Below, in pieces: positions 1-64,000 of a stretch of DNA of 64,000 bases. The stretch is taken from the NCBI GenBank assembly GCA_035570235.1, contig DATMML010000072.1, forward strand, positions 1 to 64,000, read 5' to 3'. The position numbers and the translations under genes are program-made. The stretch's first letter is position 1; the number at the start of each line of letters is the position of its first letter. The notes under the pieces are model-generated. The model was not told where the DNA came from and did no database searches. It saw only the letters and a program-made list of their open reading frames with translations. This DNA is from Vicinamibacteria bacterium (GTDB taxonomy: Bacteria > Acidobacteriota > Vicinamibacteria > Fen-336).

Positions 1-174
1 CTCCGCATACTGGAATGGAGTTGCCGGTTGGGCAAACGGATCCTTTGCTCTCCTCGGCGCTTGGGCACGAGCGGGCGTGCTGAAAGCAGCTACGAGCGCT
101 GAGACAGCGCAGCAGAGGGCTGCAAACCGGGCAATCCTTCCAACACGACCCCGGCGCTGAATCAATGAAATCAT
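1..174 (-). CDS. Secreted protein, N-terminal part only (cut by window edge)
   Basis: A leftward reading frame starts at an ATG (174-172) and stays open for 58 codons to the window edge. The first ~38 residues look like a Sec signal peptide: an Arg-rich start (QRRGRVGRIARF), a hydrophobic core (AALCCAVSALVAAF) and an Ala-X-Ala cleavage region (TPARAQA). The mature start is rich in Ala, Pro and Gln. No clear Shine-Dalgarno sequence precedes the ATG, so the start rests on the signal peptide. The gene is divergent from the receptor gene at 742. The function cannot be told from this fragment. Confidence 0.55.
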   Translation of the reverse strand, partial: MISLIQRRGRVGRIARFAALCCAVSALVAAFSTPARAQAPRRAKDPFAQPATPFQYAE

Positions 175-741
175 GAGCTGCCGGCGGGGAGCCCTAGCGA
201 CAGACTCAGCGGTGTCCCATCCTTTCGCCCTCGCCGCCAGGTGAGTCTCATCCCTTGGGGATCCAACCGTGCTCTCGAATGCGGCCCAGCGCGGCCGAGT
301 CCATCTGGAAGGCGGGCGTGAATTGCCGGCATCGTGGGCCCTCCGCTGCTGCGTCCGTCGGACTGTGATCGCCTCTTGGGTCATTTGTCGGAGGCACCGA
401 CCCATGAGCAGACTCCCCTGATTTTGGACAGGTCTCACCGATCCGGAGCAACACGACGATATCGCAGGCTGGCCGCTTGTTCACGAGCCCTCGGGAAGCC
501 GAAGGCTGCGGTGCCCAAGGCGGCGGGGAACGAATCCAGGTCAAGCAAGCGCACGGGGAGCGTTGTGAACTAAAGGCTATGAACATTTATCTTGACATAT
601 ATGACGAGAGCGATTATTTTGGGCGAATCTTGTGGAGCCTGTTGAGAGCCGTTGTCCGATCCATCATCACAACCGAGGGGGGCGATGACGGCTGGGGGCG
701 GGCAAGACCGTCGGAAACCTAGGCCCGCGGAGGACTTGACT
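175..741. other. Intergenic region between divergent genes
   Basis: About 570 bp between the leftward signal-peptide gene and the 14-gene rightward operon. Short reading frames occur on both strands but none has a recognisable motif or ribosome binding site. It holds the predicted operon promoter (592-620) and one copy of the CTTGTTCACG half-site (476-485) seen in front of other genes here. Confidence 0.5.
592..620 (+). promoter_or_regulatory. Sigma-70-type promoter of the 14-gene operon
   Basis: TTGACA (592-597) and TATTTT (615-620) are separated by 17 bp. The predicted start near 627 gives a leader of about 115 nt before the receptor ATG at 742. This is pattern matching only. Confidence 0.5.
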
Positions 742-3561
742 ATGAAACTGCACCGACGTGGTAGTCAGTTCGTCGTTCTGCTCCTAATCGTGTTGGGTAC
801 CGCGCGAGTCGATTGGGCACAGATGACGACGGGCGCCATTGATGGCACGGTGGTAGACCAGAGCTCGGCGGTTCTCCCTGGGGCGGCCATCACCGTCACC
901 GATGAGGCCACGGGACGCACGCGGACGACCACGACCTCCCCCCAAGGCTTCTTCCGCATCGACTCTCTGCCCCCGGGCACCTACACCGTGCGAGCTGAGC
1001 TTCACGGCTTCAAGCCCGGCGAGTACCGGGGGGTAGTCCTGGCGGGAACCAAGGTGGTGACGGTCCCGCTTTCGTTGGGGATCGCGAGCGGAGCAGAGCA
1101 GGTCGACGTGCTTGGAGAGGCACCTCTGGTAAATGTCACCCAGGACCAACTCAAGACGCAGGTGGACAGCCAGATGATGCACGACCTTCCCATCAGCAGC
1201 CGCCGTTTCCAGGATCTCGCCCTCCTCGTCGCGGGCGTGAACCTGGACCTCGCCTCGAGCCAGGGAGGGACGAGCGATCCCATTGCCTTCTTCGGGTTCG
1301 ACGAGCGCAACAAGGCGCTCTACGTCGACGGGGTGGACCTGAATGACGAGCTGACCCGCGGCGGAACGGTGATCACGAATGCGCCGCGGAACGAATACTC
1401 GATGGAGGCCATCGAGGACATGGAGGTATTGCAGAACCAGTTCTCCGCCGAGGTGGGCCGGGCGCAAGCGGGGGTCGTAAACATCATCACCCGCAGCGGG
1501 ACCAACGACTTCCACGGGGCGGCTTTCTTCCTCGACCAGAGCGACGCCTTTGGCAGCAAGAACGTGTTTTCGACCGGGAAGATCCCGTTCAGCCTCAAGC
1601 AGTTCGGTGCCAACCTGGGTGGCCCGATCGTGAAGGACAAGACGCACTTCTTCCTAAGCTACGAGCGTTCCACTCAGACGAGAGTCTCCACGATCACGAT
1701 CCCGGCCGCCCTTCTTCCAATCCTTCCCGATCCACGCACCGAGATTCCGCAGGATGAAGATCACGACAACTTGTTCGCGAAGCTGACCCACAACCTGAGC
1801 CCGAGCAACGTCCTGAATTTCAGCTACAACTACAACCACAAAATCAAGGACGGGCAGTCCGCCGGTCCCAACGCGGCCGCGAACGCGCGCTTCAGCGAAC
1901 TACGCAGCGACCATCTGCTCATCGCGCGGTTGACCTCCACTCTTGGCAGCCGTGCGACGAACGAAATACGCGCGTCCTATTCGCACACCGACACCAACCG
2001 CCCCGTGGCGGTCAACACGCCCGGGCTGGTGTTCCCCAGTCTGAACGTCGGGACTCCGAGCAACCTGCCCCAGGGGCGGATGCAGAACAACTACATTCTG
2101 AAGGACGTGTACACGGGGCAGTTTTCCGGGGCCGGTGAGCACGCGCTGAGGGTCGGGGCCGGGATGAACATCGTCCGGTATCCTACAAAGTTGAACCTTT
2201 TCCAGTTTGGCCGTTTCACCTTCGCCAAGGACGAGCCACCAGGGCCGAACAATCCCCCCATCTTGTACATCCTGGGCCAGTACAACAGCGAGTTCGCTCA
2301 CCTGGATGGCAACTACTTCGACGGGTTCGCGCAGGACGACTGGAGGGTGACGCCTCGCCTCACTCTGAACCTAGGCCTGCGCTACGACCTCGAGACCTTC
2401 ACCGGCTCGTATTCAGGCGCCGACTACCCACCGTTCACGAGCCAGGACCAGGGCGTCCAATTCCTGCTCACGACTCTGCCGGGCGCCGCCAACGCGAACA
2501 CGATCTACCGATCCCGGAACACGGACCATGGCGAAATCCAGCCCCGCGTCGGGTTCAACTGGGCGGCCACCAAGGACGGTCGGACCTCAGTCCGCGGGGG
2601 CTACGGGATCTTCTATGAGGGCGGCCAGGACCCGATCTCGGTCGAGGGCACCCTGGCCCAAGGCAGGGCTCAAACGTTCGTGGCTCCGGGAAGAGTATTC
2701 CCGCTGCTCAGCTTCTACCCGAACATGCCGCCGCCGGACCTCCTGAACAAGTTCTTCCGCATCTCCCTGATTTCCCAATTCCCCGGCGTCTTCATCCAGT
2801 CGGCCTACGCCCACCAGTTTACGATCGGGGCGGAGCGGCAATTGCCGGGAGACATCTCCATCGCAGTCGACTACGCGGGGATTCGCAGCCGCCACAATCC
2901 CCACAGCGTCAACGTCAATCACCCGGCGACACCCGGCTCCGGCGCGTCCGTCTTGAACGGCCAGTACCCCTACGGGGCAAACTACGGTCCGGTCACCGTC
3001 GACCTGTCCGACGGCGTGGTCAACACCGATGCCGTGATGGTGCAGATTCGCCGACAGTTCAGCCGGAGGGTTGGGCTCCTGATCGGCTACACGTTCTTGA
3101 AAGCCAACCAGGACGGGCCCTCATCGTCTCCATATTTGCTGGCGTCGGACTACGGCCCGACCCCCAACGACATCCGTCACCACCTGTCGGCGAGCATCCA
3201 CGTGAGGCTCCCTTGGGAGCTCGAGGTTTCGGGGATCGTGACCGCCTCTTCCGCTTTCCCGTACAACGAACTTGCCGGAACGGATGTCACCGGGGATGGA
3301 GACCCAACCAATGACCGGCCACCCGGGGTGACGTACGACTCCCTCCGCGGCGACCGGTACTTCGACGCCGACCTGCGCGTGAGCAAGAACGTGAAGTTCG
3401 GACGCCGCTACACGATCCAGGTCATCGCCGAGGCCTTCAACCTCTTCAACACCACGAACTACAACAACTACATAGGGACGGTAACCAGCCCGTTGTTCCA
3501 AAAGCCGGTCCAGGCAATGAATCCCTTCCAGGCACAACTGGGTGCGCGTTTCTCGTTCTGA
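742..3561 (+). CDS. TonB-dependent receptor, Oar-like, with carboxypeptidase-regulatory-like domain
   Basis: Outer-membrane transporter of 939 aa, probably energised by TonB, for a substrate that cannot be read from sequence. It has a signal peptide ending near WAQ, a carboxypeptidase-regulatory-like beta-sandwich at about residues 28-110 (GAIDGTVVDQSSAVLPGA; DSLPPGTYTV), a plug region (ITRSGTNDFHGAAFF) and a long beta-barrel ending in RFSF with the C-terminal Phe used for barrel assembly. The frame opens upstream at a TTG (652), but the ATG at 742 has GCGGAGGA 8 nt before it and starts directly on the signal peptide. It is first in a run of fourteen co-directional genes, so it probably imports their substrate. 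Family assignment is secure; specificity is unknown. Confidence 0.9.
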   Translation: MKLHRRGSQFVVLLLIVLGTARVDWAQMTTGAIDGTVVDQSSAVLPGAAITVTDEATGRTRTTTTSPQGFFRIDSLPPGTYTVRAELHGFKPGEYRGVVLAGTKVVTVPLSLGIASGAEQVDVLGEAPLVNVTQDQLKTQVDSQMMHDLPISSRRFQDLALLVAGVNLDLASSQGGTSDPIAFFGFDERNKALYVDGVDLNDELTRGGTVITNAPRNEYSMEAIEDMEVLQNQFSAEVGRAQAGVVNIITRSGTNDFHGAAFFLDQSDAFGSKNVFSTGKIPFSLKQFGANLGGPIVKDKTHFFLSYERSTQTRVSTITIPAALLPILPDPRTEIPQDEDHDNLFAKLTHNLSPSNVLNFSYNYNHKIKDGQSAGPNAAANARFSELRSDHLLIARLTSTLGSRATNEIRASYSHTDTNRPVAVNTPGLVFPSLNVGTPSNLPQGRMQNNYILKDVYTGQFSGAGEHALRVGAGMNIVRYPTKLNLFQFGRFTFAKDEPPGPNNPPILYILGQYNSEFAHLDGNYFDGFAQDDWRVTPRLTLNLGLRYDLETFTGSYSGADYPPFTSQDQGVQFLLTTLPGAANANTIYRSRNTDHGEIQPRVGFNWAATKDGRTSVRGGYGIFYEGGQDPISVEGTLAQGRAQTFVAPGRVFPLLSFYPNMPPPDLLNKFFRISLISQFPGVFIQSAYAHQFTIGAERQLPGDISIAVDYAGIRSRHNPHSVNVNHPATPGSGASVLNGQYPYGANYGPVTVDLSDGVVNTDAVMVQIRRQFSRRVGLLIGYTFLKANQDGPSSSPYLLASDYGPTPNDIRHHLSASIHVRLPWELEVSGIVTASSAFPYNELAGTDVTGDGDPTNDRPPGVTYDSLRGDRYFDADLRVSKNVKFGRRYTIQVIAEAFNLFNTTNYNNYIGTVTSPLFQKPVQAMNPFQAQLGARFSF

Positions 3562-3580
3562 GGCGAAAGGAGCCCATTCC

Positions 3581-4105
3581 ATGCGTCGATTGACGGTTCT
3601 GGCTTTCGGGCTGGCCTTTTTCGCGATGGCCGGCGCTCCCGCTAGGGGGACGCCCCAGGCCAGCACACAAGCTAACAAGCCGGCCGAGCGGGCCAAGGCG
3701 GAGGAGGGGAAGGTGGCACCAAAGGCCGGGGCCACCGCGGCGAAAGTGCTGCCCTCCGGCTTCGATCTCGAGAAGTATTTCTCGGAGATGGAGGAAGACG
3801 TCGCCGTCTACGATCCCGCGTCGCCTTGGATCTACGAGGGCAAGGCCGCCTGGCGCAAGCGAGTCGAGCAGATGGTCAAGATTCGCCAGTTCCTGGACCT
3901 GAACCAGTTCCATAAGACCGAAGTTGAGCTGGGCGACATGAAGATTGTGACCGTATACCGGGAAATCCGTCGCGTGGAGGGAAGCATGACTTCCCGCCTG
4001 CATGGCCGCATCACGTGGGTCTACCTCAAACAGCCGGATGGGCGCTGGTTCCTCTGGCACGATCACACCTCGGAGATCCCCGAGGACTACTCGTACGGCA
4101 AGTAG
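3581..4105 (+). CDS. NTF2-like (SnoaL/DUF4440-type) secreted protein
   Basis: A 174-aa protein with a signal peptide (MRRLTVLAFGLAFFAMAG), then a low-complexity Ala/Lys linker and an NTF2-like alpha+beta fold at about residues 60-174. The fold is suggested by the pattern of an alpha-helical start, a central YDPASPWIYEGKAAW segment and a last strand with WVYLKQPDGRWFLWHDH. ATG 3581 follows GAAAGGAG; the frame is open further upstream inside the receptor gene. It lies 19 bp after the receptor and 8 bp before a second NTF2-like gene. NTF2-like folds are used for small-molecule isomerases, hydratases and subunits without activity, so the function is open. Confidence 0.65.
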   Translation: MRRLTVLAFGLAFFAMAGAPARGTPQASTQANKPAERAKAEEGKVAPKAGATAAKVLPSGFDLEKYFSEMEEDVAVYDPASPWIYEGKAAWRKRVEQMVKIRQFLDLNQFHKTEVELGDMKIVTVYREIRRVEGSMTSRLHGRITWVYLKQPDGRWFLWHDHTSEIPEDYSYGK

Positions 4106-4113
4106 GAGGAGCC

Positions 4114-4608
4114 ATGAAGATCCCGTCCATGACGTTTCTTGCCATTGCCCTCGCCGGCTTCGCCGCGGGCCCGGCCACGGCCCAGATTGACACCAGCACC
4201 GATGAGGGCCAGATCAACCAAACGCTGCGGGACGTGCGCCTTGCCCTCGCCACGGGCGACATCGACGGCGCCATGAAGTTCTACTGGAACGATCCAAGAA
4301 TGACGGTCATCGACCCCGACGAGGGCATTCGGCTCAACGGCTGGACTTACTACAAAACGTGGCTTTCTGACCGAGCCTCCGTGCAGAAGACCCTCCTTTG
4401 GCGTGCCCACGAGCGGAAGCTTCATGTCAGGGGCAACAATGCATACGTGACCTTCCTGGTTACGCGGCAGGTCCAGATGGGCAACATGGTTCGGCAGCAA
4501 AACGAGCGTGGTACCTATGTCTTGAAGAAGATGGACGGCAAGTGGCTCATCGTGGCCCAGCACATTTCCGCCTGGCCCCAGATGGTGCTCTTCCAGCAAA
4601 CCAAGTGA
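4114..4608 (+). CDS. NTF2-like (SnoaL/DUF4440-type) secreted protein
   Basis: A 164-aa protein with a signal peptide (MKIPSMTFLAIALAGFAAG, cleavage near ATAQ) and a typical SnoaL-like sequence: the helical start DEGQINQTLRDVRLALATGD, then DPRMTVIDPDEGIRLNGW, and a final strand with MDGKWLIVAQHISAW. ATG 4114 follows AGGAGGA with 3-nt spacing, which is a strong ribosome binding site. It differs clearly in sequence from the NTF2-like protein just upstream (3581-4105), so the two may form a heteromer or act on successive intermediates (inference). Exported in the same operon as a receptor and periplasmic amidohydrolases. Confidence 0.7.
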   Translation: MKIPSMTFLAIALAGFAAGPATAQIDTSTDEGQINQTLRDVRLALATGDIDGAMKFYWNDPRMTVIDPDEGIRLNGWTYYKTWLSDRASVQKTLLWRAHERKLHVRGNNAYVTFLVTRQVQMGNMVRQQNERGTYVLKKMDGKWLIVAQHISAWPQMVLFQQTK

Positions 4609-4627
4609 CTCGTTTCCCTTCGAACCA

Positions 4628-5917
4628 GTGACGCCCACCAGCCGCCTCATGGCGTTCTTCGCGTCTGCGACCCTGGTGGCGGCGCTCCCTGCCACTGGAC
4701 AGGGCCGTCCTACCGCCATCCGGAACGCCACGATCTTCCCGGTTGTGGGCCCGCCGATCCCGGGAGGATCGATAGTCTTCGACAAGGGCCGCATCATCGC
4801 CCTCGGCCGGGGGGTCGCGGTTCCGCCGGGCGCGGACGTGGTAGACGGCACCGGTCTCTACGTACTGCCAGGCCTCATCGATCCCCATTCCCATCTCGGG
4901 GTGTCGAGCTGGCCATCGGTGGCCGCCAACAATGACACGAACGAGGCCACTGACCCAGTTACGCCTCAGGTGCGCGTCATCGATGGCTTCAACGTGGACG
5001 ACCCGGCCATTCGGCGCGTGGTTGCAGCAGGCGTCACCACCATCCAGGTCTTCCCGGGTAGCACCAACGTGATTGGTGGGGAAGGGGCGGTCTTCAAGCT
5101 CAAGGTTGGTGGGGGGCTCGCCGAGATGCTGTTCCCGGGCGCGCCCCGCCTGATGAAGATGGCCATGGGCGAGAATCCGAAGGCAACCTATGGCCCTAGG
5201 GGCCAGCTTCCCGCAACCCGCATGGGCATTTTCGCCCTTCTCCGTGATGCGTTCGGGAAGGCGCGCGAATACCGTGAGCGGTGGGATCGCTGGGAGTCGC
5301 TGCCGGAGGACAAGCGGGGCCCGGCCCCCGCTCGCGATCTAAAGCTCGAACCGCTGGCCGAGATCCTTCGTGGACGGATGCGCGTCCACATCCACTGCTA
5401 CAGGAAGGACGAGTTCCTCACTCTGCTGCGAATCGCAGACGAATTCGGCTTCAAGATTACCTCCTTCCAACATGCGATGGAGTCCTACAAGATAGCCGAC
5501 GAACTCGCCCGGCGGGGCGTGGCCGTGTCTGTGTACCCCGACGCTTTCGGACGCAAGATCGAACACTGGGACCAGATTCCCCAGAACGCCGCCTTCATGA
5601 ACGCGATGGGCGTCCTGATGACCCTCCACTCAGACTTTCCCTTCTTCGCTCAGCGCTTGAGCACCGAGGCCGCTAAGCTCATCAAGTATGGCGGCATCTC
5701 TGAAGAGGACGCGCTCAAGAGCATCACCCTGAACCCCGCCCGCCTCATCGGTATCGAGAAGTGGGTCGGCAGCCTCGAAGTGGGGAAGCATGCGGACATC
5801 TCCGTCTTCAACCGGCACCCCTTCGACTCGTTCACACTCTGCCAGAGGACGTACATCGACGGAGAGCTGGTTTTCGACCGCCAAAGGGACCAAGCATGGC
5901 TTGCCCGATACGAGTGA
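4628..5917 (+). CDS. Metal-dependent amidohydrolase (imidazolonepropionase-like), exported
   Basis: A 429-aa amidohydrolase-superfamily enzyme expected to cleave a C-N bond in a cyclic or linear amide. It keeps the ligand set: HSH at residues 87-89 (PGLIDPHSHLG), a His in VHIHCYR near 253, a His in FQHAMES near 280 and an Asp in LHSDFP near 335. The C-terminal half-barrel and small beta-domain are present (SITLNPARLIGIEKW, GSLEVGKHADISVF). The N-terminus is hydrophobic and ends ALPATGQG, consistent with export. The GTG at 4628 is used; an in-frame ATG at 4649 is possible and neither has a strong ribosome binding site. It overlaps the next gene, a ligand-less paralog, by 22 bp. Confidence 0.85.
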   Translation: MTPTSRLMAFFASATLVAALPATGQGRPTAIRNATIFPVVGPPIPGGSIVFDKGRIIALGRGVAVPPGADVVDGTGLYVLPGLIDPHSHLGVSSWPSVAANNDTNEATDPVTPQVRVIDGFNVDDPAIRRVVAAGVTTIQVFPGSTNVIGGEGAVFKLKVGGGLAEMLFPGAPRLMKMAMGENPKATYGPRGQLPATRMGIFALLRDAFGKAREYRERWDRWESLPEDKRGPAPARDLKLEPLAEILRGRMRVHIHCYRKDEFLTLLRIADEFGFKITSFQHAMESYKIADELARRGVAVSVYPDAFGRKIEHWDQIPQNAAFMNAMGVLMTLHSDFPFFAQRLSTEAAKLIKYGGISEEDALKSITLNPARLIGIEKWVGSLEVGKHADISVFNRHPFDSFTLCQRTYIDGELVFDRQRDQAWLARYE

Positions 5918-7230
5918 AGGATCTCTTCCTGGGGAGCCTTGCCGGAGGCTTGCTCCTCTCCGGGGTCGCGCTCTACGGCCAAGGCGTCGGAGCGAAGGTC
6001 GGGGGCCCTCGAGTTGCCGGCCACGACCTCGCCATCCGCAACGTCGAGATCCTGACCGTCTCCGGCGCTCGGATCTCCCATGGAACCATCATCTTGAGGG
6101 GGGAGCGCATCGCGGCGCTAGGCACCTCGGTCGCCGTGCCCAGCGGAGCGGAGGTAGTAGACGGCAGTGGCCTGACGGCGTGCCCAGGCTTCTTCGACGC
6201 CTTTAGCGGTCTCGGCTTGACCGAGATCGCGAACGTGCCCGCGTCAAACGACAGCCAGGAAACGGCAGACCCGATCACCCCGCAGCTGCGGGCCAGCGAC
6301 AGCTACTTCCTCGACTCGGAGCTGCTTCCAGTCGTGAGGGCGGCTGGGATCCTCACGGTCCTCTCGGCCCCGGGGCCAGGGGCGGTCATCGCGGGGCAGG
6401 CCGCGCTCATGCGCACCGCGGGGGGCACCGTCGAAGAGGCGGGCTTGCAAGACGTGGCGGGCCTGCTCGTCAACCTCGGGGAACCGCCCAAGCGTGCTTT
6501 CGGAGAGCGGGGCAAGGCGCCTCAGACGCGGATGGGTATTGCGGCGCTCCTCCGGCAAACGCTCATGCAGGGCCGGGAATACGCGGCCAAGCGGGCGGCG
6601 GACGCCAAGGTGCCGGTCGACTCTCGCCTCGAACCCGTGGCCGCCGCTCTGGCCGGCCGGGCGCGCGTGCTGGTGCGGGCTCATCGCCGGGATGATATCC
6701 TCACCGCCCTCCGCTTCGCCGACGAGTTTGGTCTCAAGCTCGTTCTTGTAGGCGGCAGCGATGCCCCCCGCCTGGCCGGTGAGCTGGCCAAGCGCGCCGT
6801 CCCGGTCATTCTCTGGATCGACCAGCAGCCTGATACTCCGGAGACGGCGGGAGCCAGCTACGACGCCGCGGCCGTGCTGCAGCGCGCGGGGGTTCGAGTG
6901 GCCTTCGGATCGAACGAGACCACTCTCTCGCGGCAGCTCGTCGCAAATGTCGGTCTTGCCGTGGCCTATGGTCTGCCTTACGATGAGGCGTTGAAAGCCC
7001 TGACACTCTCCGCCGCCCAGATCTTCGGGGTGGATGACCGGCTGGGCAGCCTCGAAGTGGGCAAGGAAGCCACACTATTCCTTAGCCGGGGCGACCCCCT
7101 TCAGGTCACGTCTCGGGTAGTGTCGGTGTTCGTGCGAGGGGCACGCTACGAACCACGAAGCTACCAGACGTCGCTCTGCGAGCAGTACATCGCGCCGAAG
7201 AAGGGAACGATCTCATGTCTGCCCAAGTGA
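5896..7230 (+). CDS. Amidohydrolase-fold paralog lacking the metal ligands (probable pseudoenzyme)
   Basis: A 444-aa protein with the same fold and layout as the upstream amidohydrolase: VRNVEIL-type start, ITPQLRASDSY, a RMGIAALLRQTL helix, RFADEFGLKL and GSLEVGKEATLFL. Every position that should bind metal is changed: HSH is replaced in FDAFSGLG (~98-105), the VHIH His by Arg in VLVRAHR (~257), the FQHAM His is lost in GGSDAP (~286), and the Asp of LHSD is Asn in FGSNET (~336). ATG 5896 starts a signal peptide (KDLFLGSLAGGLLLSGVAL) and lies inside the upstream gene, so translation is probably coupled. It may be a partner subunit of its neighbour. Confidence 0.8.
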   Translation: MACPIRVKDLFLGSLAGGLLLSGVALYGQGVGAKVGGPRVAGHDLAIRNVEILTVSGARISHGTIILRGERIAALGTSVAVPSGAEVVDGSGLTACPGFFDAFSGLGLTEIANVPASNDSQETADPITPQLRASDSYFLDSELLPVVRAAGILTVLSAPGPGAVIAGQAALMRTAGGTVEEAGLQDVAGLLVNLGEPPKRAFGERGKAPQTRMGIAALLRQTLMQGREYAAKRAADAKVPVDSRLEPVAAALAGRARVLVRAHRRDDILTALRFADEFGLKLVLVGGSDAPRLAGELAKRAVPVILWIDQQPDTPETAGASYDAAAVLQRAGVRVAFGSNETTLSRQLVANVGLAVAYGLPYDEALKALTLSAAQIFGVDDRLGSLEVGKEATLFLSRGDPLQVTSRVVSVFVRGARYEPRSYQTSLCEQYIAPKKGTISCLPK

Positions 7231-8477
7231 ACGATCGCCGCCGATTCTTGACCGGGGCCCTGTCCGCACTGACCGCGGGGCTCGTGGCCCGGCCCTCACG
7301 CGTGGCGAGCGGCGAGGCGGAGACCCCGCCTCGCATCGGCAGAGAGCACTACGTGACCCTTGGCCGCACGGGCATGAGCGTCTCGCCCGTGGCCGCGGGG
7401 CTGAGCCTGAAGGCGAGCGACCTGGTCGCCGCCGCTGACGCTGGGATCAACTACTTCGACACCGCCGAGAAGTACTTGAACCTCGAGCACAACCGAATGG
7501 TGGGTCAAGCTCTCAAGGGGCGCGAGCGGAAGACCATCTTTGTCTCCGCGAAATTCCAGGACGGCCTTCAGAAGGAGCTGACCGCCAGCACCGACGAGAT
7601 CGTAATCCGCGTCAACCAGTGCCTGGAACGCCTCGGGACGGACTACATCGACTGCATGCTGATCCACAACGTGCAGAACCCCGATGCCCTGGACAACCCG
7701 AAATGGCTCGCCGCCTACGAGCGCCTGAAGACCGACGGCAAAGTGCGTTGTCTCGGCGCCTCGACCCACGACCCCAAGCTCTCGGACATTGTTGCTCGCA
7801 TCGTGCAGTCGAACCGCTATGACTTGATGCTGCTCGCCTACAACCCGACGACCGACGGGGACCTGTACGGCTCGCGCGGATGGCCGGCGATCCCGCGACT
7901 CCTCGAGGAGGCAGGCCGCAAGCAAATCGCGGTCTCCACCATGAAGGTCATGATCGGAGCGGTGGCGGCGGGCGCCGCCAAGGGCGTGGGACCGGACGGC
8001 ATCGACCCGAACGACATCAAGGCCCGCAGCAAGTACCTCGACGCCCGAATCGCCGCCACGCGTTGGGTGCTCAGTAACCCGAACGTGCACGTCGTGCAGT
8101 TCACGATGACGGGACCGGAGACGGTGGCCGCGGCGGTGACGGCAGCCACGACCCGCTTCACGGCGACGGACAAAGTGGTCGCTACGGCCTACCATCACGC
8201 GACCCGCGGCCAAGGCTGTCCGGTGCCATGCCCGGCCCCCTGCCTTGACGCCTGTCCGGCCGAGGTCGCGATCCCGGACGTGCTGCGGCACCGGATGTAC
8301 TACGAGCACTTCGGCCTGCAGAAGCAGGCCATGCTTGAGTACGGCGCGCTGCCCCCGGCCCAGCAGGCCCGCGTCTGCCTCGACTGCCCGAGCCAGGCCT
8401 GCGTCCAGGCGTGCCCGGAAGGCCGACCCGTGAAGGATCTGACGCGGGGGACGCACGCCCTGCTCACGCTGGCTTAG
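7215..8477 (+). CDS. TAT-exported aldo/keto reductase with C-terminal Fe-S cysteine cluster
   Basis: A 420-aa protein. The start carries a twin-arginine signal (DRRRFLTGALSALTAGLVA). The middle is an aldo/keto reductase barrel with the tetrad Asp and Tyr in FDTAEKY (~82-87), Lys in SAKF (~112) and His in LIHNVQNP (~150). The last ~90 residues hold eight Cys in ferredoxin-like groups (CPVPCPAPCLDACP and CLDCPSQACVQACP, ~334-400), expected to bind one or two [4Fe-4S] clusters. The TAT signal fits export of a folded, cofactor-loaded enzyme. It overlaps the previous gene by 16 bp. Periplasmic electron transfer to or from the substrate is an inference. Confidence 0.85.
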   Translation: MSAQVNDRRRFLTGALSALTAGLVARPSRVASGEAETPPRIGREHYVTLGRTGMSVSPVAAGLSLKASDLVAAADAGINYFDTAEKYLNLEHNRMVGQALKGRERKTIFVSAKFQDGLQKELTASTDEIVIRVNQCLERLGTDYIDCMLIHNVQNPDALDNPKWLAAYERLKTDGKVRCLGASTHDPKLSDIVARIVQSNRYDLMLLAYNPTTDGDLYGSRGWPAIPRLLEEAGRKQIAVSTMKVMIGAVAAGAAKGVGPDGIDPNDIKARSKYLDARIAATRWVLSNPNVHVVQFTMTGPETVAAAVTAATTRFTATDKVVATAYHHATRGQGCPVPCPAPCLDACPAEVAIPDVLRHRMYYEHFGLQKQAMLEYGALPPAQQARVCLDCPSQACVQACPEGRPVKDLTRGTHALLTLA

Positions 8478-8507
8478 CGCGTCGGACAGGGTAGAGACCA
8501 GGACGGC

Positions 8508-9683
8508 ATGAACGAGCCCGCCGGCCGCATCTTCACGAAGAACTTCGTCGTTCTGAGCGCGTACGGGATGCTCGCCCTCGGGCTGTCCCTCATGCTCGTC
8601 ACCGGCCTGCCCCTCTACCTCAAGGGTCAGGGCTGGGAGCCGCAGCGCCTGGGCGCAACCCTCGGTGCGTACTTCCTCACGAGCATGATGGTGCGGCCGT
8701 TCGTCGGACGCGAGGCCGACCGCCGCGGTCGCAAGGCCATCCTCGTGGTGGGCGCGATCCTCATGCTGCTGCCGTGTCCCTTCTACCTGTTTCCGACTAC
8801 GGGAGTGGTGCTGGCCCTACGGATCGTCCAGGGCGTGGGCTGGGCGATGGCCACCACGGCCACTGCGGCCATGGCGTCCGAGATCGTCCCACCTGGCCGT
8901 ATAGGGGCCGGGATGGGCATCTTCGGGATCCTGAACGGCTTGGGCTTCACGTTCGGCCCCGCCCTGGGAGCCTATCTTCTGAACATTGGCGGGGGCAAGG
9001 CGTTCCTCGGTGCGGCGGCGGCGCTGGCGTCCGCGGTTCTCGTCTGCGGCTTGGTCATAGACGCCCCGCCGTCGCGAGGGGGCTCAGGGCTCACGTGGGG
9101 AGACTCGGCAACGCTTGCCCGAAGGCTGGGCCGTCCCCTGCTCGTGACCCTCGCCGTGAGCTTCGGGTACGGCGCCGTCCAGACATTCCTGCCCCTCTAC
9201 GCCCGGGCGTCGGGGGTCGCCAATCCGGGAGTCTTCTTCACGATCTTCTCGGTAATGTCCTTCGGGAGTCGTCCCGCCATGGGGAAGCTGTCGGACACCT
9301 GGGGCCGCAAGCCGACGGCGGCCCTCTTGATGCTCGTGATCGCGGCGACGTTCGCGCTCCTCAGCTACTCGGCGAGCCTGTCGTTCCTGGTGACGGCGGG
9401 CGCGTCCTACGGAATCGGTCACGGCGCCATCTACACGGTGCTGATGGCCCTTTTGGCCGATCTGACGCGTCCGCAGGACCGGGGCCTCGCATACGGCATC
9501 TTCGGAACCGCCATCGACCTCGGCATCAGCTGCGGCAACTTCGCCACCGGCGCTCTTGTCCAGCCCATCGGCTACGGGGGGGCGTTCCTTCTCGCGGCCG
9601 CGGTGGTCGTGGCTTCGCTGCCCGTGCTGCTGGGGCATAGACCAGCCCCGATGGTTAGTCCCAGCCCGGAGACAGTCAAGTGA
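8508..9683 (+). CDS. Major facilitator superfamily transporter
   Basis: A 391-aa inner-membrane protein with about 12 hydrophobic segments. The MFS signature between helices 2 and 3 is present (GREADRRGRK) with its repeat in the second half (GKLSDTWGRK). Helix 4-5 signatures are also seen (RIVQGVGWAMATT, GFTFGPALGAYL). The length is usual for the drug/sugar-efflux type. It overlaps the next gene by 4 nt (GTGA), showing tight coupling. Position between an exported reductase and cytoplasmic dehydrogenases suggests it carries the processed substrate inward, but export cannot be excluded. Confidence 0.85.
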   Translation: MNEPAGRIFTKNFVVLSAYGMLALGLSLMLVTGLPLYLKGQGWEPQRLGATLGAYFLTSMMVRPFVGREADRRGRKAILVVGAILMLLPCPFYLFPTTGVVLALRIVQGVGWAMATTATAAMASEIVPPGRIGAGMGIFGILNGLGFTFGPALGAYLLNIGGGKAFLGAAAALASAVLVCGLVIDAPPSRGGSGLTWGDSATLARRLGRPLLVTLAVSFGYGAVQTFLPLYARASGVANPGVFFTIFSVMSFGSRPAMGKLSDTWGRKPTAALLMLVIAATFALLSYSASLSFLVTAGASYGIGHGAIYTVLMALLADLTRPQDRGLAYGIFGTAIDLGISCGNFATGALVQPIGYGGAFLLAAAVVVASLPVLLGHRPAPMVSPSPETVK

Positions 9684-10414
9684 GTGACATTCAGGGCCAG
9701 GTCGCGCTCATCACCGGCGCGAGCCGTGGGATAGGCGAGGCGCTCGCCCGGGCCTTCCGCGGGGCGGGGATGCGGCTCGTCCTCTCGGCTCGTGGTTCAG
9801 AGGCCCTGCAAACGCTGGCCCACGAGCTGGACCCCGGCGGGCGTGAGGTCCTGGCCGTCCCCGGCAATGTCGGGGATAGCGCGTACTGTGAGCGCCTGAT
9901 CGCGGAGGCCGAGCGCGCCTTCGGAGCCATCGACGTCCTCGTCAACAACGCTGGCTTGGCAATCGGCGGGAAGATCGCGGAGACGCGGCTCGAGGATGTG
10001 GAGCTGATGGTAAGGGTGAACTTTCTCGGCGCCTACTACTGCACGCGCTTTGCGCTTCCGGGGATGATCGCGCGCCGCCGGGGGCACGTGGTGATGATGG
10101 ACTCGGTGGCGGGTATCAAGTACACCCCCGGGGCATCGATCTACTCCGCCACCAAGTTCGCTCTGCGCGCACTTGCGGAGGCCTTGCGCAACGAGGTCCA
10201 GTCCTACAACGTCAAAGTCACGGCGATCTATCCAGGCGTAACCCTAACGACCTACTTCGACCCGAGCAATCCAAAAGCCCTGCCGCCCCCTATGCCGCTC
10301 GAAGCCATGCTCACCTCCGAGGACGTGGCCGCGGCCACCCTCTCGGTTCTCGGGCTGCCCGATCGAGTATCGGTCAACACGGTCATCCTCAGGCCGACCA
10401 TCCAGGAGCGCTAA
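9680..10414 (+). CDS. Short-chain dehydrogenase/reductase
   Basis: A 244-aa cytoplasmic NAD(P)-dependent oxidoreductase. Visible motifs are the glycine-rich loop TGASRGIG, the NNAG strand motif and the catalytic YSATK. Ser in MMDSVAG completes the active site. The start is GTG, overlapping the TGA of the MFS gene. The next gene starts 1 bp after its stop. A second, unrelated-enough SDR (11642) lies two genes down, so two separate oxidation or reduction steps are likely. The substrate is unknown. Confidence 0.85.
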   Translation: MSDIQGQVALITGASRGIGEALARAFRGAGMRLVLSARGSEALQTLAHELDPGGREVLAVPGNVGDSAYCERLIAEAERAFGAIDVLVNNAGLAIGGKIAETRLEDVELMVRVNFLGAYYCTRFALPGMIARRRGHVVMMDSVAGIKYTPGASIYSATKFALRALAEALRNEVQSYNVKVTAIYPGVTLTTYFDPSNPKALPPPMPLEAMLTSEDVAAATLSVLGLPDRVSVNTVILRPTIQER

Positions 10415-10415
10415 G

Positions 10416-11630
10416 GTGGCGGACGAGGGAAGGGAGCCGGCGGTGGAAGACCTGGGGCGATGGCGAGCGGAGTTCCCGATCCTGGAGCGATCGGTTTACA
10501 TGATCAGCAACTCTCTAGGTGCCATGCCCCGGGGCGCGGCCGACGGCCTTGCCAAGTACGCCGAGACCTGGGCCACGCGCGGCATCCGGGCCTGGGAAGA
10601 GACGTGGTGGGAGCTGGCCGGGCAGGTCGGCAACAAGGTGGCCGGAATCATCGGAGCTCCGCAAGCGTCCGTCAGCATGCACGAGAACGTGACCACGGCC
10701 GAGACGGTGGTGCTCTCCTGCTTACGGCCGGAAGGCCATCGCCGGAAGATCGTGTGCTTGGAGATGGACTTCCCTTCCCTCATTTACCTCTACCGTGCCC
10801 ACGAGCCCTTGGGCTTCGAGGTCGCACTCGTGCCCTGCGAGCCCGATCTCACGACCTCCGTGGAGCGCCTGCTGCAGGCAATCGACGAGTCTACGCTCTT
10901 GGTCGCGCTCTCCCATGTGCTCTTCCGGAGCTCCTACATCATGGACGTGCTGCCGATCGTCAGGCGAGCGCACGCGGTGGGAGCGAGAGTCGTTCTCGAT
11001 ACTTACCAGTCGGCCGGCATCATCCCGGTGGACGTGACCGCGCTGAACGTGGACTTCGCGGTCGGAGGTTGCCTCAAGTGGCTGTGCGGCGGTCCGGGCA
11101 ACGCGTTCCTCTACACAAGGCCGGATCTCATGGGGGCTCTCGTCCCGCGGTTCACGGGCTGGGTGGGTCATCGTGATCCCTTCGCCTTCGACACCGGACC
11201 CATGACGCCGAGGGTCGACGCGCTCCGGATGATGAACGGCACCCCCTCGATCCCGGCCTATTACGCGGCCATTGCCGGCCTCGACATCGTGCGGGAGATC
11301 GGGGTCGAGCGTATCCGCGCGAAGTCAAAGAAGATGACGACTCATCTCTTCGACCTGATCGACAGAAACGGCTTCAGCTCCACGGCGTCCCGCTATCCGG
11401 AGCGGTTGGCGGGCACGGTGGCCCTAACGGTGCCCGACGCGAAATACGTGGCTCGTACCCTCAAGGCTCTCGACTTCTTGGTGGACTACCGGGTGGGCTC
11501 CGGGATACGCATCTCGCCGCACTTCTACAACACGTTTGAAGAGCTGGACCGCCTGATCGCGGAGGTGGTTCGCATCGTGAAGACGAAGGACTACGACATG
11601 ACCGCGCCGTTCACGTCTTTGGTGACCTGA
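10416..11630 (+). CDS. Kynureninase-like PLP-dependent enzyme (aminotransferase class V fold)
   Basis: A 404-aa fold-type I PLP enzyme. Kynureninase-type signatures are YMISNSLGAMP near the start, the PLP-ring Asp in DTYQSAGIIPVD, and the PLP Lys in GGCLKWLCGGPGNAFLY (about residue 223). The C-terminal domain includes SGIRISPHFYNTFEELD. Kynureninases cleave beta-carbonyl amino acids to alanine and a carboxylic acid; relatives act as epimerases or cysteine desulfurases, so the exact reaction is not settled. The start is GTG, 1 bp after the SDR stop. The benzoate-CoA-ligase-like gene of the same operon would suit an aromatic acid product (inference). Confidence 0.8.
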   Translation: MADEGREPAVEDLGRWRAEFPILERSVYMISNSLGAMPRGAADGLAKYAETWATRGIRAWEETWWELAGQVGNKVAGIIGAPQASVSMHENVTTAETVVLSCLRPEGHRRKIVCLEMDFPSLIYLYRAHEPLGFEVALVPCEPDLTTSVERLLQAIDESTLLVALSHVLFRSSYIMDVLPIVRRAHAVGARVVLDTYQSAGIIPVDVTALNVDFAVGGCLKWLCGGPGNAFLYTRPDLMGALVPRFTGWVGHRDPFAFDTGPMTPRVDALRMMNGTPSIPAYYAAIAGLDIVREIGVERIRAKSKKMTTHLFDLIDRNGFSSTASRYPERLAGTVALTVPDAKYVARTLKALDFLVDYRVGSGIRISPHFYNTFEELDRLIAEVVRIVKTKDYDMTAPFTSLVT

Positions 11631-11641
11631 GGTCGTCCACT

Positions 11642-12388
11642 ATGACGGAGCGAGTCGCGCTGGTAACAGGGGCCGCGGGAGGTATCGGCCTAGCGACCTG
11701 TCGAGCCCTCCTCGCCCGGGGTGGGGCTGTGATCGGCGTCGACTTGGACGAAGACCGGCTCTCCCAGTCCCGCGCGCGCCTCGTGGACTCGGGGCTCCTG
11801 GGTTTCACGACCTACTGCGCCGATCTCACGGACGCGGCGAAGGTTGCGGAGCTCTTCGCATGGGTCGAGCAACAGCACCAGGGTCTGGACGTGCTCGTCA
11901 ACAACGCGGGCACCTGCATTTGCACAGAGTTCGTCGACATCTCGCCAGACGAGCTGCGCCGGCAGATGGCCATCAACTTCGACAGCGCCTTTTACTGCTG
12001 TCAGCACGCGATCCCGCTCATGCTGAAGCGGCCAGGGATCAAGAAGATCGTCAACATCTCCTCGAACGGAGCCTACAACTTCGATGTGTTCGACCCCGCC
12101 CACTACCGAGCGAGTAAGGCCGCCCTCGACACGCTCACAAAGCACTTGACGCGGCGCTATGCGCGCGAGGGGATCGCCGTGAACTCGATTGCCCCGGCCA
12201 TGACCCGGACCGACCTTTTCAAGGTGGTAGGTCCGGAAGTGCTGGAGAAGGCGCTGGCCGCCATGCCGCGGGGCCGGCCCCTCGAGCCCGATGAAGTCGC
12301 GGCTTGGGTGGCGTTTCTTGCCTCTCCGGCCGGCGACTGCGCAAGCGGTAACGTCATCATTCTGAACCAAGGCCGCGATGTCCGTTGA
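11642..12388 (+). CDS. Short-chain dehydrogenase/reductase (3-oxoacyl-ACP reductase-like)
   Basis: A 248-aa SDR with TGAAGGIG at the nucleotide site, an acidic VDLDED after strand 2 (favouring NAD over NADP), VNNAGTC, the catalytic Ser in NISSNGAY and YRASK. The C-terminus (GNVIILNQGRD) matches the classical family. ATG 11642 is 11 bp after the PLP gene and the gene overlaps the permease by 11 bp. The substrate is unknown; its pairing with the SDR at 9680 points to two redox steps in one pathway. Confidence 0.85.
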   Translation: MTERVALVTGAAGGIGLATCRALLARGGAVIGVDLDEDRLSQSRARLVDSGLLGFTTYCADLTDAAKVAELFAWVEQQHQGLDVLVNNAGTCICTEFVDISPDELRRQMAINFDSAFYCCQHAIPLMLKRPGIKKIVNISSNGAYNFDVFDPAHYRASKAALDTLTKHLTRRYAREGIAVNSIAPAMTRTDLFKVVGPEVLEKALAAMPRGRPLEPDEVAAWVAFLASPAGDCASGNVIILNQGRDVR

Positions 12389-13844
12389 TCCCTCCGCGCC
12401 GAGCAGAGCCGCATCCTCCGATCTCCGGAACCACCCGAGCGTTCAAAGAGAGCAGGGATTGGCCCGTCAGCTTGGTGTGCGGCAGCAGGCGATGCTTGCG
12501 GTCGGGGGGGCCATCGGCACCGGGCTCTTCCTGGGCAGCGGCCTCTCCGTTGCCCGGGCCGGCCCGGGCGTGATCATTTCCTACCTGTTTGCGGCCGTGA
12601 TCGCGCTGCTGCTGGGGTTCGCGCTGACCGAGATGTGTGTCGCCCACCCCACGGCCGGCTCTTTCGGGGTCTACGCCGAGATGTACTTATCACCCTTCGC
12701 CGGCTATGCCGTTCGCCTCAGCTACTGGATGATGCAGGTGGTGTCCACCGGCGGGCACATGGTGGCGGTCTCCATCTACATGCAGTACTGGTTTCCGCGG
12801 GTTCCGGGAGCGGTCTGGGTTGTCGGGTTCTCTCTCGTGCTCGTGTGGCTGAACGCGCGCGCGGTGGGGGTCTACGGTGAGCTCGAGTACTGGTTCGTGA
12901 TGATCAAGGTGGTGGCGGTCGTCGTCTTCATCATGCTCGGCCTCGGCCTCCTCCTCGGCTGGACCGGCAAGCCTGCGATCGGCTTCAGGCATTTCACCGC
13001 GGATGGGGGCTTCTTCCCATTGGGTCTGACCGGGGTCTGGCTGGCCTGTTCCTTCGTCATTTACTCGTTTATCGGCGTCGAGGTAGTAGCAGTCACCTCG
13101 GGAGAGGCGGTGAATCCCGAGCGCACGATTCCCCGCGCCATGATCCGGATGATTCTCGGCCTGTCCGCGATCTACATCACGACGGTGGTGGTGCTGGTTG
13201 GGATCATGCCCTGGAGGGATGCAGGAGCGGACGAGAGCCCCTTCGTGACCGTCCTGGGCCGGACGGGGATACTGGGGGCGGCCGGGCTCATGAACTTTGT
13301 AGTTCTGACTGCAGCGCTCTCCGCGGCCAACGCGAATCTTTACCTTGTGGCGCGGACACTTTTCTCCCTGGCCCGCGCGGGATTCGTGCCTGAGTCGGTG
13401 GGCCGTGTCAACGACAGGGGGACGCCGGTGAACGCGCTCGTCACCTCGAGCCTGGGCCTCGCCCTGGCCGTGCTCGTGCGTTGGCTCTGGCGGGACTCGG
13501 CTTACGTCTGGTTCCTGGGTGTGGCCCTTTTTGGGGCGCTGCTGGTCTGGATCATGATCTTCGTGGTTCACCTCGCGTTCCGACGAGCCTGGGAGCGCGT
13601 GGATCGCGCGCCCTTGCCTTTCCGCAGTCCCGTCGGAAGAGCCGGCTCGGTCGTCGGCGCGTTGCTCGTCGGGGCAATCCTCATCACGACCTGGTGGGTC
13701 CCGGGGCTCCGCTCCACCCTGTTGGCGGCCGGGCCATGGATTGCCGTGCTCGCCGTCGGCTACGGTTTTTTACGGCCCAAGAATGAAGGAGCAGCGCCGG
13801 TGGCCCCGCGCATTCCGGGGCCCGCCGGAGCCGCTACGAAATAG
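12378..13844 (+). CDS. Amino acid permease (APC superfamily)
   Basis: A 488-aa inner-membrane transporter with about 12 helices. Helix 1 has the unwound APC signature (AVGGAIGTGLFLGSG), followed by ISYLFAAVIALLLGF and ALTEMCVAHPTAGSFGVYAE. Helix 6 carries SFIGVEVVAVTSGEAVNPER, as in the GABA/proline/asparagine permease branch. The ~40-residue cytoplasmic start includes a stretch unrelated to the family. The gene sits between an SDR and the XRE-cupin regulator in the operon, so it probably imports an amino-containing substrate or product. Confidence 0.88.
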   Translation: MSVDPSAPSRAASSDLRNHPSVQREQGLARQLGVRQQAMLAVGGAIGTGLFLGSGLSVARAGPGVIISYLFAAVIALLLGFALTEMCVAHPTAGSFGVYAEMYLSPFAGYAVRLSYWMMQVVSTGGHMVAVSIYMQYWFPRVPGAVWVVGFSLVLVWLNARAVGVYGELEYWFVMIKVVAVVVFIMLGLGLLLGWTGKPAIGFRHFTADGGFFPLGLTGVWLACSFVIYSFIGVEVVAVTSGEAVNPERTIPRAMIRMILGLSAIYITTVVVLVGIMPWRDAGADESPFVTVLGRTGILGAAGLMNFVVLTAALSAANANLYLVARTLFSLARAGFVPESVGRVNDRGTPVNALVTSSLGLALAVLVRWLWRDSAYVWFLGVALFGALLVWIMIFVVHLAFRRAWERVDRAPLPFRSPVGRAGSVVGALLVGAILITTWWVPGLRSTLLAAGPWIAVLAVGYGFLRPKNEGAAPVAPRIPGPAGAATK

Positions 13845-13845
13845 C

Positions 13846-14463
13846 ATGCGCAGGATCACGGCGACGCCTCGAGGAACCCGCGCGCTCGGCGCGCAGCGGC
13901 GGGATTCGGTCAAAGCCATTGGCAAGCAGGTGGGGGAGCGAATCGCGGCCCTGCGGCTCGAAAGGCGCCTCACCCTGGAGGCCCTGGCGGGCGGCACGGG
14001 TCTCACCACTTCGTTCCTGAGCAAGCTGGAACGCGGCCAGACAAGCATCTCGGTGGACAACCTCCGCAACGTGGCCCACTTCCTGGGCGTTGAGATGGTC
14101 CACTTCTTCGAGCAGAACGAATCCTTGAACGCGATCGTGACGGCAACCGGACAGGGGACGCCCCTCCGCGTCGGGAACACCAGTGCCACCGGCGAGTCGC
14201 TCATCAGCGTGGCCCGCAGCGCGCTCCAGGCGACCCTGTACCGCACGCCACCGGGGCAGGGTCGCTCCCCCGGCTTCTCGCACCCTGGTGAAGAGTTCGT
14301 GTTTGTGATTGGCGGCAGAATCCGGTACCGAGTAGCGGATGTCGAGTACCTGCTCGGGAAGGGCGACTCGATCTGGCACAAGAGCAGCGAGCCGCACGGC
14401 TGGAAGAATGTCGGCTCCGGGCCGGCCCTGACCCTGCACGTCAACACTCCACCTGTATGGTGA
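13846..14463 (+). CDS. XRE-family transcriptional regulator with C-terminal cupin domain
   Basis: A 205-aa DNA-binding protein. An XRE helix-turn-helix spans about residues 25-85 (IAALRLERRLTLEALAGGTG, TSFLSKLERGQTSISVDNL) and a cupin_2 ligand-binding barrel about 125-200 (FSHPGEEFVFVIGG, GDSIWHKSSEPHGW). This is the build of PuuR/SutR-type regulators, which respond to small metabolites. The ATG at 13846 is 1 bp after the permease stop; the frame is open further upstream but only within the permease gene. It overlaps the ligase by 7 bp. It likely controls this operon and is the best candidate in the window for the TTGTTCA-type sites (inference). Confidence 0.85.
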   Translation: MRRITATPRGTRALGAQRRDSVKAIGKQVGERIAALRLERRLTLEALAGGTGLTTSFLSKLERGQTSISVDNLRNVAHFLGVEMVHFFEQNESLNAIVTATGQGTPLRVGNTSATGESLISVARSALQATLYRTPPGQGRSPGFSHPGEEFVFVIGGRIRYRVADVEYLLGKGDSIWHKSSEPHGWKNVGSGPALTLHVNTPPVW

Positions 14464-16067
14464 CGCCCGGACCCCTCCGCGCCGCCGACCTACCCCTCTA
14501 CTACAACGCGGTCCACATCCTTGAGCACAACCTCGCCCTGCGCGGGGGCAAGATTGCGCTCCTCACCCCCTCGCGGGCCCTCACCTTTGCGGAAGTATCC
14601 GCGGAGGTCAATCGTGTGGGCAATGCGCTTGTGCGGCTGGGGGTGCGCTTCGGAGAGACTGTGGGCCTGCTGTGCCTCGACTCCGCGGAGTGGGTGACGA
14701 GCTTCTTCGGGATCATGAAGATCGGTGGGGTAGCGGTAGGGCTTAACACGCTGCTCAAGCCTCGTGAGCAGGCGTACACCCTGACCGACGCCCGGGTGCG
14801 CGTGCTCATCGTCCACCGTGACTTGCTACCCACCATCGAGCCCATTCGAGACGAGCTTCGCTTTCTCGAGCACGTGATCGTGGTGGGGGGTATGGGCCGG
14901 CCAGGCGATCCGAGTTTCTCCGAGTGGATCGCCCCCGAGACCGACCAACTCCACCCGGCTTCCACGCACCGCGAGGACTTCTGCTCGCTCAACTACTCGA
15001 GCGGGACCACCGGCGAGCCCAAGGGGATCCTGCACGCCCATAAAGACTACCCAATCACCGCGCAGCTCGTGGGTGTCAACGGGCTGGGCCTCAGCGAAGC
15101 CGATCGTACTTTCGGCGCTCCGAAGCTCTTCTTCACGTTTGGCACCGGGGGAAACCTCATCTTTCCCTGGTTCGTCGGAGCGAGCGTGGTGCTCTACCCA
15201 GGCCCGCCACGCGTGGCCACGAACGTCCTCGAGGTCATCGACCGCTTCAAGCCCACGATCCACTACAACGCGCCTACTGGGTACGCGGCGATGCTCGCCG
15301 TGGCCGACTTCACCAGCAAGTACGACCTCCGCTCTCTGCGCCTCTGCGTGTCGGCAGGGGAAGCGCTGCCCGCTCCGATCTTTCTTGCCTGGAAGGAGCG
15401 GACGGGAGTGGAGATCGTGGACGGTCTCGGCTCTACCGAGAACTTTCACATGTTCATCATGGGGCGGCCCGGCGAAATCCGTCCCGGCGCCACGGGCAAG
15501 CCGATCGAGGGCTACGAGGTGCGGCTTCAGGACGACGAGGGGCGGGACGTGCCGCATGGCCAGATCGGAAACCTGTTCGTCCGGGGGGAGACAGCGGCCC
15601 TCGCATACTTGCACCAATATGCGGCCAGCCAGCGAACGTTTCAGGGGGAGTGGCTGCGAACAGGAGACAAGTACTTCGTGGACGAGGGAGGCTATTTCTG
15701 GCATGCCGGCCGCTCCGACGACATGCTCAAGGTGGGTGGGATCTGGGTCTCGCCGGTCGAGGTGGAGAGCACCCTTCTCTGCCATCCGGCGGTGCTGGAG
15801 TGTGCTGTGATCGGCCAAGAGGACCCGGCCGGGCTCATCAAGCCGAAGGCATACGTGGTGCTGAAGGAGGGACACGCGGCGTCGGCTGACCTCTCCGCGG
15901 CGCTGATCACGTTCTGCCGGCAACGGATTGCCGATTACAAGCGGCCCCGATGGGTCGAGCTGGTGGCGGAGCTGCCGAAGACCGCCACCGGCAAGATTCA
16001 GCGGTTCAAGCTAAGAGAACGCTCCGAGGCGCGAGTCTCGGTCGCGCCCGCCGGTGACGGCGTCTGA
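14457..16067 (+). CDS. Acyl/aryl-CoA ligase of the benzoate-CoA ligase type
   Basis: A 536-aa ANL-superfamily adenylate-forming enzyme that would activate a carboxylic acid to its CoA thioester with ATP. Motifs: phosphate loop YSSGTTGEPKG (~180), adenine-binding GLGSTE, hinge GRSDDMLKVGG and the C-terminal catalytic Lys in PKTATGKIQRFK. The start (YYNAVHILEHNL) and NTLLKPREQAYTL resemble benzoate/aminobenzoate-CoA ligases more than acetyl-CoA synthetases, though substrate choice cannot be proved by eye. With a kynureninase-like enzyme in the same operon, an aromatic acid is a reasonable guess. It overlaps the regulator by 7 bp. Confidence 0.85.
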   Translation: MVTPGPLRAADLPLYYNAVHILEHNLALRGGKIALLTPSRALTFAEVSAEVNRVGNALVRLGVRFGETVGLLCLDSAEWVTSFFGIMKIGGVAVGLNTLLKPREQAYTLTDARVRVLIVHRDLLPTIEPIRDELRFLEHVIVVGGMGRPGDPSFSEWIAPETDQLHPASTHREDFCSLNYSSGTTGEPKGILHAHKDYPITAQLVGVNGLGLSEADRTFGAPKLFFTFGTGGNLIFPWFVGASVVLYPGPPRVATNVLEVIDRFKPTIHYNAPTGYAAMLAVADFTSKYDLRSLRLCVSAGEALPAPIFLAWKERTGVEIVDGLGSTENFHMFIMGRPGEIRPGATGKPIEGYEVRLQDDEGRDVPHGQIGNLFVRGETAALAYLHQYAASQRTFQGEWLRTGDKYFVDEGGYFWHAGRSDDMLKVGGIWVSPVEVESTLLCHPAVLECAVIGQEDPAGLIKPKAYVVLKEGHAASADLSAALITFCRQRIADYKRPRWVELVAELPKTATGKIQRFKLRERSEARVSVAPAGDGV

Positions 16068-16118
16068 TCGGATGACATTGTCCGGCCGGCTGGATGCTCT
16101 GGAAAGAGGGGGGCGTCG

Positions 16119-16394
16119 ATGGTCAGCGGGATGGTTCTGCTCATCCTGGAACGCGACAGGATCGGCGGCGTCGCCGATGAGTTGGTCGCGATGGAAGGCG
16201 TTACGGAGGTGTATTCCGTGGCCGGACACTATGATCTAGTGGCCGTGGTTCGGGTCCCGAACAATGACGCCTTAGCTGACCTGATAACGGGTCGGATGCT
16301 CAAGGTGAAGGGTATCGTTCGTTCGGAGACGCTGATCGCATTCAAGGTCTACTCGCGCTATGACCTTGAGCGGCTTTTCGCGATCGGGACGTAG
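16119..16394 (+). CDS. Stand-alone Lrp/AsnC ligand-binding (RAM) domain protein
   Basis: A 91-aa protein that is only the alpha-beta effector domain of Lrp/AsnC regulators; no helix-turn-helix is present. Typical RAM features are VADELVAMEGVTEVYSVAGH, then DLVAVVRVPNNDALADLI and a C-terminal ETLIAFKVYSRYDLE. ATG 16119 follows AAAGAGGGGGG. It is the last gene of the operon, followed by a hairpin. Such stand-alone proteins form ring oligomers that bind amino acids and may act as sensors or modulators of a partner regulator; XRE-cupin (13846) is an obvious partner candidate (inference). Confidence 0.85.
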   Translation: MVSGMVLLILERDRIGGVADELVAMEGVTEVYSVAGHYDLVAVVRVPNNDALADLITGRMLKVKGIVRSETLIAFKVYSRYDLERLFAIGT

Positions 16395-16429
16395 TTTCAT
16401 CTGCCCCCGGCTGCGCTTCGGGCACACTC

Positions 16430-16460
16430 CACCTGCCCTCCCAGACGAGAGGGTCAGGTG
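16430..16460 (+). terminator. Hairpin after the 14-gene operon
   Basis: CACCTGCCCTC (16430-16440) pairs with GAGGG and CAGGTG (16449-16460) with one bulged T and an 8-nt loop, 35 nt past the last stop. No T-run follows, so it may slow or end transcription only with Rho, or protect the 3' end. Confidence 0.4.
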
Positions 16461-16597
16461 TGGTCGTGCGTGCCCAAAGCTCTGACTGGACTGGCGTTGA
16501 ACTTCCTGGGGAGAAGCAGGGGGTCATTCCAGTAAACACTAGTCCAGATAGCAAATATGCCGACGCCCTGGACAACCCAACCTCTCAGATTGTAGAC

Positions 16598-16611
16598 TTG
16601 TTTGACAAAGG
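16598..16611. promoter_or_regulatory. Inverted repeat CTTG-TTTGA-CAAAG region upstream of D-aminoacylase-like gene
   Basis: ACTTGTTTGACAAAG contains TTGT and ACAA arms 54 bp before the ATG at 16665. It resembles, but does not fully match, the TTGTTGAACAA sites seen elsewhere in the window. Confidence 0.3.
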
Positions 16612-16664
16612 AACAGAAGGTCCAAGTCCAAGGTCGCAGTTCAGCCTGAAGGGAGATAGTTGGC

Positions 16665-18389
16665 ATGCTGGGTGTGTCGGTTGCCGGAAGAGTGTCGATA
16701 GCAGGCTTGGCGGCGATAACCTTGGCCGCGATCGTGGACCCGTTACGACTGCCAGAGAAACCATCCTTTGATCTCATCATCGAGAGCGGCCGCATCGTGG
16801 ATGGCAGCGGCAACCCCTGGTACAGGGCGGACGTGGGGGTACGCGGTGGCCGAATCGTCGCCATTGGCCGCCTCAAGGGGGCTACTGCGCTCCGGCGTAT
16901 CGATGCCCTAGAGAGGGTCGTGGCCCCGGGCTTCATCGACCTGATGGGAAGCAGCGACTGGCAGTTGCTCGTGGACCCGCGGGCGGCGAGCAAGGTGACC
17001 CAGGGGATCACGCTAAGCGTAGCTGGCGAGGGGACGTCAGTGGCTCCGGCCAACGAGCGGACGGTGGAGGACAGGGCATCCATGAAGCGGTTCGGGGTCA
17101 AACCGGATTGGCGCAGCCTGGCCGACTTCTTTCGAAGACTGGAGGCAAACCCGCCCGCGATCCACTTTGCCACCTTCGTCGGAGCGGGTGGGCTGCGCGA
17201 CCTCGTGATCGGCCGGGAGAATCGGCCAGCGACGCCAGCTGAACTAGCTGAGATGCAATTGCTTGCCGACGAGGCCATGCGAGACGGCGCTCTCGGCGTG
17301 TCTACCTCGCTCATGTACGTTCCCCACCGCTTCGCCAGTACCGAGGAGATCGTGGCCCTGGCCAAGGTAGCGGCGCGGTATGGCGGGATCTACGCGACCC
17401 ACCAACGCAGCGAAGGAGATGGCATCAATGCCTCGCTCGACGAGGTGTTCCGCATCGCTCGCGAGGCCAAGATCCCCACCCACATCTATCACCTCAAGAC
17501 AATGTATCGGCAGAACTGGGGCAGGATGCCGAACGTCCTTCGGCGGATCGAGGCCGCCCGCGGCGAGGGCCTGGATGTCACGGCATCCGTTTACCCTTAC
17601 GTCGCGGCAGGCGCCGGGCTCTTCGATCTGCTGCCGCTGTGGGCGCGCGAAGGCAGCCTCGATGCAGTCCTGACCCGGCTGCGCGACCCGAGTGCGCGGG
17701 AGCGGATCAAGAAGGACCTGACCGTAAGTACGCTCGAATGGGAGAACGAATACTATGGTGCCGGCGGTGCCGAAGGGTTCTTGATCTCGGATGTCATCAA
17801 CCCCTCGCTGAAGCCGTTTGTCGGCAAACGACTGGCGGAAGTCGCACGTGAGCGAGGCCAAGATCCCGTTGATGCGCTGATGGATCTCGTCGTGGAGGAC
17901 AAGGGAGGCACCGGTTTCGTTTCCTTCATCATGGACGAGCCCGATGTCCGTCTCGCACTCAAGCAACGGTGGGCGGCCTTTTGCAACGACTCGCCAATCC
18001 AAGCGACGGATGGCCCGCTCTCTCAAGGCAAGCCCCACCCGCGGGCGTACGGATCCTTTCCGCGAATCCTTGGCCGGTACGTCCGCGAGGAGAAGCTGAT
18101 GGCGCTCGAGGAGGCGATCAGGAAAGCGACGTCCCTGGCCGCGCAGATCCTCGGGGTCCGAGATCGTGGCCTCGTCCGTGAGGGCTTCTGGGCCGACCTA
18201 GTCGTCTTCGATCCAGACAAGATCGCGGATCGGGCAACCTTCGAGCAGCCGCACCAATACTCGGCGGGGATCGACTTTGTCATGGTAGACGGCGAACTTG
18301 TCTTGGACGATGGCCGAATGACCAACGCGCGACCCGGCAAGGTCATTCGAGGTCCGGGGTATCGGCCCGCCGCAGCTCCGGGCAAGTAA
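16665..18389 (+). CDS. N-acyl-D-amino-acid deacylase-like amidohydrolase, membrane-anchored or exported
   Basis: A 574-aa amidohydrolase-fold protein of the D-aminoacylase group, expected to release amino acids from N-acyl derivatives. A hydrophobic start (VSIAGLAAITLAAIV) suggests export or an anchor. Family segments include FDLIIESGRIVDGSGNPWYR, APGFIDLMGSSDW, YATHQRSEGDG, THIYHLKTM and FCNDSPIQATDG. Two His of the tight metal site (THQR, YHLK) are present, but the usual HxH after PGFID is absent and the family's Cys-containing GNCG is GEGT here. ATG 16665 follows AAGGGAGAT. It is a separate unit, 270 bp after the operon. The subgroup may use a single metal held by His and Glu (inference). 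Confidence 0.8.
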   Translation: MLGVSVAGRVSIAGLAAITLAAIVDPLRLPEKPSFDLIIESGRIVDGSGNPWYRADVGVRGGRIVAIGRLKGATALRRIDALERVVAPGFIDLMGSSDWQLLVDPRAASKVTQGITLSVAGEGTSVAPANERTVEDRASMKRFGVKPDWRSLADFFRRLEANPPAIHFATFVGAGGLRDLVIGRENRPATPAELAEMQLLADEAMRDGALGVSTSLMYVPHRFASTEEIVALAKVAARYGGIYATHQRSEGDGINASLDEVFRIAREAKIPTHIYHLKTMYRQNWGRMPNVLRRIEAARGEGLDVTASVYPYVAAGAGLFDLLPLWAREGSLDAVLTRLRDPSARERIKKDLTVSTLEWENEYYGAGGAEGFLISDVINPSLKPFVGKRLAEVARERGQDPVDALMDLVVEDKGGTGFVSFIMDEPDVRLALKQRWAAFCNDSPIQATDGPLSQGKPHPRAYGSFPRILGRYVREEKLMALEEAIRKATSLAAQILGVRDRGLVREGFWADLVVFDPDKIADRATFEQPHQYSAGIDFVMVDGELVLDDGRMTNARPGKVIRGPGYRPAAAPGK

Positions 18390-18539
18390 ATCTAAAGAGG
18401 CAACATCCGCTGCTTCACAAGGGGGATCCCTTGGAACTCACTTCCCGAGGCAGGCCGGTCGGGCAGGCAATCTGGGGTGGGGCAGCGAGGGATCCCCGCG
18501 TGTCCTTACTAAGTAGGGATGCAGCCAAGGCGCCGGGGG

Positions 18540-18590
18540 TTGACACCGATCCCCCCAAAGTGATAGTTCTCTTGTTCTCTTGTTGAGCAC
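18540..18590 (+). promoter_or_regulatory. Promoter with overlapping TTGTTGAGCAC element
   Basis: TTGACA (18540-18545) lies 16 bp before GATAGT (18562-18567). Immediately downstream come TTGTTC (18572-18577) and TTGTTGAGCAC (18580-18590). The predicted start site falls next to the TTG used as start of the following gene, so transcript and operator overlap. Confidence 0.4.
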
Positions 18591-20097
18591 TTCATCAGGA
18601 CGGTGGACGTCACTGTGGCTCAGGGCGGAGGGCAGGGCCCTGGGTGCTTCGCTCGCTCTCATGGCTTTTCTGGGGCCGAGCTACGGTGCGCCGCCTGAGC
18701 CGCGCCGCGGCGCAGGGCGGGTGGCGGTTATCGATGTCTCGAGCGCCTCCGTAGCCGACAGCGCCCTCGAACGATGCTTCGGAGGGACCCCCGCGCGGCC
18801 CGCCTTGCGCGACGACTATGAGGTCCACGCGGCAGCGGACCCACACAACCCCAAGAATGTGGCGGCTGCGTGGATGACGGTTGGGCCTACGCGGCGCGAC
18901 TATGTCGTCCGGGCAGCGTACTCCTCCGACGGCGGCTCGACCTGGTCACCTCCACGGACGCTGCCTTTCATAGCCTGCGCCGGCGGGAGCAAGGAGTCAC
19001 TGCGCGTTTCCACCGATCCCTGGGTTGCCTTCGGGCCGGAAGGGCGCTTGTACGTGAGCGCCCAGGCCTATCAAGGCGAGGCTGGGGGCCACGCGGGCAT
19101 CCAGCACATCTCGGTCATCACCTCGGCCGACGGGGGTCGCTCCTGGGACGAGGCTCGCTCGCCCATCGTTGAGCAGGGGCCGGGGGTCAAGCTGGACAAC
19201 ACCTCCGTCACGCCAGATCCGGCGCGGCCAGGCACGGCTTACGTTCTCACGACCCACTTTACCCTCCCCGATCCAGTCGGCCCGACCGATGCCACGAGGG
19301 AGGAAGAGCGGCGTATTGGGAGAGCCGAACTCTCCAAGACTACCGATGGGGGTCATACGTGGAGCTCACCGCGGCTGATCACACCGGACGAGCCCCATGC
19401 CTACGCTGACTTGCCCCAGATCGTGATCGACCCGCGCAGCGGCCGCCTTTACATGTTTTATAGCAACCCAAGACCCGTCGTGGGAGGGATCTTCCTTATG
19501 ACGTCGGAGGATGGAGGATCCACTTGGTCTTCGGCTACGTTCGCGAGCCCTTATGTGCCCCTCGCCAAGCGCACTCCCCATCCCTCGACCGGTACGCCCT
19601 TGAGTGTCGGCGAGGACATCATGCATGCCGCCATTGACACCACGAACAGCCGGTTATTCGCCGTGTTCGTGGATAGCCATTTCGGCGAATATGCGCAAAT
19701 CGCTCTCGTGACCTCGAGCGATGGCGGACGGACCTGGACCGATGCCAGGAGGGTCAACACCTGGCAAGGACCCGCGTGGCTCCCTTCCATAGCTGTCAAC
19801 TCCGAGGGTCGCGTGGCGGTGACCTACCTCGATGCCAGGCCCGACAACGATCGACAGAAGGGCAGAGTCAACGTCTGGCAGAAGACGTTCACCTCGAACG
19901 CCAACGGCGATCTCCTGAATGTACAGGAGAAGCTCTTGGACCGCTTCGTCTTGGGTCAGGCGACGCCCCTCGAGCCCGGCTACTTCCTTGGCGACTACTT
20001 CTCCGTGGTCGCGCAGGGCGACGCCTTCGGGGCTATTTATGTCAAGTCGGTGTCGGCGGCCGGCTCGGTGCGAACCCGTGTTTTCTTCAGCCGCTAG
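18580..20097 (+). CDS. Secreted BNR/Asp-box (sialidase-fold) protein
   Basis: A 505-aa six-bladed-propeller type protein with at least five Asp boxes (S-x-D-G-G-x-T/S-W): SSDGGSTW, SADGGRSW, TTDGGHTW, SEDGGSTW and SSDGGRTW. This fold serves exo-sialidases and other glycan-active or glycan-binding proteins; the FRIP motif and Arg triad of true sialidases were not identified, so activity is open. A signal peptide is likely (ALGASLALMAFLGPSYGA). The start is uncertain: the TTG at 18580 lies inside a promoter/operator element, and the next in-frame ATG (18661) would remove most of the signal peptide; a leaderless transcript would reconcile this. Confidence 0.75.
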   Translation: MLSTSSGRWTSLWLRAEGRALGASLALMAFLGPSYGAPPEPRRGAGRVAVIDVSSASVADSALERCFGGTPARPALRDDYEVHAAADPHNPKNVAAAWMTVGPTRRDYVVRAAYSSDGGSTWSPPRTLPFIACAGGSKESLRVSTDPWVAFGPEGRLYVSAQAYQGEAGGHAGIQHISVITSADGGRSWDEARSPIVEQGPGVKLDNTSVTPDPARPGTAYVLTTHFTLPDPVGPTDATREEERRIGRAELSKTTDGGHTWSSPRLITPDEPHAYADLPQIVIDPRSGRLYMFYSNPRPVVGGIFLMTSEDGGSTWSSATFASPYVPLAKRTPHPSTGTPLSVGEDIMHAAIDTTNSRLFAVFVDSHFGEYAQIALVTSSDGGRTWTDARRVNTWQGPAWLPSIAVNSEGRVAVTYLDARPDNDRQKGRVNVWQKTFTSNANGDLLNVQEKLLDRFVLGQATPLEPGYFLGDYFSVVAQGDAFGAIYVKSVSAAGSVRTRVFFSR

Positions 20098-20228
20098 CCC
20101 CCAGGATGAGCCATCGAGAGGCGGGAGATCGCCGATGCACCGTGCCGACGACTCTCCGACGGCCGCACGGCAGAGGCTCCTACATCGTTGAGCAGTCTGA
20201 GTGGTCTTCGGTCTAAAGAGGAGGGGAC

Positions 20229-21368
20229 ATGTCCCGTTTCGGCAGCCACGCCTTGAGAATGCTCGCCCTGCTGTTCGCGATTCCTCCCTGCGCGTGGACG
20301 GCTTCACCCGCCTCGGGGCCACGGGCTACGGACCCGGGAGAAACGATAAGCGGCGCCGCGGGCGGCCGTCTCGACGCTTACTTCGAAGCCCTTGCTGTCG
20401 AAGGCTTCTCAGGGACGGTCCTCGTGGCGCGAAAGGGCGAGTTGCTCCTGAACAAGGGCTACGGTTTGGCGGACCGGGAGCGGCACGTTCCTTGCGCGAC
20501 GAACACTGTGTTCGATATCGGCTCGATCACGAAGCAGTTCACGGCCGCAGGAATCCTGAAGCTGGAGATGGCCGGAAAGCTCAAGGTCGCGGACAAGCTT
20601 TCTCAATATCTCGACGGGGTGCCCGACGATAAGTCTGCGATCACCCTTCATCACCTCCTGACCCACACCTCGGGCCTCGACCACGGTTATGGTGAGGACG
20701 ACGCTTACGCGCCCCGCGACCTCGCGGTGCGGTTGTTCCTCCGTATGCCGCTTGTCACACCGCCCGGAACCGAGTATCGGTACTCGAACGCTGGCTTCAG
20801 CCTGCTCGCCGCCGTCATTGAGCGAGTCTCGGGACGACCCTACGAGACATTCCTCAATGATGAGTTCTTTCGGCCGGCCGGCATGGTCAAGACGGGATAC
20901 CTGATCCCGCATTGGAACCTCCGGGAGGTGTCCAAGAACTACAACGGAGACAAGTCATACGAATGGACGTTCAACCGCAATTGGGGCCCCGAGGGCCCTT
21001 ACTGGCACCTCTTCGGGAATGGCGGAATCCTGACAACCACGGGTGATCTCTATCGGTGGGAGCAGAGCCTCATGGGCGACCGTGCGCTCTCTCCCGAGGC
21101 GCGCCGCAAGCTCCTAACGCCGTACGTGCCCACGGATGAGGAGGGGCAGGGCTCTTACGCCTATGGCTGGCGCGTTGGAAAGACAAGCCGGGGGACCCCT
21201 TACAGTGGGCATGGAGGCGGGTCCGACTACGGCGTGTCGGCAGCGTACTTTCGGTTCCCAGACGAAGGTATTCTCGTGGTCGTTCTCTCCAACCAGGCCT
21301 CCTTTCCGGGAAAGCTGGGCGCGCCGGCGTTTACAGATCGTGTCTCGTCTCTCGCATTGGCCCCTTAG
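20229..21368 (+). CDS. Serine hydrolase, beta-lactamase class C fold
   Basis: A 379-aa exported penicillin-binding-protein-like hydrolase. Signal peptide: LRMLALLFAIPPCAWTASPA. Catalytic features are S-x-x-K in GSITKQF (~99-102), Y-S-N in YRYSNAGFSLL (~185) and a C-terminal HGGGSDYGV in place of the KTG/HTG box. Such enzymes include D-aminopeptidases, esterases and carboxypeptidases; true beta-lactamase activity is unlikely to be the main role. ATG 20229 follows AAAGAGGAGGGG. A close paralog is at 62793-63911 (shared VLVARKG, KGYGLADR, FDIGSITKQF, FGNGGILTT) and a more distant one at 36722-38488. Confidence 0.88.
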   Translation: MSRFGSHALRMLALLFAIPPCAWTASPASGPRATDPGETISGAAGGRLDAYFEALAVEGFSGTVLVARKGELLLNKGYGLADRERHVPCATNTVFDIGSITKQFTAAGILKLEMAGKLKVADKLSQYLDGVPDDKSAITLHHLLTHTSGLDHGYGEDDAYAPRDLAVRLFLRMPLVTPPGTEYRYSNAGFSLLAAVIERVSGRPYETFLNDEFFRPAGMVKTGYLIPHWNLREVSKNYNGDKSYEWTFNRNWGPEGPYWHLFGNGGILTTTGDLYRWEQSLMGDRALSPEARRKLLTPYVPTDEEGQGSYAYGWRVGKTSRGTPYSGHGGGSDYGVSAAYFRFPDEGILVVVLSNQASFPGKLGAPAFTDRVSSLALAP

Positions 21369-21600
21369 AACCAGTGCCTGTCCCGCATTGCGATCCACCA
21401 CGAGACGGGGGTCCCCATACCAGGGAGCTTGAGCGCGAGGAGTGAGGGTGTCGATGCTTGCCGCGCCAGGGCCCGCTATCGCGGCTTGAGCCATGTGCAT
21501 TTGCGGGGAGACGCTCTTATCATCCAGTGCAAGCCATGGCTCCCACTGTTGAGCACCTCGTTGCCGAGAGACTCAGACAGCTAGCTCGTCGGCGGTAGGG

Positions 21601-23919
21601 GTGGCTGACCGAACAAGGGACCGAGGTCTGAGGCGCCCGGCATTGGCCGTGGCCTTGGGTGTTGCCCTCGCCGTGGCGTGGCTGAGCATCCCCCGGCCGC
21701 ACTGGGTGGCGCGTCTTTTCCGCTCGAGAGTCCCGAAGAACCTGCTCCTCGTCTCTATCGACACGCTCCGTGCAGATCACCTGGGAAGTTACGGATACAC
21801 GCCAGCGCAGACGCCGAGGCTAGACGCCTTGGCACACCAGGGCCTGCGGTTCGAGAGAGCCATCACGGTGACCCCATTGACCCTGCCCGCCCACTCGTCG
21901 CTCATGACCGGCGTGTTCCCCACCCATCATGGCGTCCGAGACAACGGAGGGTTCTATTTGGGCGGCGACGAGGTGACCCTGGCAAGGGTGCTTCGAGACC
22001 GCGGTTTCCGCACGGGAGGATTTGTCGGTGCCTTCGTTCTCGACCGGCGCTGGGGCATAGCGCAAGGATTCGATCGGTTCTTCGATGACTTCAAGCTGGA
22101 GGACTTCAAGGACACTCTCAGCATGGACGCGATTCGCCGGCCCGGGGCGCAAGTCGTGGACGAGGCCCTGAAATGGCTGCGTGGGGACAGGAAACAGCCC
22201 TTTTTCGCCTGGGTTCACCTCTACGACCCCCATGCTCCTTACGAGGCTCCAGAGGCCTACACCTCGCGTTTCCCGAAAACCGTAGTGGGTGCTTACGATG
22301 CTGCAATTGCATATACGGACGCCCAGGTCGGTAGGCTCTTGGATGCCCTTGACCTCGATCGCCGGCTGGACGACACACTCGTGGTCGTCGTTGGAGATCA
22401 CGGTGAGATGCTGGGAGAGCACGGGGAACAGACCCATGGATTCTTCTTATATGACGCAGCCATCCACGTGCCCTTGCTGGTGACCGGCCCGGGAGTGCCT
22501 GCCCGTGTCGTTCCCAACCAGGCGCGGATTGTGGACGTGATGCCCACCGTCCTGGACCTGATGAGGGTTCCAGTACCGAAGGCGGTGCAAGGGGTCAGCC
22601 TGACGCCCCTCGCGCGTGGCACCGGCATGAGCCTCATAGCCTATTCGGAGACCTTTTTTCCGCGTTACCACTACGGCTGGAGCGAGCTCCGCGCGGTGCA
22701 GGACGGCCGTTTCAAGTATATCCGTGCCCCCCGGAGCGAGCTCTACGACCTTCAAAACAACCCCCGGGAGACGGAGAATCTGGTCGCGGGCGAGGTAGCT
22801 CGTTCGGAGTCTCTTGCTCAGGCACTTGCGGATTTCGACGCACGCACTACGGCCCCCGGGGCCTCCCGAGGACCGAGTCCGGTCGACGTCGAGACGGAGG
22901 AGCGCTTGGCCGCGCTAGGTTACGTGGGGAGCGCAAGCCGCAGGAACCTCGAGGATCGGCCACGCAGTGACCCCAAGGACAAGATTGGTCTGTACCATCT
23001 GCTGAAGCAGGCGGGCGGCTTCTACTCGGAGGGCAAGAACGATGCAGCCATTGCGACGGTCGAGAAGGCTCTTGCCAGCGACCCCGAAATCGTGGATGCC
23101 TATGTCCTTCTTGGCAACTTCCTCAAGAAGGCGAAGCGCCTCGAGGAGGCGGTCGCCGCCTACAAACAGGCCCTGGCGCGCGACGACGAGCACGAGCGTG
23201 CGCTGGTCGCAGTGGCCGTGGTCTACATGGATCTGGGCCGGCTCGATGAGGCGCGGAAAAGCCTCGAGCGTGCGCGAGCGCGAGATCCTCGCAGCAGCAG
23301 CGTCCTCTGGAACCTAGCGGACGTCTGGATGCGCAAGGGCGAGTTGAAGAAGGCCGAGGCGGTGATCCGGGAGGCGTTGGCGAATGGGATCGACGAGGAC
23401 CGCTTCTTACTCAAGCTTGGCGAGTGCGAAATCGAGGCAAAGCGGTTCGACGAGGCGGAAAAGACTCTGACCGCTGCTTTGGCGAAAAAACCTGGACTGG
23501 CCACAGTGCGCTTTGCTCTTGGGCTCGTCTACGAGGCCCAGGGACGGATCGACGACGCCATGAGCTCGTACAAGGCCGAAGTGGAAAGCCATACCCAGGC
23601 ATACCGGGCCGCCTTCAACCTGGGAAGGCTTCTCCAGGAGCGGGGCCGGGCCGAGGAGGCGCTGGGCTATTTCCGCAAGTCTGTGGAGATGCAGCCCGAC
23701 TTCGGGGCCGGTCAGCTCTACCTCGCCAAAGCCCTGCTCGACACGGGCGACCTGAAGGCAGCCGAGACGTGGGCTCGCTCCGGCCTTTCCCACAAACCCG
23801 AGCGCAGCGTCGCTCCGCTCGGCCACTACGTGCTCTCCGACATCTACAATCGGCAGGGGCGCGCCGGAGATGCCGATCGCGAAATGGCTGCCGCCCGCCG
23901 CCTTCAGGGCGGAACCTGA
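21601..23919 (+). CDS. Sulfatase-fold (alkaline phosphatase superfamily) protein with TPR tail
   Basis: A 772-aa membrane-anchored protein: one N-terminal helix (ALAVALGVALAVAWLSI), a sulfatase/phosphodiesterase domain to about residue 430 and TPR repeats to the end. Metal ligands are seen in VSIDTLRADHLG and VVVGDHGEMLGEHGE. The catalytic site reads PLTLPAHSSLMTG, so Thr stands where sulfatases have Cys/Ser of C/S-x-P-x-R and the Arg is His; formylglycine chemistry is therefore not expected and a Thr-nucleophile phosphodiesterase- or transferase-like activity is more likely. Start GTG 21601 has only a weak ribosome binding site. It is highly similar along its length to 47908-50202. Confidence 0.85.
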   Translation: MADRTRDRGLRRPALAVALGVALAVAWLSIPRPHWVARLFRSRVPKNLLLVSIDTLRADHLGSYGYTPAQTPRLDALAHQGLRFERAITVTPLTLPAHSSLMTGVFPTHHGVRDNGGFYLGGDEVTLARVLRDRGFRTGGFVGAFVLDRRWGIAQGFDRFFDDFKLEDFKDTLSMDAIRRPGAQVVDEALKWLRGDRKQPFFAWVHLYDPHAPYEAPEAYTSRFPKTVVGAYDAAIAYTDAQVGRLLDALDLDRRLDDTLVVVVGDHGEMLGEHGEQTHGFFLYDAAIHVPLLVTGPGVPARVVPNQARIVDVMPTVLDLMRVPVPKAVQGVSLTPLARGTGMSLIAYSETFFPRYHYGWSELRAVQDGRFKYIRAPRSELYDLQNNPRETENLVAGEVARSESLAQALADFDARTTAPGASRGPSPVDVETEERLAALGYVGSASRRNLEDRPRSDPKDKIGLYHLLKQAGGFYSEGKNDAAIATVEKALASDPEIVDAYVLLGNFLKKAKRLEEAVAAYKQALARDDEHERALVAVAVVYMDLGRLDEARKSLERARARDPRSSSVLWNLADVWMRKGELKKAEAVIREALANGIDEDRFLLKLGECEIEAKRFDEAEKTLTAALAKKPGLATVRFALGLVYEAQGRIDDAMSSYKAEVESHTQAYRAAFNLGRLLQERGRAEEALGYFRKSVEMQPDFGAGQLYLAKALLDTGDLKAAETWARSGLSHKPERSVAPLGHYVLSDIYNRQGRAGDADREMAAARRLQGGT

Positions 23920-23925
23920 GGGCTG

Positions 23926-26082
23926 ATGCCCTGCAGGCAGGAAATCCGTTTCGGTGACCTTGCCGTTCTGCTCTTACTCGCCCTCACGCCTGAAATCGGC
24001 GCCTGCCGGCTTCCGCCGGCGAATGCACGCCCGGCACGCAATCTCGTCATAGTAACCATCGACACCCTGCGCGCCGATCGCGTGGGCATTTATGGCAATC
24101 GCCATGCAGAAACACCACGACTCGACCGGATCGGTGGCGAAGGAGCAATGGCGCCCCAGGCAACGGCCCACGTGCCGCTCACGCGTCCCTCCCACGTCAG
24201 CCTCTTTACGGGCCTGCTTCCGTACGAAACCGGCGTCCGCGACAACCTCTCACCGGCCCTCGATCCCGGGACGGCGCTCCTGGCGGAAGTGCTCAAGAAG
24301 GCGGGCTTTGCGACCGCGGCCTTCGTGTCGGCGATGGTGCTCGACGCTTCCTCGGGTTTGAGCCGGGGCTTCGACACGTACGAAGCCCGCCTTGACAGCG
24401 GAGGCGGTCTTCAATTCTTGGGCTCGGTGCGCAGGAAGGGCGATGTGACGACACGTGAGGCGATCACCTGGCTCCAACTGATGCGACAATCGAGCGGTCC
24501 CGCCCCCCGGTTTTTCCTGTGGCTGCACTTGTACGACGTCCACGACCCCTACGAGCCGCCCGAACCATACGCCACGCGCTATGTGGGGAGGCCGTACGAC
24601 GGAGCCGTGGCCTGGGTGGACGAGCTCGTCGGCCGACTCGATGACGCCCTTGCCCGACTTGAGCTGCGCGACCAAACGCTGCTCGTGGTCACTTCCGACC
24701 ACGGCGAGGGCCTTGGAGAGCACGGGGAGACGCTCCACGGCTTCTTCACGTACCAAACGACTCTGCAAGTCCCCTTTCTCGCGCGTGGTCCAGCAATCCA
24801 CCCAGGCACGCGCCTCGCCGCTACCGTGCGCATGGTGGATCTGTTCCCCACCGTCTTGGACATGCTGGGCGTGCCTTCACCGCGAGGAGTCCACCTCGCC
24901 GGTGCGAGCCTAGCCCAAGCCCTGCGCGGAGACTCGAAGGGGACCGAGCCCCTCACGTATGCCGAGTCCTTGGTGCCGCTTCTTCACTTCGGCTGGAGCG
25001 ACCTGCGCGTGTTGCGCGAGGGTCGTTGGAAATATATCCAGGCGCCAAGAGCCGAGCTCTACGACCTGGAGACGGACCCCGAAGAGACGAACAACCTCGT
25101 CGCCCTCAACCCAGCACGCGGGGAGGCAATGCGCGCAGCGCTGGGTCGCATTCTCGACGAGGAGCGACGGGGAGGTGTCACCCACGAAGGAGCAGCCGCG
25201 GTTCCCCTGGAGTTGCTCGAGAAGCTGGGCGCCCTCGGCTATATAGGTGGGATGGCCCCGGCGAAGACGACCACCCCGGGGGCCGACCCCAAGGACCGAA
25301 TTGAACAGTTCCGCTTCGCCAGCGAGCAGATGCGTGCGGGCCTGCTCCAGTTTGAGGCAAAGGACTACCCTGGCAGTGCGAAGCGCTTCCAAACACTGCT
25401 CGAGCGAGGCATCTCGAGCTTCGAGGTGCACTTCTTCCTAGGCCGGGCCCTATTCGCGGCTGGCCGCATTCGGGCAGCGGCTCCGCAGTTCGAGGAGGCG
25501 GCGCGCTGGGCCCCGGCCTCCGCCGCAGCCTGGAAGGGCTTGGGCGAGAGCCGGACGGCAATGGGCGACGCGAACGGCGCACTCGAAGCTCTGCATCGAG
25601 GCGAAGCCGCGGTTCCCCGGGATGCGGACCTGAGGCTAACCGAAGCTCGCCTGCTGAGAAAGCTGGGCCGCGGAGAGGAGGCGCGTCGGGCCTATGAGTC
25701 CGGTCTCTCCTTGGCTCCAGGGAATGCCCAAGGCCATGCCGAACTCGGCGAATTGCTCAGGGACCTTGGAGCTGTCGACGAAGCGATCCGGCGGCAGCGG
25801 GAGGCCGTCGACCTGGAGCCTAGCGACGCGTACTACTGGGCCACCCTGGGCATGACTCTTGGTGGCAGCGGCCGCATGGACGAGGCGGAGAAAGCGTTCC
25901 GCGAGGCATGGCGACTTGACGGTGCGGACCACCGCAACGCCTACAACCTCGGACTTGCGCTGCTACGACAGGGACGGGCCGAGGACGCCCGCCCGTTCTT
26001 CGAGAAGGCGCTCCAACTGGCCCCCGGCTTCACTCCAGCTCGGCAGAGACTCTCCGAAATGGGGCGGCCAGCCCGGAAGTGA
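23926..26082 (+). CDS. Sulfatase-fold protein with TPR tail, possible lipoprotein
   Basis: A 718-aa protein starting 6 bp after its neighbour of the same type. The start has a hydrophobic segment ending EIGAC, a possible lipobox. The catalytic domain has VTIDTLRADRVG, HVPLTRPSHVSLFTG (Thr at the nucleophile position, T-R-P-S-H) and VVTSDHGEGLGEHGE. From about residue 440 it carries TPR-like helices (SEQMRAGLLQFEAKDYPGSA; AYNLGLALLRQGRAEDARPF). It lacks the C-x-P-x-R signature. Sequence is clearly diverged from 21601 and 47908, so it may act on a different substrate. The repeats suggest a complex or a polymeric substrate (inference). Confidence 0.83.
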   Translation: MPCRQEIRFGDLAVLLLLALTPEIGACRLPPANARPARNLVIVTIDTLRADRVGIYGNRHAETPRLDRIGGEGAMAPQATAHVPLTRPSHVSLFTGLLPYETGVRDNLSPALDPGTALLAEVLKKAGFATAAFVSAMVLDASSGLSRGFDTYEARLDSGGGLQFLGSVRRKGDVTTREAITWLQLMRQSSGPAPRFFLWLHLYDVHDPYEPPEPYATRYVGRPYDGAVAWVDELVGRLDDALARLELRDQTLLVVTSDHGEGLGEHGETLHGFFTYQTTLQVPFLARGPAIHPGTRLAATVRMVDLFPTVLDMLGVPSPRGVHLAGASLAQALRGDSKGTEPLTYAESLVPLLHFGWSDLRVLREGRWKYIQAPRAELYDLETDPEETNNLVALNPARGEAMRAALGRILDEERRGGVTHEGAAAVPLELLEKLGALGYIGGMAPAKTTTPGADPKDRIEQFRFASEQMRAGLLQFEAKDYPGSAKRFQTLLERGISSFEVHFFLGRALFAAGRIRAAAPQFEEAARWAPASAAAWKGLGESRTAMGDANGALEALHRGEAAVPRDADLRLTEARLLRKLGRGEEARRAYESGLSLAPGNAQGHAELGELLRDLGAVDEAIRRQREAVDLEPSDAYYWATLGMTLGGSGRMDEAEKAFREAWRLDGADHRNAYNLGLALLRQGRAEDARPFFEKALQLAPGFTPARQRLSEMGRPARK

Positions 26083-26166
26083 GCTTGAGGTGGGAAGGGA
26101 ACTTCCCATCGAAGCCTCGCGGCGCAAGGAAGCGAATAGCTCGTGCGACACCCATGTGAAAAAGAC

Positions 26167-26202
26167 TTGACACGATTGCTCCCCTAAAGTATTGTTCACA
26201 TG
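26167..26202 (+). promoter_or_regulatory. Promoter with overlapping TATTGTTCACATG operator
   Basis: TTGACA (26167-26172), 17-bp spacer, TATTGT (26190-26195). The -10 box is the beginning of TATTGTTCACATG (26190-26202), the motif shared with sites at 41586, 41807, 56320 and 63970. It drives the receptor gene at 26267. Confidence 0.65.
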
Positions 26203-26266
26203 CTCTACGATCCTACCAAACTTCGGGGCGGGTAAGCCTGACTATCCCAGGCCGGGAGGAGGCATC

Positions 26267-29050
26267 GTGCTGGTAACTACTCAATGGGCACGGGTTGGGG
26301 CAGCCGCGTGGCTATCCCTTGCCGTCTCTGGCCTTCTGTGTTCATCCGCGTTCGCCCAGGAGACGACCGGCAGCATTTTCGGTGCGGTACATGACACCTC
26401 GGGCGCCATTCTCCCCGGCGCCACGATAACCCTGACCGGGGCGAACGTAGCAGGTTCGCGCACCACAACGGGGGATCGTCGGGGGCAGTATCAGTTCACA
26501 TCGCTGCCACCGGGCGTCTACGACCTGGAGCTGAAGCTGAGCGGCTTCGCGATAATCAAACGCACCGGCGTACGGGTGCTGGTAGGAGAGACGAAAGAGG
26601 AGAACATCACCCTCGGCATGGCCAAGGTGACCGAGTCGGTTACGGTTGAAGCGGCGACGGAAGCTGTCGACACCCAATCCGCCAAGATCGGTTCCCACTT
26701 CGACAAGGACTGGATCGACAATGCACCGCTAGCGCGAACGCCTGACGGCTTCTTTGACATCCTCAAGAGCGCGCCCGGAATCGACCCGGCCTCGGCGGCG
26801 AACAACGGCCAGCAGGCGGGCGCGCAACCGATCTCCTTTGGGAGCCTCCTCGACCAGAATCAATATCAGTTCGACGGCATCGATCTCACAGACAGCTTCA
26901 ACGGCAATCCCTCCACCCTCGTGCGCCCAAGCGTCGACATTATCCAGGACATTGAGGTCCTCTCCCTGGGCGCGCCGGCCGAGTACGGCAACGTTCAAGG
27001 GGCCGTCTTCAACATTGTGACTCGCCAGGGTACGAACGCGTTCCACGGCAGCGCAGCCTACTACTACCAGGGCGACAGCCTCACAGGGAGGAACACAACC
27101 GACGCCATGGACGGCGGGCTGCCCTACAAGCGGGTCAGTTACGGGGACTTTAGCGCCCAACTGGGCGGTCCAATCGTCAAGGACAAGCTGTGGTTTTTCG
27201 CCGCTTATGAGCACTCGAAGGATGCCTCGGCGGCGGGAGTAAAGCCAGAGTTCGCCCACTCAGTCTCGTTGGATCACGCATTTGGCAAGGTCACTTACCA
27301 GATCTCGCCCAGCCACAACATCGTGGCCGGCCTAAACTACGACCTGACCGACACGCAGTATCCGCTTCTTCCCAATCAAGCCCCGAGCACTCAGTTTTCG
27401 ACCCGGAGGACCATCCCGGCGCCAACCGTCTCCTACACGGGGATCTTGGGAAACAGCACCACGGTCGAGGCGCGCTACGCGGGTTTCTATGCCGATCACA
27501 AGAATGGAAAGGCGCCCACCTCCGGCCCCGATTTTGGAACCTACTTCTATAACCTGGACACGGGTGCTGCGAGCGGCCACGTGACCTCATGGTACGAGTA
27601 CCACGTCTCACGCACGACGGCGAACGCCAAGCTGACGCACCATTCCAGCGACTTCCTGAAGGCCGCTCACGACTTCAAGCTCGGAGTCCAGTACAACGCC
27701 GCTCCGGCCGAAGGGCTGTACGCGATCAACGACAGGATCTACATATCCTCGGACCCGACCCTCAACGGCTACGGGCTTTCCTACACGCCTTACGACTATG
27801 GGGGCACGGCCCTCAACGTCGGCGCCTTCGTCGACGACACGGTCCGGGTGGGAAGCCGGCTGACCCTTAGCCTCGGTATCCGCTACGACTACACTCACAC
27901 CAAGGCCTCGTCGGAGCCCCAACTAGATGTCCTGGGCAACCCCACGGGCAAGGTGTTTCCCGGGGTTGACTACTACACCTGGAACACCTTTTCGCCAAGG
28001 CTGGGCTTCAACCTCAAGCTTCAGTCGGAAGGAAAGACGGTCCTGAAGGGGCACTATGGCCGGTACTATCGGGGTGGCACGACCGGCGAATTCGCCACCA
28101 GCGTGCCCTCGGTCTCCCCCGAATACCGCGGGAAATACGACCCTGCAACAAACAGTTTCATAAATCCAGTTCTCGTGGCAGACAACACAAATCTCTCAAT
28201 CGACAAGAACCTGAAGGCTCCGAGCACGGATCAGTTCGTCCTTGCGTTCGAGCAGGCAGTGTTCAAAGACGCTGCGGTGACGGTGGAGTACATAGGCAAG
28301 CGCTCTCGCGATTTTGTGAACTGGGTGGACGTAGGTGGCGTCTACGCTCCGATCACCTACGTGGATAACGTCGGCCCCGACGCGACCGGCCGCTCCCTCA
28401 CGCTGTACCAGCTTCAGAACAGCCTGGGCGACCGCCGCTTCGTGTTGACGACTCCACCGGGCTCAACCTCGAATGCCGACTACGTAAGCCTGGCCGCGAC
28501 CAAGCACATGTCGCACCATTGGCAGCTCACATCGTCCCTAACCTTGGGCAAGTCATCGGGTGACCGAATCAAGGGAATCAGCGCCTCTCAGAACTTTCGG
28601 GTCTTCGGCAGGAACCCCAACGACTATGTGAACCACGATGGCCTCCTCCCCGGGGATCGTCGATACGTCTACAAAATGCAATTTCTTTACGAGGGCCTGC
28701 CCGGGGGAATCACTTTGGGCCTCGACTATTTCTACGCCAATGGTTACCCAAAGTCGCGAGAATTGCGGGTATCGCAGACCAACTTGTTTGATCCAATTCT
28801 CATGCAACCTCTCTCGAACGACCTGCGCTTCCCCAACCTGAACGTGTTGGACCTTCGACTCCAGAAGAACATCACCCTCGCGAAGGAACTCAAGCTTCGT
28901 TTGTTCGCCAACGTGTTTAACTTGTTCAACGACAACGCGGTCCAAGCGTTTCAGAGCGACGTAGCGACGTCGAGTAACTACGGCAAGCCCAATCTGAATA
29001 AGACCCTGCCACCGCGGCGGGCCATGCTCGGGGCGAAGATCGACTTCTGA
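26267..29050 (+). CDS. TonB-dependent receptor, Oar-like
   Basis: A 927-aa outer-membrane receptor: signal peptide (VGAAAWLSLAVSGLLCSSAFA), carboxypeptidase-regulatory-like domain (~35-115: GSIFGAVHDTSGAILPGA, SLPPGVYDLELK), plug (EYGNVQGAVFNIVTRQGTN) and a barrel ending GAKIDF. The frame is open from a TTG at 26192, but that lies inside the promoter; GTG 26267 has GGGAGGAG 6 nt upstream and starts the signal peptide. It is strongly similar to the receptor at 38762-41494 (same LGAPAEYGNVQGAVFN and AAYYYQ plug segments), and both are preceded by the same promoter-operator layout. Co-located with peptidases, it may import peptides (inference). Confidence 0.9.
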   Translation: MLVTTQWARVGAAAWLSLAVSGLLCSSAFAQETTGSIFGAVHDTSGAILPGATITLTGANVAGSRTTTGDRRGQYQFTSLPPGVYDLELKLSGFAIIKRTGVRVLVGETKEENITLGMAKVTESVTVEAATEAVDTQSAKIGSHFDKDWIDNAPLARTPDGFFDILKSAPGIDPASAANNGQQAGAQPISFGSLLDQNQYQFDGIDLTDSFNGNPSTLVRPSVDIIQDIEVLSLGAPAEYGNVQGAVFNIVTRQGTNAFHGSAAYYYQGDSLTGRNTTDAMDGGLPYKRVSYGDFSAQLGGPIVKDKLWFFAAYEHSKDASAAGVKPEFAHSVSLDHAFGKVTYQISPSHNIVAGLNYDLTDTQYPLLPNQAPSTQFSTRRTIPAPTVSYTGILGNSTTVEARYAGFYADHKNGKAPTSGPDFGTYFYNLDTGAASGHVTSWYEYHVSRTTANAKLTHHSSDFLKAAHDFKLGVQYNAAPAEGLYAINDRIYISSDPTLNGYGLSYTPYDYGGTALNVGAFVDDTVRVGSRLTLSLGIRYDYTHTKASSEPQLDVLGNPTGKVFPGVDYYTWNTFSPRLGFNLKLQSEGKTVLKGHYGRYYRGGTTGEFATSVPSVSPEYRGKYDPATNSFINPVLVADNTNLSIDKNLKAPSTDQFVLAFEQAVFKDAAVTVEYIGKRSRDFVNWVDVGGVYAPITYVDNVGPDATGRSLTLYQLQNSLGDRRFVLTTPPGSTSNADYVSLAATKHMSHHWQLTSSLTLGKSSGDRIKGISASQNFRVFGRNPNDYVNHDGLLPGDRRYVYKMQFLYEGLPGGITLGLDYFYANGYPKSRELRVSQTNLFDPILMQPLSNDLRFPNLNVLDLRLQKNITLAKELKLRLFANVFNLFNDNAVQAFQSDVATSSNYGKPNLNKTLPPRRAMLGAKIDF

Positions 29051-29394
29051 CCCAGCCTGGTAAGGCTGTTATCCTGAAGGCGTCGGCACGCGACCGCGCC
29101 GTGGAACCTAAGGCCTATTCAGGCCGCCCTCCGACTGAGGCCTTACCAGAGCTCGCTAGGACATTGGCGCGATACCACCAAGCAACTACTGCGCCCGCGA
29201 TTGCTCCCGGGATACCCACGAGTGCCACACTGATACTGAGAAGCTCGCGCCGGGTTGACAACCCCTAACTCCCCCTTGGATTAGCCCTTGGTGGACACTT
29301 CAATACCGGCCACCAGGTAGCGACCGAGACAGGTAAGTGTTTACTCTCTGGTGATTCCGCCTGAGGCAAGTAGGGTGGGTCCTTGTGCGCTGTT
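29051..29394. other. Intergenic region
   Basis: About 340 bp between the receptor and a convergent small membrane-protein gene. No coding signal is seen. It contains one inverted repeat (29109-29145). Confidence 0.5.
29109..29145. terminator. Possible terminator hairpin between convergent genes
   Basis: TAAGGCCT (29109-29116) and AGGCCTTA (29138-29145) form an 8-bp perfect stem with a 21-nt loop, 58 nt past the receptor stop. No T-run follows. Confidence 0.3.
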
Positions 29395-29865
29395 TCAGGG
29401 CTTCACCCTATAGATCTCTCCGACCATGAAGGCGGAAACCAGCATGAGCAGAACGGCGAGAATGGCCAGTGCCACCCTGTCCATGCCCCAGTAAGGCTCT
29501 TCGGGGGTACGACCGGACTGGAGCCACCGCTCCCGGCTCTCAGCTGTTGCCCAGCCGTCGTCGAGGCAAATGGGACACAGCTGGAGAGATGTAATCCAGT
29601 TGTCAACTTGAAAACGCGGTTGTCGTCGCGCTTCTGAGCTCGTATGGAGTTGAAGACCGCATACTCGACACCGTACCAGATGCGGGAGCACGATGCTAAG
29701 CACGCCCAACGCGAGTCCAAGGAGCATAGGCACTGGCCCCCACCGCCGCAGATTGGGCGCCGTCACGAAGATGAGCAGTGGTCCCAGCAAGGCTGAGATC
29801 TGACTCCATCGGATTTTCCACGCTTGTCTGCTTCGCGCTAGCCAGCTATCCAAGGGGGCTCCCAC
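29395..29865 (-). CDS. Small membrane protein with zinc-ribbon-like cysteines
   Basis: A protein of up to 156 aa, not assigned to a family. It has two hydrophobic helices near the start (ISALLGPLLIFVTA, PMLLGLALGVLSIVLP), a soluble loop with two Cys pairs (CRVCG and CPICLDDG, ~35 residues apart) that could bind zinc, and a last helix (ALAILAVLLMLVSAFMVG). The GTG at 29865 lacks a ribosome binding site; a TTG at 29853 with GGGAG 5 nt upstream is a good alternative. It is next to an IS21 remnant. The topology supports a real gene; the function is unknown. Confidence 0.55.
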   Translation of the reverse strand: MGAPLDSWLARSRQAWKIRWSQISALLGPLLIFVTAPNLRRWGPVPMLLGLALGVLSIVLPHLVRCRVCGLQLHTSSEARRQPRFQVDNWITSLQLCPICLDDGWATAESRERWLQSGRTPEEPYWGMDRVALAILAVLLMLVSAFMVGEIYRVKP

Positions 29866-29881
29866 AAGGCAATAGTACGAC

Positions 29882-30121
29882 CTATTTCGTTGCCTCCTCC
29901 TGACGCAAGTCGGTGTGGACTCTGGTGCGCCAGCTTCGTCGGCCGCTTTGTAGGACGTGGGCGTTGTGGAGTAGCCGGTCGAGGAGAGCGGTTACGGCGG
30001 CAGTGTCTCCAAGCAGATTGCCCCAGTCGTCGACCGGGCGGTGTGAGGTCAGCAGGGTTGAGGCGCGCTCGTAGCGTCGCATGACCACCTCGAGGAGGTC
30101 TTCGGCGGCCGGGCCGTCTTC
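29882..30121 (-). pseudogene. istB: IS21-family istB remnant (C-terminal fragment)
   Basis: About 80 codons matching the end of the IstB helper ATPase of IS21 elements: AAEDLLEVVMRRYERAS, TLLTSHRPVDDWGNLLGD, TALLDRLLHNAHVL and SWRTR, in the order known for the family. The frame runs upstream of the internal ATG (30088) to about 30121 and then meets a stop. The Walker A and B parts of IstB and the IstA transposase are missing, so this is a dead relic. It marks an old insertion next to the amidohydrolase/M20 segment. Confidence 0.75.
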
Positions 30122-30426
30122 GCAGACTTGGGTAGCGGAACGGGACCTACGTCATGGGCACAAGACCTGAGGGGCCCGTCACTCTACGGGACGGCGACGG
30201 TATATTCTTGGGCTTAGTGCCGCTCACGTTCGAGTTCCGGACCCTACTGATGAGCTTGTTTTCCCGAATGAGCCTCTCGGGTCAACCGAGAAGGATCAGG
30301 ACGAGCCACAAGAGTCGCAACGAACGGATCTCCACGCTCGACGGCCAGAAAAGCTCTGCGGCCGACGCTGGCGGGGGGGGACATTACCCTCAACGTGCGT
30401 CCATCGCCAGCCGATTACGCACTCCG
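30122..30426 (+). other. Region between istB relic and amidohydrolase
   Basis: The amidohydrolase frame is open back to an ATG at 30154, but the extra ~90 residues have no family similarity and precede the signal peptide, so they are treated as non-coding. It may contain worn-down insertion-sequence DNA. No clear promoter was found. Confidence 0.4.
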
Positions 30427-31821
30427 ATGGCTGAGCACCAAGGCAGCGATCGCCTATCGCAAGGGGTTGTGCGCTACCTGTTGATCACGCTTCTTGCTGC
30501 GGCACCTCTCACCGGCCCCGCGAGCCCTTCCCAGACGCCCGAAGGGGTGGTGTTCAGTGACGTCGCAGTCCTGCCCATGGACGAGGAGCAGGTTCTCTCC
30601 CACCGGGACGTACTCGTCCAACGCAGTATCATCCGCAGCATAGATCAGCATCGGCCGAATAGGCCATGGCCGGCGGACACCATCGTGGTGCATGGCGCGG
30701 GGAAATACCTGATACCCGGTCTCTCCGACATGCACATCCACACTCAATTTGGGGATGAGCAGCAACTCAAGCTGTACATCGTGAACGGCGTAACCGCAGT
30801 TCTGAATCTGAGCGGCTCCCCGCAGTTGCTCGGGTGGAAAGACAGGATCGCTTCGGGTGCCATCCTCGACCCGACCTTCTTCAGCTCCGGTCCGATTCTT
30901 GATGGTGATCCGCCGACCACTCCGTCACACATGGTCGTGAGGAATAGAGAGGAAGCGGCAAGGCAGGTCGAGGAACAATCGCGTCAGGGCTACGACTTCG
31001 TGAAGCCATACAGCGCACTGTCGTCTGACGCCTACGACGGGATCGTGGACGCGGCAAGACGCAACCACATCCGCGTTGTCGGTCACGTGCCTTGGAGTGT
31101 GGGCGTTGAAGGAGTGATTAACGCCAATCAGGATGCGATCGCGCATGTGGAAGAGCTATACCGCTACTTCGTCGATCGACACGAGAAGCCTCCACCCGAT
31201 ACGCGGCCCGATCCAGCAAGAATCAAGGCACTTGCGAAACAGTTAGCAGATCACCGCATATGGGTCATTACAACGCTCTCCGCGAATAGCAATATCCTCA
31301 AGCAGGCCACGCACCTCAGCCAACTCATTGAATCGCTAGAGACGCGATTCATTCCCAAGTCCTACCTGGCTGAGTGCAGAACCGATGATCCTTATGCCAA
31401 GCGCGGCAGTGACTGGGTATTGCAGAACGAGATCATGGTGCCCTTCCTCTTCGAAATCACCGCTGGCCTGCGTGCGGCAGGGGTACAGATGATGGCGGGC
31501 ACTGACGCCACGAATCCAATCCAAGTGCCCGGAGTCACATTGCACGACGAACTGGAGCAACTTGTTCAGGCGGGCTTGACGCCCTTCGAAGCCCTAGTTA
31601 CGGCAACCCGAAACCCGGCGATGTTCTTGGGGCGGCTTCAAGAGGCGGGGACAGTAACCCCCGGCACAGTGGCCGATCTCGTTCTGCTCGACAGCAATCC
31701 GCTAGAGAACATCTCGAACACAAGGAGAATAGCCGGAGTTCTCCTGAGGGGGCGATGGCTCGACCATGCTCAATTGGAGAGCATCAAGCAGGATCTGGTC
31801 GCACACTTCGCGATGGAGTGA
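30427..31821 (+). CDS. Amidohydrolase, imidazolonepropionase/prolidase-like, exported
   Basis: A 464-aa metal-dependent amidohydrolase with a complete ligand set: HIH in SDMHIHTQFG, a likely metal-bridging Lys in FVKPYSA, His in VVGHVPWS, His in AIAHVEELY and Asp in MAGTDATN. The C-terminal beta-domain follows (PGTVADLVLLDSNPLENI). ATG 30427 gives a short start and then a signal peptide (LLITLLAAAPLTGPASPSQ); a GTG near 30466 is an alternative. This group includes Xaa-Pro and aryl-dipeptidases, which suits the M20 and S9 peptidase neighbours. It converges with the M20 gene 28 bp away. Confidence 0.82.
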   Translation: MAEHQGSDRLSQGVVRYLLITLLAAAPLTGPASPSQTPEGVVFSDVAVLPMDEEQVLSHRDVLVQRSIIRSIDQHRPNRPWPADTIVVHGAGKYLIPGLSDMHIHTQFGDEQQLKLYIVNGVTAVLNLSGSPQLLGWKDRIASGAILDPTFFSSGPILDGDPPTTPSHMVVRNREEAARQVEEQSRQGYDFVKPYSALSSDAYDGIVDAARRNHIRVVGHVPWSVGVEGVINANQDAIAHVEELYRYFVDRHEKPPPDTRPDPARIKALAKQLADHRIWVITTLSANSNILKQATHLSQLIESLETRFIPKSYLAECRTDDPYAKRGSDWVLQNEIMVPFLFEITAGLRAAGVQMMAGTDATNPIQVPGVTLHDELEQLVQAGLTPFEALVTATRNPAMFLGRLQEAGTVTPGTVADLVLLDSNPLENISNTRRIAGVLLRGRWLDHAQLESIKQDLVAHFAME

Positions 31822-31849
31822 ATGCTGGGATCATTAGCGGGGTCGATCT

Positions 31850-33403
31850 TCAGTGTGGGGTCTCCAACGACTTGTCGTTTCCCAGGCCCAGGAGAAGCAC
31901 CGAATACATGTCGATGGCGTCCCACAGGTTTTGAAGCCTGAGATTCTCGTCCGCAGCGTGTTGGTTGTTGTCATGATTGGCAATCGGCACGCCGATAACC
32001 GGCCTGTGGTGCTTTCCTTCGAAGACGTACATGGGGATGGCAGCTCCCACCGATACGAGCTCGACAATCGGGCTGCCGCAGGCTTGTTCAATGCCTCGAA
32101 CCACCGCTCTCGCGACCGGGCTGTCCATGGGGGCGCGGTATGCCGGATAGCCGGGTCCCCACAAGAGCGTCACGACTCGCGGGTGCGCTCGGCGCGTAGC
32201 CAAGTCGGGTGTGCCGTGAACGATGAGAAAGCCCTGGCGGGCAATATGGTCCTCGACCGCGGCTCGTACGCCTTCCGGGGTCTGGTTCGGCACCAGACGG
32301 AAATCAATTGACGCCATCGCTTCCGTGCTGATGATGTTCGCTGCCTGCGCACCAACATTCCCCCCTTGGATACCATGAACATTGAGCGCGGGTTTGAGGA
32401 TCTGCTCCGCCAGGGGCACGCCGTCGCCCTCCGGTGTCGCGATCGCGAGCTCGTGCTTGAGGTCTTCGTCGACCGCGGGAGTCTTTAGGACTGCCTGCTT
32501 CTCCGCATCCGTCAAGGGTCGGACGTCGTCAGAAAAGTGGGGGATCAGGATCTGCCCATCCTCACTCCGCATGCTGTCGAGCAGATGCGTGAGAAGCATG
32601 ATGGGATTGGGTGCCCAGTTTCCGTAATGGCCGCTGTGAAGGGCGCGGGTGGCCGCGTAGACCGTCATCTCCAGGTCGATTTCACCACGCACTCCGAAAA
32701 ATACCTGCATGCGCCGGGATGGGTGTATCGGCCCATCCGACAGCAGCCACACATCGGCTTCCAGCGCTTCAGGGTGCCTGCTCAGCAGCTCCCCCAAGTG
32801 GGGGGAGTTGATCTCCTCCTCGCCCTCGAACAAGAGCTTGAGATTCACGGAGAGCGCCCGGCCGGTCGACTTCAGGGCGTCCAGCGCCGTGAGAATCGCT
32901 TGGATCGGTGCTTTGTCGTCGCTGGCAGACCGAGCATAGAGGCGGGATTCGGGCTCATATTGACGCCTTGATCTCCAATCGACCTCGTGCGATCCGGGGT
33001 CGATGAGCACGGGCCGAAAGGGCGGATGTCGCCACTGCGCTGGGACTGCGGGCTGGCCGTCATAGTGGGCGTAAATTCCTATGGTCGGCCGATCTCCAGG
33101 AGCGCGCAGTTCACCGTAGACGAGCGGCGGCGCTCCCGAGACGCGCAAGAGTTGAGCAGTGACGTTGCGGCGCTCCATCATGCTCACGATGGTTCGCGCG
33201 TTGCGCTCAATATTCTCGGTGTCGGAGGCGTGGTTGGGGATGCTCAGGAGGTCCACGAGTTCGCCGACGATCTCCTGCTCGTGCGCCGCGCGATAGCGGC
33301 GGATCTGTTCCCGAACGACCGAGCCATCGTCCGCCCAAATCCTCTGCGCTCCTGAGCAGCAAAGAGACGCCGCAAGAATGACTGTCGAGCACCGTACTCT
33401 CAT
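31850..33403 (-). CDS. M20-family metallopeptidase (dipeptidase-like), exported
   Basis: A 517-aa di-zinc exopeptidase with signal peptide (STVILAASLCCSGAQRIWA). Ligand motifs are IYAHYDGQP (~112), LFEGEEEINSP with the catalytic/bridging Glu pair (~191) and LLSDGP; the lid domain insert (ALHSGHYGNWAPNP) is typical of the carnosine dipeptidase/ArgE-like branch. ATG 33403 has GAAGG upstream; the frame is open to 33490, but that part overlaps a strong promoter. It would cleave dipeptides or N-acyl amino acids in the periplasm. The gene is divergent from the S9 peptidase at 33644 across a 240-bp region with operator-like sites. Confidence 0.88.
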   Translation of the reverse strand: MRVRCSTVILAASLCCSGAQRIWADDGSVVREQIRRYRAAHEQEIVGELVDLLSIPNHASDTENIERNARTIVSMMERRNVTAQLLRVSGAPPLVYGELRAPGDRPTIGIYAHYDGQPAVPAQWRHPPFRPVLIDPGSHEVDWRSRRQYEPESRLYARSASDDKAPIQAILTALDALKSTGRALSVNLKLLFEGEEEINSPHLGELLSRHPEALEADVWLLSDGPIHPSRRMQVFFGVRGEIDLEMTVYAATRALHSGHYGNWAPNPIMLLTHLLDSMRSEDGQILIPHFSDDVRPLTDAEKQAVLKTPAVDEDLKHELAIATPEGDGVPLAEQILKPALNVHGIQGGNVGAQAANIISTEAMASIDFRLVPNQTPEGVRAAVEDHIARQGFLIVHGTPDLATRRAHPRVVTLLWGPGYPAYRAPMDSPVARAVVRGIEQACGSPIVELVSVGAAIPMYVFEGKHHRPVIGVPIANHDNNQHAADENLRLQNLWDAIDMYSVLLLGLGNDKSLETPH

Positions 33404-33461
33404 GTCCTTCACCGCGCCGTGTCGACCGCCTAGCTGTCCGCCAGGCTCCGACGACAAGAAT

Positions 33462-33490
33462 ATTATAATGTTGACATGTTGAACAATCAA
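33462..33490 (-). promoter_or_regulatory. Promoter of the M20 peptidase with internal operator
   Basis: On the minus strand TTGATT (33490-33485) and TATAAT (33467-33462) are 17 bp apart. The motif GATTGTTCAACATG (33488-33475) fills the -35 end and spacer, where a bound repressor would block RNA polymerase. Confidence 0.65.
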
Positions 33491-33547
33491 ATGAGATCCT
33501 AGAGAACCTATGGCGGTGGAAGGAGATCCGCGGGAGTCCAGGGGTCT

Positions 33548-33592
33548 TATTGAACAAGCCGCCTTCGCTTATTGTTCATGTGCCGAACAATA
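33548..33592. promoter_or_regulatory. Operator-like double site upstream of the S9 peptidase
   Basis: TATTGTTC (33570-33577) and GAACAATA (33585-33592) form a perfect 8-bp inverted repeat with a 7-bp spacer. A further half-site, TTATTGAACAAG, lies at 33548-33559. The gene start is at 33644. No consensus -35 box pairs well with these, so the exact promoter is unclear. Confidence 0.6.
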
Positions 33593-33643
33593 CCAACTAG
33601 CCTAGGAAGATGAGCTTCCTGCTTTCAGCTGACGGGGGGCACG

Positions 33644-35728
33644 ATGTTGAAAGTACTTAGAACCGCCGTGAAACGCGGAATCGGCATCGGAATCAAAGTC
33701 GACGTCTCGCCGGGCCCCGAACGCGGGTCCGGAGGGGCGCCCGGTCAAGCCGCTGCCGCGCTGCAGCATCTCCTGACCAAGTCGAAGAGGTATCTCTCGC
33801 TAGGCCTCGCGGGACTCTCCGCCGCCGGGGTCGCCCACGCCGGGCGCCCCGTAACCTACGAGGACATCGTCGCCCTCCGGAGACCATCCGACCCGCAGAT
33901 GTCGCCAGATGGAGCACGAGTGGCCTTCGTCGTGAGCGAGTGGGACCGACGGGACGACCATTTCACTACCGACCTTTACCTGGCCGAGGTGAGCACTGGT
34001 CATGTTTCGCGCCTCACCCAGGCGCCGGCCGACAAAAGGCACCCTCGGTGGAGCCCCGACGGTCGGTCTCTCGCCTTCCTCACTGACCGCGATGGTCATG
34101 CGCAAATCCACGTCTTGGACACCCTAGGTGGCCCCCCACATGTGGTGGTAGCCCTCTCTCGCTCCGTCGAGAGCTTCGAGTGGAGCCCTGACGGCAAGGA
34201 GATCGCGTTCCTGGCCGTGGAACCCCAACCGCCAGCCCAACCGGGGAGCCGCAAGCTCCCGGTTGTGGCCAGTGAGGACATCGAGTACCAGCGCCTTTGG
34301 ATCGTGGATATCGCAACGGGCTCCATCCGGCAGCTTCGAGCGGGAGCAAAGCACGTGGTCCAGTTTGCCTTCTCTCCCAAAGGTGACCTCCTGGCCAGCC
34401 TTGGCCAGGCCTCCCCTCGGTGGCCGGACCAGGTCCAACGAGAGCTGTACATCGTGTCCCGGGCGGGCGGCGAACCAAGGCGGGTAACCACGGACGGCGG
34501 CGAAAAAAAGGATCCCACTTGGAGCCCTGATGGCACGGAGGTGGCCTATCTTGCCGCAGCGGAGGGCAACCCCCTCAGCGTCGGACCGCCGAAAGTTCAC
34601 GTCGTATCGGCGGCGGGCGGAACGCCCAGGATTTTGGCCGCGGCTTTCGAGGGCTACGCCCAAGGGCTCGCCTGGAAGGGGGGTCGTGGCCTCTTGTTCA
34701 CGGCGGGAGTGGGGGTGGGCCAGCACCTGTATCGCGTCGCGCTCGGCGGCGCGGCCCCGCAGGCGCTAACCACGGGTGACGGTGTCTATAGCGCCTTCAC
34801 GACCGATCGCGACGGCCGCGCGGTGGCGGCGACTCATGAGAGCCCCTCCCACCCGCCTGAAGTGTGGGTCGCGACCGATGTGGACCAGCCCTTCCGGGTC
34901 TTGACCGCCCTCAACCCTCAGGTAGCCGAGTGGTCCCTCGGCAAAGTCGAGACCACCCGCTGGAAATCAAGCGACGGCCTCGAAATCGAAGGGCTCGTCG
35001 TGTACCCCGTGGATTACGTGGCGGGACGCCGCTACCCAACGATTCTCTACGTTCACGGAGGGCCGGAGAGCGCCAACCTGCGGGGCTTCATAGCGAACTG
35101 GGACAGCTTGCCGCAAGTATATGCAGGCGCCGGCTTCGTCGTGTTCATGCCCAACTTTCGCGGATCCTCGAACTATGGAGGCCGCTTCTCGCTGGGCGGC
35201 GCAGGCGCCAGCTCGATCGCGCCTGAGGAAGGAAGCTTCGCAGACAGCATGACCGGTCTCGACCACCTCATCGAGGGCGGGATCGCCGATGCCGCCCATC
35301 TCGCAATCAAAGGATGGAGCTACGGTGGATACTTCACCTCGTGGGCGATCGGCCACACCGACCGCTTCAAGGTGGCGGTCGAGGGCGCGGGGGACACCAA
35401 CCTGGTCAGCTACTACGGAACGGCGGCGATCAACCCGGGGTTCGACCTCCTCAACGAGCATCCCTACGATGACCCGGCGCTGTGGCACAAGCGGTCGCCT
35501 CTCACCTACGCATCGAAAGTAAGGACACCCTGCCTTATCCTTCAAGGAGAGAAGGACGAGATCGTGCCGAAGGGCCAGAGTCAGGAGTTCCACAAGGCCC
35601 TGCAGCACTTCGGGGTGCCGACGGAGCTCGTGATCTACCCGGACCAGCCACATGGGCTCCAGGTGCCGAGCTATCAAATCGACAAGATGCGCCGGGAGCT
35701 CGAGTGGATCAGGAAATATATCAACTGA
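33644..35728 (+). CDS. S9-family prolyl-oligopeptidase-like serine peptidase
   Basis: A 694-aa peptidase of the dipeptidyl-peptidase/acylaminoacyl-peptidase type. N-terminal WD40/PD40-like repeats form a propeller (SPDGRSLAFLTDRDG, SPDGKEIAFLAVE, SPDGTEVAYLAAAEG). The C-terminal alpha/beta-hydrolase domain has the nucleophile in KGWSYGGYFTSW (~Ser558), Asp in GEKDEIVP and His in DQPHGL. ATG 33644 follows GGGGGG; a signal-like segment (YLSLGLAGLSAAGVAHA) begins only at residue ~50, so a later start is possible. It cleaves short peptides. Divergent from the M20 gene and preceded by operator-like sites. Confidence 0.9.
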   Translation: MLKVLRTAVKRGIGIGIKVDVSPGPERGSGGAPGQAAAALQHLLTKSKRYLSLGLAGLSAAGVAHAGRPVTYEDIVALRRPSDPQMSPDGARVAFVVSEWDRRDDHFTTDLYLAEVSTGHVSRLTQAPADKRHPRWSPDGRSLAFLTDRDGHAQIHVLDTLGGPPHVVVALSRSVESFEWSPDGKEIAFLAVEPQPPAQPGSRKLPVVASEDIEYQRLWIVDIATGSIRQLRAGAKHVVQFAFSPKGDLLASLGQASPRWPDQVQRELYIVSRAGGEPRRVTTDGGEKKDPTWSPDGTEVAYLAAAEGNPLSVGPPKVHVVSAAGGTPRILAAAFEGYAQGLAWKGGRGLLFTAGVGVGQHLYRVALGGAAPQALTTGDGVYSAFTTDRDGRAVAATHESPSHPPEVWVATDVDQPFRVLTALNPQVAEWSLGKVETTRWKSSDGLEIEGLVVYPVDYVAGRRYPTILYVHGGPESANLRGFIANWDSLPQVYAGAGFVVFMPNFRGSSNYGGRFSLGGAGASSIAPEEGSFADSMTGLDHLIEGGIADAAHLAIKGWSYGGYFTSWAIGHTDRFKVAVEGAGDTNLVSYYGTAAINPGFDLLNEHPYDDPALWHKRSPLTYASKVRTPCLILQGEKDEIVPKGQSQEFHKALQHFGVPTELVIYPDQPHGLQVPSYQIDKMRRELEWIRKYIN

Positions 35729-35799
35729 TTCGCCGACAACCAGCGTCGACTTGGCTGCCTTGCAGCGTTGGGCGCTCTACGCAGGGGTTCAGCGGAGGG

Positions 35800-36555
35800 T
35801 CATGGTTGCGCCTTTGGTTCGGCCCCTGAGGCATGGATTGTCTTGTCGATCCAGTCAGCGTACGCACTCACGCGCACGAAGATGTCGGTGAGCCCGTAGT
35901 TGCCGGGCGGACCGTCCGCTGCTGAGCTGACGCCTGCCACAAGCACACGACCGCCGGACTCGAGCAGGGCGGGGCCGCCGCTGTCGCCAGGCCCACACAC
36001 GCCCTCGAGGTCTGTCCCCGCGGGAGGGGCGTCAAAGGAGAAGAACAGTCGGCGTGGTCCCGCATCCGAGACCTGGTTTGTCGCCGCCCGCCGCCTGTGA
36101 TCCGTGTGAGTGAGTGCCGTCCCTCCCTTGCCGTAGTCGCCCCATCCAACGATAAATGCAGTCCGGCCTGCTTCGTCGTGACTGCGATAAATCTCCAAGG
36201 GTGCGATCCCATCCACGGGAGTTTCGAGTTCGAGCAGTGCCAGGTCGACTTCGGGCGGGCGGTCTCGAGCGGCCGTCCCAAGAGGGTGAAGCACTGCTCG
36301 CTTGACCCGATACCGCCGCTCGCCAAACTTGACCGCAGTGGCGCCCCCGCGCCCAGCGGCGACATGCGCGGCCGTCAAGACCCATCGGGACGCCACAAGG
36401 GTGCCGCTTCCGTCGGGCTCGACCTCGCCTACGGCGTCGAATCTCGCACCCAGTTTTAGATACTGGCCGTCATCCCGATCGTGCCTCTCGACGATCGCCA
36501 TGCTACTCGGCGCGGAGGTCAGAAGGAGCAAAGCCCAAAGGAAGGATATCCTCAT
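35800..36555 (-). CDS. Trypsin-like serine protease (S1), secreted
   Basis: A 251-aa chymotrypsin-fold protease with signal peptide (RISFLWALLLLTSAPSSMA). The triad is His in LTAAHVAAG, Asp in EVDLALLEL and Ser in CGPGDSGGPAL. A mature N-terminus like IVERHD suggests zymogen-type processing directly after the signal peptide (inference). The domain is close to minimal length with no added repeats. It is convergent with the S9 peptidase (71 bp between stops) and adds an endopeptidase to the exopeptidases nearby. Confidence 0.88.
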   Translation of the reverse strand: MRISFLWALLLLTSAPSSMAIVERHDRDDGQYLKLGARFDAVGEVEPDGSGTLVASRWVLTAAHVAAGRGGATAVKFGERRYRVKRAVLHPLGTAARDRPPEVDLALLELETPVDGIAPLEIYRSHDEAGRTAFIVGWGDYGKGGTALTHTDHRRRAATNQVSDAGPRRLFFSFDAPPAGTDLEGVCGPGDSGGPALLESGGRVLVAGVSSAADGPPGNYGLTDIFVRVSAYADWIDKTIHASGAEPKAQP

Positions 36556-36721
36556 GCTAGCCTCCCGACGGCGGCCGACGGACTGCAGCTTCAGCTACCA
36601 CCTGACTGTTTTGTCTCCCGTGGTGAACACCCGATGGGCTCGGCCTGCTCAGCCCATGAGTGCGCGGGCTCTGCTAAGGGAAGGGTGCAACTAGCCACCT
36701 TAGAACGGCTCGGGCGGCGCC

Positions 36722-38488
36722 TCACCGGGGGGCCGCTCGGACCGCCTCCACGCCCGACTCCCCGCTGCCGAGGGTGGCACGTTGGCGCCCGTCCGGTGTC
36801 CGTCCAAATACGACCGGCTTCGAGGGCGAAAACCCGCGATCCCAAGTCATGAACGCGTCGACGCCGACCGGGACCAGAGTCAATCGGGTCTCCAGGCCCC
36901 GCAGCGAGACGCCTTGCAGCCGCTCCCCGGTGGCGTCCCAGACAAACGCCCGGTCAGCAGTCCCTTTCTCGAATCGGCAGCGCACGAGCGTCACGTCGCG
37001 CTCGGGCTGAAAAACCGCCCCCAGGGCGCGGCACTCCAGCAGTGGGCCCTTTCCCGCCTCCTGCTCCCGGCGCCACTCCCCATAGCGCTGCGCAAGGGCG
37101 GCCGAGGGCACGTCGCCGCCGCGGGACCGGCTCATGGGCTCGAAGTCGCCCCGGAGCGCGGCCGCGCTTACCTCTTCTATGAGCTTGCAGAGGCGCCCCG
37201 CCCGCCCCTCGTCCACCGGCCGGGAGGAGTGGAGTCGCGAGAAGGCCAGCGGCCCCTCGGCCTCGGCGACGAGGCCGCCGGCCTCCGCAGTGAAGCGCCA
37301 GGCGCCCTGGTCTCCCGCGAGCCGGTAGGCGCCCTCGAGCCCGCGCAGCCTTTCAGGCGCGACGGCGATGCGATCCGGCACGTCGAGGTATGGCCGGCCG
37401 GCGAGCAGCCGCTCGACCAGCGGACCCAGGAGCGACTGGCCAACGGGCACGTCCGCCATGACGTTCGTCTGCAGGAAAACGACAGCGCCGGCTGACGGGA
37501 CGATCGCGAAGTCCGCGTAATGGATCCCGTTCCCGCCGTTATGGGTCACCAGCTTACTGCCGTCCGCCAGCGCCCGGATATCCCAGCCGTAGCCGTAGTG
37601 CGACCCTGACGGTTCGGCGACGTGCGGAGACCACAGCTTCTCGAGCGAGGCCGGCTTCAGCACCCGGCCGCTTCTCAGGGCCTCGGCCCAGCGGAGCATG
37701 TCGTAGGCCGTAGCGTGCACGCCGCCGTTGGCGTGAAGGATCCAGTAGGGGCCGTCCGCCCTCATGGGCCGCTCAAGGATGGTGCCCCAGCGCTCGGCAC
37801 CCCGGTAGCCCTGCGCAAACCGGCCCTCCCCCCAGCTCGCGAGGACGTAGCCGGTCTCGTACATCGACTGGGGCAGGAAGAGACGCTCTCTCGCATAGCG
37901 CTCCCAGGATCCGGCGGTGAGCTTTTCGACGATCACGCCCAGCAGGCTGAAGCCCGCGTTCGAATACTCGAAGCCACGGCCGGGCGGGAAGGCGAGCGGC
38001 TGGGCCATGGCCCGGCGCACGAACTCCTCGCGCCCAATTGGGTCGAAGTCGTCGGCGCCACGCAGGTCCACGATCCCCGAGGAGTGCGTGAGCAGCTGGT
38101 GCAGCGTGATGCTCCGCTTGTCCTCCGGCACTCCTTCGATGTGCTTCGTTATCGGATCTTCGGTCCGGAGGCGCCCGTCCTCCTCCAGCGCGAGGATCGC
38201 CGCCGCCGTAAACTGCTTCGTAATCGAGCCGATCGAAGAGACCGTTCCTGGCGTCCAGCGGATCTTGCGTTCGCGGTCGGCGAGTCCGTACCCGTCCGCC
38301 ACAAGCGGCGCGCCTTTGCTCGCGACCAGCACCACCCCCGCGAAGCCAAGTTTCTCGAGCCGAGTGAGATACGCGCGAGTATCCGCCACGAAGGTGTCGG
38401 GGGGGGCCCCGGCGACGTGGCGGGTCCCGACGAGGACCAAGATCCCCAAGCATGAGATTGATCGTAGTGCGGATGTGGCTCGTATCAT
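36722..38488 (-). CDS. Serine hydrolase, beta-lactamase class C fold, with C-terminal extension
   Basis: A 588-aa exported hydrolase. ATG 38488 has GGAGGAAG 5 nt before it and opens a signal peptide (ALRSISCLGILVLVGTRHVAGA). The catalytic domain (~35-380) has SIGSITKQF, FEYSNAGFSLL and a THNGGNGIHY third box. About 200 further residues form a beta-rich tail of the kind seen in D-aminopeptidase-type enzymes (GLEGAYRL; FSPSKPVVFGRTPDG). It shares SITK and YSNAGFSLL blocks with the serine hydrolases at 20229 and 62793 but is longer. Substrate probably a peptide or ester. Confidence 0.87.
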   Translation of the reverse strand: MIRATSALRSISCLGILVLVGTRHVAGAPPDTFVADTRAYLTRLEKLGFAGVVLVASKGAPLVADGYGLADRERKIRWTPGTVSSIGSITKQFTAAAILALEEDGRLRTEDPITKHIEGVPEDKRSITLHQLLTHSSGIVDLRGADDFDPIGREEFVRRAMAQPLAFPPGRGFEYSNAGFSLLGVIVEKLTAGSWERYARERLFLPQSMYETGYVLASWGEGRFAQGYRGAERWGTILERPMRADGPYWILHANGGVHATAYDMLRWAEALRSGRVLKPASLEKLWSPHVAEPSGSHYGYGWDIRALADGSKLVTHNGGNGIHYADFAIVPSAGAVVFLQTNVMADVPVGQSLLGPLVERLLAGRPYLDVPDRIAVAPERLRGLEGAYRLAGDQGAWRFTAEAGGLVAEAEGPLAFSRLHSSRPVDEGRAGRLCKLIEEVSAAALRGDFEPMSRSRGGDVPSAALAQRYGEWRREQEAGKGPLLECRALGAVFQPERDVTLVRCRFEKGTADRAFVWDATGERLQGVSLRGLETRLTLVPVGVDAFMTWDRGFSPSKPVVFGRTPDGRQRATLGSGESGVEAVRAAPR

Positions 38489-38761
38489 GAATCTTCCTCC
38501 CCCCAGCGTGGGTCGGCCGCGGGCGCTCTTTTCTAGGCAAGGGTCTGCTGGCTCGGCCACCAGCACGGGACCAACTGGCGATATGCGCATTTCCGGAAAG
38601 GACTCAACGTGCGCCTCGAGCGGTCGGTCCCGCGAGCTCAGCCGGGGAGGCCATCGGTGGTGGACACCTCACCGATCGGCGTGACGCTCGGCTGGCTTCC
38701 GCGGGCAGAATGCGCCGCATGCGTGGCCGGCTGCCAGCGGTTCCTCTCCCCTAACCCGGCT

Positions 38762-41494
38762 CTAGAAGCTGACTTTGGCTCCCAGCATTGCCCGCACCGG
38801 CATGATGATTTGGTTCGGCTGTTGGAAATTGGCCGAAGTAACGTTCATGCTTTGGTTGCTCTGGAAGGCGTAGGAGTTGAAGACATTGAACACGTTGGCA
38901 AAAACGCTCAGCCGGGCGTCGCCCCCAAAGCGAATGTCCTTCTGGAGGCGCAGGTCCAGCACGCTCAGGCTCGGGAAGCGAAGGCCGTCCGTGAGAGGCT
39001 GGGCCTTGACCGGACGCGGAAGGTTGGTGGCGGGTATGGGAACCATGCGCGGAATGGGATAGCCGTCGGCGTAGTAGTAGTTGGCACCCACCGTGAAACC
39101 ACCGGGAAGGCCGGTGTACAGAACCTGGGCTTTGACCACTACAAAGCGATCCCGGGCCAGGAGCCCGTTGGAGTTCACGTAGTCATTCGGGTCTTGCCCG
39201 AACGTACTGAAGTTCAGCTGCCCGGTCAATCCGTTGATCCGGTCGCCGCGCGAGCGCACCAAGTCCACCGATGAAGTGAGTTGCCAGTGCGAAGACATCC
39301 TCTTGCTAACCGTGAGGCTGAAGGCGTTCACGTCTGACGCCGTGCCGTCCGGTGTAGTCAAGAGAAAGAATCGCTGGTCGAGGCTACTCACCAGCTTTTG
39401 CACGGTGAAGGACGCTCCGGTCGCCCCGGCCCCGCGGGAGTCCGTGTACGTAATGGGCGTATAGACGCCGCGCACATCCAACCAACCGGGATAATCACGG
39501 GACCTCTTGTGGACGTAACTAGCCGTCAGGTTGAGGTCTTTGAACAGCTCGCGCTCGAAACTGAGCGTGAACTGGTCCGTCTTGGGCGCCTTAAGGTTCG
39601 TGTCGATCGCTTGGTTTGTGTTGTCAAAGGCGAGACTGAGGTCTTGAAAGGCCTGGGTCTGAAAATTCCAGGTCCCGGCGAAGGTGGGCGATACAGAGGG
39701 GACCACGTTCGCGAACTCCCCGGTCATACCCCCGCGATAGTAGCGTCCGTAGTGCCCCTTGAGGACGGTCTTGCCGTCCTCGGTCAACTTCAGGTTGAAG
39801 CCGATACGTGGCGAGAAGGTATTCCAAGTGTAATAGTCGATCCCAGGGAACGTCTTTCCAGTGGGGTTGCCAGCGGCGTCCAGCTGGGGTTCAGCGAACG
39901 CGCTCGTGTGCGTATAGTCGTACCTCAGGCCGATTATCAAATTGAGGCGGCGGCCGACTTGGACGGAGTCGTCGACAAACACGCCCACGTTCTTGGAAGT
40001 ACCCCCGTACGCGAACGGCGTGTACTGGTAGCCATAGCCCTGGAGCTGCCCATTGGCCCTTGTCAGGTAGACGCGGTCGTTTATTCCGTACACTCCGTCG
40101 ATCGGGGCACTGTTGTACTGGACCCCGAACTTGAAGTCATGGGCGGTGCGAAGGAAGTCGGTTGCGTGGTGAGAGAGCTTGCTGACTAACGTTGTTCGAG
40201 AGAGGTTGTACTCGAACCAACCGAAGACCGCGCCCGAAATCTGACCGGTGTCCCGGTTCTCGAAGCGCGTTGCTATCTGACGGGCGCCCCCGAGCGTGCC
40301 ATCCTTGTCGTTCGTATAGAAGCCCGCATACCGGGTTTCGAGGACGGTCCGGTCACCGAACAAGGCCGTATAGGTTACGGTCGGTGAATATATCCGGCGC
40401 CTGCGACCCTCCTGCGACTCCGGGGCCTCGCCCGGGTGAAGGGGGAAGACGATTTCGGTATCGTCGTAGTTCAAAGCACCTACGATTGTGTGCTTGGCGG
40501 TCGGCTGAAAATTCAGCTTGCCAAAGTAGTGGTCGACCTTTGTGCTGGTGGCGAACTGAGGCGCGATTTGCACCGTCGAGGCATCCTTGCGATGTTGATA
40601 GGCCAGAAAGAACCATAGCTTGTCCTTGGCTACGGGGCCTCCCAACTGCGCAGAAATGTCTTGATAGGCCACCCGTGTGAAGGGAAACCCAAAGTCTTCA
40701 GCCGGGGTCGTGTTTCGTCCGCTGAGGCCGTCGCTCTGGTAGTAGTAGGCCGCGTCCCCGTGGAACTTGTTGGTGCCTTGGCGGGTAACCACGTTGAAGA
40801 CCGCGCCCTGAACGTTGCCGTACTCTGCCGGGGCCCCTAGGGACATGATTTGGACCTCTTCCATGATGTCAGTGCTCGGCTGCACGAGGGTCGGTATCCC
40901 GCCCCCGAAGTTGTTCGTGAGGTCGATCCCATCGAGCTGGTAGAGGTTTTGGTCGAACATGCTCCCGTAAGAGGAAGGCTGGAACCCGCGAGGATCGTTG
41001 GGGTCCACGCCCGGAGCGCTGGCCAGGACGTCGAAAAAGCTTTGCCGCTGAATGGGGGCGTTGTCGATGAAGGCCCGGTCGTAGGTTGTCCCCACCTGGG
41101 TGGTCTGACTGTCGACGACGGCACTACTGGCCTGCACGCTGACGGTCTCGCTCGCGCCCGCCACCTCGAGGGTGCCGTTCTCTTCCACCGTGCCGCCAAC
41201 CGTTACGCGAACCAGCGTCCGCCGAAGAGGTGCAAAGCCTTTGAGCGTGAAGGTCACCTCGTACTCCCCCGGGGGGAGGCCGACGAACCGATACTGACCC
41301 CGGTCGTCCGTAGAGGAGCTCTGCGTCCCCATGATCCGCTCCCCAACCACGGAGACGGTCACGCCACGCAAGGCCCCATGCGAAACATCCTGCACCGTCC
41401 CGACGATGGTTCCGGTCGTCGTCTGGGCAAAGACGCCAGAAGCTAGGCCGCTACCGATCCCCAGGGCCAGGGCAGTGATCGCGAGTCTCCTCAT
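38762..41494 (-). CDS. TonB-dependent receptor, Oar-like
   Basis: A 910-aa outer-membrane receptor: signal peptide (RRLAITALALGIGSGLASGVFA), carboxypeptidase-regulatory-like domain (GTIVGTVQDVSHGALRGV; GLPPGEYEVTFTL), plug (EYGNVQGAVFNVVTRQGTN) and barrel ending GAKVSF. ATG 41494 follows AAGGAG; an upstream in-frame start at 41596 would lie in the promoter. It is the closest relative in the window of the receptor at 26267. Preceded by a TTGACA-17-TATTGT promoter fused with the common operator. Confidence 0.9.
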   Translation of the reverse strand: MRRLAITALALGIGSGLASGVFAQTTTGTIVGTVQDVSHGALRGVTVSVVGERIMGTQSSSTDDRGQYRFVGLPPGEYEVTFTLKGFAPLRRTLVRVTVGGTVEENGTLEVAGASETVSVQASSAVVDSQTTQVGTTYDRAFIDNAPIQRQSFFDVLASAPGVDPNDPRGFQPSSYGSMFDQNLYQLDGIDLTNNFGGGIPTLVQPSTDIMEEVQIMSLGAPAEYGNVQGAVFNVVTRQGTNKFHGDAAYYYQSDGLSGRNTTPAEDFGFPFTRVAYQDISAQLGGPVAKDKLWFFLAYQHRKDASTVQIAPQFATSTKVDHYFGKLNFQPTAKHTIVGALNYDDTEIVFPLHPGEAPESQEGRRRRIYSPTVTYTALFGDRTVLETRYAGFYTNDKDGTLGGARQIATRFENRDTGQISGAVFGWFEYNLSRTTLVSKLSHHATDFLRTAHDFKFGVQYNSAPIDGVYGINDRVYLTRANGQLQGYGYQYTPFAYGGTSKNVGVFVDDSVQVGRRLNLIIGLRYDYTHTSAFAEPQLDAAGNPTGKTFPGIDYYTWNTFSPRIGFNLKLTEDGKTVLKGHYGRYYRGGMTGEFANVVPSVSPTFAGTWNFQTQAFQDLSLAFDNTNQAIDTNLKAPKTDQFTLSFERELFKDLNLTASYVHKRSRDYPGWLDVRGVYTPITYTDSRGAGATGASFTVQKLVSSLDQRFFLLTTPDGTASDVNAFSLTVSKRMSSHWQLTSSVDLVRSRGDRINGLTGQLNFSTFGQDPNDYVNSNGLLARDRFVVVKAQVLYTGLPGGFTVGANYYYADGYPIPRMVPIPATNLPRPVKAQPLTDGLRFPSLSVLDLRLQKDIRFGGDARLSVFANVFNVFNSYAFQSNQSMNVTSANFQQPNQIIMPVRAMLGAKVSF

Positions 41495-41585
41495 AAGGAT
41501 CTCCTTGGAGGCCAGAGTCTTGCGGACGCTTCCGCGAGGGCTCACGGACTCCCTACCGGGGGCATTTGACATGAGATATGTCCAG

Positions 41586-41621
41586 GTGTTGAACAATATG
41601 ACAAGGCCAATCCCTTGTCAA
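41586..41621 (-). promoter_or_regulatory. Promoter with overlapping TATTGTTCAACAC operator (receptor gene)
   Basis: On the minus strand TTGACA (41621-41616), 17 bp, TATTGT (41598-41593). The motif TATTGTTCAACAC (41598-41586) starts with the -10 box. The leader to the ATG at 41494 is about 90 nt. Confidence 0.7.
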
Positions 41622-41806
41622 GATTCTTTTGGGTGATGAAGCAAGACGGCCGCATTTTCGTCAGAGCTTCGCCTTGCGGCCGAGGCGTCCCGGCGACACG
41701 CTCGCAGATCCTAGCCCCAACCAAGGCCAATGGGCACTACACCGCGCGGTCATTCCTGGGGTGCGCCAAGGAAGCGCCGACATCGGGCGCTGTCGGGGTG
41801 ACTAGA

Positions 41807-41837
41807 TATTGTTCAACACGGGGACACGTGATACACT
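41807..41837 (+). promoter_or_regulatory. Promoter with TATTGTTCAACACG operator at the -35 box (ornithine cyclodeaminase)
   Basis: TATTGTTCAACACG (41807-41820) contains a -35-like TTGTTC (41809-41814), followed after 17 bp by TACACT (41832-41837). Here the motif covers the -35 region instead of the -10, which favours an operator role over a promoter-box coincidence. Confidence 0.6.
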
Positions 41838-41865
41838 CTGGTTTCTAAAAGGGGGCCAGCCGTCC

Positions 41866-42858
41866 ATGTCCGAGCCAGGACCGCTCCTGTTGGACGAGGC
41901 GCAGATCCGCTCTTGCGTGGACCTCACGTTGGAAGCGCTGAGCGCGGTCGAGGAGGGCTTCACCCTCTTGGCCCAGGGCAAGGTTCTGGTTCCTGCGCCG
42001 ATCGGAATCGACATTCCGGAGCAGGAAGCGGAGATCCACGTGAAGTCGGCGTTCGTACGAGGGTTGCCGGGCTACGCGGTCAAGATCGCATCGGGGTTCT
42101 ATCGAAACGCCGCCCGCGGCCTTCCCAGCACGAACGGCCTCATGATCGTCTTCAGCTCGGAGACGGGGGTGCCGCTTGCGATCCTCCTCGACAACGGCTA
42201 TTTGACCGAGATCCGCACCGCCCTAGCGGGCGCGATTGCGGCAAAATACCTCGCCTCCGCCACGATTCGCACGGTGGGGGTGGTCGGCTCCGGAAGCCAG
42301 GCCCGCTATCAGGTTCGCGCGCTGCGTCTCGTCCGTGAGTTTGAACAGGTGTTAGTTTGGGGACGCCGGCCCGAGGCGGCCGCCGCGTGTGCGGCCGATA
42401 TAGAAAAGGAGCTCGGCATAAGAGCCAAAGCGGCGGCCGAGGTCGGGGTGGTCGTGCGCGCGAGCGACATTCTAATCACCGCCACGGCGTCGCGGGCCCC
42501 GCTCGTGAGAGCGGAGGACCTGCACGACGGCCTCCTCATCATCGCGATGGGGTCCGACGGCATAGGCAAGCAGGAGCTGGACGCGCGAATCTTCTCCCGC
42601 GCGCAGAAAATCGCGTGCGACCTCAAGTCCCAGTGTTTCAGGCTGGGGGAGCTGCAACACGCCCTTGCCGGCCTCACTATGGACCAGCAGTCCTCGATCC
42701 TGGAGCTGGGTGAGTTGACCAGCGGCCGCATGCGCGGGCGCGAGAACGAGAAACAAATCGCGGTCTGCGACCTCACCGGTGTGGGAGTGCAGGATACGGC
42801 AATCTCACTCTACGCGCTCAAGGAAGCGGGGCGCGAAGGCGCCCGCGCGCGCGGGTAG
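41866..42858 (+). CDS. Ornithine cyclodeaminase / mu-crystallin family protein
   Basis: A 330-aa NAD-dependent enzyme. Nucleotide loop VGVVGSGSQARYQVRAL (~140), substrate-side Lys in EIHVKSAFV, RTALAGAIAAKYLA and the Asp region SDGIGKQELD are present. Family members turn ornithine into proline plus ammonia, or act as alanine or imino-acid dehydrogenases, so specificity is not certain. ATG 41866 has AAAGGGGG upstream; an upstream in-frame start (41809) is a TTG inside the promoter. The ornithine carbamoyltransferase and carbamate kinase genes nearby make ornithine a sensible substrate. Confidence 0.85.
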   Translation: MSEPGPLLLDEAQIRSCVDLTLEALSAVEEGFTLLAQGKVLVPAPIGIDIPEQEAEIHVKSAFVRGLPGYAVKIASGFYRNAARGLPSTNGLMIVFSSETGVPLAILLDNGYLTEIRTALAGAIAAKYLASATIRTVGVVGSGSQARYQVRALRLVREFEQVLVWGRRPEAAAACAADIEKELGIRAKAAAEVGVVVRASDILITATASRAPLVRAEDLHDGLLIIAMGSDGIGKQELDARIFSRAQKIACDLKSQCFRLGELQHALAGLTMDQQSSILELGELTSGRMRGRENEKQIAVCDLTGVGVQDTAISLYALKEAGREGARARG

Positions 42859-42881
42859 CTAAGCCGCTCAGCCCGTCCACT

Positions 42882-44063
42882 TCAAAGGCAGGCCGCGCGG
42901 AGCCGTGGCGCTACCAGGTGCTCGGCCCCCGGCGTCATCGAGTCCACCACGATGATGAGCGAGTTCGGGTCGAAGAGGTGGACTAGGATGCGCGGGTCAC
43001 CGTCCGAGAGCCTCCCCTGAAGGTCCGAGGCTGAGAACCCGGCCAGGGCCGGGTCGACACGCACCTCGAGGCAGTTGACCGGTGTGCCCTCGAGGGTCTC
43101 TTCCATGGTGAAGAATCGCGGCCGGCCGGTGACGCCGGCGACCCCGGCGAGGGCGGCACCGATCACCTCGACCCTCCGCGCGTACGACCTCCAACGGGCT
43201 TCGTGGTCCGTGTCGAACCACTCTTCGAGGGCGGCCATGGTCCCTACGACCGTGAAGCGGTCAAGCTTGAAGGGGCGTCCAAACCGCAATACGGGGCCAG
43301 ACTCGAAGCGCGTGAAGTCCACGGCGGCAACCGACTCCACCAAGTGGCGCCGACCGGCAACGAATCCGCCTGAGTTCGGGCCGTACCAGTACTTGGCGGA
43401 ATAGCACACCAAGTCGGCTCCGGCATCCGTGAAGCGTCGCATGGTAGCGGGCGGGTAATTCAGGAACGCCGCGTCGACGAAGCTAGGAATTCCCTTTCGC
43501 CGGCTGATGCGCGCGGCCTCGTCAAAAGCCACTGTGCCGCCCCGTCCATCGAGGTGGCCCACGAAAAGGAACATGGAGACGGTCTCGGGATCGAGGGCCG
43601 CCTCGAGCTGGGCGGGCGTCGTTCCCTGCTCGTCCCCCGCGTAGACAATGCGGGCACCCGCCATCCAAGCCATGCGGAGGTACTTGTAGCGGTGACCATG
43701 CTGGATGACCACGCTGCGCTTGAGACCGACCGTGTCCGGGAGGCGCTCGATCGCCTCCCCGTCGCCGTGCGTGAGGCAGGCCGCAGTGGCTAGAGCGATG
43801 CCTGCCGATGTTCCCGGGACTATTCGAGCTGACTCGCAGCCGATCAACTCCGCGATCCGCCGGCCAGTCCCCTCCAGGAGCGAGATCAAGTCGACGGAGT
43901 TGAGGTTGGCATCTGTCATCAGGGCCCAGACGGCGGGGGAGATATAGGCCCCGCCCAGGTCGGTGTACACACCTTTTCCGTTGATCAGAGGCCGGGTGCC
44001 CCACCGTTCGAACACGGTGGTCGTTTCCTTCTTGTCGACCTGCTGCTGGGCCCCAATCTTCAT
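42882..44063 (-). CDS. SelA-like PLP-dependent enzyme
   Basis: A 393-aa fold-type I PLP protein related to L-seryl-tRNA(Sec) selenium transferase and to DgaE-type ammonia-lyases. Segments include PLINGKGVYTDLGGA, IVPGTSAGIALATAACL and the PLP Lys in YSAKYWYGPNSGG (~222). No selB, selC or selD is present, and the protein lacks the extended SelA N-terminal domain, so a role in amino-acid or amino-sugar deamination is more likely than selenocysteine synthesis. It converges with the ornithine cyclodeaminase (23 bp between). A perfect 21-bp palindrome lies 92 bp before its start. Confidence 0.8.
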   Translation of the reverse strand: MKIGAQQQVDKKETTTVFERWGTRPLINGKGVYTDLGGAYISPAVWALMTDANLNSVDLISLLEGTGRRIAELIGCESARIVPGTSAGIALATAACLTHGDGEAIERLPDTVGLKRSVVIQHGHRYKYLRMAWMAGARIVYAGDEQGTTPAQLEAALDPETVSMFLFVGHLDGRGGTVAFDEAARISRRKGIPSFVDAAFLNYPPATMRRFTDAGADLVCYSAKYWYGPNSGGFVAGRRHLVESVAAVDFTRFESGPVLRFGRPFKLDRFTVVGTMAALEEWFDTDHEARWRSYARRVEVIGAALAGVAGVTGRPRFFTMEETLEGTPVNCLEVRVDPALAGFSASDLQGRLSDGDPRILVHLFDPNSLIIVVDSMTPGAEHLVAPRLRAACL

Positions 44064-44140
44064 CGGCGCACGCCTCCTGCGGGCCTTGCGACGGCTGGTC
44101 CGCTGATCGAGCCATAAGGCCTACGATCGAGTCTTAAGGT

Positions 44141-44175
44141 ATTGTACCCCGCTGTTGACTTGTTGAACAAGTCAA
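44141..44175 (-). promoter_or_regulatory. Promoter with 21-bp palindromic operator (SelA-like gene)
   Basis: TTGACTTGTT (44155-44164) and AACAAGTCAA (44166-44175) flank one G: a perfect 10-bp inverted repeat. On the minus strand TTGTTC (44170-44165) and TACAAT (44146-44141) are 18 bp apart, so the palindrome covers the -35 region of the predicted promoter. Confidence 0.65.
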
Positions 44176-44282
44176 ACACGGTACTGTGCCGCCCATCCCC
44201 GGAATTCGGCTAGGGCAAGCTGAGAACCCAGGCATCTCCGGGGTCTCCTGGGCCCTCCTGCCATTCTCCGGGAGGACCTGTC

Positions 44283-45278
44283 TCACTCGGAGTAGCGCGC
44301 CGCGGTCGCGGGGCTCCCATCGGCAGGCTCAGACGCCACTCCGCTGACCACGGTAGTCCCAGCCAGGCCCTCGAGCGCTTCTAGGCCGTGGCCCAGATCC
44401 GCGATGACCGCGCGCGCGCCGCCAGCCCGGACGAAGTCGATCGCCGCTTCGAGCTTGGGCCGCATGCTGCCTTCCTGAGTTTCGCCCTCGGTGAGAAGGC
44501 TGTCTGCTTCGACCAGGGTGAGCCGGTGGATGGGATGAGCGCCGGGCTTCCCCCAACCGCGGTAAACGGCATCGACGTCCGTGAGGATGAGGAGAACGTC
44601 CGCCCTTAACTCGCGGCCCAGAATTGCGGCCACGCGGTCCTTGTCGACCACGGCGTCGACACCCTCCAGGAAGAGTTTCGGATCGTCGTACACGGGCGGG
44701 CCGCCTCCGCCACACGTCACCACGAGGTCGCCGGCGTGCACGAGGGTCCGGACGATGTCACTCTCAACTATGGCGGTTGGACGAGGGCTCGGCGCCATGC
44801 GGCGCCAGCGCCCGGCACCGTCCCGCCCCACGGGGACGCTCCTGCGCCGCAGACTCTCCCGCTGCGCAACCGCGAGGGGATGCCCGATTGGTTTCACGGG
44901 TTCCTTAGATCGAGGATCACGGGTGTCACAGAGTGTCTGGGTCACCAGTGTCACCACGCGACGCCGGATGCCGGCGCGGCGCAAGGCATTCTGGAGCGAC
45001 TGCTGGATCATGTAACCCATCCATCCCGCCGTGGCCGCAACCAGCACACCCAGGGGGAGGGGCTCGACACGGTCGCGAGCCGTCTCGTTGCGAAGGAGCT
45101 CTTCGCCCACTTGGGGGCCGTTGCCGTGCACGATCGCAACGTTCCACCCGCGCCGTGCGAGCTCCACGATGGGAGCCAGGCTCTCGCGCGTGTGACGGAA
45201 CTGGTTGACGATCGTGGGGCGCTCGGCCGGGGGAGCGACGGCATTACCCCCGAGCGCCACGACGACGGTCCCGGACAT
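44283..45278 (-). CDS. arcC: Carbamate kinase
   Basis: A 331-aa amino-acid-kinase-fold enzyme: carbamoyl phosphate + ADP to ATP + carbamate. The start VVVALGGNAV, NGPQVGEELLRNE, VTCGGGGPPVYDD, VVDKDRVAAILGREL and the C-terminal GSMRPKLEAAIDFV are all family hallmarks. ATG 45278 has GAAAGG upstream; the longer frame to 45422 overlaps the OTC gene and lacks family similarity. It follows ornithine carbamoyltransferase (53 bp) on the same strand, matching the catabolic arrangement of arginine/citrulline fermentation, although no arginine deiminase is present. Confidence 0.9.
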   Translation of the reverse strand: MSGTVVVALGGNAVAPPAERPTIVNQFRHTRESLAPIVELARRGWNVAIVHGNGPQVGEELLRNETARDRVEPLPLGVLVAATAGWMGYMIQQSLQNALRRAGIRRRVVTLVTQTLCDTRDPRSKEPVKPIGHPLAVAQRESLRRRSVPVGRDGAGRWRRMAPSPRPTAIVESDIVRTLVHAGDLVVTCGGGGPPVYDDPKLFLEGVDAVVDKDRVAAILGRELRADVLLILTDVDAVYRGWGKPGAHPIHRLTLVEADSLLTEGETQEGSMRPKLEAAIDFVRAGGARAVIADLGHGLEALEGLAGTTVVSGVASEPADGSPATAARYSE

Positions 45279-45330
45279 CGGCACGACCTTTCTCGCGCAG
45301 GGGCGCGATTGCCCGCGCAGAGCTGCGTCG

Positions 45331-46260
45331 TTAGGAAGGAGCCGAAAGCAGCGCCACGAGGAGCGCCTTCTGCGTGTGGAGCCGGTTTTCCGCCTCGTCG
45401 AACACGACCGACTGCGGCCCATCGATGACCTCGGCCGCCACCTCTTCTCCGCGGTGCGCGGGCAGGCAGTGCATGAAGAGGGCGTCGCGGGCGGCGGCGG
45501 CCATCACTCGGCTCGTGACGGTGAACCCCTCGAATGCCCCGCGGCGCGCCTGCGCCTCCTCCTCCTGGCCCATGGAGGCCCAGACATCCGTATAGACCAC
45601 GTCTGCACCCTGCACCGCTTCTATGGGGTCGGCGGTGAAAACCGGGCTTGGTGCCCCCGCCCGGTCGGCCTCGCGGACGGCGCTCTTCACGATGAGGGGG
45701 TTCGGCTCGAAACCCGCGGGCGTGGCCACGCTCATGGCCATTCCCAGTTTCGCCGCTCCCAGCAGCAGCTCATGACACACGTTGTTGCCGTCTCCGACGT
45801 ACGCGATCTTCTGTCCGGCGAGCTCACCGCGGAGCTCTTGGATCGTGAAGTAATCGGCCAGGGCCTGGCATGGATGGAGGAGGTCGGAAAGGCCGTTAAT
45901 GACGGGCACCGACCCGTGGCGGGCAAGATCGAGAATGTCCTCGTGCTTGAACACGCGGGCCATGACGCCATTCACGAATCGCGAGAGCACGCGTGCCGTG
46001 TCGGCGATGGTCTCGCCCCGGTGGAGTTGGATGTCACCCGCTCCCAGGAACAATGCCGTGCCGCCGAGCTGAAACATGCCCGCCTCGAACGAGACCCGTG
46101 TGCGAGTGGAGGGCTTCTGAAAGATCATGGCCAGCGTCCTGCCGGCGAGTGCCTGAGCGTACCTTGCTGGATTACTCTTGATCTCCCGGGCCATATCGAA
46201 GAGCTCGAGGATCTCGGCTCGTGCGTAGTCCTTGAGGGACACGAAGTGTCGCTGCTTCAT
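45331..46260 (-). CDS. argF: Ornithine carbamoyltransferase
   Basis: A 309-aa transcarbamylase. Carbamoyl-phosphate loop STRTRVSFE (~50-58), HPCQALADY, the ornithine loop DVWASMGQEEE and the HCLPAHRGEE signature (~263) are all present, so the substrate is ornithine rather than aspartate. It shares an ATGA overlap with the upstream P-loop gene and is followed by carbamate kinase, which suggests the citrulline-to-carbamoyl-phosphate direction (inference); sequence alone does not tell catabolic (arcB) from anabolic use. Confidence 0.92.
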   Translation of the reverse strand: MKQRHFVSLKDYARAEILELFDMAREIKSNPARYAQALAGRTLAMIFQKPSTRTRVSFEAGMFQLGGTALFLGAGDIQLHRGETIADTARVLSRFVNGVMARVFKHEDILDLARHGSVPVINGLSDLLHPCQALADYFTIQELRGELAGQKIAYVGDGNNVCHELLLGAAKLGMAMSVATPAGFEPNPLIVKSAVREADRAGAPSPVFTADPIEAVQGADVVYTDVWASMGQEEEAQARRGAFEGFTVTSRVMAAAARDALFMHCLPAHRGEEVAAEVIDGPQSVVFDEAENRLHTQKALLVALLSAPS

Positions 46261-47579
46261 TCGCGCGCAATATCGGCCAGGGCATCCCGGAGGTCGGGCC
46301 GGCCGATCTCCTGCAGCTCGTACCGGACACGAAGGGCCGGCTTGTCGATGCGGACGATGCGACGCAAGTCGATGGGCGTGGCAATGAGGACTAGGTCGGC
46401 CGGGGTGCGTGCGATGGTCGCCTCCAGCTCGCGGGTCTGCTCGGGCCCATAGCCCATAGCCGGAAGCAGGGGGCCCACGTTCGGGTAGGCCTCGTAGACC
46501 CGGGCCAGGCTGCCCACGGCCCAGGGCCGAGGATCTACGACCTCGGCGGCTCCGAAACGGCGAGCGGCGAGGACGCCCGCGCCGTAGCCCATCTCCCCAT
46601 GCGTGAGGGTGGGACCGTCTTCGACCGCCAAGACACGTTTACCCTGGATTGACTGAGGGTTCTCGACGAAGAGGGGCGAGGCCGCTTCTACCACCATGGC
46701 CCGCGGGTTCAGAGCCCGCACGTTGGCCCGTACGGTCTCGATTGCCTCCGCGCCCGCGGTGTCAACTTTGTTAATCACCACGACGTGGGCGCGGCGGAGG
46801 TTCGCCTCACCGGGGTGATAGCGGACCTCGTGGCCGGGCCGCAGCGGGTCGGCCACCACGATCTCCAGGTCGGGAGCGAAGAACGGGAGGTCGTTGTTCC
46901 CGCCGTCCCAGACGATGACGTCGGCTTCTTTCTCGGCCTCGGCGAGGATCGCCGCGTAGTCCACGCCCGCATAGACCACACTCCCCGCCGCGATGTGCGG
47001 CTCGTATTCCTCCCGCTCCTCGATGGTGCAGCTGTGCAGGTCGAGGTCCTCGAGGCGGGCGAAACGCTGCACACGCTGGCGCGCGAGGTCACCGTAGGGC
47101 ATGGGATGTCTCACCGCCACGACCCGCCGGCGCTGCTCTCGCAGCAGGGCGGTGACGCGGCGCGTGGTCTGGCTCTTGCCGCAACCCGTACGTACCGCAC
47201 AGACGGACACGACGGGCACCTTGGCCTTCAGCATCGTGGCCTTGGGCCCGATCAGACGGAAATCGGCCCCCGCCGCCAGCACCATGGACGCCTTGTGCAT
47301 TACCGTCTCGTGGGAAACGTCGCTGTAGGCGAAGACCACGTCGTCCGCCTGCAGGTCGCGAATGAGCGTCGTCAGCTCGCTCTCCGCGTGAATCGGGATG
47401 CCTTGGGGATAGTGTGACCCGGAAAGGCTCGGTGGGTAGCGGCGCCTATCGATGTCCGGGATCTGGGCGGCCGTGAACGCCACTACTTCGGATTCCTGGG
47501 CCTCGCGGTAAACGACGTTGAAATTGTGAAAGTCCCGTCCCGCGGCCCCCATGATGATCACGCGCCTTTTGCTGGCCAA
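46257..47579 (-). CDS. P-loop NTPase of the cyclic 2,3-diphosphoglycerate synthetase family
   Basis: A 440-aa protein. It has an N-terminal Rossmann-like start (KRRVIIMGAAGRDFHNFN), a Walker A in RTGCGKSQTT (~128), VIVWDGGNNDLPFF and VINKVDTAGAE. Archaeal relatives make cyclic 2,3-diphosphoglycerate, but bacterial members in amino-acid operons are uncharacterised. The start is set at TTG 47579 after a GGGGGG stretch; the frame is open to 47636, but that part overlaps a promoter and operator site. It heads the OTC-carbamate kinase operon with an ATGA overlap, so a role in the same pathway is likely. Confidence 0.8.
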   Translation of the reverse strand: MASKRRVIIMGAAGRDFHNFNVVYREAQESEVVAFTAAQIPDIDRRRYPPSLSGSHYPQGIPIHAESELTTLIRDLQADDVVFAYSDVSHETVMHKASMVLAAGADFRLIGPKATMLKAKVPVVSVCAVRTGCGKSQTTRRVTALLREQRRRVVAVRHPMPYGDLARQRVQRFARLEDLDLHSCTIEEREEYEPHIAAGSVVYAGVDYAAILAEAEKEADVIVWDGGNNDLPFFAPDLEIVVADPLRPGHEVRYHPGEANLRRAHVVVINKVDTAGAEAIETVRANVRALNPRAMVVEAASPLFVENPQSIQGKRVLAVEDGPTLTHGEMGYGAGVLAARRFGAAEVVDPRPWAVGSLARVYEAYPNVGPLLPAMGYGPEQTRELEATIARTPADLVLIATPIDLRRIVRIDKPALRVRYELQEIGRPDLRDALADIARE

Positions 47580-47907
47580 TTTAGCCCCCCATCTTGCCCA
47601 AATAGTGAACAAGTGAAGTATAGAACACTTAGACACAGATTTTCAAGTGAAGACGTGCCCCCGCGACAAAGGTCGTGGAGGCCCCAGAGAGCTCTGGACT
47701 TGGGCGGCCGTACGCACGGCGCCAGGTGCGGGGTCGTTAGCCAGTATCGGTCGCCCGCTTGTCGACAACCCGGCCTCGACTTCTCCATGAAATCCAGTTG
47801 GCCGAACCGGCGTCCTGCACGCCCAGGTCAATCTCGGGCGCCCAAGGTACGCGACTGGGGGCGGCTCACCGGGCGGGGTAGGTCGACACCGGGGGAGGCA
47901 GGTCCCC
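47580..47907. other. Intergenic region with promoter, otherwise empty
   Basis: A 328-bp region between two leftward units. It carries the promoter-operator of the P-loop/OTC/carbamate kinase operon (47601-47646). The rest shows no coding or RNA signal. Confidence 0.5.
47601..47646 (-). promoter_or_regulatory. Promoter and operator of the P-loop/OTC/carbamate kinase operon
   Basis: On the minus strand TTGAAA (47646-47641) and TATACT (47622-47617) are 18 bp apart. CACTTGTTCACTATT (47615-47601) follows at the expected transcription start. Here the motif lies downstream of the -10 box. Confidence 0.6.
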
Positions 47908-50202
47908 TCAGCCGCCCCCTTGAAGCCTGCGGGCCGTCGCGGACTCGCGCTCGGCCTCTGCGGAGCGCCCGAGCCGGTTGTACACGTCGGCCAGCACGTA
48001 GTGCCCGAGCGGCGCCAAGCGAGGATCGGGCTTGTTGCCAAGCCCCCGGTGCGCCCACTCCTCGGCGCCGCGGAGATCCCCAGTATCGAGAAGCGCCTTG
48101 GCCAGGTAGAGCTGTCCCGTGCCGAAGTCGGGCTGAATCTCGACCGTCTTCCGGTAGAAGCTCACCGCCTCCTCGCGGCGCCCTGTCTTCTGGAGGAGCT
48201 TCGCGAGGTTGAACGCCGCCCGGTAGCCCTTGGCATGGGTCTCCAACTCCGAGCGGTAGGACGTCATCGCCTCCTCCGGGCGGCCCATTTCCTCGTATGC
48301 GAGACCGAGGTTGAAGTGTGCGGTCTCCAGGTCGGGCTTCTTCTCGAGCGCGGCCCTGAGGCTCTTCTCGGCCTCCGAGAACTGCTTAGCCTCGATCTGG
48401 CTCTCGCCGAGCTTGAGGAGGAAGCGGTACTCATCCACCTTGCGCGTGAGCGCGTCCTGGATGACGGCCTGGGCTTTCTTGGGCTCCCCCTTCCGCATGT
48501 AGAGATCGGCGAGCTGCCAGAGGGCCTTCCCGTTCCGTGGGTCCAGGGCGAGCGCGCGCTCGAACCCAGCTCGGGCCTCATCCAGCCGCCCCTCTTCCTT
48601 ATAGGCGACCGCGAGCAAGAAGAGGGCGGCCTGGTGCTCGTCGTCGAGCGCGAGGGCTCGCTTGTAGGCTGCGATCGCCTCGCGAGGACGCTTCGCCTTC
48701 TTGTGGAAGTTGCCGAGGAGCATGTAGGCCTCGACGATGCTCGGGTCTTCGGTTAGGGCCTGCTTCACGGTGGCGATGGCCTCGTCTAGCCGGTCCTCCG
48801 CGAACTGGGCGCCCGCGTCCTTCAACAGGTTGTAGAGGCCGATCTTGTCCTTTGGGTCGCCGCGGAGCCGATCCGCGAGGTTTTTCCGGCTCACGCTCCC
48901 ACCGACGTAGCCCAGGGCGGCCAGGCGCTCCTCGGTCTCCGGGTCCACCGGCCGCGGTCCCTTGGCGGCCTCGGCGCGGGCGGTTCGCGCCTCGAGGTCA
49001 TCCAGGGCCCGCGAGAACGACGCGAGCCGCGCGGGATCATCCTTCGAGCGATCTATCGTCTCGCCGGGATCGTCTTGCAGGTCGTACTGCTCGGGCCGCG
49101 GCGCGCGGATGTACTTCATGCGGCCATCCTGGATAGATCGCAGCTCGCTCCAGCCGTAGTGGTAGCGCGGATACCAGCTCTCGGAGTGGGCGATGAGGCC
49201 CAGCCTCTCCCCCCGAGCGAGCGGCATCAGGCTCACGCCCTGAACCACCGAGGGAATGGGCACGCGGAGGAGCTCCAGAATGGTCGGCATCACATCCACG
49301 ATCCGCACCTGATCCGGGATGGTCCGCGTGGGCACGCTGGGGCCCGAGATGATCAGCGGTATGTGCGTCGCCCCCTCATAGATGAAGAAGCCATGCGTCT
49401 GCTCGCCGTGCTCGCCCAGCATCTCCCCGTGATCAGCGACGACCACGACCAGGGTCTCCGCGAGCCGGCCGTCAGCAGCTAGCGCATCGAGGAGGCGACC
49501 CACAAGCGCGTCCGCGTAGGCGATCTCCGCGTCGTAGGCCCCGCGCAGGGTCTTCGGGAAGCGCGAGCGGTAGGGTTCGGGCGCTTCATAGGGCGTGTGC
49601 GGATCGTAGAGGTGCACCCATGTGAAGAAAGGCTGGTCCAGGTGCCCGGCCAGCCACTCCAGGGCCTTGTCCACGACTTCTCCGCCCGGGCGCTGGATGG
49701 CATCCATGCTGGGGGAGTCCTTGAAGCGCTCCAGATCGAAGTCGTCGAAGAACCGTTCGAAGCCTTGTGCGATCCCCCAGCGGCGGTCGAGGACGAACGC
49801 GCCCACGAAACCGCCTGTGCGATAACCCTTGTCTCGCAGCACCTTCGCCAGTGTGACCTGCTCATCGCCGAGGTAGAACCCACCATTGTCGCGGACGCCG
49901 TGCCAGGCCGGGAAGGTCCCGGTCATGAGTGACGAGTGGGCGGGCAGGGTAAGAGGCACGACCGTCGTGGCCTTTTCGAATCGCAGTCCGCTCCTGGCCA
50001 GCCCGTCGAGTCGCGGCGTCTGAGCCCCGGCGTATCCGTAGCAGCCCAGGTGATCTGCACGCAGGGTGTCGATGGATACGAGGAGTAGATTTCGCGGGGC
50101 CTTGGAAGGGAAGAGCCACGGGGCCCATCGCGGGCGCGCGGCAAGCCCCCACACCGCCACCAAGACGGCGATCAGGGCGATCCCGAGGCCGCGTCGGCGC
50201 AT
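47908..50202 (-). CDS. Sulfatase-fold protein with TPR tail (paralog of 21601-23919)
   Basis: A 764-aa protein: N-terminal membrane helix (LGIALIAVLVAVWGLA), sulfatase-fold domain and TPR repeats from about residue 460. Large blocks are identical to 21601-23919, such as NLLLVSIDTLRADHLG, LPAHSSLMTG and GFVGAFVLDRRWGIAQGF. The catalytic site is PLTLPAHSS, with Thr instead of Cys/Ser and no C-x-P-x-R. Metal ligands occur in VVVADHGEMLGEHGE. It is alone between a regulated operon and a receptor gene, 120 bp from the latter's stop, possibly co-transcribed with it only if the terminator at 50273 is read through. Confidence 0.85.
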   Translation of the reverse strand: MRRRGLGIALIAVLVAVWGLAARPRWAPWLFPSKAPRNLLLVSIDTLRADHLGCYGYAGAQTPRLDGLARSGLRFEKATTVVPLTLPAHSSLMTGTFPAWHGVRDNGGFYLGDEQVTLAKVLRDKGYRTGGFVGAFVLDRRWGIAQGFERFFDDFDLERFKDSPSMDAIQRPGGEVVDKALEWLAGHLDQPFFTWVHLYDPHTPYEAPEPYRSRFPKTLRGAYDAEIAYADALVGRLLDALAADGRLAETLVVVVADHGEMLGEHGEQTHGFFIYEGATHIPLIISGPSVPTRTIPDQVRIVDVMPTILELLRVPIPSVVQGVSLMPLARGERLGLIAHSESWYPRYHYGWSELRSIQDGRMKYIRAPRPEQYDLQDDPGETIDRSKDDPARLASFSRALDDLEARTARAEAAKGPRPVDPETEERLAALGYVGGSVSRKNLADRLRGDPKDKIGLYNLLKDAGAQFAEDRLDEAIATVKQALTEDPSIVEAYMLLGNFHKKAKRPREAIAAYKRALALDDEHQAALFLLAVAYKEEGRLDEARAGFERALALDPRNGKALWQLADLYMRKGEPKKAQAVIQDALTRKVDEYRFLLKLGESQIEAKQFSEAEKSLRAALEKKPDLETAHFNLGLAYEEMGRPEEAMTSYRSELETHAKGYRAAFNLAKLLQKTGRREEAVSFYRKTVEIQPDFGTGQLYLAKALLDTGDLRGAEEWAHRGLGNKPDPRLAPLGHYVLADVYNRLGRSAEAERESATARRLQGGG

Positions 50203-50272
50203 GCCCGATTCTGGCGATCTCCATCGTCGTAGGTCAAGCCCTCGCAGGACTCGGTAGTGGGTACAAAACCGA

Positions 50273-50300
50273 ACGGCCCCGGGGGCGACCCCGGGGCCGT
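50273..50300 (-). terminator. Intrinsic terminator of the receptor gene at 50323
   Basis: A perfect 12-bp stem (ACGGCCCCGGGG, 50273-50284, with its complement 50289-50300) and a 4-nt loop, 23 nt past the receptor stop. On the minus strand the stem is followed by TCGGTTTTG, giving a short T-run. Confidence 0.75.
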
Positions 50301-50322
50301 GAGCGAACGACGGGAATGCCGC

Positions 50323-53300
50323 CTAGAAGCTGAGGCGAGCGCCGAAGCGGACGATGCGCGGGCTCATGATCTCGTTGATGCGGCCGAACGTCGAGATGTT
50401 GACCTGACGGTTTACCTGCAGCACGGTGTTCTTGTTGAAGATGTTGAACGCCTCCGCACTGAGGGTCACGGCCGTCGAGCCGAACTTGACGTTCTTGGCT
50501 AGCCGCAAGTCGAGGTCCCACACGTTGTCGTACCGGACCGCGTCGACGGTGGGCGTGACCAGGACATGAAGGAGCCCGTCCGCACCTGCCCGCATGTTGA
50601 TGTATAGCGGCTCTATCTGGCCTTGCCGGCCGAAAACCGCGCCGCCTAGCTCAAAGTCCCACGGGAGCTGAACGAGCGCATTCGCGTACAACTGCCATGT
50701 CGGGCTCGTGTAGTACGTCTGCGGGCCCGACCCCGCCGACTGGGTCGCCACTAGGTCGTTGGTCAGGGAGTTGTGGTCGGTTGGCGTGGGGTTGCCCTGG
50801 GGAGCCGTGAAGGCGTTTCCGGTGCCGGCTGGGCCGTACGCGCCGTTGACCGGGGTAGTGCTGGTGTCGTAGTTCTGCTTGAACAGGTTGTAGGTCATCG
50901 CCACTCGCCCCATCCATTTGTTCGACAGGCGCTTGGTCAGGGTCAGGTCGACACCATTGAAATTCTGTGTGTAGCCGGGCTGGTTAGTCAGGATGCGACC
51001 GCCGTTACCAGCCAAGACGAGGGCTCCCGGCGGTGCGAACGCTTGAACGGTGTAGCCGCCCGCGGTCACCGGCGCCACCGCGACATACTGGTTCGGTTGG
51101 ATGATCGGGCACGTGGCTATGGTCGGGTTCGTGGGATCGCTGCAGGGACCGGACAGGCGCGGTTGGTATGAGAAGTCAGTGTTCTTGCGCCAGACGTAGG
51201 CCACGCCCACCGCGAAGTTGGCCATCAGCTCGTGGTCCAAACCGGCGATGATCTCCTGGGAGTGGTCGGCCTGGTAGTTTCGGTCGACCTTTTGCGGAGT
51301 GGAGGCCGCCGTCGGGTTAGACGGGTTGACCCCACCATAGCTGAACTGGAATTGGTCGAGCAGGACCTCGTTGGGCTGCACGAAGTGGTCGCCATTGAGG
51401 TCGTTCCAACCATAGACCAAGGCACCGGCGGCCACCGGGTTCGAGAGCTTCACGTTGCCGAACGAGAGTTGCTCGGCATAGCGGGCGTAAGACAGCCGCG
51501 CCACGGTCTTCTGCTGGGAGTCGAAAGCATAGCTCAGACCCACGCGCGGCGACCAATCCTTCCAGTTGATGGTGTACGTGCTGTCACCGGGGTACGTGAG
51601 GGCCGGCAGGACATTGGGGAGGCTCGGGTTGCCGGGGATCTGGCTGCCGTCGTTCTTAGCCTCCTGATGGTCGAAGCGCAAGCCCACGTTCATGGAGAAG
51701 CGGTTCTTGGTGAAGACGTCTCCCACATAGAGGTCGAGGTAACGGCCCTCGTAGTTGGTCAGCCCGTCGCGATGCACGTTGGCGAGGACATTGCCGTGCG
51801 CGGGGTCGTACGTGCCGCTGATCCCGTTGCCGTTGTAGTGGGTCTGGGTCGTGGACGTGACTTGGCGGTAGCCGAACCCAAACTTCAACTCGTGGTTGCC
51901 GCTCAGGCCCCGGAAGAAGTAGCTGCCGTCGGCGTTGACGGTCTTCTGCGGGCGCGTCTGGGTGATGGTGGCGTTGCTACCGATCAAATTGCCGCTCGAG
52001 TAGTCGTAGGTGAAGCTCTTGTCCGGGCCCCCGGCGGCGATCAGGCCGAAACCGGTGTTGTAGTAGGCGGCCTTGGCGGATACGAAGAAGTTGGGAGAGA
52101 GGGTCTCGTCAACCTGCAGCTTCCAAAATCCGTGGAACGGGTTGTCCACGTACAGGTTGCCCTGGTTCCACAGGTAATCGGGAGTCTCGTTGAGGCCCGT
52201 CACGCTGCCGACTCCCGGTGAGCGGCCGAACTTCTCCTTCGCCCCGTCGAACCAGAAGGCGGAGACCATCGTGTTGCCCGTGGCCTGCCAATTCAGCTTC
52301 CCGTTGTAGGAAGTGAGCCGGGTCTGGTCGGGGTTGCCGTTGAGGCCGATGACGTTCACCTGTTGGCGTCCCCAGGTGCCGTAGAACCACAGCTTATCCT
52401 TGATGAGCGGGCCACCCAGGTCGGCGCCAAAGTCCTTGATGCTGTCGATGTGGTCTGCATTGTCGCGGAAGGTGCCGTCGGGGTTTTTCAGGCGCGGGTC
52501 GTGCGCGAGCGCGCTAGGAAGGTTGGAGGACTGCAAGCTGTTGCCCGCATAGAGGAAACGCCCGCCACCGTGAAACCTGTTGGTGCCGCGCTTGGTCACG
52601 AGGTTGATGCCGAGGCCCCCCGTCTGTACGTTGAGATCGGCACCGCCGGTAGTGATGGCGATCTCCTGGAAGGCGTCGAAGTCGAAATAGGAGGGCGAGG
52701 CGCCGAGCGCGCTCATGTCGGTGATCACGACGCCGTCGAGGTTCCACATCTTGTCTTCACCCACGGAGCCGTGACCGCCGGCCTCCGCCTGTTGGCCGTT
52801 CGAGTTGCCGGCGATGTTGACGCGGTCGACCATGACGCCCGGGACGCTCTTCAGGACCCCCCAAGGGTCACGGGCATTTGGCGTCCTCTCCAACTCGTCC
52901 GAGATCATCGTTGTGGACGTGCCGCGCTTCCTGACGTCGACCAGCGGCGTCTCCCCAATGACCTGGACGGTCTCCTCGACCGAGGCCAACTTCAGCGTGA
53001 AGGAAAGGTTGATGTTCTCAGCCGTTGTCACCCTGACCCCGCGCGTCAGTTTGGTGAAACCGGTGAGGGCGACGGTGAGCTTATACGAGCCGTTGTCCAA
53101 GGAGAGGAAGCGAAACTCGCCGTTGCTGCCGGTCGTGGTGGTTCTCGTACCAAAGTCCCCGGACAGGGTGACATTCACCCCGGGCAGGACGGCACCCTGC
53201 TCGTCCATCACCGTGCCGAAGACGTTTCCGGTGGCGACTTGCGCCCATGCCACCGACAAAGGGCCAAGCAGGAGGATGGCCAAGGCTGAAGCGATTGTGC

Positions 53301-53331
53301 GGTGCCGAAAGCGGCGTCTTGGTTCGAACAT
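50323..53331 (-). CDS. TonB-dependent receptor, Oar-like, large
   Basis: A 1002-aa outer-membrane receptor: signal peptide (IASALAILLLGPLSVAWA), carboxypeptidase-regulatory-like domain (GNVFGTVMDEQGAVLPGV, LSLDNGSYKLTVALTGF), plug (TGGLGINLVTKRGTNRFHG) and barrel ending GARLSF. ATG 53331 follows AAGGAG; the frame is open to 53697 but upstream codons show no family similarity. It is clearly diverged from the three other receptors, with a different plug, so it likely takes another substrate. No TTGTTCA-type site was found upstream, unlike the receptors at 26267 and 38762. Confidence 0.9.
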   Translation of the reverse strand: MFEPRRRFRHRTIASALAILLLGPLSVAWAQVATGNVFGTVMDEQGAVLPGVNVTLSGDFGTRTTTTGSNGEFRFLSLDNGSYKLTVALTGFTKLTRGVRVTTAENINLSFTLKLASVEETVQVIGETPLVDVRKRGTSTTMISDELERTPNARDPWGVLKSVPGVMVDRVNIAGNSNGQQAEAGGHGSVGEDKMWNLDGVVITDMSALGASPSYFDFDAFQEIAITTGGADLNVQTGGLGINLVTKRGTNRFHGGGRFLYAGNSLQSSNLPSALAHDPRLKNPDGTFRDNADHIDSIKDFGADLGGPLIKDKLWFYGTWGRQQVNVIGLNGNPDQTRLTSYNGKLNWQATGNTMVSAFWFDGAKEKFGRSPGVGSVTGLNETPDYLWNQGNLYVDNPFHGFWKLQVDETLSPNFFVSAKAAYYNTGFGLIAAGGPDKSFTYDYSSGNLIGSNATITQTRPQKTVNADGSYFFRGLSGNHELKFGFGYRQVTSTTQTHYNGNGISGTYDPAHGNVLANVHRDGLTNYEGRYLDLYVGDVFTKNRFSMNVGLRFDHQEAKNDGSQIPGNPSLPNVLPALTYPGDSTYTINWKDWSPRVGLSYAFDSQQKTVARLSYARYAEQLSFGNVKLSNPVAAGALVYGWNDLNGDHFVQPNEVLLDQFQFSYGGVNPSNPTAASTPQKVDRNYQADHSQEIIAGLDHELMANFAVGVAYVWRKNTDFSYQPRLSGPCSDPTNPTIATCPIIQPNQYVAVAPVTAGGYTVQAFAPPGALVLAGNGGRILTNQPGYTQNFNGVDLTLTKRLSNKWMGRVAMTYNLFKQNYDTSTTPVNGAYGPAGTGNAFTAPQGNPTPTDHNSLTNDLVATQSAGSGPQTYYTSPTWQLYANALVQLPWDFELGGAVFGRQGQIEPLYINMRAGADGLLHVLVTPTVDAVRYDNVWDLDLRLAKNVKFGSTAVTLSAEAFNIFNKNTVLQVNRQVNISTFGRINEIMSPRIVRFGARLSF

Positions 53332-53680
53332 TGATCTGCTCCTTGCGACGCCGCAATTTCGTCGAGTTCGGCGCCTCCACACAGACTGGCAATAGCCGTT
53401 CCGCAAAGCGTCCGCTTGGACGTCGGACACGAAGCACCCTTGTCTAAACGACTTACCTCCGCGGGCGGCACGCTTTCTTGGATCGCGGCTGCTGCCCGCT
53501 CCACCCTCTCGAAGGAAGGCTACTGACGACCGTCCACAACACGGAACCAAATCCGGCGCTTTGGAGCAGACTGAGAGGGCGAAGCTGGTGGCAGGAGTTG
53601 GCGCGGCAAGGGCCCCGTAGGAGCCGCAGGTTTGGGATCGGAGCGCGCTTTTTCCAGGTAGCTCCTGAAGCCAAGAGCCG
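53332..53680. other. Intergenic region
   Basis: About 350 bp between the receptor and the Fis-type regulator gene, both leftward. The receptor frame stays open through it but without recognisable content. No clear promoter or repeat was found. Confidence 0.4.
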
Positions 53681-54388
53681 TTAGGATCCAGCCGCACTCG
53701 CTGCCCCGGGGGCTGCCCCCGACAGCTGCTCCAACGTGGCAGGGCTCAGGAAGCGAACACCTCCCCGAGCCACCCGAGCATCGACGCTCGCATCGAGCCC
53801 ACGGATCTCGATCTGGCCGCGAAGAGTTCGGGCCACAAAACACACGCCCGAGGGGACGTGCACGCGAAAGTCCACTCGGGCGCGCCCAGCTTCGACCAAA
53901 GTGTCCGCCCCAAGTTCCCCAGGAGGTATAGCGTAGCGAACCCGGACGAGGACACCCAGGGTATGTTCGATCGCTTCTATCTTGATGGAGAACGGAGCGT
54001 CTCCATCGCGGTGGCATTGTGCGTGGACTCGCGCGATGGGCCCCCGGGCGGGTTCCGCGGTGATGCGCCCATCCAGGGCCCACAGTTCGATCGCCTGGCC
54101 GGCGCCCAAGCGGCCCTGCCACCTGAAGTCCTGCTCGACAACGGCTCGAGCCACGAACTCCGGCGAATCCTCGAAGTAGAGTCGAGCGGCGTGCGGGCGT
54201 GGGATCGACAGCCTCTTCATCATTTCGTTGAGCGTCGTTGGAACCAGACCGAGGGCCGCTGCGGCAACCTTCTGACTGCCGCCGGCATTTCCGAGGGCGG
54301 CGAGGATCAGGGAACGTTCGAACTCATCGACCAGTCTGCGGAACTCTCCCGGTTCGGTTGCCATCGAGCCTGCCAGCGCTGCGCTCAC
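53681..54388 (-). CDS. Fis-type helix-turn-helix protein with DUF4097-like C-terminal domain
   Basis: A 235-aa protein with a Fis/NtrC-type DNA-binding helix-turn-helix at about residues 14-62 (LVDEFERSLILAALGNAGG, AAAALGLVPTTLNEMMKRL). The rest is beta-rich, and its end (VPSGVCFVARTLRGQIEIRG) looks like the DUF4097 adhesin-like repeat. There is no AAA+ domain. The start is uncertain: GTG 54388 has GGGAAGG upstream and overlaps the previous reading frame by GTGA; an ATG at 54364 is the alternative. Ligand and targets are unknown. The head-to-tail layout with an AraC-type regulator is unusual. Confidence 0.6.
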   Translation of the reverse strand: MSAALAGSMATEPGEFRRLVDEFERSLILAALGNAGGSQKVAAAALGLVPTTLNEMMKRLSIPRPHAARLYFEDSPEFVARAVVEQDFRWQGRLGAGQAIELWALDGRITAEPARGPIARVHAQCHRDGDAPFSIKIEAIEHTLGVLVRVRYAIPPGELGADTLVEAGRARVDFRVHVPSGVCFVARTLRGQIEIRGLDASVDARVARGGVRFLSPATLEQLSGAAPGAASAAGS

Positions 54389-54735
54389 GCCCCGGCCTTC
54401 CCGGGTAGTCGCGCAGACGTGTCGCCGTCGCGCATAACCTGCCGGGGGCCGGCCTTTCGGCTCCAGACTCTGCCGCAATTGCCTGTAGCCAGGCCCGGAT
54501 TTGGCGTGCGTGGATGGTTACGGGGGCTTGCCGCCTGGGCGGGCTGAACGAATTCTTCCTGGTTTCCGAGGTGATGCTCGGTGATCAACTTCCGCGCTTC
54601 CCGCGCGGCGAGCCCAGGAATCAGGAGCTTGCCGTTGACGGGTAGTGGCAGAGCGTCAAGGCCAGGCCACTTGATGCTTTGGCAGAAGCGCGAGATCCTT
54701 TGGAACCGCCATGCTTTCTTTCGCTCATCTTGCAT
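54385..54735 (-). CDS. Uncharacterised small protein
   Basis: A 116-aa reading frame with no recognised domain; the first ~65 residues (LPLPVNGKLLIPGLAAREAR, KLITEHHLGNQ) look more protein-like than the Arg/Pro-rich end. Support is positional: it overlaps the end of the AraC-type gene by 11 bp and ends in a GTGA overlap with the Fis-type gene, as in a translationally coupled operon. It may still be a chance frame. Confidence 0.35.
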   Translation of the reverse strand: MQDERKKAWRFQRISRFCQSIKWPGLDALPLPVNGKLLIPGLAAREARKLITEHHLGNQEEFVQPAQAASPRNHPRTPNPGLATGNCGRVWSRKAGPRQVMRDGDTSARLPGKAGA

Positions 54736-55933
54736 TTGGCCATTCGTATCTCTGAAAAGTGGCTGTGTCCGCCGTCGGGACCAGCTTCCTGTGGCGGATC
54801 TCTAAAGCCGAGTGACGTTTCAGTTCAGCGCGGGCCGTATCTCGGGCTGGCTGAGTAGAGCGCCGTCCAACAGGCTGATGCCGATTGAAGCGCTCGCGAT
54901 ACACGCGCGGCGGGATTGCGAGGGTACGCATGAAGGCCCGTCTCATAGCCTCAGGTGTGGCGAAACCGCTCATTGAGCAGATCGTTTTGACGCCCTCCGC
55001 CGACTCCTCGAGCAACCGTCTCGCCGTCTCGACGCGGGTGGAGGTCACGAAACGGGCCGGGGTCGTCCCCACCTCGCGGGTGAAGACTCGAGCGAAGTTG
55101 CGCGGGCTCATCGCGACGCGGCGAGCCAGCGTGTCGACCGCTAGATCCTCGCGCGGGTGATCGAGGATGTACGCCTGGAGGCTCCGCAGTGTCTCAGTCT
55201 CCGCGAGCTGCACGGCAAGCTGCGCACTGAACTGCGCCTGGCCGCCCGGACGCTTCAGGAACATGACGAGTTCGCGGGCGACCGCCAGCGCGACTGCACG
55301 CCCTTGGTCCTCCTCCACCATCGCCAGCGCGAGATCCATACCCGCGGTGACGCCAGCCGAAGTGTAGATGCATCCTTCCCGCAGAAAGATCGTGTCCGGC
55401 TCAACGCGAACATCGGGGTACCTGCTGGCCAGGTGCGCGCACCAGCGCCAATGCGTCGTGGCCCGCCGCCCTTTTAAGAGACCCGCCTCTCCCAGCAAGA
55501 ACGCCCCCGTGCAGACCGAGGCGAGCCGCCTGACCCAGCCGGCCTGCCGCCTGATCCAACGCAACAACGGTACGTGCCCGCGGTAGATCTCCTGGCCCAT
55601 TCCTCCGGCGATCATCAGGGTGTCGATCCCCCGGCCGACCTCGTCAAAGCGACGGTCGGCGTAGAGACGGAGTCCCGACGACGCGCGGAAGACGCCTCGC
55701 TTGAGCCCGACGAGCTCGAGGCTGTAGGCGTCGTCCTGGCGCTTCCCGTCGTCCCGCAGCCACCGTGACGTCCGCGCGAACACCTCGAGAGGCCCCATGA
55801 CATCCAACATCTGAATGCCTGGATACGCCAGCATGGCGACCCGCAGCGTCCCTGGACGATGCACACCGGCGGAAGCTTTCCGGTCGAGCGACAAGTGCCT
55901 CGACGACATGGTGGGAACATGCCGCCAATCCAC
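54725..55933 (-). CDS. GlxA-type transcriptional regulator (DJ-1/PfpI domain plus AraC helix-turn-helix)
   Basis: A 402-aa regulator. Residues ~30-205 form a DJ-1/PfpI-like sensor domain (AMLAYPGIQMLDVMGPLEVF; ASVCTGAFLLGEAGLL with the conserved nucleophile-elbow Cys). Residues ~255-350 hold the two AraC helix-turn-helices (VDTLARRVAMSPRNFARVF; ICSMSGFATPEAMRRAF). The last ~50 residues are unmatched. Start is either GTG 55933 or ATG 55909; neither has a strong ribosome binding site. Related regulators control amino-acid and arginine or carnitine metabolism, which suits the locus (inference). Confidence 0.85.
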   Translation of the reverse strand: MDWRHVPTMSSRHLSLDRKASAGVHRPGTLRVAMLAYPGIQMLDVMGPLEVFARTSRWLRDDGKRQDDAYSLELVGLKRGVFRASSGLRLYADRRFDEVGRGIDTLMIAGGMGQEIYRGHVPLLRWIRRQAGWVRRLASVCTGAFLLGEAGLLKGRRATTHWRWCAHLASRYPDVRVEPDTIFLREGCIYTSAGVTAGMDLALAMVEEDQGRAVALAVARELVMFLKRPGGQAQFSAQLAVQLAETETLRSLQAYILDHPREDLAVDTLARRVAMSPRNFARVFTREVGTTPARFVTSTRVETARRLLEESAEGVKTICSMSGFATPEAMRRAFMRTLAIPPRVYRERFNRHQPVGRRSTQPARDTARAELKRHSALEIRHRKLVPTADTATFQRYEWPNAR

Positions 55934-56445
55934 TCCGGCACCTACGACAATCAGCCAACCTTTCCTGCCATTGTGTTGTCAGGGGAGTCGGACTCTACGA
56001 CGAACGACGGGGAAACCAACCATTGCGTACGACCCCCTAACGGCCTCCTACTATGCTGGGGGACTGTCCCACGAAGAGGATATCGGCCTCCCCGCCCCGC
56101 TTGCCAGCAGAAGCGCAGGGGTTGGGTGGTATGGGTCAATGACCCTCGAGAAACCTGGCGCGCCGCATGGTGCGACCCCCTCTCCGCCAGGCCCCGCTGC
56201 CCGGATCGCAGCGCACGAACTCGTGAAGAGGCTGCCTCCTCCGACCCGGGTCGAATCAGGCGGAGGCCAGCGAGCCACACTGCCTCTTGGCCCGGCTCGA
56301 CAGCGCGATGCGCTTGTGCTATTGCTCACATGTTCCTAACCACACAAGAATAAAGCGCCGCACCTGGCCGGATGGGCTTGAGGGTTGGGCGTAGGTCGGG
56401 CCAGCGGACGCGGACCGAGTGGGGGAGTAGCGTGCGGGTGACTGG
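55934..56445. other. Intergenic region between divergent regulator and permease
   Basis: About 510 bp. Overlapping short frames on both strands have no recognisable content. It holds the permease promoter-operator at 56297-56332. Confidence 0.45.
56297..56332 (+). promoter_or_regulatory. Promoter with overlapping TATTGCTCACATG operator (permease)
   Basis: TCGACA (56297-56302), 17 bp, TATTGC (56320-56325), then TCACATG. TATTGCTCACATG differs in a single base from the site at 26190 and has the same position relative to the promoter. The leader to the ATG at 56446 is about 110 nt. Confidence 0.6.
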
Positions 56446-57849
56446 ATGATCGATGCCAAGGTGACGACTTCGCTCCGCCGCGAGTTGGGTCTCCTGGATT
56501 CGACGCTCCTGGCCGCCGGCGTCATCGTCGGCTCTGGGATCTTCATGACCACGGGAGTCATGGCCGTCGAGCTCCCGTCGGCTCCTCTTTTGCTGCTGAC
56601 TTGGGCGGTGGGAGGGCTCCTCACCCTCGCGGGCGCTCTTACCATCTCCGAGCTGGGAGCGGCCATGCCGGAGGCAGGCGGACAGTATGTCTATTTGCGG
56701 GAGGCCTACGGTCCGCTCCCCGCCTTTCTGTTCGGGTGGCTGACCCTTCTCGTCTATCAGCCTGGCGCAATCGCGGCGGTGGCCGCGGGCTTCGCCGCTT
56801 ACCTTGGCTACTTCGTGCCTGCCCTGGGTACCGAGAACGTCCTCGCTGCGATTACGGTTTCCGGGCGATCGTTTTCCCTCAGCATGGGTCAGCTGGTCGC
56901 AGCCGCGGTGATCGTGGGCCTCACAGCGTTGAACGTCCGCGGCGTGCGGGTGGGCAGCACGGTTCAGAACGTCTTCACCTTCCTGAAACTAGGCGCTCTC
57001 GCCGGCTTCGTAGTCCTCGGATTCACAATGGGGACTGGCCGGTCGGCGTCGAGCGGGCCGCCGAGCGCGACGCCGGGCGCGGCCACGCTGGCGGGCTTCG
57101 GAGTTGCGTTGGTGGCGGCCCTCTGGGCCTATGACGGCTGGATCAACCTCACGTTCTCCGCGGGGGAAATCAAGGACCCGGCACGCAACCTCCCCCGAGG
57201 GCTTTTCCTCAGTACCGTAATAGTCACGGTCGCCTATCTGCTCGTCAACGCCGCGTATGTCCGCGCCCTGCCGATCAGCGAGATGCAGGGTGTCACGCGG
57301 ATCGCGGAGAAGGCGGCCACTGCGCTCTTCGGGCCTATTGGGGCGACCCTGATCGCGGCCGCCGTGGCCATCTCGACCTTCGGCTCCACTCACGGCACGA
57401 TCCTGACCGGCGCCCGCGTCAACTACGCGATGGCCAAGGACCACCTCTTCTTCTCCTCGGCGGCCAGAGTCCATCCACGCTTCCAAACGCCCCACGTATC
57501 GCTCTGGTGGCAGGGCTGCTGGTCTGCGCTCTTGGTTCTCTCCGGGACCTTCGACCAGCTCTTCACCTTTGCGATGTTCGCCGCCATCCTCATGTACGCC
57601 GGCGCAACGGCCGCTGTGTTCACCCTCCGTCGCAAGCGACCCGAAATGCCCCGCCCCTACCGGACCTGGGGCTATCCCTGGATGCCTTTGGTGTACCTCG
57701 GCGCGCTCTTGCTCTTGGCCGGGAACACGCTGAGCGAGCGACCCGTCGAGTCACTCGCAGGACTGGGGCTACTCGCTCTCGGCGTCCCCGTGTACCAATA
57801 CTGGCGCCGGCGACCGGAGCGGCCCGAGGATTCGCGGGTTGCGTCCTAG
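56446..57849 (+). CDS. Amino acid permease (APC superfamily, LAT/SteT-like)
   Basis: A 467-aa inner-membrane transporter with about 12 helices. Helix 1 has the APC signature VIVGSGIFMTTG, followed by AGALTISELGAAMPEAGGQYVY, typical of the L-type/SteT exchanger branch; helix 6 has ALWAYDGWINLTFSAGEIKD. It is clearly different from the permease at 12378, which belongs to the GABA/proline branch. It stands alone and is preceded by the common operator motif, so it probably imports amino acids released by the regulated peptidases. Confidence 0.88.
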   Translation: MIDAKVTTSLRRELGLLDSTLLAAGVIVGSGIFMTTGVMAVELPSAPLLLLTWAVGGLLTLAGALTISELGAAMPEAGGQYVYLREAYGPLPAFLFGWLTLLVYQPGAIAAVAAGFAAYLGYFVPALGTENVLAAITVSGRSFSLSMGQLVAAAVIVGLTALNVRGVRVGSTVQNVFTFLKLGALAGFVVLGFTMGTGRSASSGPPSATPGAATLAGFGVALVAALWAYDGWINLTFSAGEIKDPARNLPRGLFLSTVIVTVAYLLVNAAYVRALPISEMQGVTRIAEKAATALFGPIGATLIAAAVAISTFGSTHGTILTGARVNYAMAKDHLFFSSAARVHPRFQTPHVSLWWQGCWSALLVLSGTFDQLFTFAMFAAILMYAGATAAVFTLRRKRPEMPRPYRTWGYPWMPLVYLGALLLLAGNTLSERPVESLAGLGLLALGVPVYQYWRRRPERPEDSRVAS

Positions 57850-57862
57850 TCGTCGGGAATGG

Positions 57863-57895
57863 AAAAAGACGGCGTTGGCGCGCCGAGCCCCGTCT
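57863..57895 (-). terminator. Intrinsic terminator of the CapA-like/BNR operon
   Basis: AGACGG (57867-57872) pairs with CCGTCT (57890-57895), with a further GC-rich pairing inside. On the minus strand the stem is followed by TTTTT (57867-57863). It lies ~40 nt after the CapA-like stop, and 14-46 nt after the convergent permease stop, so it may also serve that gene. Confidence 0.5.
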
Positions 57896-57936
57896 CTTGA
57901 TGCATCAGGGCCTCCGGAGCAAACGGTAGCGCGCTC

Positions 57937-59322
57937 CTAGGGAGCTGCCCGCCATTGCCCCAGCCCATTCTCGAAGGCAATCTCCACCCCGTAACGTCGC
58001 GAGCCTTTGGCCATCTGCTCAATGATGGACCGCGCGCGCTCTCCAACCGCTATCCGCGGTGTGCCACGCTGGGCGCGGCCGTCACCCGAAATGAACGGCC
58101 CGATGTTGCCGAGCTCGACAGGATGGATGACGATCGACTGCACCTCGTGCCCCCGGAAGCGGGACAACACCACCGCACCGTCCCACCAGTGGGCGTTGCC
58201 CGGCAGCAGGCTGTAGGCGTCGCCCTGCCCCGTGGCATCGTACAGATCGCCCTCGAGAGCCGTGGGCGAGCGGACACCGAAGTCGTCGTAGATGTCCTGC
58301 CCCTGGGGGGAAGTCGTCTCATACTGGAATATGAAGTCGCCGAGGCTGTAGAGGATGGGCTTTCCCTTGTAGACCTCGATGCCACGCAGGATGTGCGGTC
58401 CGTGCACGATGAACGTGGTGGCACCGGCGTCCACGACCTTGTGCGCAACCTCCTCCAGCCACGGGGGCGGCGCCTCCGGCGTCGGTCCCCGCTCGTGGGA
58501 GTGGGTGGTGACGATGACGAAATCCGCCTGCCGCGCCGCACTGCGCACGTTGCGGAGGATGCGCTCCAAGTCCTCATCACGCGGGCGCTCGACTCGGCGG
58601 ATCCTCTCACCCGCCACGAACCGCTGCCCGAATGCCTCCACCGGCGCACCGGGTTTCGCCGGCGATTCCCGTCCCCCGACTGCGGGCGCGATGCGTCGGA
58701 TGGCCGCCATCCCCTCGGAGTCGAGCTCGTACGTCCTTTCCAGCCGCAGCGGGTTCAGGCCGGGACGGCCGGACGCGTCCGCCCGAGCCGCGCCCGCCCG
58801 CGTTCCATCCGGGAACGTGCTCGCGAAGCTCACGATGGCGACACGGCCCTTCCGCGTCTCGAAGTACTTTGGTCGGCTGGCCAGGCCCAGGTCGCGGTCG
58901 ACCCCCGCGTGCACGAGGCCGATCTCGTCGAGGGTACGGTTCGTGGCCAGCATGCCCTCGATGCCGTAGTCACCGGAGTGGTTGTTGGCGCGGGCCACGA
59001 TGTCGAAGCCCGCCCACTTGAGGGACAGGGCGACCTCCGGCTCACCGCGCTCGTAACCGCCCCCATGCTGGGCAGCGGGCCATCCCTTGAACTCGGACAT
59101 GCGGAACACCTGGCACTCGAGGTTGGTGAAGGCCACGTCGGCGGCCCTCACCACTTCTACCCACCGCAGGAAGAGGGGGTCGTCGAGGGCTCGGATGTCC
59201 CGAGTAATGATTGAATCGCCCGTCGCAGCCAGGGTCCACTCGGGCCGCGGCTCCATCTGGGCCCATGCCACGGCGCCGCAAAGGAGCGCGCTGGCCGTGG
59301 ATGCGAGCAAGGCGCGGCTCAT
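57937..59322 (-). CDS. CapA-family protein (metallophosphoesterase-like fold), exported
   Basis: A 461-aa protein with signal peptide (RALLASTASALLCGAVAWA). CapA hallmarks are LAATGDSII, FTNLECQVF, DIVARANNHSGDYG, TTHSHERGPTPE, FIVHGPHILRGIEVY and ILYSLGDFIFQ. CapA proteins share a metallophosphoesterase fold and are linked to poly-gamma-glutamate export or hydrolysis; here no capB/capC is present, so capsule synthesis is doubtful and a secreted hydrolase is as likely. Its start overlaps the stop of the BNR protein gene by ATGA, so the two are co-translated. Confidence 0.85.
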   Translation of the reverse strand: MSRALLASTASALLCGAVAWAQMEPRPEWTLAATGDSIITRDIRALDDPLFLRWVEVVRAADVAFTNLECQVFRMSEFKGWPAAQHGGGYERGEPEVALSLKWAGFDIVARANNHSGDYGIEGMLATNRTLDEIGLVHAGVDRDLGLASRPKYFETRKGRVAIVSFASTFPDGTRAGAARADASGRPGLNPLRLERTYELDSEGMAAIRRIAPAVGGRESPAKPGAPVEAFGQRFVAGERIRRVERPRDEDLERILRNVRSAARQADFVIVTTHSHERGPTPEAPPPWLEEVAHKVVDAGATTFIVHGPHILRGIEVYKGKPILYSLGDFIFQYETTSPQGQDIYDDFGVRSPTALEGDLYDATGQGDAYSLLPGNAHWWDGAVVLSRFRGHEVQSIVIHPVELGNIGPFISGDGRAQRGTPRIAVGERARSIIEQMAKGSRRYGVEIAFENGLGQWRAAP

Positions 59323-62300
59323 CGCGGCTCCTCGAGGGCCGGGAGAGGAAGCCCGTTCTCCCGCACCAGGCGGTTCACCCCGTCGACTTGGGCGCCGAGT
59401 GGGCGGAAGCGACCGAGGGTGGCCATGAGCGCCGCGTCCAGGTCGCGGAAACGGGCCTTCATCCCTTCCGTAGGCCGGGCCTCCGCCTCCTCCACGGTGC
59501 CGTAGAGATCGAGAAGCTCGAAGTCGAGCTTCGGCCCAAAATGGATCACCTCGATCGGCAGCTCGATCCGAGGGTCGATGAGGTCGGCCTCGATGGCCAA
59601 CAGCGCCTCCGAGAGCGTCTTGGCCGCCGCTTGCAACGGGGGTCCGGAACCGGTGGAGGGGCCCTCGAAGAGCGCTTTCAGCTGCGTTCGAAGCGCCTGG
59701 GAGCGTCCATGGGCGGCGAACAAGCGGCTAAGCCGATCCCGGATCTCGAGGGCGAGCGCGCTCTGCTCACGGAAGTCGTCGAGCGTGGTCGCGAGGCGCG
59801 GATCCTTCCTCACCTCGAATCGCTCCGACCGCTCGAGGGCCCCTACACGGAGTCGCGCTTCGTACACGCCGGGGGGCACTATGGGGCCCTCGAGGCCCTT
59901 CGCATGGAATGAGGTGGGTGGCACCTTGGGCGCCTCTTGGCGCAGATCCCATACGAAGCGTTGCAGCCCCACCTGCGCGGACGGACGCCGCTCGCGGGAA
60001 TCCTTCGACGACACCGCCCGCACGAGCACGCCCGCAGCGTCCCGGAATTCGAGCCGCACCTCGTCCACTGCGTTTCCGGGTAGTACGTAATCCACGAGGG
60101 CGCCGCTCGGAGGATTGCGTCCCTGCGCCGGCCGCTCCGACGGCGACTCTTGCGATGACGAGCCCGCCATTCGGAGCGTGTCCCTGGGGCGGAGGAGGCG
60201 GGCCTCGGTGCCCAGCGCGCCTTGCGCCCGTGTGTGCAGGGGGGTGAGGTCGTCCAAGACCCAAAACGAGCGGCCCATAGTCGAAACCGCCAGGTCCCGG
60301 TCCCTGATCTGGATGTCGGTCACGGCAGTCACCGGGAGGTTCAGCTGGAATCTCTGCCACGTGCGGCCGTCGTCGAGCGAGACGTAGAGGCCGTACTCTG
60401 TGCCCGCGTAGAGCAGGCCCTTGTGCTCGGGATCCTCCCGCACCACGCGCACGAAGTGCCTTGCCGGGATACCATTACGGCCGTCCGCGATCCGGACCCA
60501 GGATCGCCCGAAGTCGTCGGTGCGGAAGACATAAGGAGCGAAGTCGTCGAGACGGTAGCGGTGGACGGCCAGGAAGGCACGGCCCGGTGCGTGATGCGAT
60601 GGCTCGATTCGATTGACGCTGCCCCACTCTGGCAGGTCTCGCGGCGTAACGTTCGTCCAGCTCTTCCCATCGTCGCGCGAAATGTGCACGAGACCGTCGT
60701 CGGTGCCCGCCCACAGGATTCCGCGCGCCAGGGGTGATTCCTCAAGAGCCACGATCGCTCCGTAGACCTCGGGTCCGGTGTGATCTCGTGTGATCGGGCC
60801 CCCCGACTCGTCCTGCTTCGTCTTGTCGTTGCGCGAAAGGTCGGGGCTGGCGATCTCCCAGCTCTGGCCCTCGTCGTGCGAGCGGTGCACGAACTGGGAG
60901 GCATGATAGAGGATGCTCGGGTCGTGGGCGGACACCCGGACCGGAGCGATGATCGCGAAGCGGTAACGATAGTTCCTGGACGCCACACCCTCGCCGTACT
61001 GAGGGTAAACGTTGATCCTTCGCGTTTGGCCGGTCCGGTGGTCGTAGCGCTCCAGGATGCCTTCGTAGTTGCCGGCGTAAACGATGTTTGGGTCTCTCGG
61101 GTCCACCGCGATGTCGCCGTGCTCGCCGCCCCCGACCGGATAGCAGTCCCGAAGTTCGATGCCGGATCGCGACGTGCGGCTGGGCACGGAGATCGTGCCG
61201 CTGTCCTGCTGCGCGCCGTAGAGCCGCCAAGGAAAGCCGTTGTCCAGGGCGAGGCTGTAGATCTCGGCCGTCGGCTGGTTGTCTTGCGGGGACCAGCTTT
61301 TCCCGCCGTCGAAGGTCACCCTGGCTCCGCCGTCATCACCCAGGATCATGATCGCGGGATCGCGAGGGCTCATCCAGAGGGCGTGATTGTCCCCTCCGCC
61401 CGGCATGACCGAGAAGGACTGGCCGCCGTCCGCGGACCGCAGCATCCACCGACCATGCGCCGGGCAGAAGAGCACGTCGCGGTCAGTCGGGTGGGGCTCG
61501 AGATGCATGTAGTAGAAAGGGCGCGTCAGGAGCCGTTTGTCCTTGTTGATCAGCCGGAAGCTCGCCCCGCCATCATCGGACCGGTAGAGGCCCCCCTCGC
61601 CGGGCGCTGCCTCCACAAGAGCCCACACCCGCTGCGGGTCCGCGGGGGAGACAGCAACGCCGATCTTGCCCATGACCCCGGCGGGCAGTCCCGACTGCAG
61701 ACGTGTCCAAGTGTCGCCCCCGTCCGTCGATTTGTGGATCCCACTGCCCGGGCCACCGCTCACGAGCGTCCAAGGCTTGCGGACCACCTCCCACGTCGCG
61801 GCGTAGAGAACGCGTGGGTTTGACGGGTCCATGCTGACGTCCACCGCTCCGGCCGTGTTGGTCACGAACAGGACGCGCTGCCAGGACCGGCCGCCGTCCC
61901 GCGTCCGGTAAACACCGCGCTCGGAGCTCGGACCGAACGCGTGGCCAAGCACCGCCACGTAGACGAGGTCAGGGTCGCGCGGGTGGATCCGGACCTTGCC
62001 GATCTGGCCGGCGTCGGGGAGGCCCGCGTGCCGCCACGTGCGGCCCGCGTCGTCGGAGCGATAGATTCCGTCTCCCGCCGAGATGTTGTTCCGGAGGCAA
62101 GTCTCCCCCGTCCCGGCGTAGACGACGTTCGGATCCGACAACGCCACCGCCAGCGCGCCGATGGACGCGCTCCCGAAGAAGCCGTCCGAGACGTTGGTCC
62201 AGGCCGCGCCGCCGTCCGTCGTCCTCCAGACGCCGCCGCCGGTGGAGCCCATGTAAAAGGTACGCGGGCTGGACGGCACTCCGGCCACCGCCACTACCCG

Positions 62301-62519
62301 GCCCCCTCGGTAAGGGCCGACCAATCGGAAAGAGAGGGCCCGGGCCATTTCCTTCTCGAGGGGAGACCGCGCAGTCTCCGGTCCGTCCAGGGCCGCCGAG
62401 CCGATGGGAAGCAGGGCCAGCAGGGCGAGGATGGCGGCGGCCCGGCCCGCCCACGGCGCAGCAGCGGGCAAGTCCTGGGTCGCCTCGGTTGGGGTCGCAT
62501 CGTCGGCGGTTCCGATCAC
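59319..62519 (-). CDS. Large secreted BNR-repeat (VPS10/sortilin-like propeller) protein
   Basis: A 1066-aa protein. GTG 62519 follows AGGAGGAAAG and leads into a hydrophobic segment (AAILALLALLPIGSAA). At least ten Asp-box-type repeats are seen, for example TTDGGAAW, SDDAGRTW, TRDGGRSW, STDGGDTW, SHDEGQSW, SRDDGKSW and SLDDGRTW, forming one or two beta-propellers. The last ~330 residues are a separate helical/beta domain with ALALEIRDRLSRLFAAHGRS. Such proteins are common in Acidobacteriota and Bacteroidota and remain without a known activity; peptide or glycan binding is plausible. First gene of a two-gene operon with the CapA-like protein. Confidence 0.8.
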   Translation of the reverse strand: MIGTADDATPTEATQDLPAAAPWAGRAAAILALLALLPIGSAALDGPETARSPLEKEMARALSFRLVGPYRGGRVVAVAGVPSSPRTFYMGSTGGGVWRTTDGGAAWTNVSDGFFGSASIGALAVALSDPNVVYAGTGETCLRNNISAGDGIYRSDDAGRTWRHAGLPDAGQIGKVRIHPRDPDLVYVAVLGHAFGPSSERGVYRTRDGGRSWQRVLFVTNTAGAVDVSMDPSNPRVLYAATWEVVRKPWTLVSGGPGSGIHKSTDGGDTWTRLQSGLPAGVMGKIGVAVSPADPQRVWALVEAAPGEGGLYRSDDGGASFRLINKDKRLLTRPFYYMHLEPHPTDRDVLFCPAHGRWMLRSADGGQSFSVMPGGGDNHALWMSPRDPAIMILGDDGGARVTFDGGKSWSPQDNQPTAEIYSLALDNGFPWRLYGAQQDSGTISVPSRTSRSGIELRDCYPVGGGEHGDIAVDPRDPNIVYAGNYEGILERYDHRTGQTRRINVYPQYGEGVASRNYRYRFAIIAPVRVSAHDPSILYHASQFVHRSHDEGQSWEIASPDLSRNDKTKQDESGGPITRDHTGPEVYGAIVALEESPLARGILWAGTDDGLVHISRDDGKSWTNVTPRDLPEWGSVNRIEPSHHAPGRAFLAVHRYRLDDFAPYVFRTDDFGRSWVRIADGRNGIPARHFVRVVREDPEHKGLLYAGTEYGLYVSLDDGRTWQRFQLNLPVTAVTDIQIRDRDLAVSTMGRSFWVLDDLTPLHTRAQGALGTEARLLRPRDTLRMAGSSSQESPSERPAQGRNPPSGALVDYVLPGNAVDEVRLEFRDAAGVLVRAVSSKDSRERRPSAQVGLQRFVWDLRQEAPKVPPTSFHAKGLEGPIVPPGVYEARLRVGALERSERFEVRKDPRLATTLDDFREQSALALEIRDRLSRLFAAHGRSQALRTQLKALFEGPSTGSGPPLQAAAKTLSEALLAIEADLIDPRIELPIEVIHFGPKLDFELLDLYGTVEEAEARPTEGMKARFRDLDAALMATLGRFRPLGAQVDGVNRLVRENGLPLPALEEPR

Positions 62520-62792
62520 GGCTTTCCTCCTGAGGGTTCGGATCTTGGGCGCGCTGCAAGAACGGTAGCCTGAAGCCGGGGGTTTGGCCCGTGGGGCCAT
62601 TCCAGACAAGAGGCCCTCCGGGTGGCAACAATGGGCGGATGCTCTCACTCACGGCCTCTTCGCAAATGTGGAGATTCAGCTCGCGCAGCGGGCCGCGTGG
62701 TCGCGGGCATCCCTAGCGTGGCTCGGCGAGAGTCACCCGCTTCGAAGTCCTCGTAGTTGCGGGTCATAGTGCCCTCGTCCTGCCGGGCGATT

Positions 62793-63911
62793 TCAGGGTG
62801 CGGCCGCGACGCTTGCCACGCGCTCCATCCAGGCGGGTGGGTCCATTCGACCCGGAAGTCCGGCTTGGTTCGAGAGGACGATCATGAGAAGCCCGTCGTC
62901 GGGAAAGCGGAAATAGGCCGCCGCCACGCCATAGCTGGAGCCGCCGCCGTGTCCGCTGTACGCGGTGCCGTGGTCTGTCTTGCCGACACGCCAGCCGTAT
63001 CCATACGAGCTCAGTCCCGTGTCGCTCTCGGGGACGTGAGGTGTCCAGAGCTTCCGGCGCGCCTCAGGCGACAACACCCGGTCGCTCATGAGCGCCTGCT
63101 CCCACTTGTAGAGGTCGCCACTGGTGGTGAGGATCCCGCCGTTACCGAAGAGGTGCCAGTACGGTCCCTCCGGTCCCCAGTTGCGATTGAAGGTCCATCC
63201 GTTGTCGGTCTCGCCGTTGTAGTTCCTGGACAACTCGAGGACATTCCAGCGCGGGAGGATGTAGCCGGTCTTGGTCATGCCCGTGGGCTCGAAGAACACC
63301 TCGCGGAGGTAGGCTTCATAGGGCTTACCTGAGAGCTTCTCGACTACCGCGGCGAGAAGACTGTACCCTGCGTTGGAGTATCGGTATTTGGCGCCCGACG
63401 GGGTGATCAGGGGCATGCGAAGGAAGAGCCGCACCGCGAGGTCGCGCGGCGCATACTCGTCATCCTTGCCGTAGTAATGGTCCAGCCCGGACGTGTGAGT
63501 CAGTAGGTGATGTAGAGTCACGCCCGCCTTGTCTTCCGGGACCCCCTCTAGGTGCTTTGCCAGCGGATCCTCGACCCGCAATTTCCCGGCCATCTCGAGC
63601 TTGAGAATGGCCGCGGCCGTGAACTGCTTCGTAATGGAGCCAATGTCAAACACTGTCTCCGTTGTGCAGGGCAGTTTTCCACGCCGATCGGCCAGGCCGT
63701 ACCCCTTGTGTAGCAGTAGTTTGCCTTTTCGGGCCACGAGGACCGTGCCGGAGAAGCCGCCCGTTTCCAGCCCCTCGAAGTAGCTGTCCAGGCGGGCGCC
63801 GGGAGCTCCACTGACCAGTGCCCCCGGGTCCGCGGCCTGGGAGCGCCCGCAAATAGCAGAGGAGAATACGAGAACATGAGCAATCCGTGCGAAGTGGCCA
63901 GAGGTGTCCAT
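62793..63911 (-). CDS. Serine hydrolase, beta-lactamase class C fold (paralog of 20229-21368)
   Basis: A 372-aa exported hydrolase. Signal peptide: IAHVLVFSSAICGRSQA. Catalytic features are FDIGSITKQF (Ser ~92, Lys ~95), YRYSNAGYSLL and HGGGSSYGV. It is very similar along its length to 20229-21368, including FNRNWGPEGPYWHLFGNGG, and less so to 36722. A TTATCA-17-CATTAT promoter with the TATTGTTCACACG operator lies upstream, whereas the 20229 copy has only a weak CGTTGAGCAGT element, so the copies may be regulated differently. Confidence 0.88.
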   Translation of the reverse strand: MDTSGHFARIAHVLVFSSAICGRSQAADPGALVSGAPGARLDSYFEGLETGGFSGTVLVARKGKLLLHKGYGLADRRGKLPCTTETVFDIGSITKQFTAAAILKLEMAGKLRVEDPLAKHLEGVPEDKAGVTLHHLLTHTSGLDHYYGKDDEYAPRDLAVRLFLRMPLITPSGAKYRYSNAGYSLLAAVVEKLSGKPYEAYLREVFFEPTGMTKTGYILPRWNVLELSRNYNGETDNGWTFNRNWGPEGPYWHLFGNGGILTTSGDLYKWEQALMSDRVLSPEARRKLWTPHVPESDTGLSSYGYGWRVGKTDHGTAYSGHGGGSSYGVAAAYFRFPDDGLLMIVLSNQAGLPGRMDPPAWMERVASVAAAP

Positions 63912-63960
63912 AGTCTTCTCCTATAGGTGGGGCCCCCTGCGTCCCTTGACAGGTTCAGAC

Positions 63961-63989
63961 ATAATGCTCTATTGTTCACACGTTGATAA
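63961..63989 (-). promoter_or_regulatory. Promoter with operator TATTGTTCACACG in the spacer (serine hydrolase)
   Basis: On the minus strand TTATCA (63989-63984), 17 bp, CATTAT (63966-63961). The motif (63970-63982, read on the plus strand as TATTGTTCACACG) lies in the spacer, in the opposite orientation relative to transcription from the sites at 26190 and 56320. Confidence 0.55.
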
Positions 63990-64000
63990 GGTGACGCAAG

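Follow-up and report, generated by a model that had tools for sequence, protein, structure and literature searches.

A ligand-less paralogue as the probable partner subunit of an exported bacterial amidohydrolase

Two overlapping genes in the window (the whole stretch of 64,000 nucleotides of Vicinamibacteria DNA that was analysed) encode an active amidohydrolase, P1, and a paralogue, P2, in which the canonical metal ligands are replaced. We consider it probable (about 0.8) that one exported enzyme, an ancient obligate heteromer, is formed by P1 as its catalytic and P2 as its non-catalytic subunit. Sequence comparison across genomes strongly suggests a P1–P2 heterodimer. The evidence comes from the purifying selection acting on P2, the adjacency of active and ligand-less domains across phyla, their mirrored trees and their repeated natural fusion.

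The P1–P2 gene pair

The two proteins are encoded head to tail and share 38% identity (Table 1). The P2 gene extends from the ATG at 5896 to the stop at 7230; the longest ORF opens at 5761, but the signal-like N-terminus belongs to the start at 5896. Export of both proteins is predicted from their hydrophobic N-termini. By far the nearest solved structure for both is 3ooq (TM0814, an amidohydrolase of Thermotoga maritima with unknown function), matched by P1 at E=1e-86 with residues 31–419 aligned and by P2 at E=1e-52. Both also score above the curated cut-offs of Pfam Amidohydro_1/3. These broad amidohydrolase models are the only ones that pass, as every match to NCBIfam models is far under its cut-off.

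The first-pass annotation had described in P1 an HSH motif, two further His residues and an Asp, which were located as H87/H89, H256, H282 and D336. The four P2 motifs that it listed instead (FDAFSGLG, VLVRAHR, GGSDAP and FGSNET) do lie at the ligand sites, where F103, G105, R261, G286 and N340 share alignment columns with the five P1 ligands. Its statement that P2 has every ligand replaced holds for these five canonical residues but not for the Glu at the end of beta-4, which is retained as E196. Judged from its conservation, this Glu (E182 in P1) may plausibly act as a sixth, bridging metal ligand. TM0814 has all ligands and the GEN Glu in common with P1; with its ligands intact it is, in contrast to P2, not a pseudoenzyme.

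Despite the exchanges at the metal site, P2 keeps the fold. The AlphaFold2 model of P2 has a pLDDT of 88.8, mostly above 90 in the core, and a pTM of 0.86. It superimposes on 3ooq with a TM-score of 0.94 (Foldseek), so that amidohydrolase barrel and beta-sandwich are kept. An intact, overlapping gene for a protein of the same fold, as initially proposed, is thus confirmed.

Table 1. Features of the P1–P2 pair and of the surrounding operon (window positions).
Feature	Position	Strand	Basis
TonB-dependent outer-membrane receptor, first gene of the conserved operon	652..3561	+	about 52% identical in three genomes
SnoaL-like protein 1	3542..4105	+	family match, orthologous loci
SnoaL-like protein 2, likely ATG 4114	4114..4608	+	family match, orthologous loci
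P1, active amidohydrolase, TM0814-like, 429 aa, GTG start, predicted exported	4628..5917	+	3ooq match, five ligands
P1 H87 and H89 (HSH, end of beta-1), metal ligands	4886..4894	+	invariant in active-domain alignment
P1 E182 (GEN motif, end of beta-4), possible bridging ligand	5171..5173	+	active-domain conservation
P1 H256 (VHIHCYR), metal ligand, beta-5	5393..5395	+	active-domain alignment
P1 H282 (FQHAMES), metal ligand, beta-6	5471..5473	+	active-domain alignment
P1 D336 (HSDFPF), catalytic/metal Asp, beta-8	5633..5635	+	active-domain alignment
Overlap of P1 3' end and P2 5' end, 22 nt	5896..5917	+	sequence
P2, ligand-less paralogue, pseudoenzyme, 444 aa, predicted exported	5896..7230	+	3ooq match, AlphaFold2, Foldseek
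P2 F103 and G105 where HxH is expected	6202..6210	+	alignment; Y/G in orthologues
P2 E196, kept counterpart of P1 E182	6481..6483	+	alignment
P2 R261 at the beta-5 His position	6676..6678	+	alignment
P2 G286 at the beta-6 His position	6751..6753	+	alignment
P2 N340 at the beta-8 Asp position	6913..6915	+	alignment
Aldo/keto reductase, twin-Arg-like N-terminus, Cys-rich C-terminus	7215..8477	+	family match, orthologous loci
MFS transporter	8508..9683	+	family match, orthologous loci
Short-chain dehydrogenase (SDR), final gene of the operon common to the other family	9680..10414	+	family match

P2 is maintained by selection

Three genomes from a different family within the class carry orthologues of both proteins, about 60% identical, with the residues HHHHD at the ligand sites of P1 and YGRGN at those of P2. 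Pairwise dN/dS among three orthologous genomes is 0.11–0.15 for P1 and 0.15–0.16 for P2. The two genes are under similar purifying selection and P2 is not decaying, as its dN/dS is nearly as low as that of P1 and the P1–P2 operon recurs in another family. A frameshifted P2 orthologue, which would have spoken for decay, was sought and none was found; the orthologues are intact and adjacent to P1.

The tandem position, the 38% identity and the absence of all five canonical ligands would also fit a young copy of P1 that is turning into a pseudogene. We regard this as very improbable, because of the low dN/dS among P2 orthologues, a P2 reading frame free of internal stops, the rejection of a P1+P2 clade by the AU test (p=4e-7), and the grouping of all ligand-less domains in one old clade. 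By dN/dS and AU test, decay or recent duplication of P2 is ruled out.

Active domains and their ligand-less neighbours

In the following, B denotes the active domain, A an upstream and C a downstream ligand-less homologue. A profile built from active enzymes only was scanned over about 85,000 species genomes. The 80 loci used are the best of 323 confirmed relatives, with more distant active enzymes falling outside the sample, and represent at least a dozen phyla. Within these best 80 of 323 loci, 79 active domains have 1.5 kb or more of downstream sequence, and 75 of them are followed on the same strand by a ligand-less homologue, at a median gap of 157 nt. An upstream one is present at 44 of the 70 active domains with enough upstream sequence in the same loci. 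Solitary pseudo-domains were not seen in this set except near contig ends. In the proposed check for adjacency in other genomes, pseudo-domains had an active domain beside them if the contig extended far enough. Both this rule across phyla and the second pseudo-subunit of many lineages had escaped the first-pass annotation.

The four active domains without a downstream ligand-less homologue are all from Bacillota (two are solitary and one locus is a tandem of two active domains). The Bacillota relatives lack a signal-like N-terminus as well as a pseudo-partner, whereas in the lineages outside Bacillota the partner is present and most have hydrophobic, signal-like N-termini. In a Clostridia MAG (L128:6082-8415), tandem copies both have all ligands and no signal-like N-terminus; they possibly represent the state of the pair before the loss, or else an independent duplication.

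The distribution of ligands is sharply divided. Among 136 adjacent pseudo-domains, none keeps all five: 96 have no ligand left, 28 have one, 11 have two and a single one has three. The active domains have lost no ligand at any readable position; HxH is present in 92 of 92 and the beta-4 Glu in 89 of 93. At the site of the beta-6 His, Gly is found in 75 of 85 downstream pseudo-domains. Ligand loss in P2 is not a matter of chance, since every one of the 136 adjacent pseudo-domains has lost ligands as well and none of the readable active ones has.

Origin and conservation of the pseudo-domains

In an IQ-TREE mixture-model tree computed after removal of the ligand columns, all pseudo-domains fall on one side of a branch (support 92/75), and the active/pseudo split amounts to one change in 95% of the bootstrap trees. 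FastTree recovered the same split from all 228 domains (support 0.913). One ancestral loss of the metal ligands is favoured by these trees, short of proof in view of the moderate branch support and some long branches.

Active and ligand-less domains share their history. The trees of B and C are alike (Mantel r=0.855 for 78 loci, a value that no permutation reached), as are those of A and B (r=0.829). This mirroring reflects joint inheritance and is, taken alone, no proof of contact.

The set of metal-site positions comprised seven residues: the five ligands, a conserved Lys and the beta-4 Glu. In B these are the most conserved (top-residue frequency 0.98 versus 0.58 elsewhere), while in C (0.36 versus 0.50) and in A (0.33 versus 0.46) they are below average. 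Strongly conserved residues of the C domain are located away from the lost ligands (in P2 numbering, for example G107, E110, D119, R148, R346 and L427). Selection thus appears to have let go of the metal site but to have retained the scaffold and clade-specific surfaces, as would be expected for a subunit.

Two other functions of P2 have to be weighed against this pattern. P2 might act on its own in the periplasm as a binding or sensing protein, with its old pocket holding the substrate or a pathway regulator and no stable complex being formed with P1. In four orthologues of the P2 lineage, the residues G, R, G and N at former ligand sites and the retained Glu are indeed identical, and the nearby motifs NDSQE, RAHRRDDIL and SNETTLSRQ are unchanged. 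However, conservation of the pocket in this lineage does not significantly exceed that of the remaining protein (0.66 versus 0.56, p=0.35). In the wider family the pocket positions vary freely while the gene persists beside that of the enzyme, a pattern more in keeping with a structural role than with binding. We consider a binding protein unlikely.

Less likely still is that P2 is an enzyme in its own right, using another metal site or a chemistry that requires no metal. Its intact fold would allow this, and many Asp and Glu residues are conserved together with E196 across the four orthologues. An alternative metal site, named at the outset as possible counter-evidence to a partner role, was looked for in the P2 orthologues, but no conserved set of His or Cys residues was detected. 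The sole conserved His is H263, displaced by two residues from the position of the former beta-5 ligand; the conserved Cys residues, C428 and C441, are both C-terminal and more likely form a disulfide than a metal site. Further, the former ligand positions are conserved below average in the wider pseudo-clade, which is unlike an active site.

Architectures and natural fusions

The downstream pseudo-domains form distinct lineages. In clade C-I (23 domains), the A gene is absent from all 21 testable loci; in clade C-II (59 domains), A is present in 48 of 50. P2 represents a third, early-branching lineage, which is also a pair without A. In other members of the window's own family, B is located between ligand-less A and C, and A and B are fused in three genomes. 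At two loci of this family (L046:2948-5475 and L047:2721-5251) we noticed a second, divergent pair of an active and a pseudo-domain (X–Y); in its active member Thr replaces the GEN Glu, and its pseudo member has HST, T, DG and TG.

Natural fusions occur as single open reading frames, eight of the type B–C and 15 of the type A–B, two of these being A–B–C. On the tree of active domains they require at least four (B–C) and at least eight (A–B) changes. Repeated 1:1 fusion to the enzyme would not be needed by a free binding protein. For the 870-residue B–C fusion of Pyxidicoccus, AlphaFold2 gave a pTM of 0.81 with about 12% of the residues under pLDDT 50. This pTM is higher than two independently floating domains would be expected to give, so that in the model the relative placement of the domains looks confident and the protein looks like one packed unit. 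Foldseek searches of the PDB with the B–C fusion returned single-chain matches only, which are silent on the interface.

The linker between A and B contains in several phyla an extra stretch of about 110 residues, which has a common RG.W start and is probably beta-rich (L075, L081, L085, L099, L102, L104, L106, L111 and L125). At six loci (L062, L138, L139, L143, L148 and L151), the second pseudo-domain is located 3' of C rather than 5' of B; this B–C–D order is a rearranged triad.

A possible mechanism and related systems

The low dN/dS, the intact adjacent orthologues, the natural fusions and the adjacency support the original proposal that P2 is a structural or regulatory partner rather than a product of decay. 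An enzyme with a non-catalytic subunit could have arisen when the gene of an ancestral homo-oligomer was duplicated and one copy lost its metal site while retaining barrel and interface, the enzyme then becoming dependent on the inactive copy. A later duplication of the pseudoenzyme would have added A upstream, giving the A–B–C triads of most other lineages. P1 and P2 would be made together from their overlapping genes, exported to the periplasm and assembled through an interface that is probably ancestral. P1 would bind the metal or metals and hydrolyse a C–N bond of a small molecule. P2 would take the place of one protomer, help to shape and stabilize the active site of P1 and, by analogy to the M16B peptidases, complete its cleft.

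In M16B peptidases, homologous metal-binding and metal-less subunits are encoded by adjacent genes in bacteria and are fused in M16A and M16C; the subunit without metal gives the active centre its shape and also binds the substrate (PMC11266112). These pairs (the alpha and beta subunits of mitochondrial processing peptidase, and bacterial two-gene operons) resemble P1–P2 and its relatives in the combination of an active and a metal-less homologue, in adjacency and in fusions. The fold is unrelated, however, and M16B has one pseudo-subunit per active one where the family of P1–P2 often has two. Another comparison is offered by 2-aminoisobutyrate hydroxylase, AibH1H2, a heterodimer related to the amidohydrolase superfamily. 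AibH2 is catalytic and AibH1 probably structural, yet AibH1 keeps a metal centre, the chelating residues of which are required for solubility (PMC12141560). Like the proposed P1–P2 complex, AibH1H2 joins a catalytic to a mainly structural related protein, but it has a metal centre in both subunits, where P2 has no ligands, and belongs to another subfamily with another chemistry. Amidohydrolase-fold pseudoenzymes that assemble with partners are represented by CRMP/dihydropyrimidinase and by inactive dihydroorotase domains. These belong to other subfamilies and are not known to occur as a rule in tandem with an active paralogue.

Adjacency and fusion could also be explained by a shared pathway or localization, and the Bacillota relatives without a pseudo-partner imply that this fold can in principle be catalytic on its own. 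We still prefer the heteromer for P1–P2. Its extension to a widespread class of bacterial exported hydrolases is more tentative, and we would put it at slightly less than even odds: the active barrel would be obligatorily held by one pseudo-barrel (pair) or between two (A–B–C triad). The pseudo-barrels would go back to a single ancient event in which the metal site was lost, followed by duplication of the pseudoenzyme, and would either complete the active site of the subunit in the middle or gate it.

A prior description of an active/ligand-less pair was not found in the literature searched, from which subscription journals were mostly absent, and two- or three-part enzymes of this kind are apparently widespread and undescribed. 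As the family models indicate only a generic amidohydrolase, the pseudo-subunits are likely to be named hydrolases although they lack the usual metal binding. If the complex is real, expressing only the active gene would be unsuccessful or misleading; this may partly explain why a function is missing for this group. Pairs, triads, independent fusions and the solitary Bacillota relatives together provide a large natural data set on the dependence of an enzyme on an inactive copy.

The operon of the pair

In the three orthologous loci, the conserved operon has the order TonB receptor, SnoaL-like proteins, P1, P2, aldo/keto reductase, MFS transporter and SDR. The combination of a TonB receptor, an exported hydrolase, an inner-membrane transporter, a reductase and a dehydrogenase suggests that a small amide or cyclic-imide-like compound is taken up and degraded. 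No hint to the substrate was obtained from family models or from conserved neighbours in 10 loci elsewhere. Among these 10 loci, a flanking gene common to the phyla was not found (by a crude choice of ORFs, several of them without a family), and the cluster of active and ligand-less domains thus behaves as a self-contained module.

Downstream of the conserved operon, the window encodes a kynureninase-like PLP enzyme, a second SDR and an amino-acid permease (10416–13844), for which no counterparts were found in the orthologous loci L152–L154. The two SnoaL-like genes (3542–4608) correspond in the orthologous operons to one reading frame with reversed order, the part similar to the second protein coming first (L152:9758-10753, L153:7644-8597 and L154:10504-11430). 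The Cys-rich C-terminal segment of the aldo/keto reductase (7215–8477) contains CPVPCPAPCLDACP and CLDCPSQACVQACP, which could bind iron–sulphur clusters.
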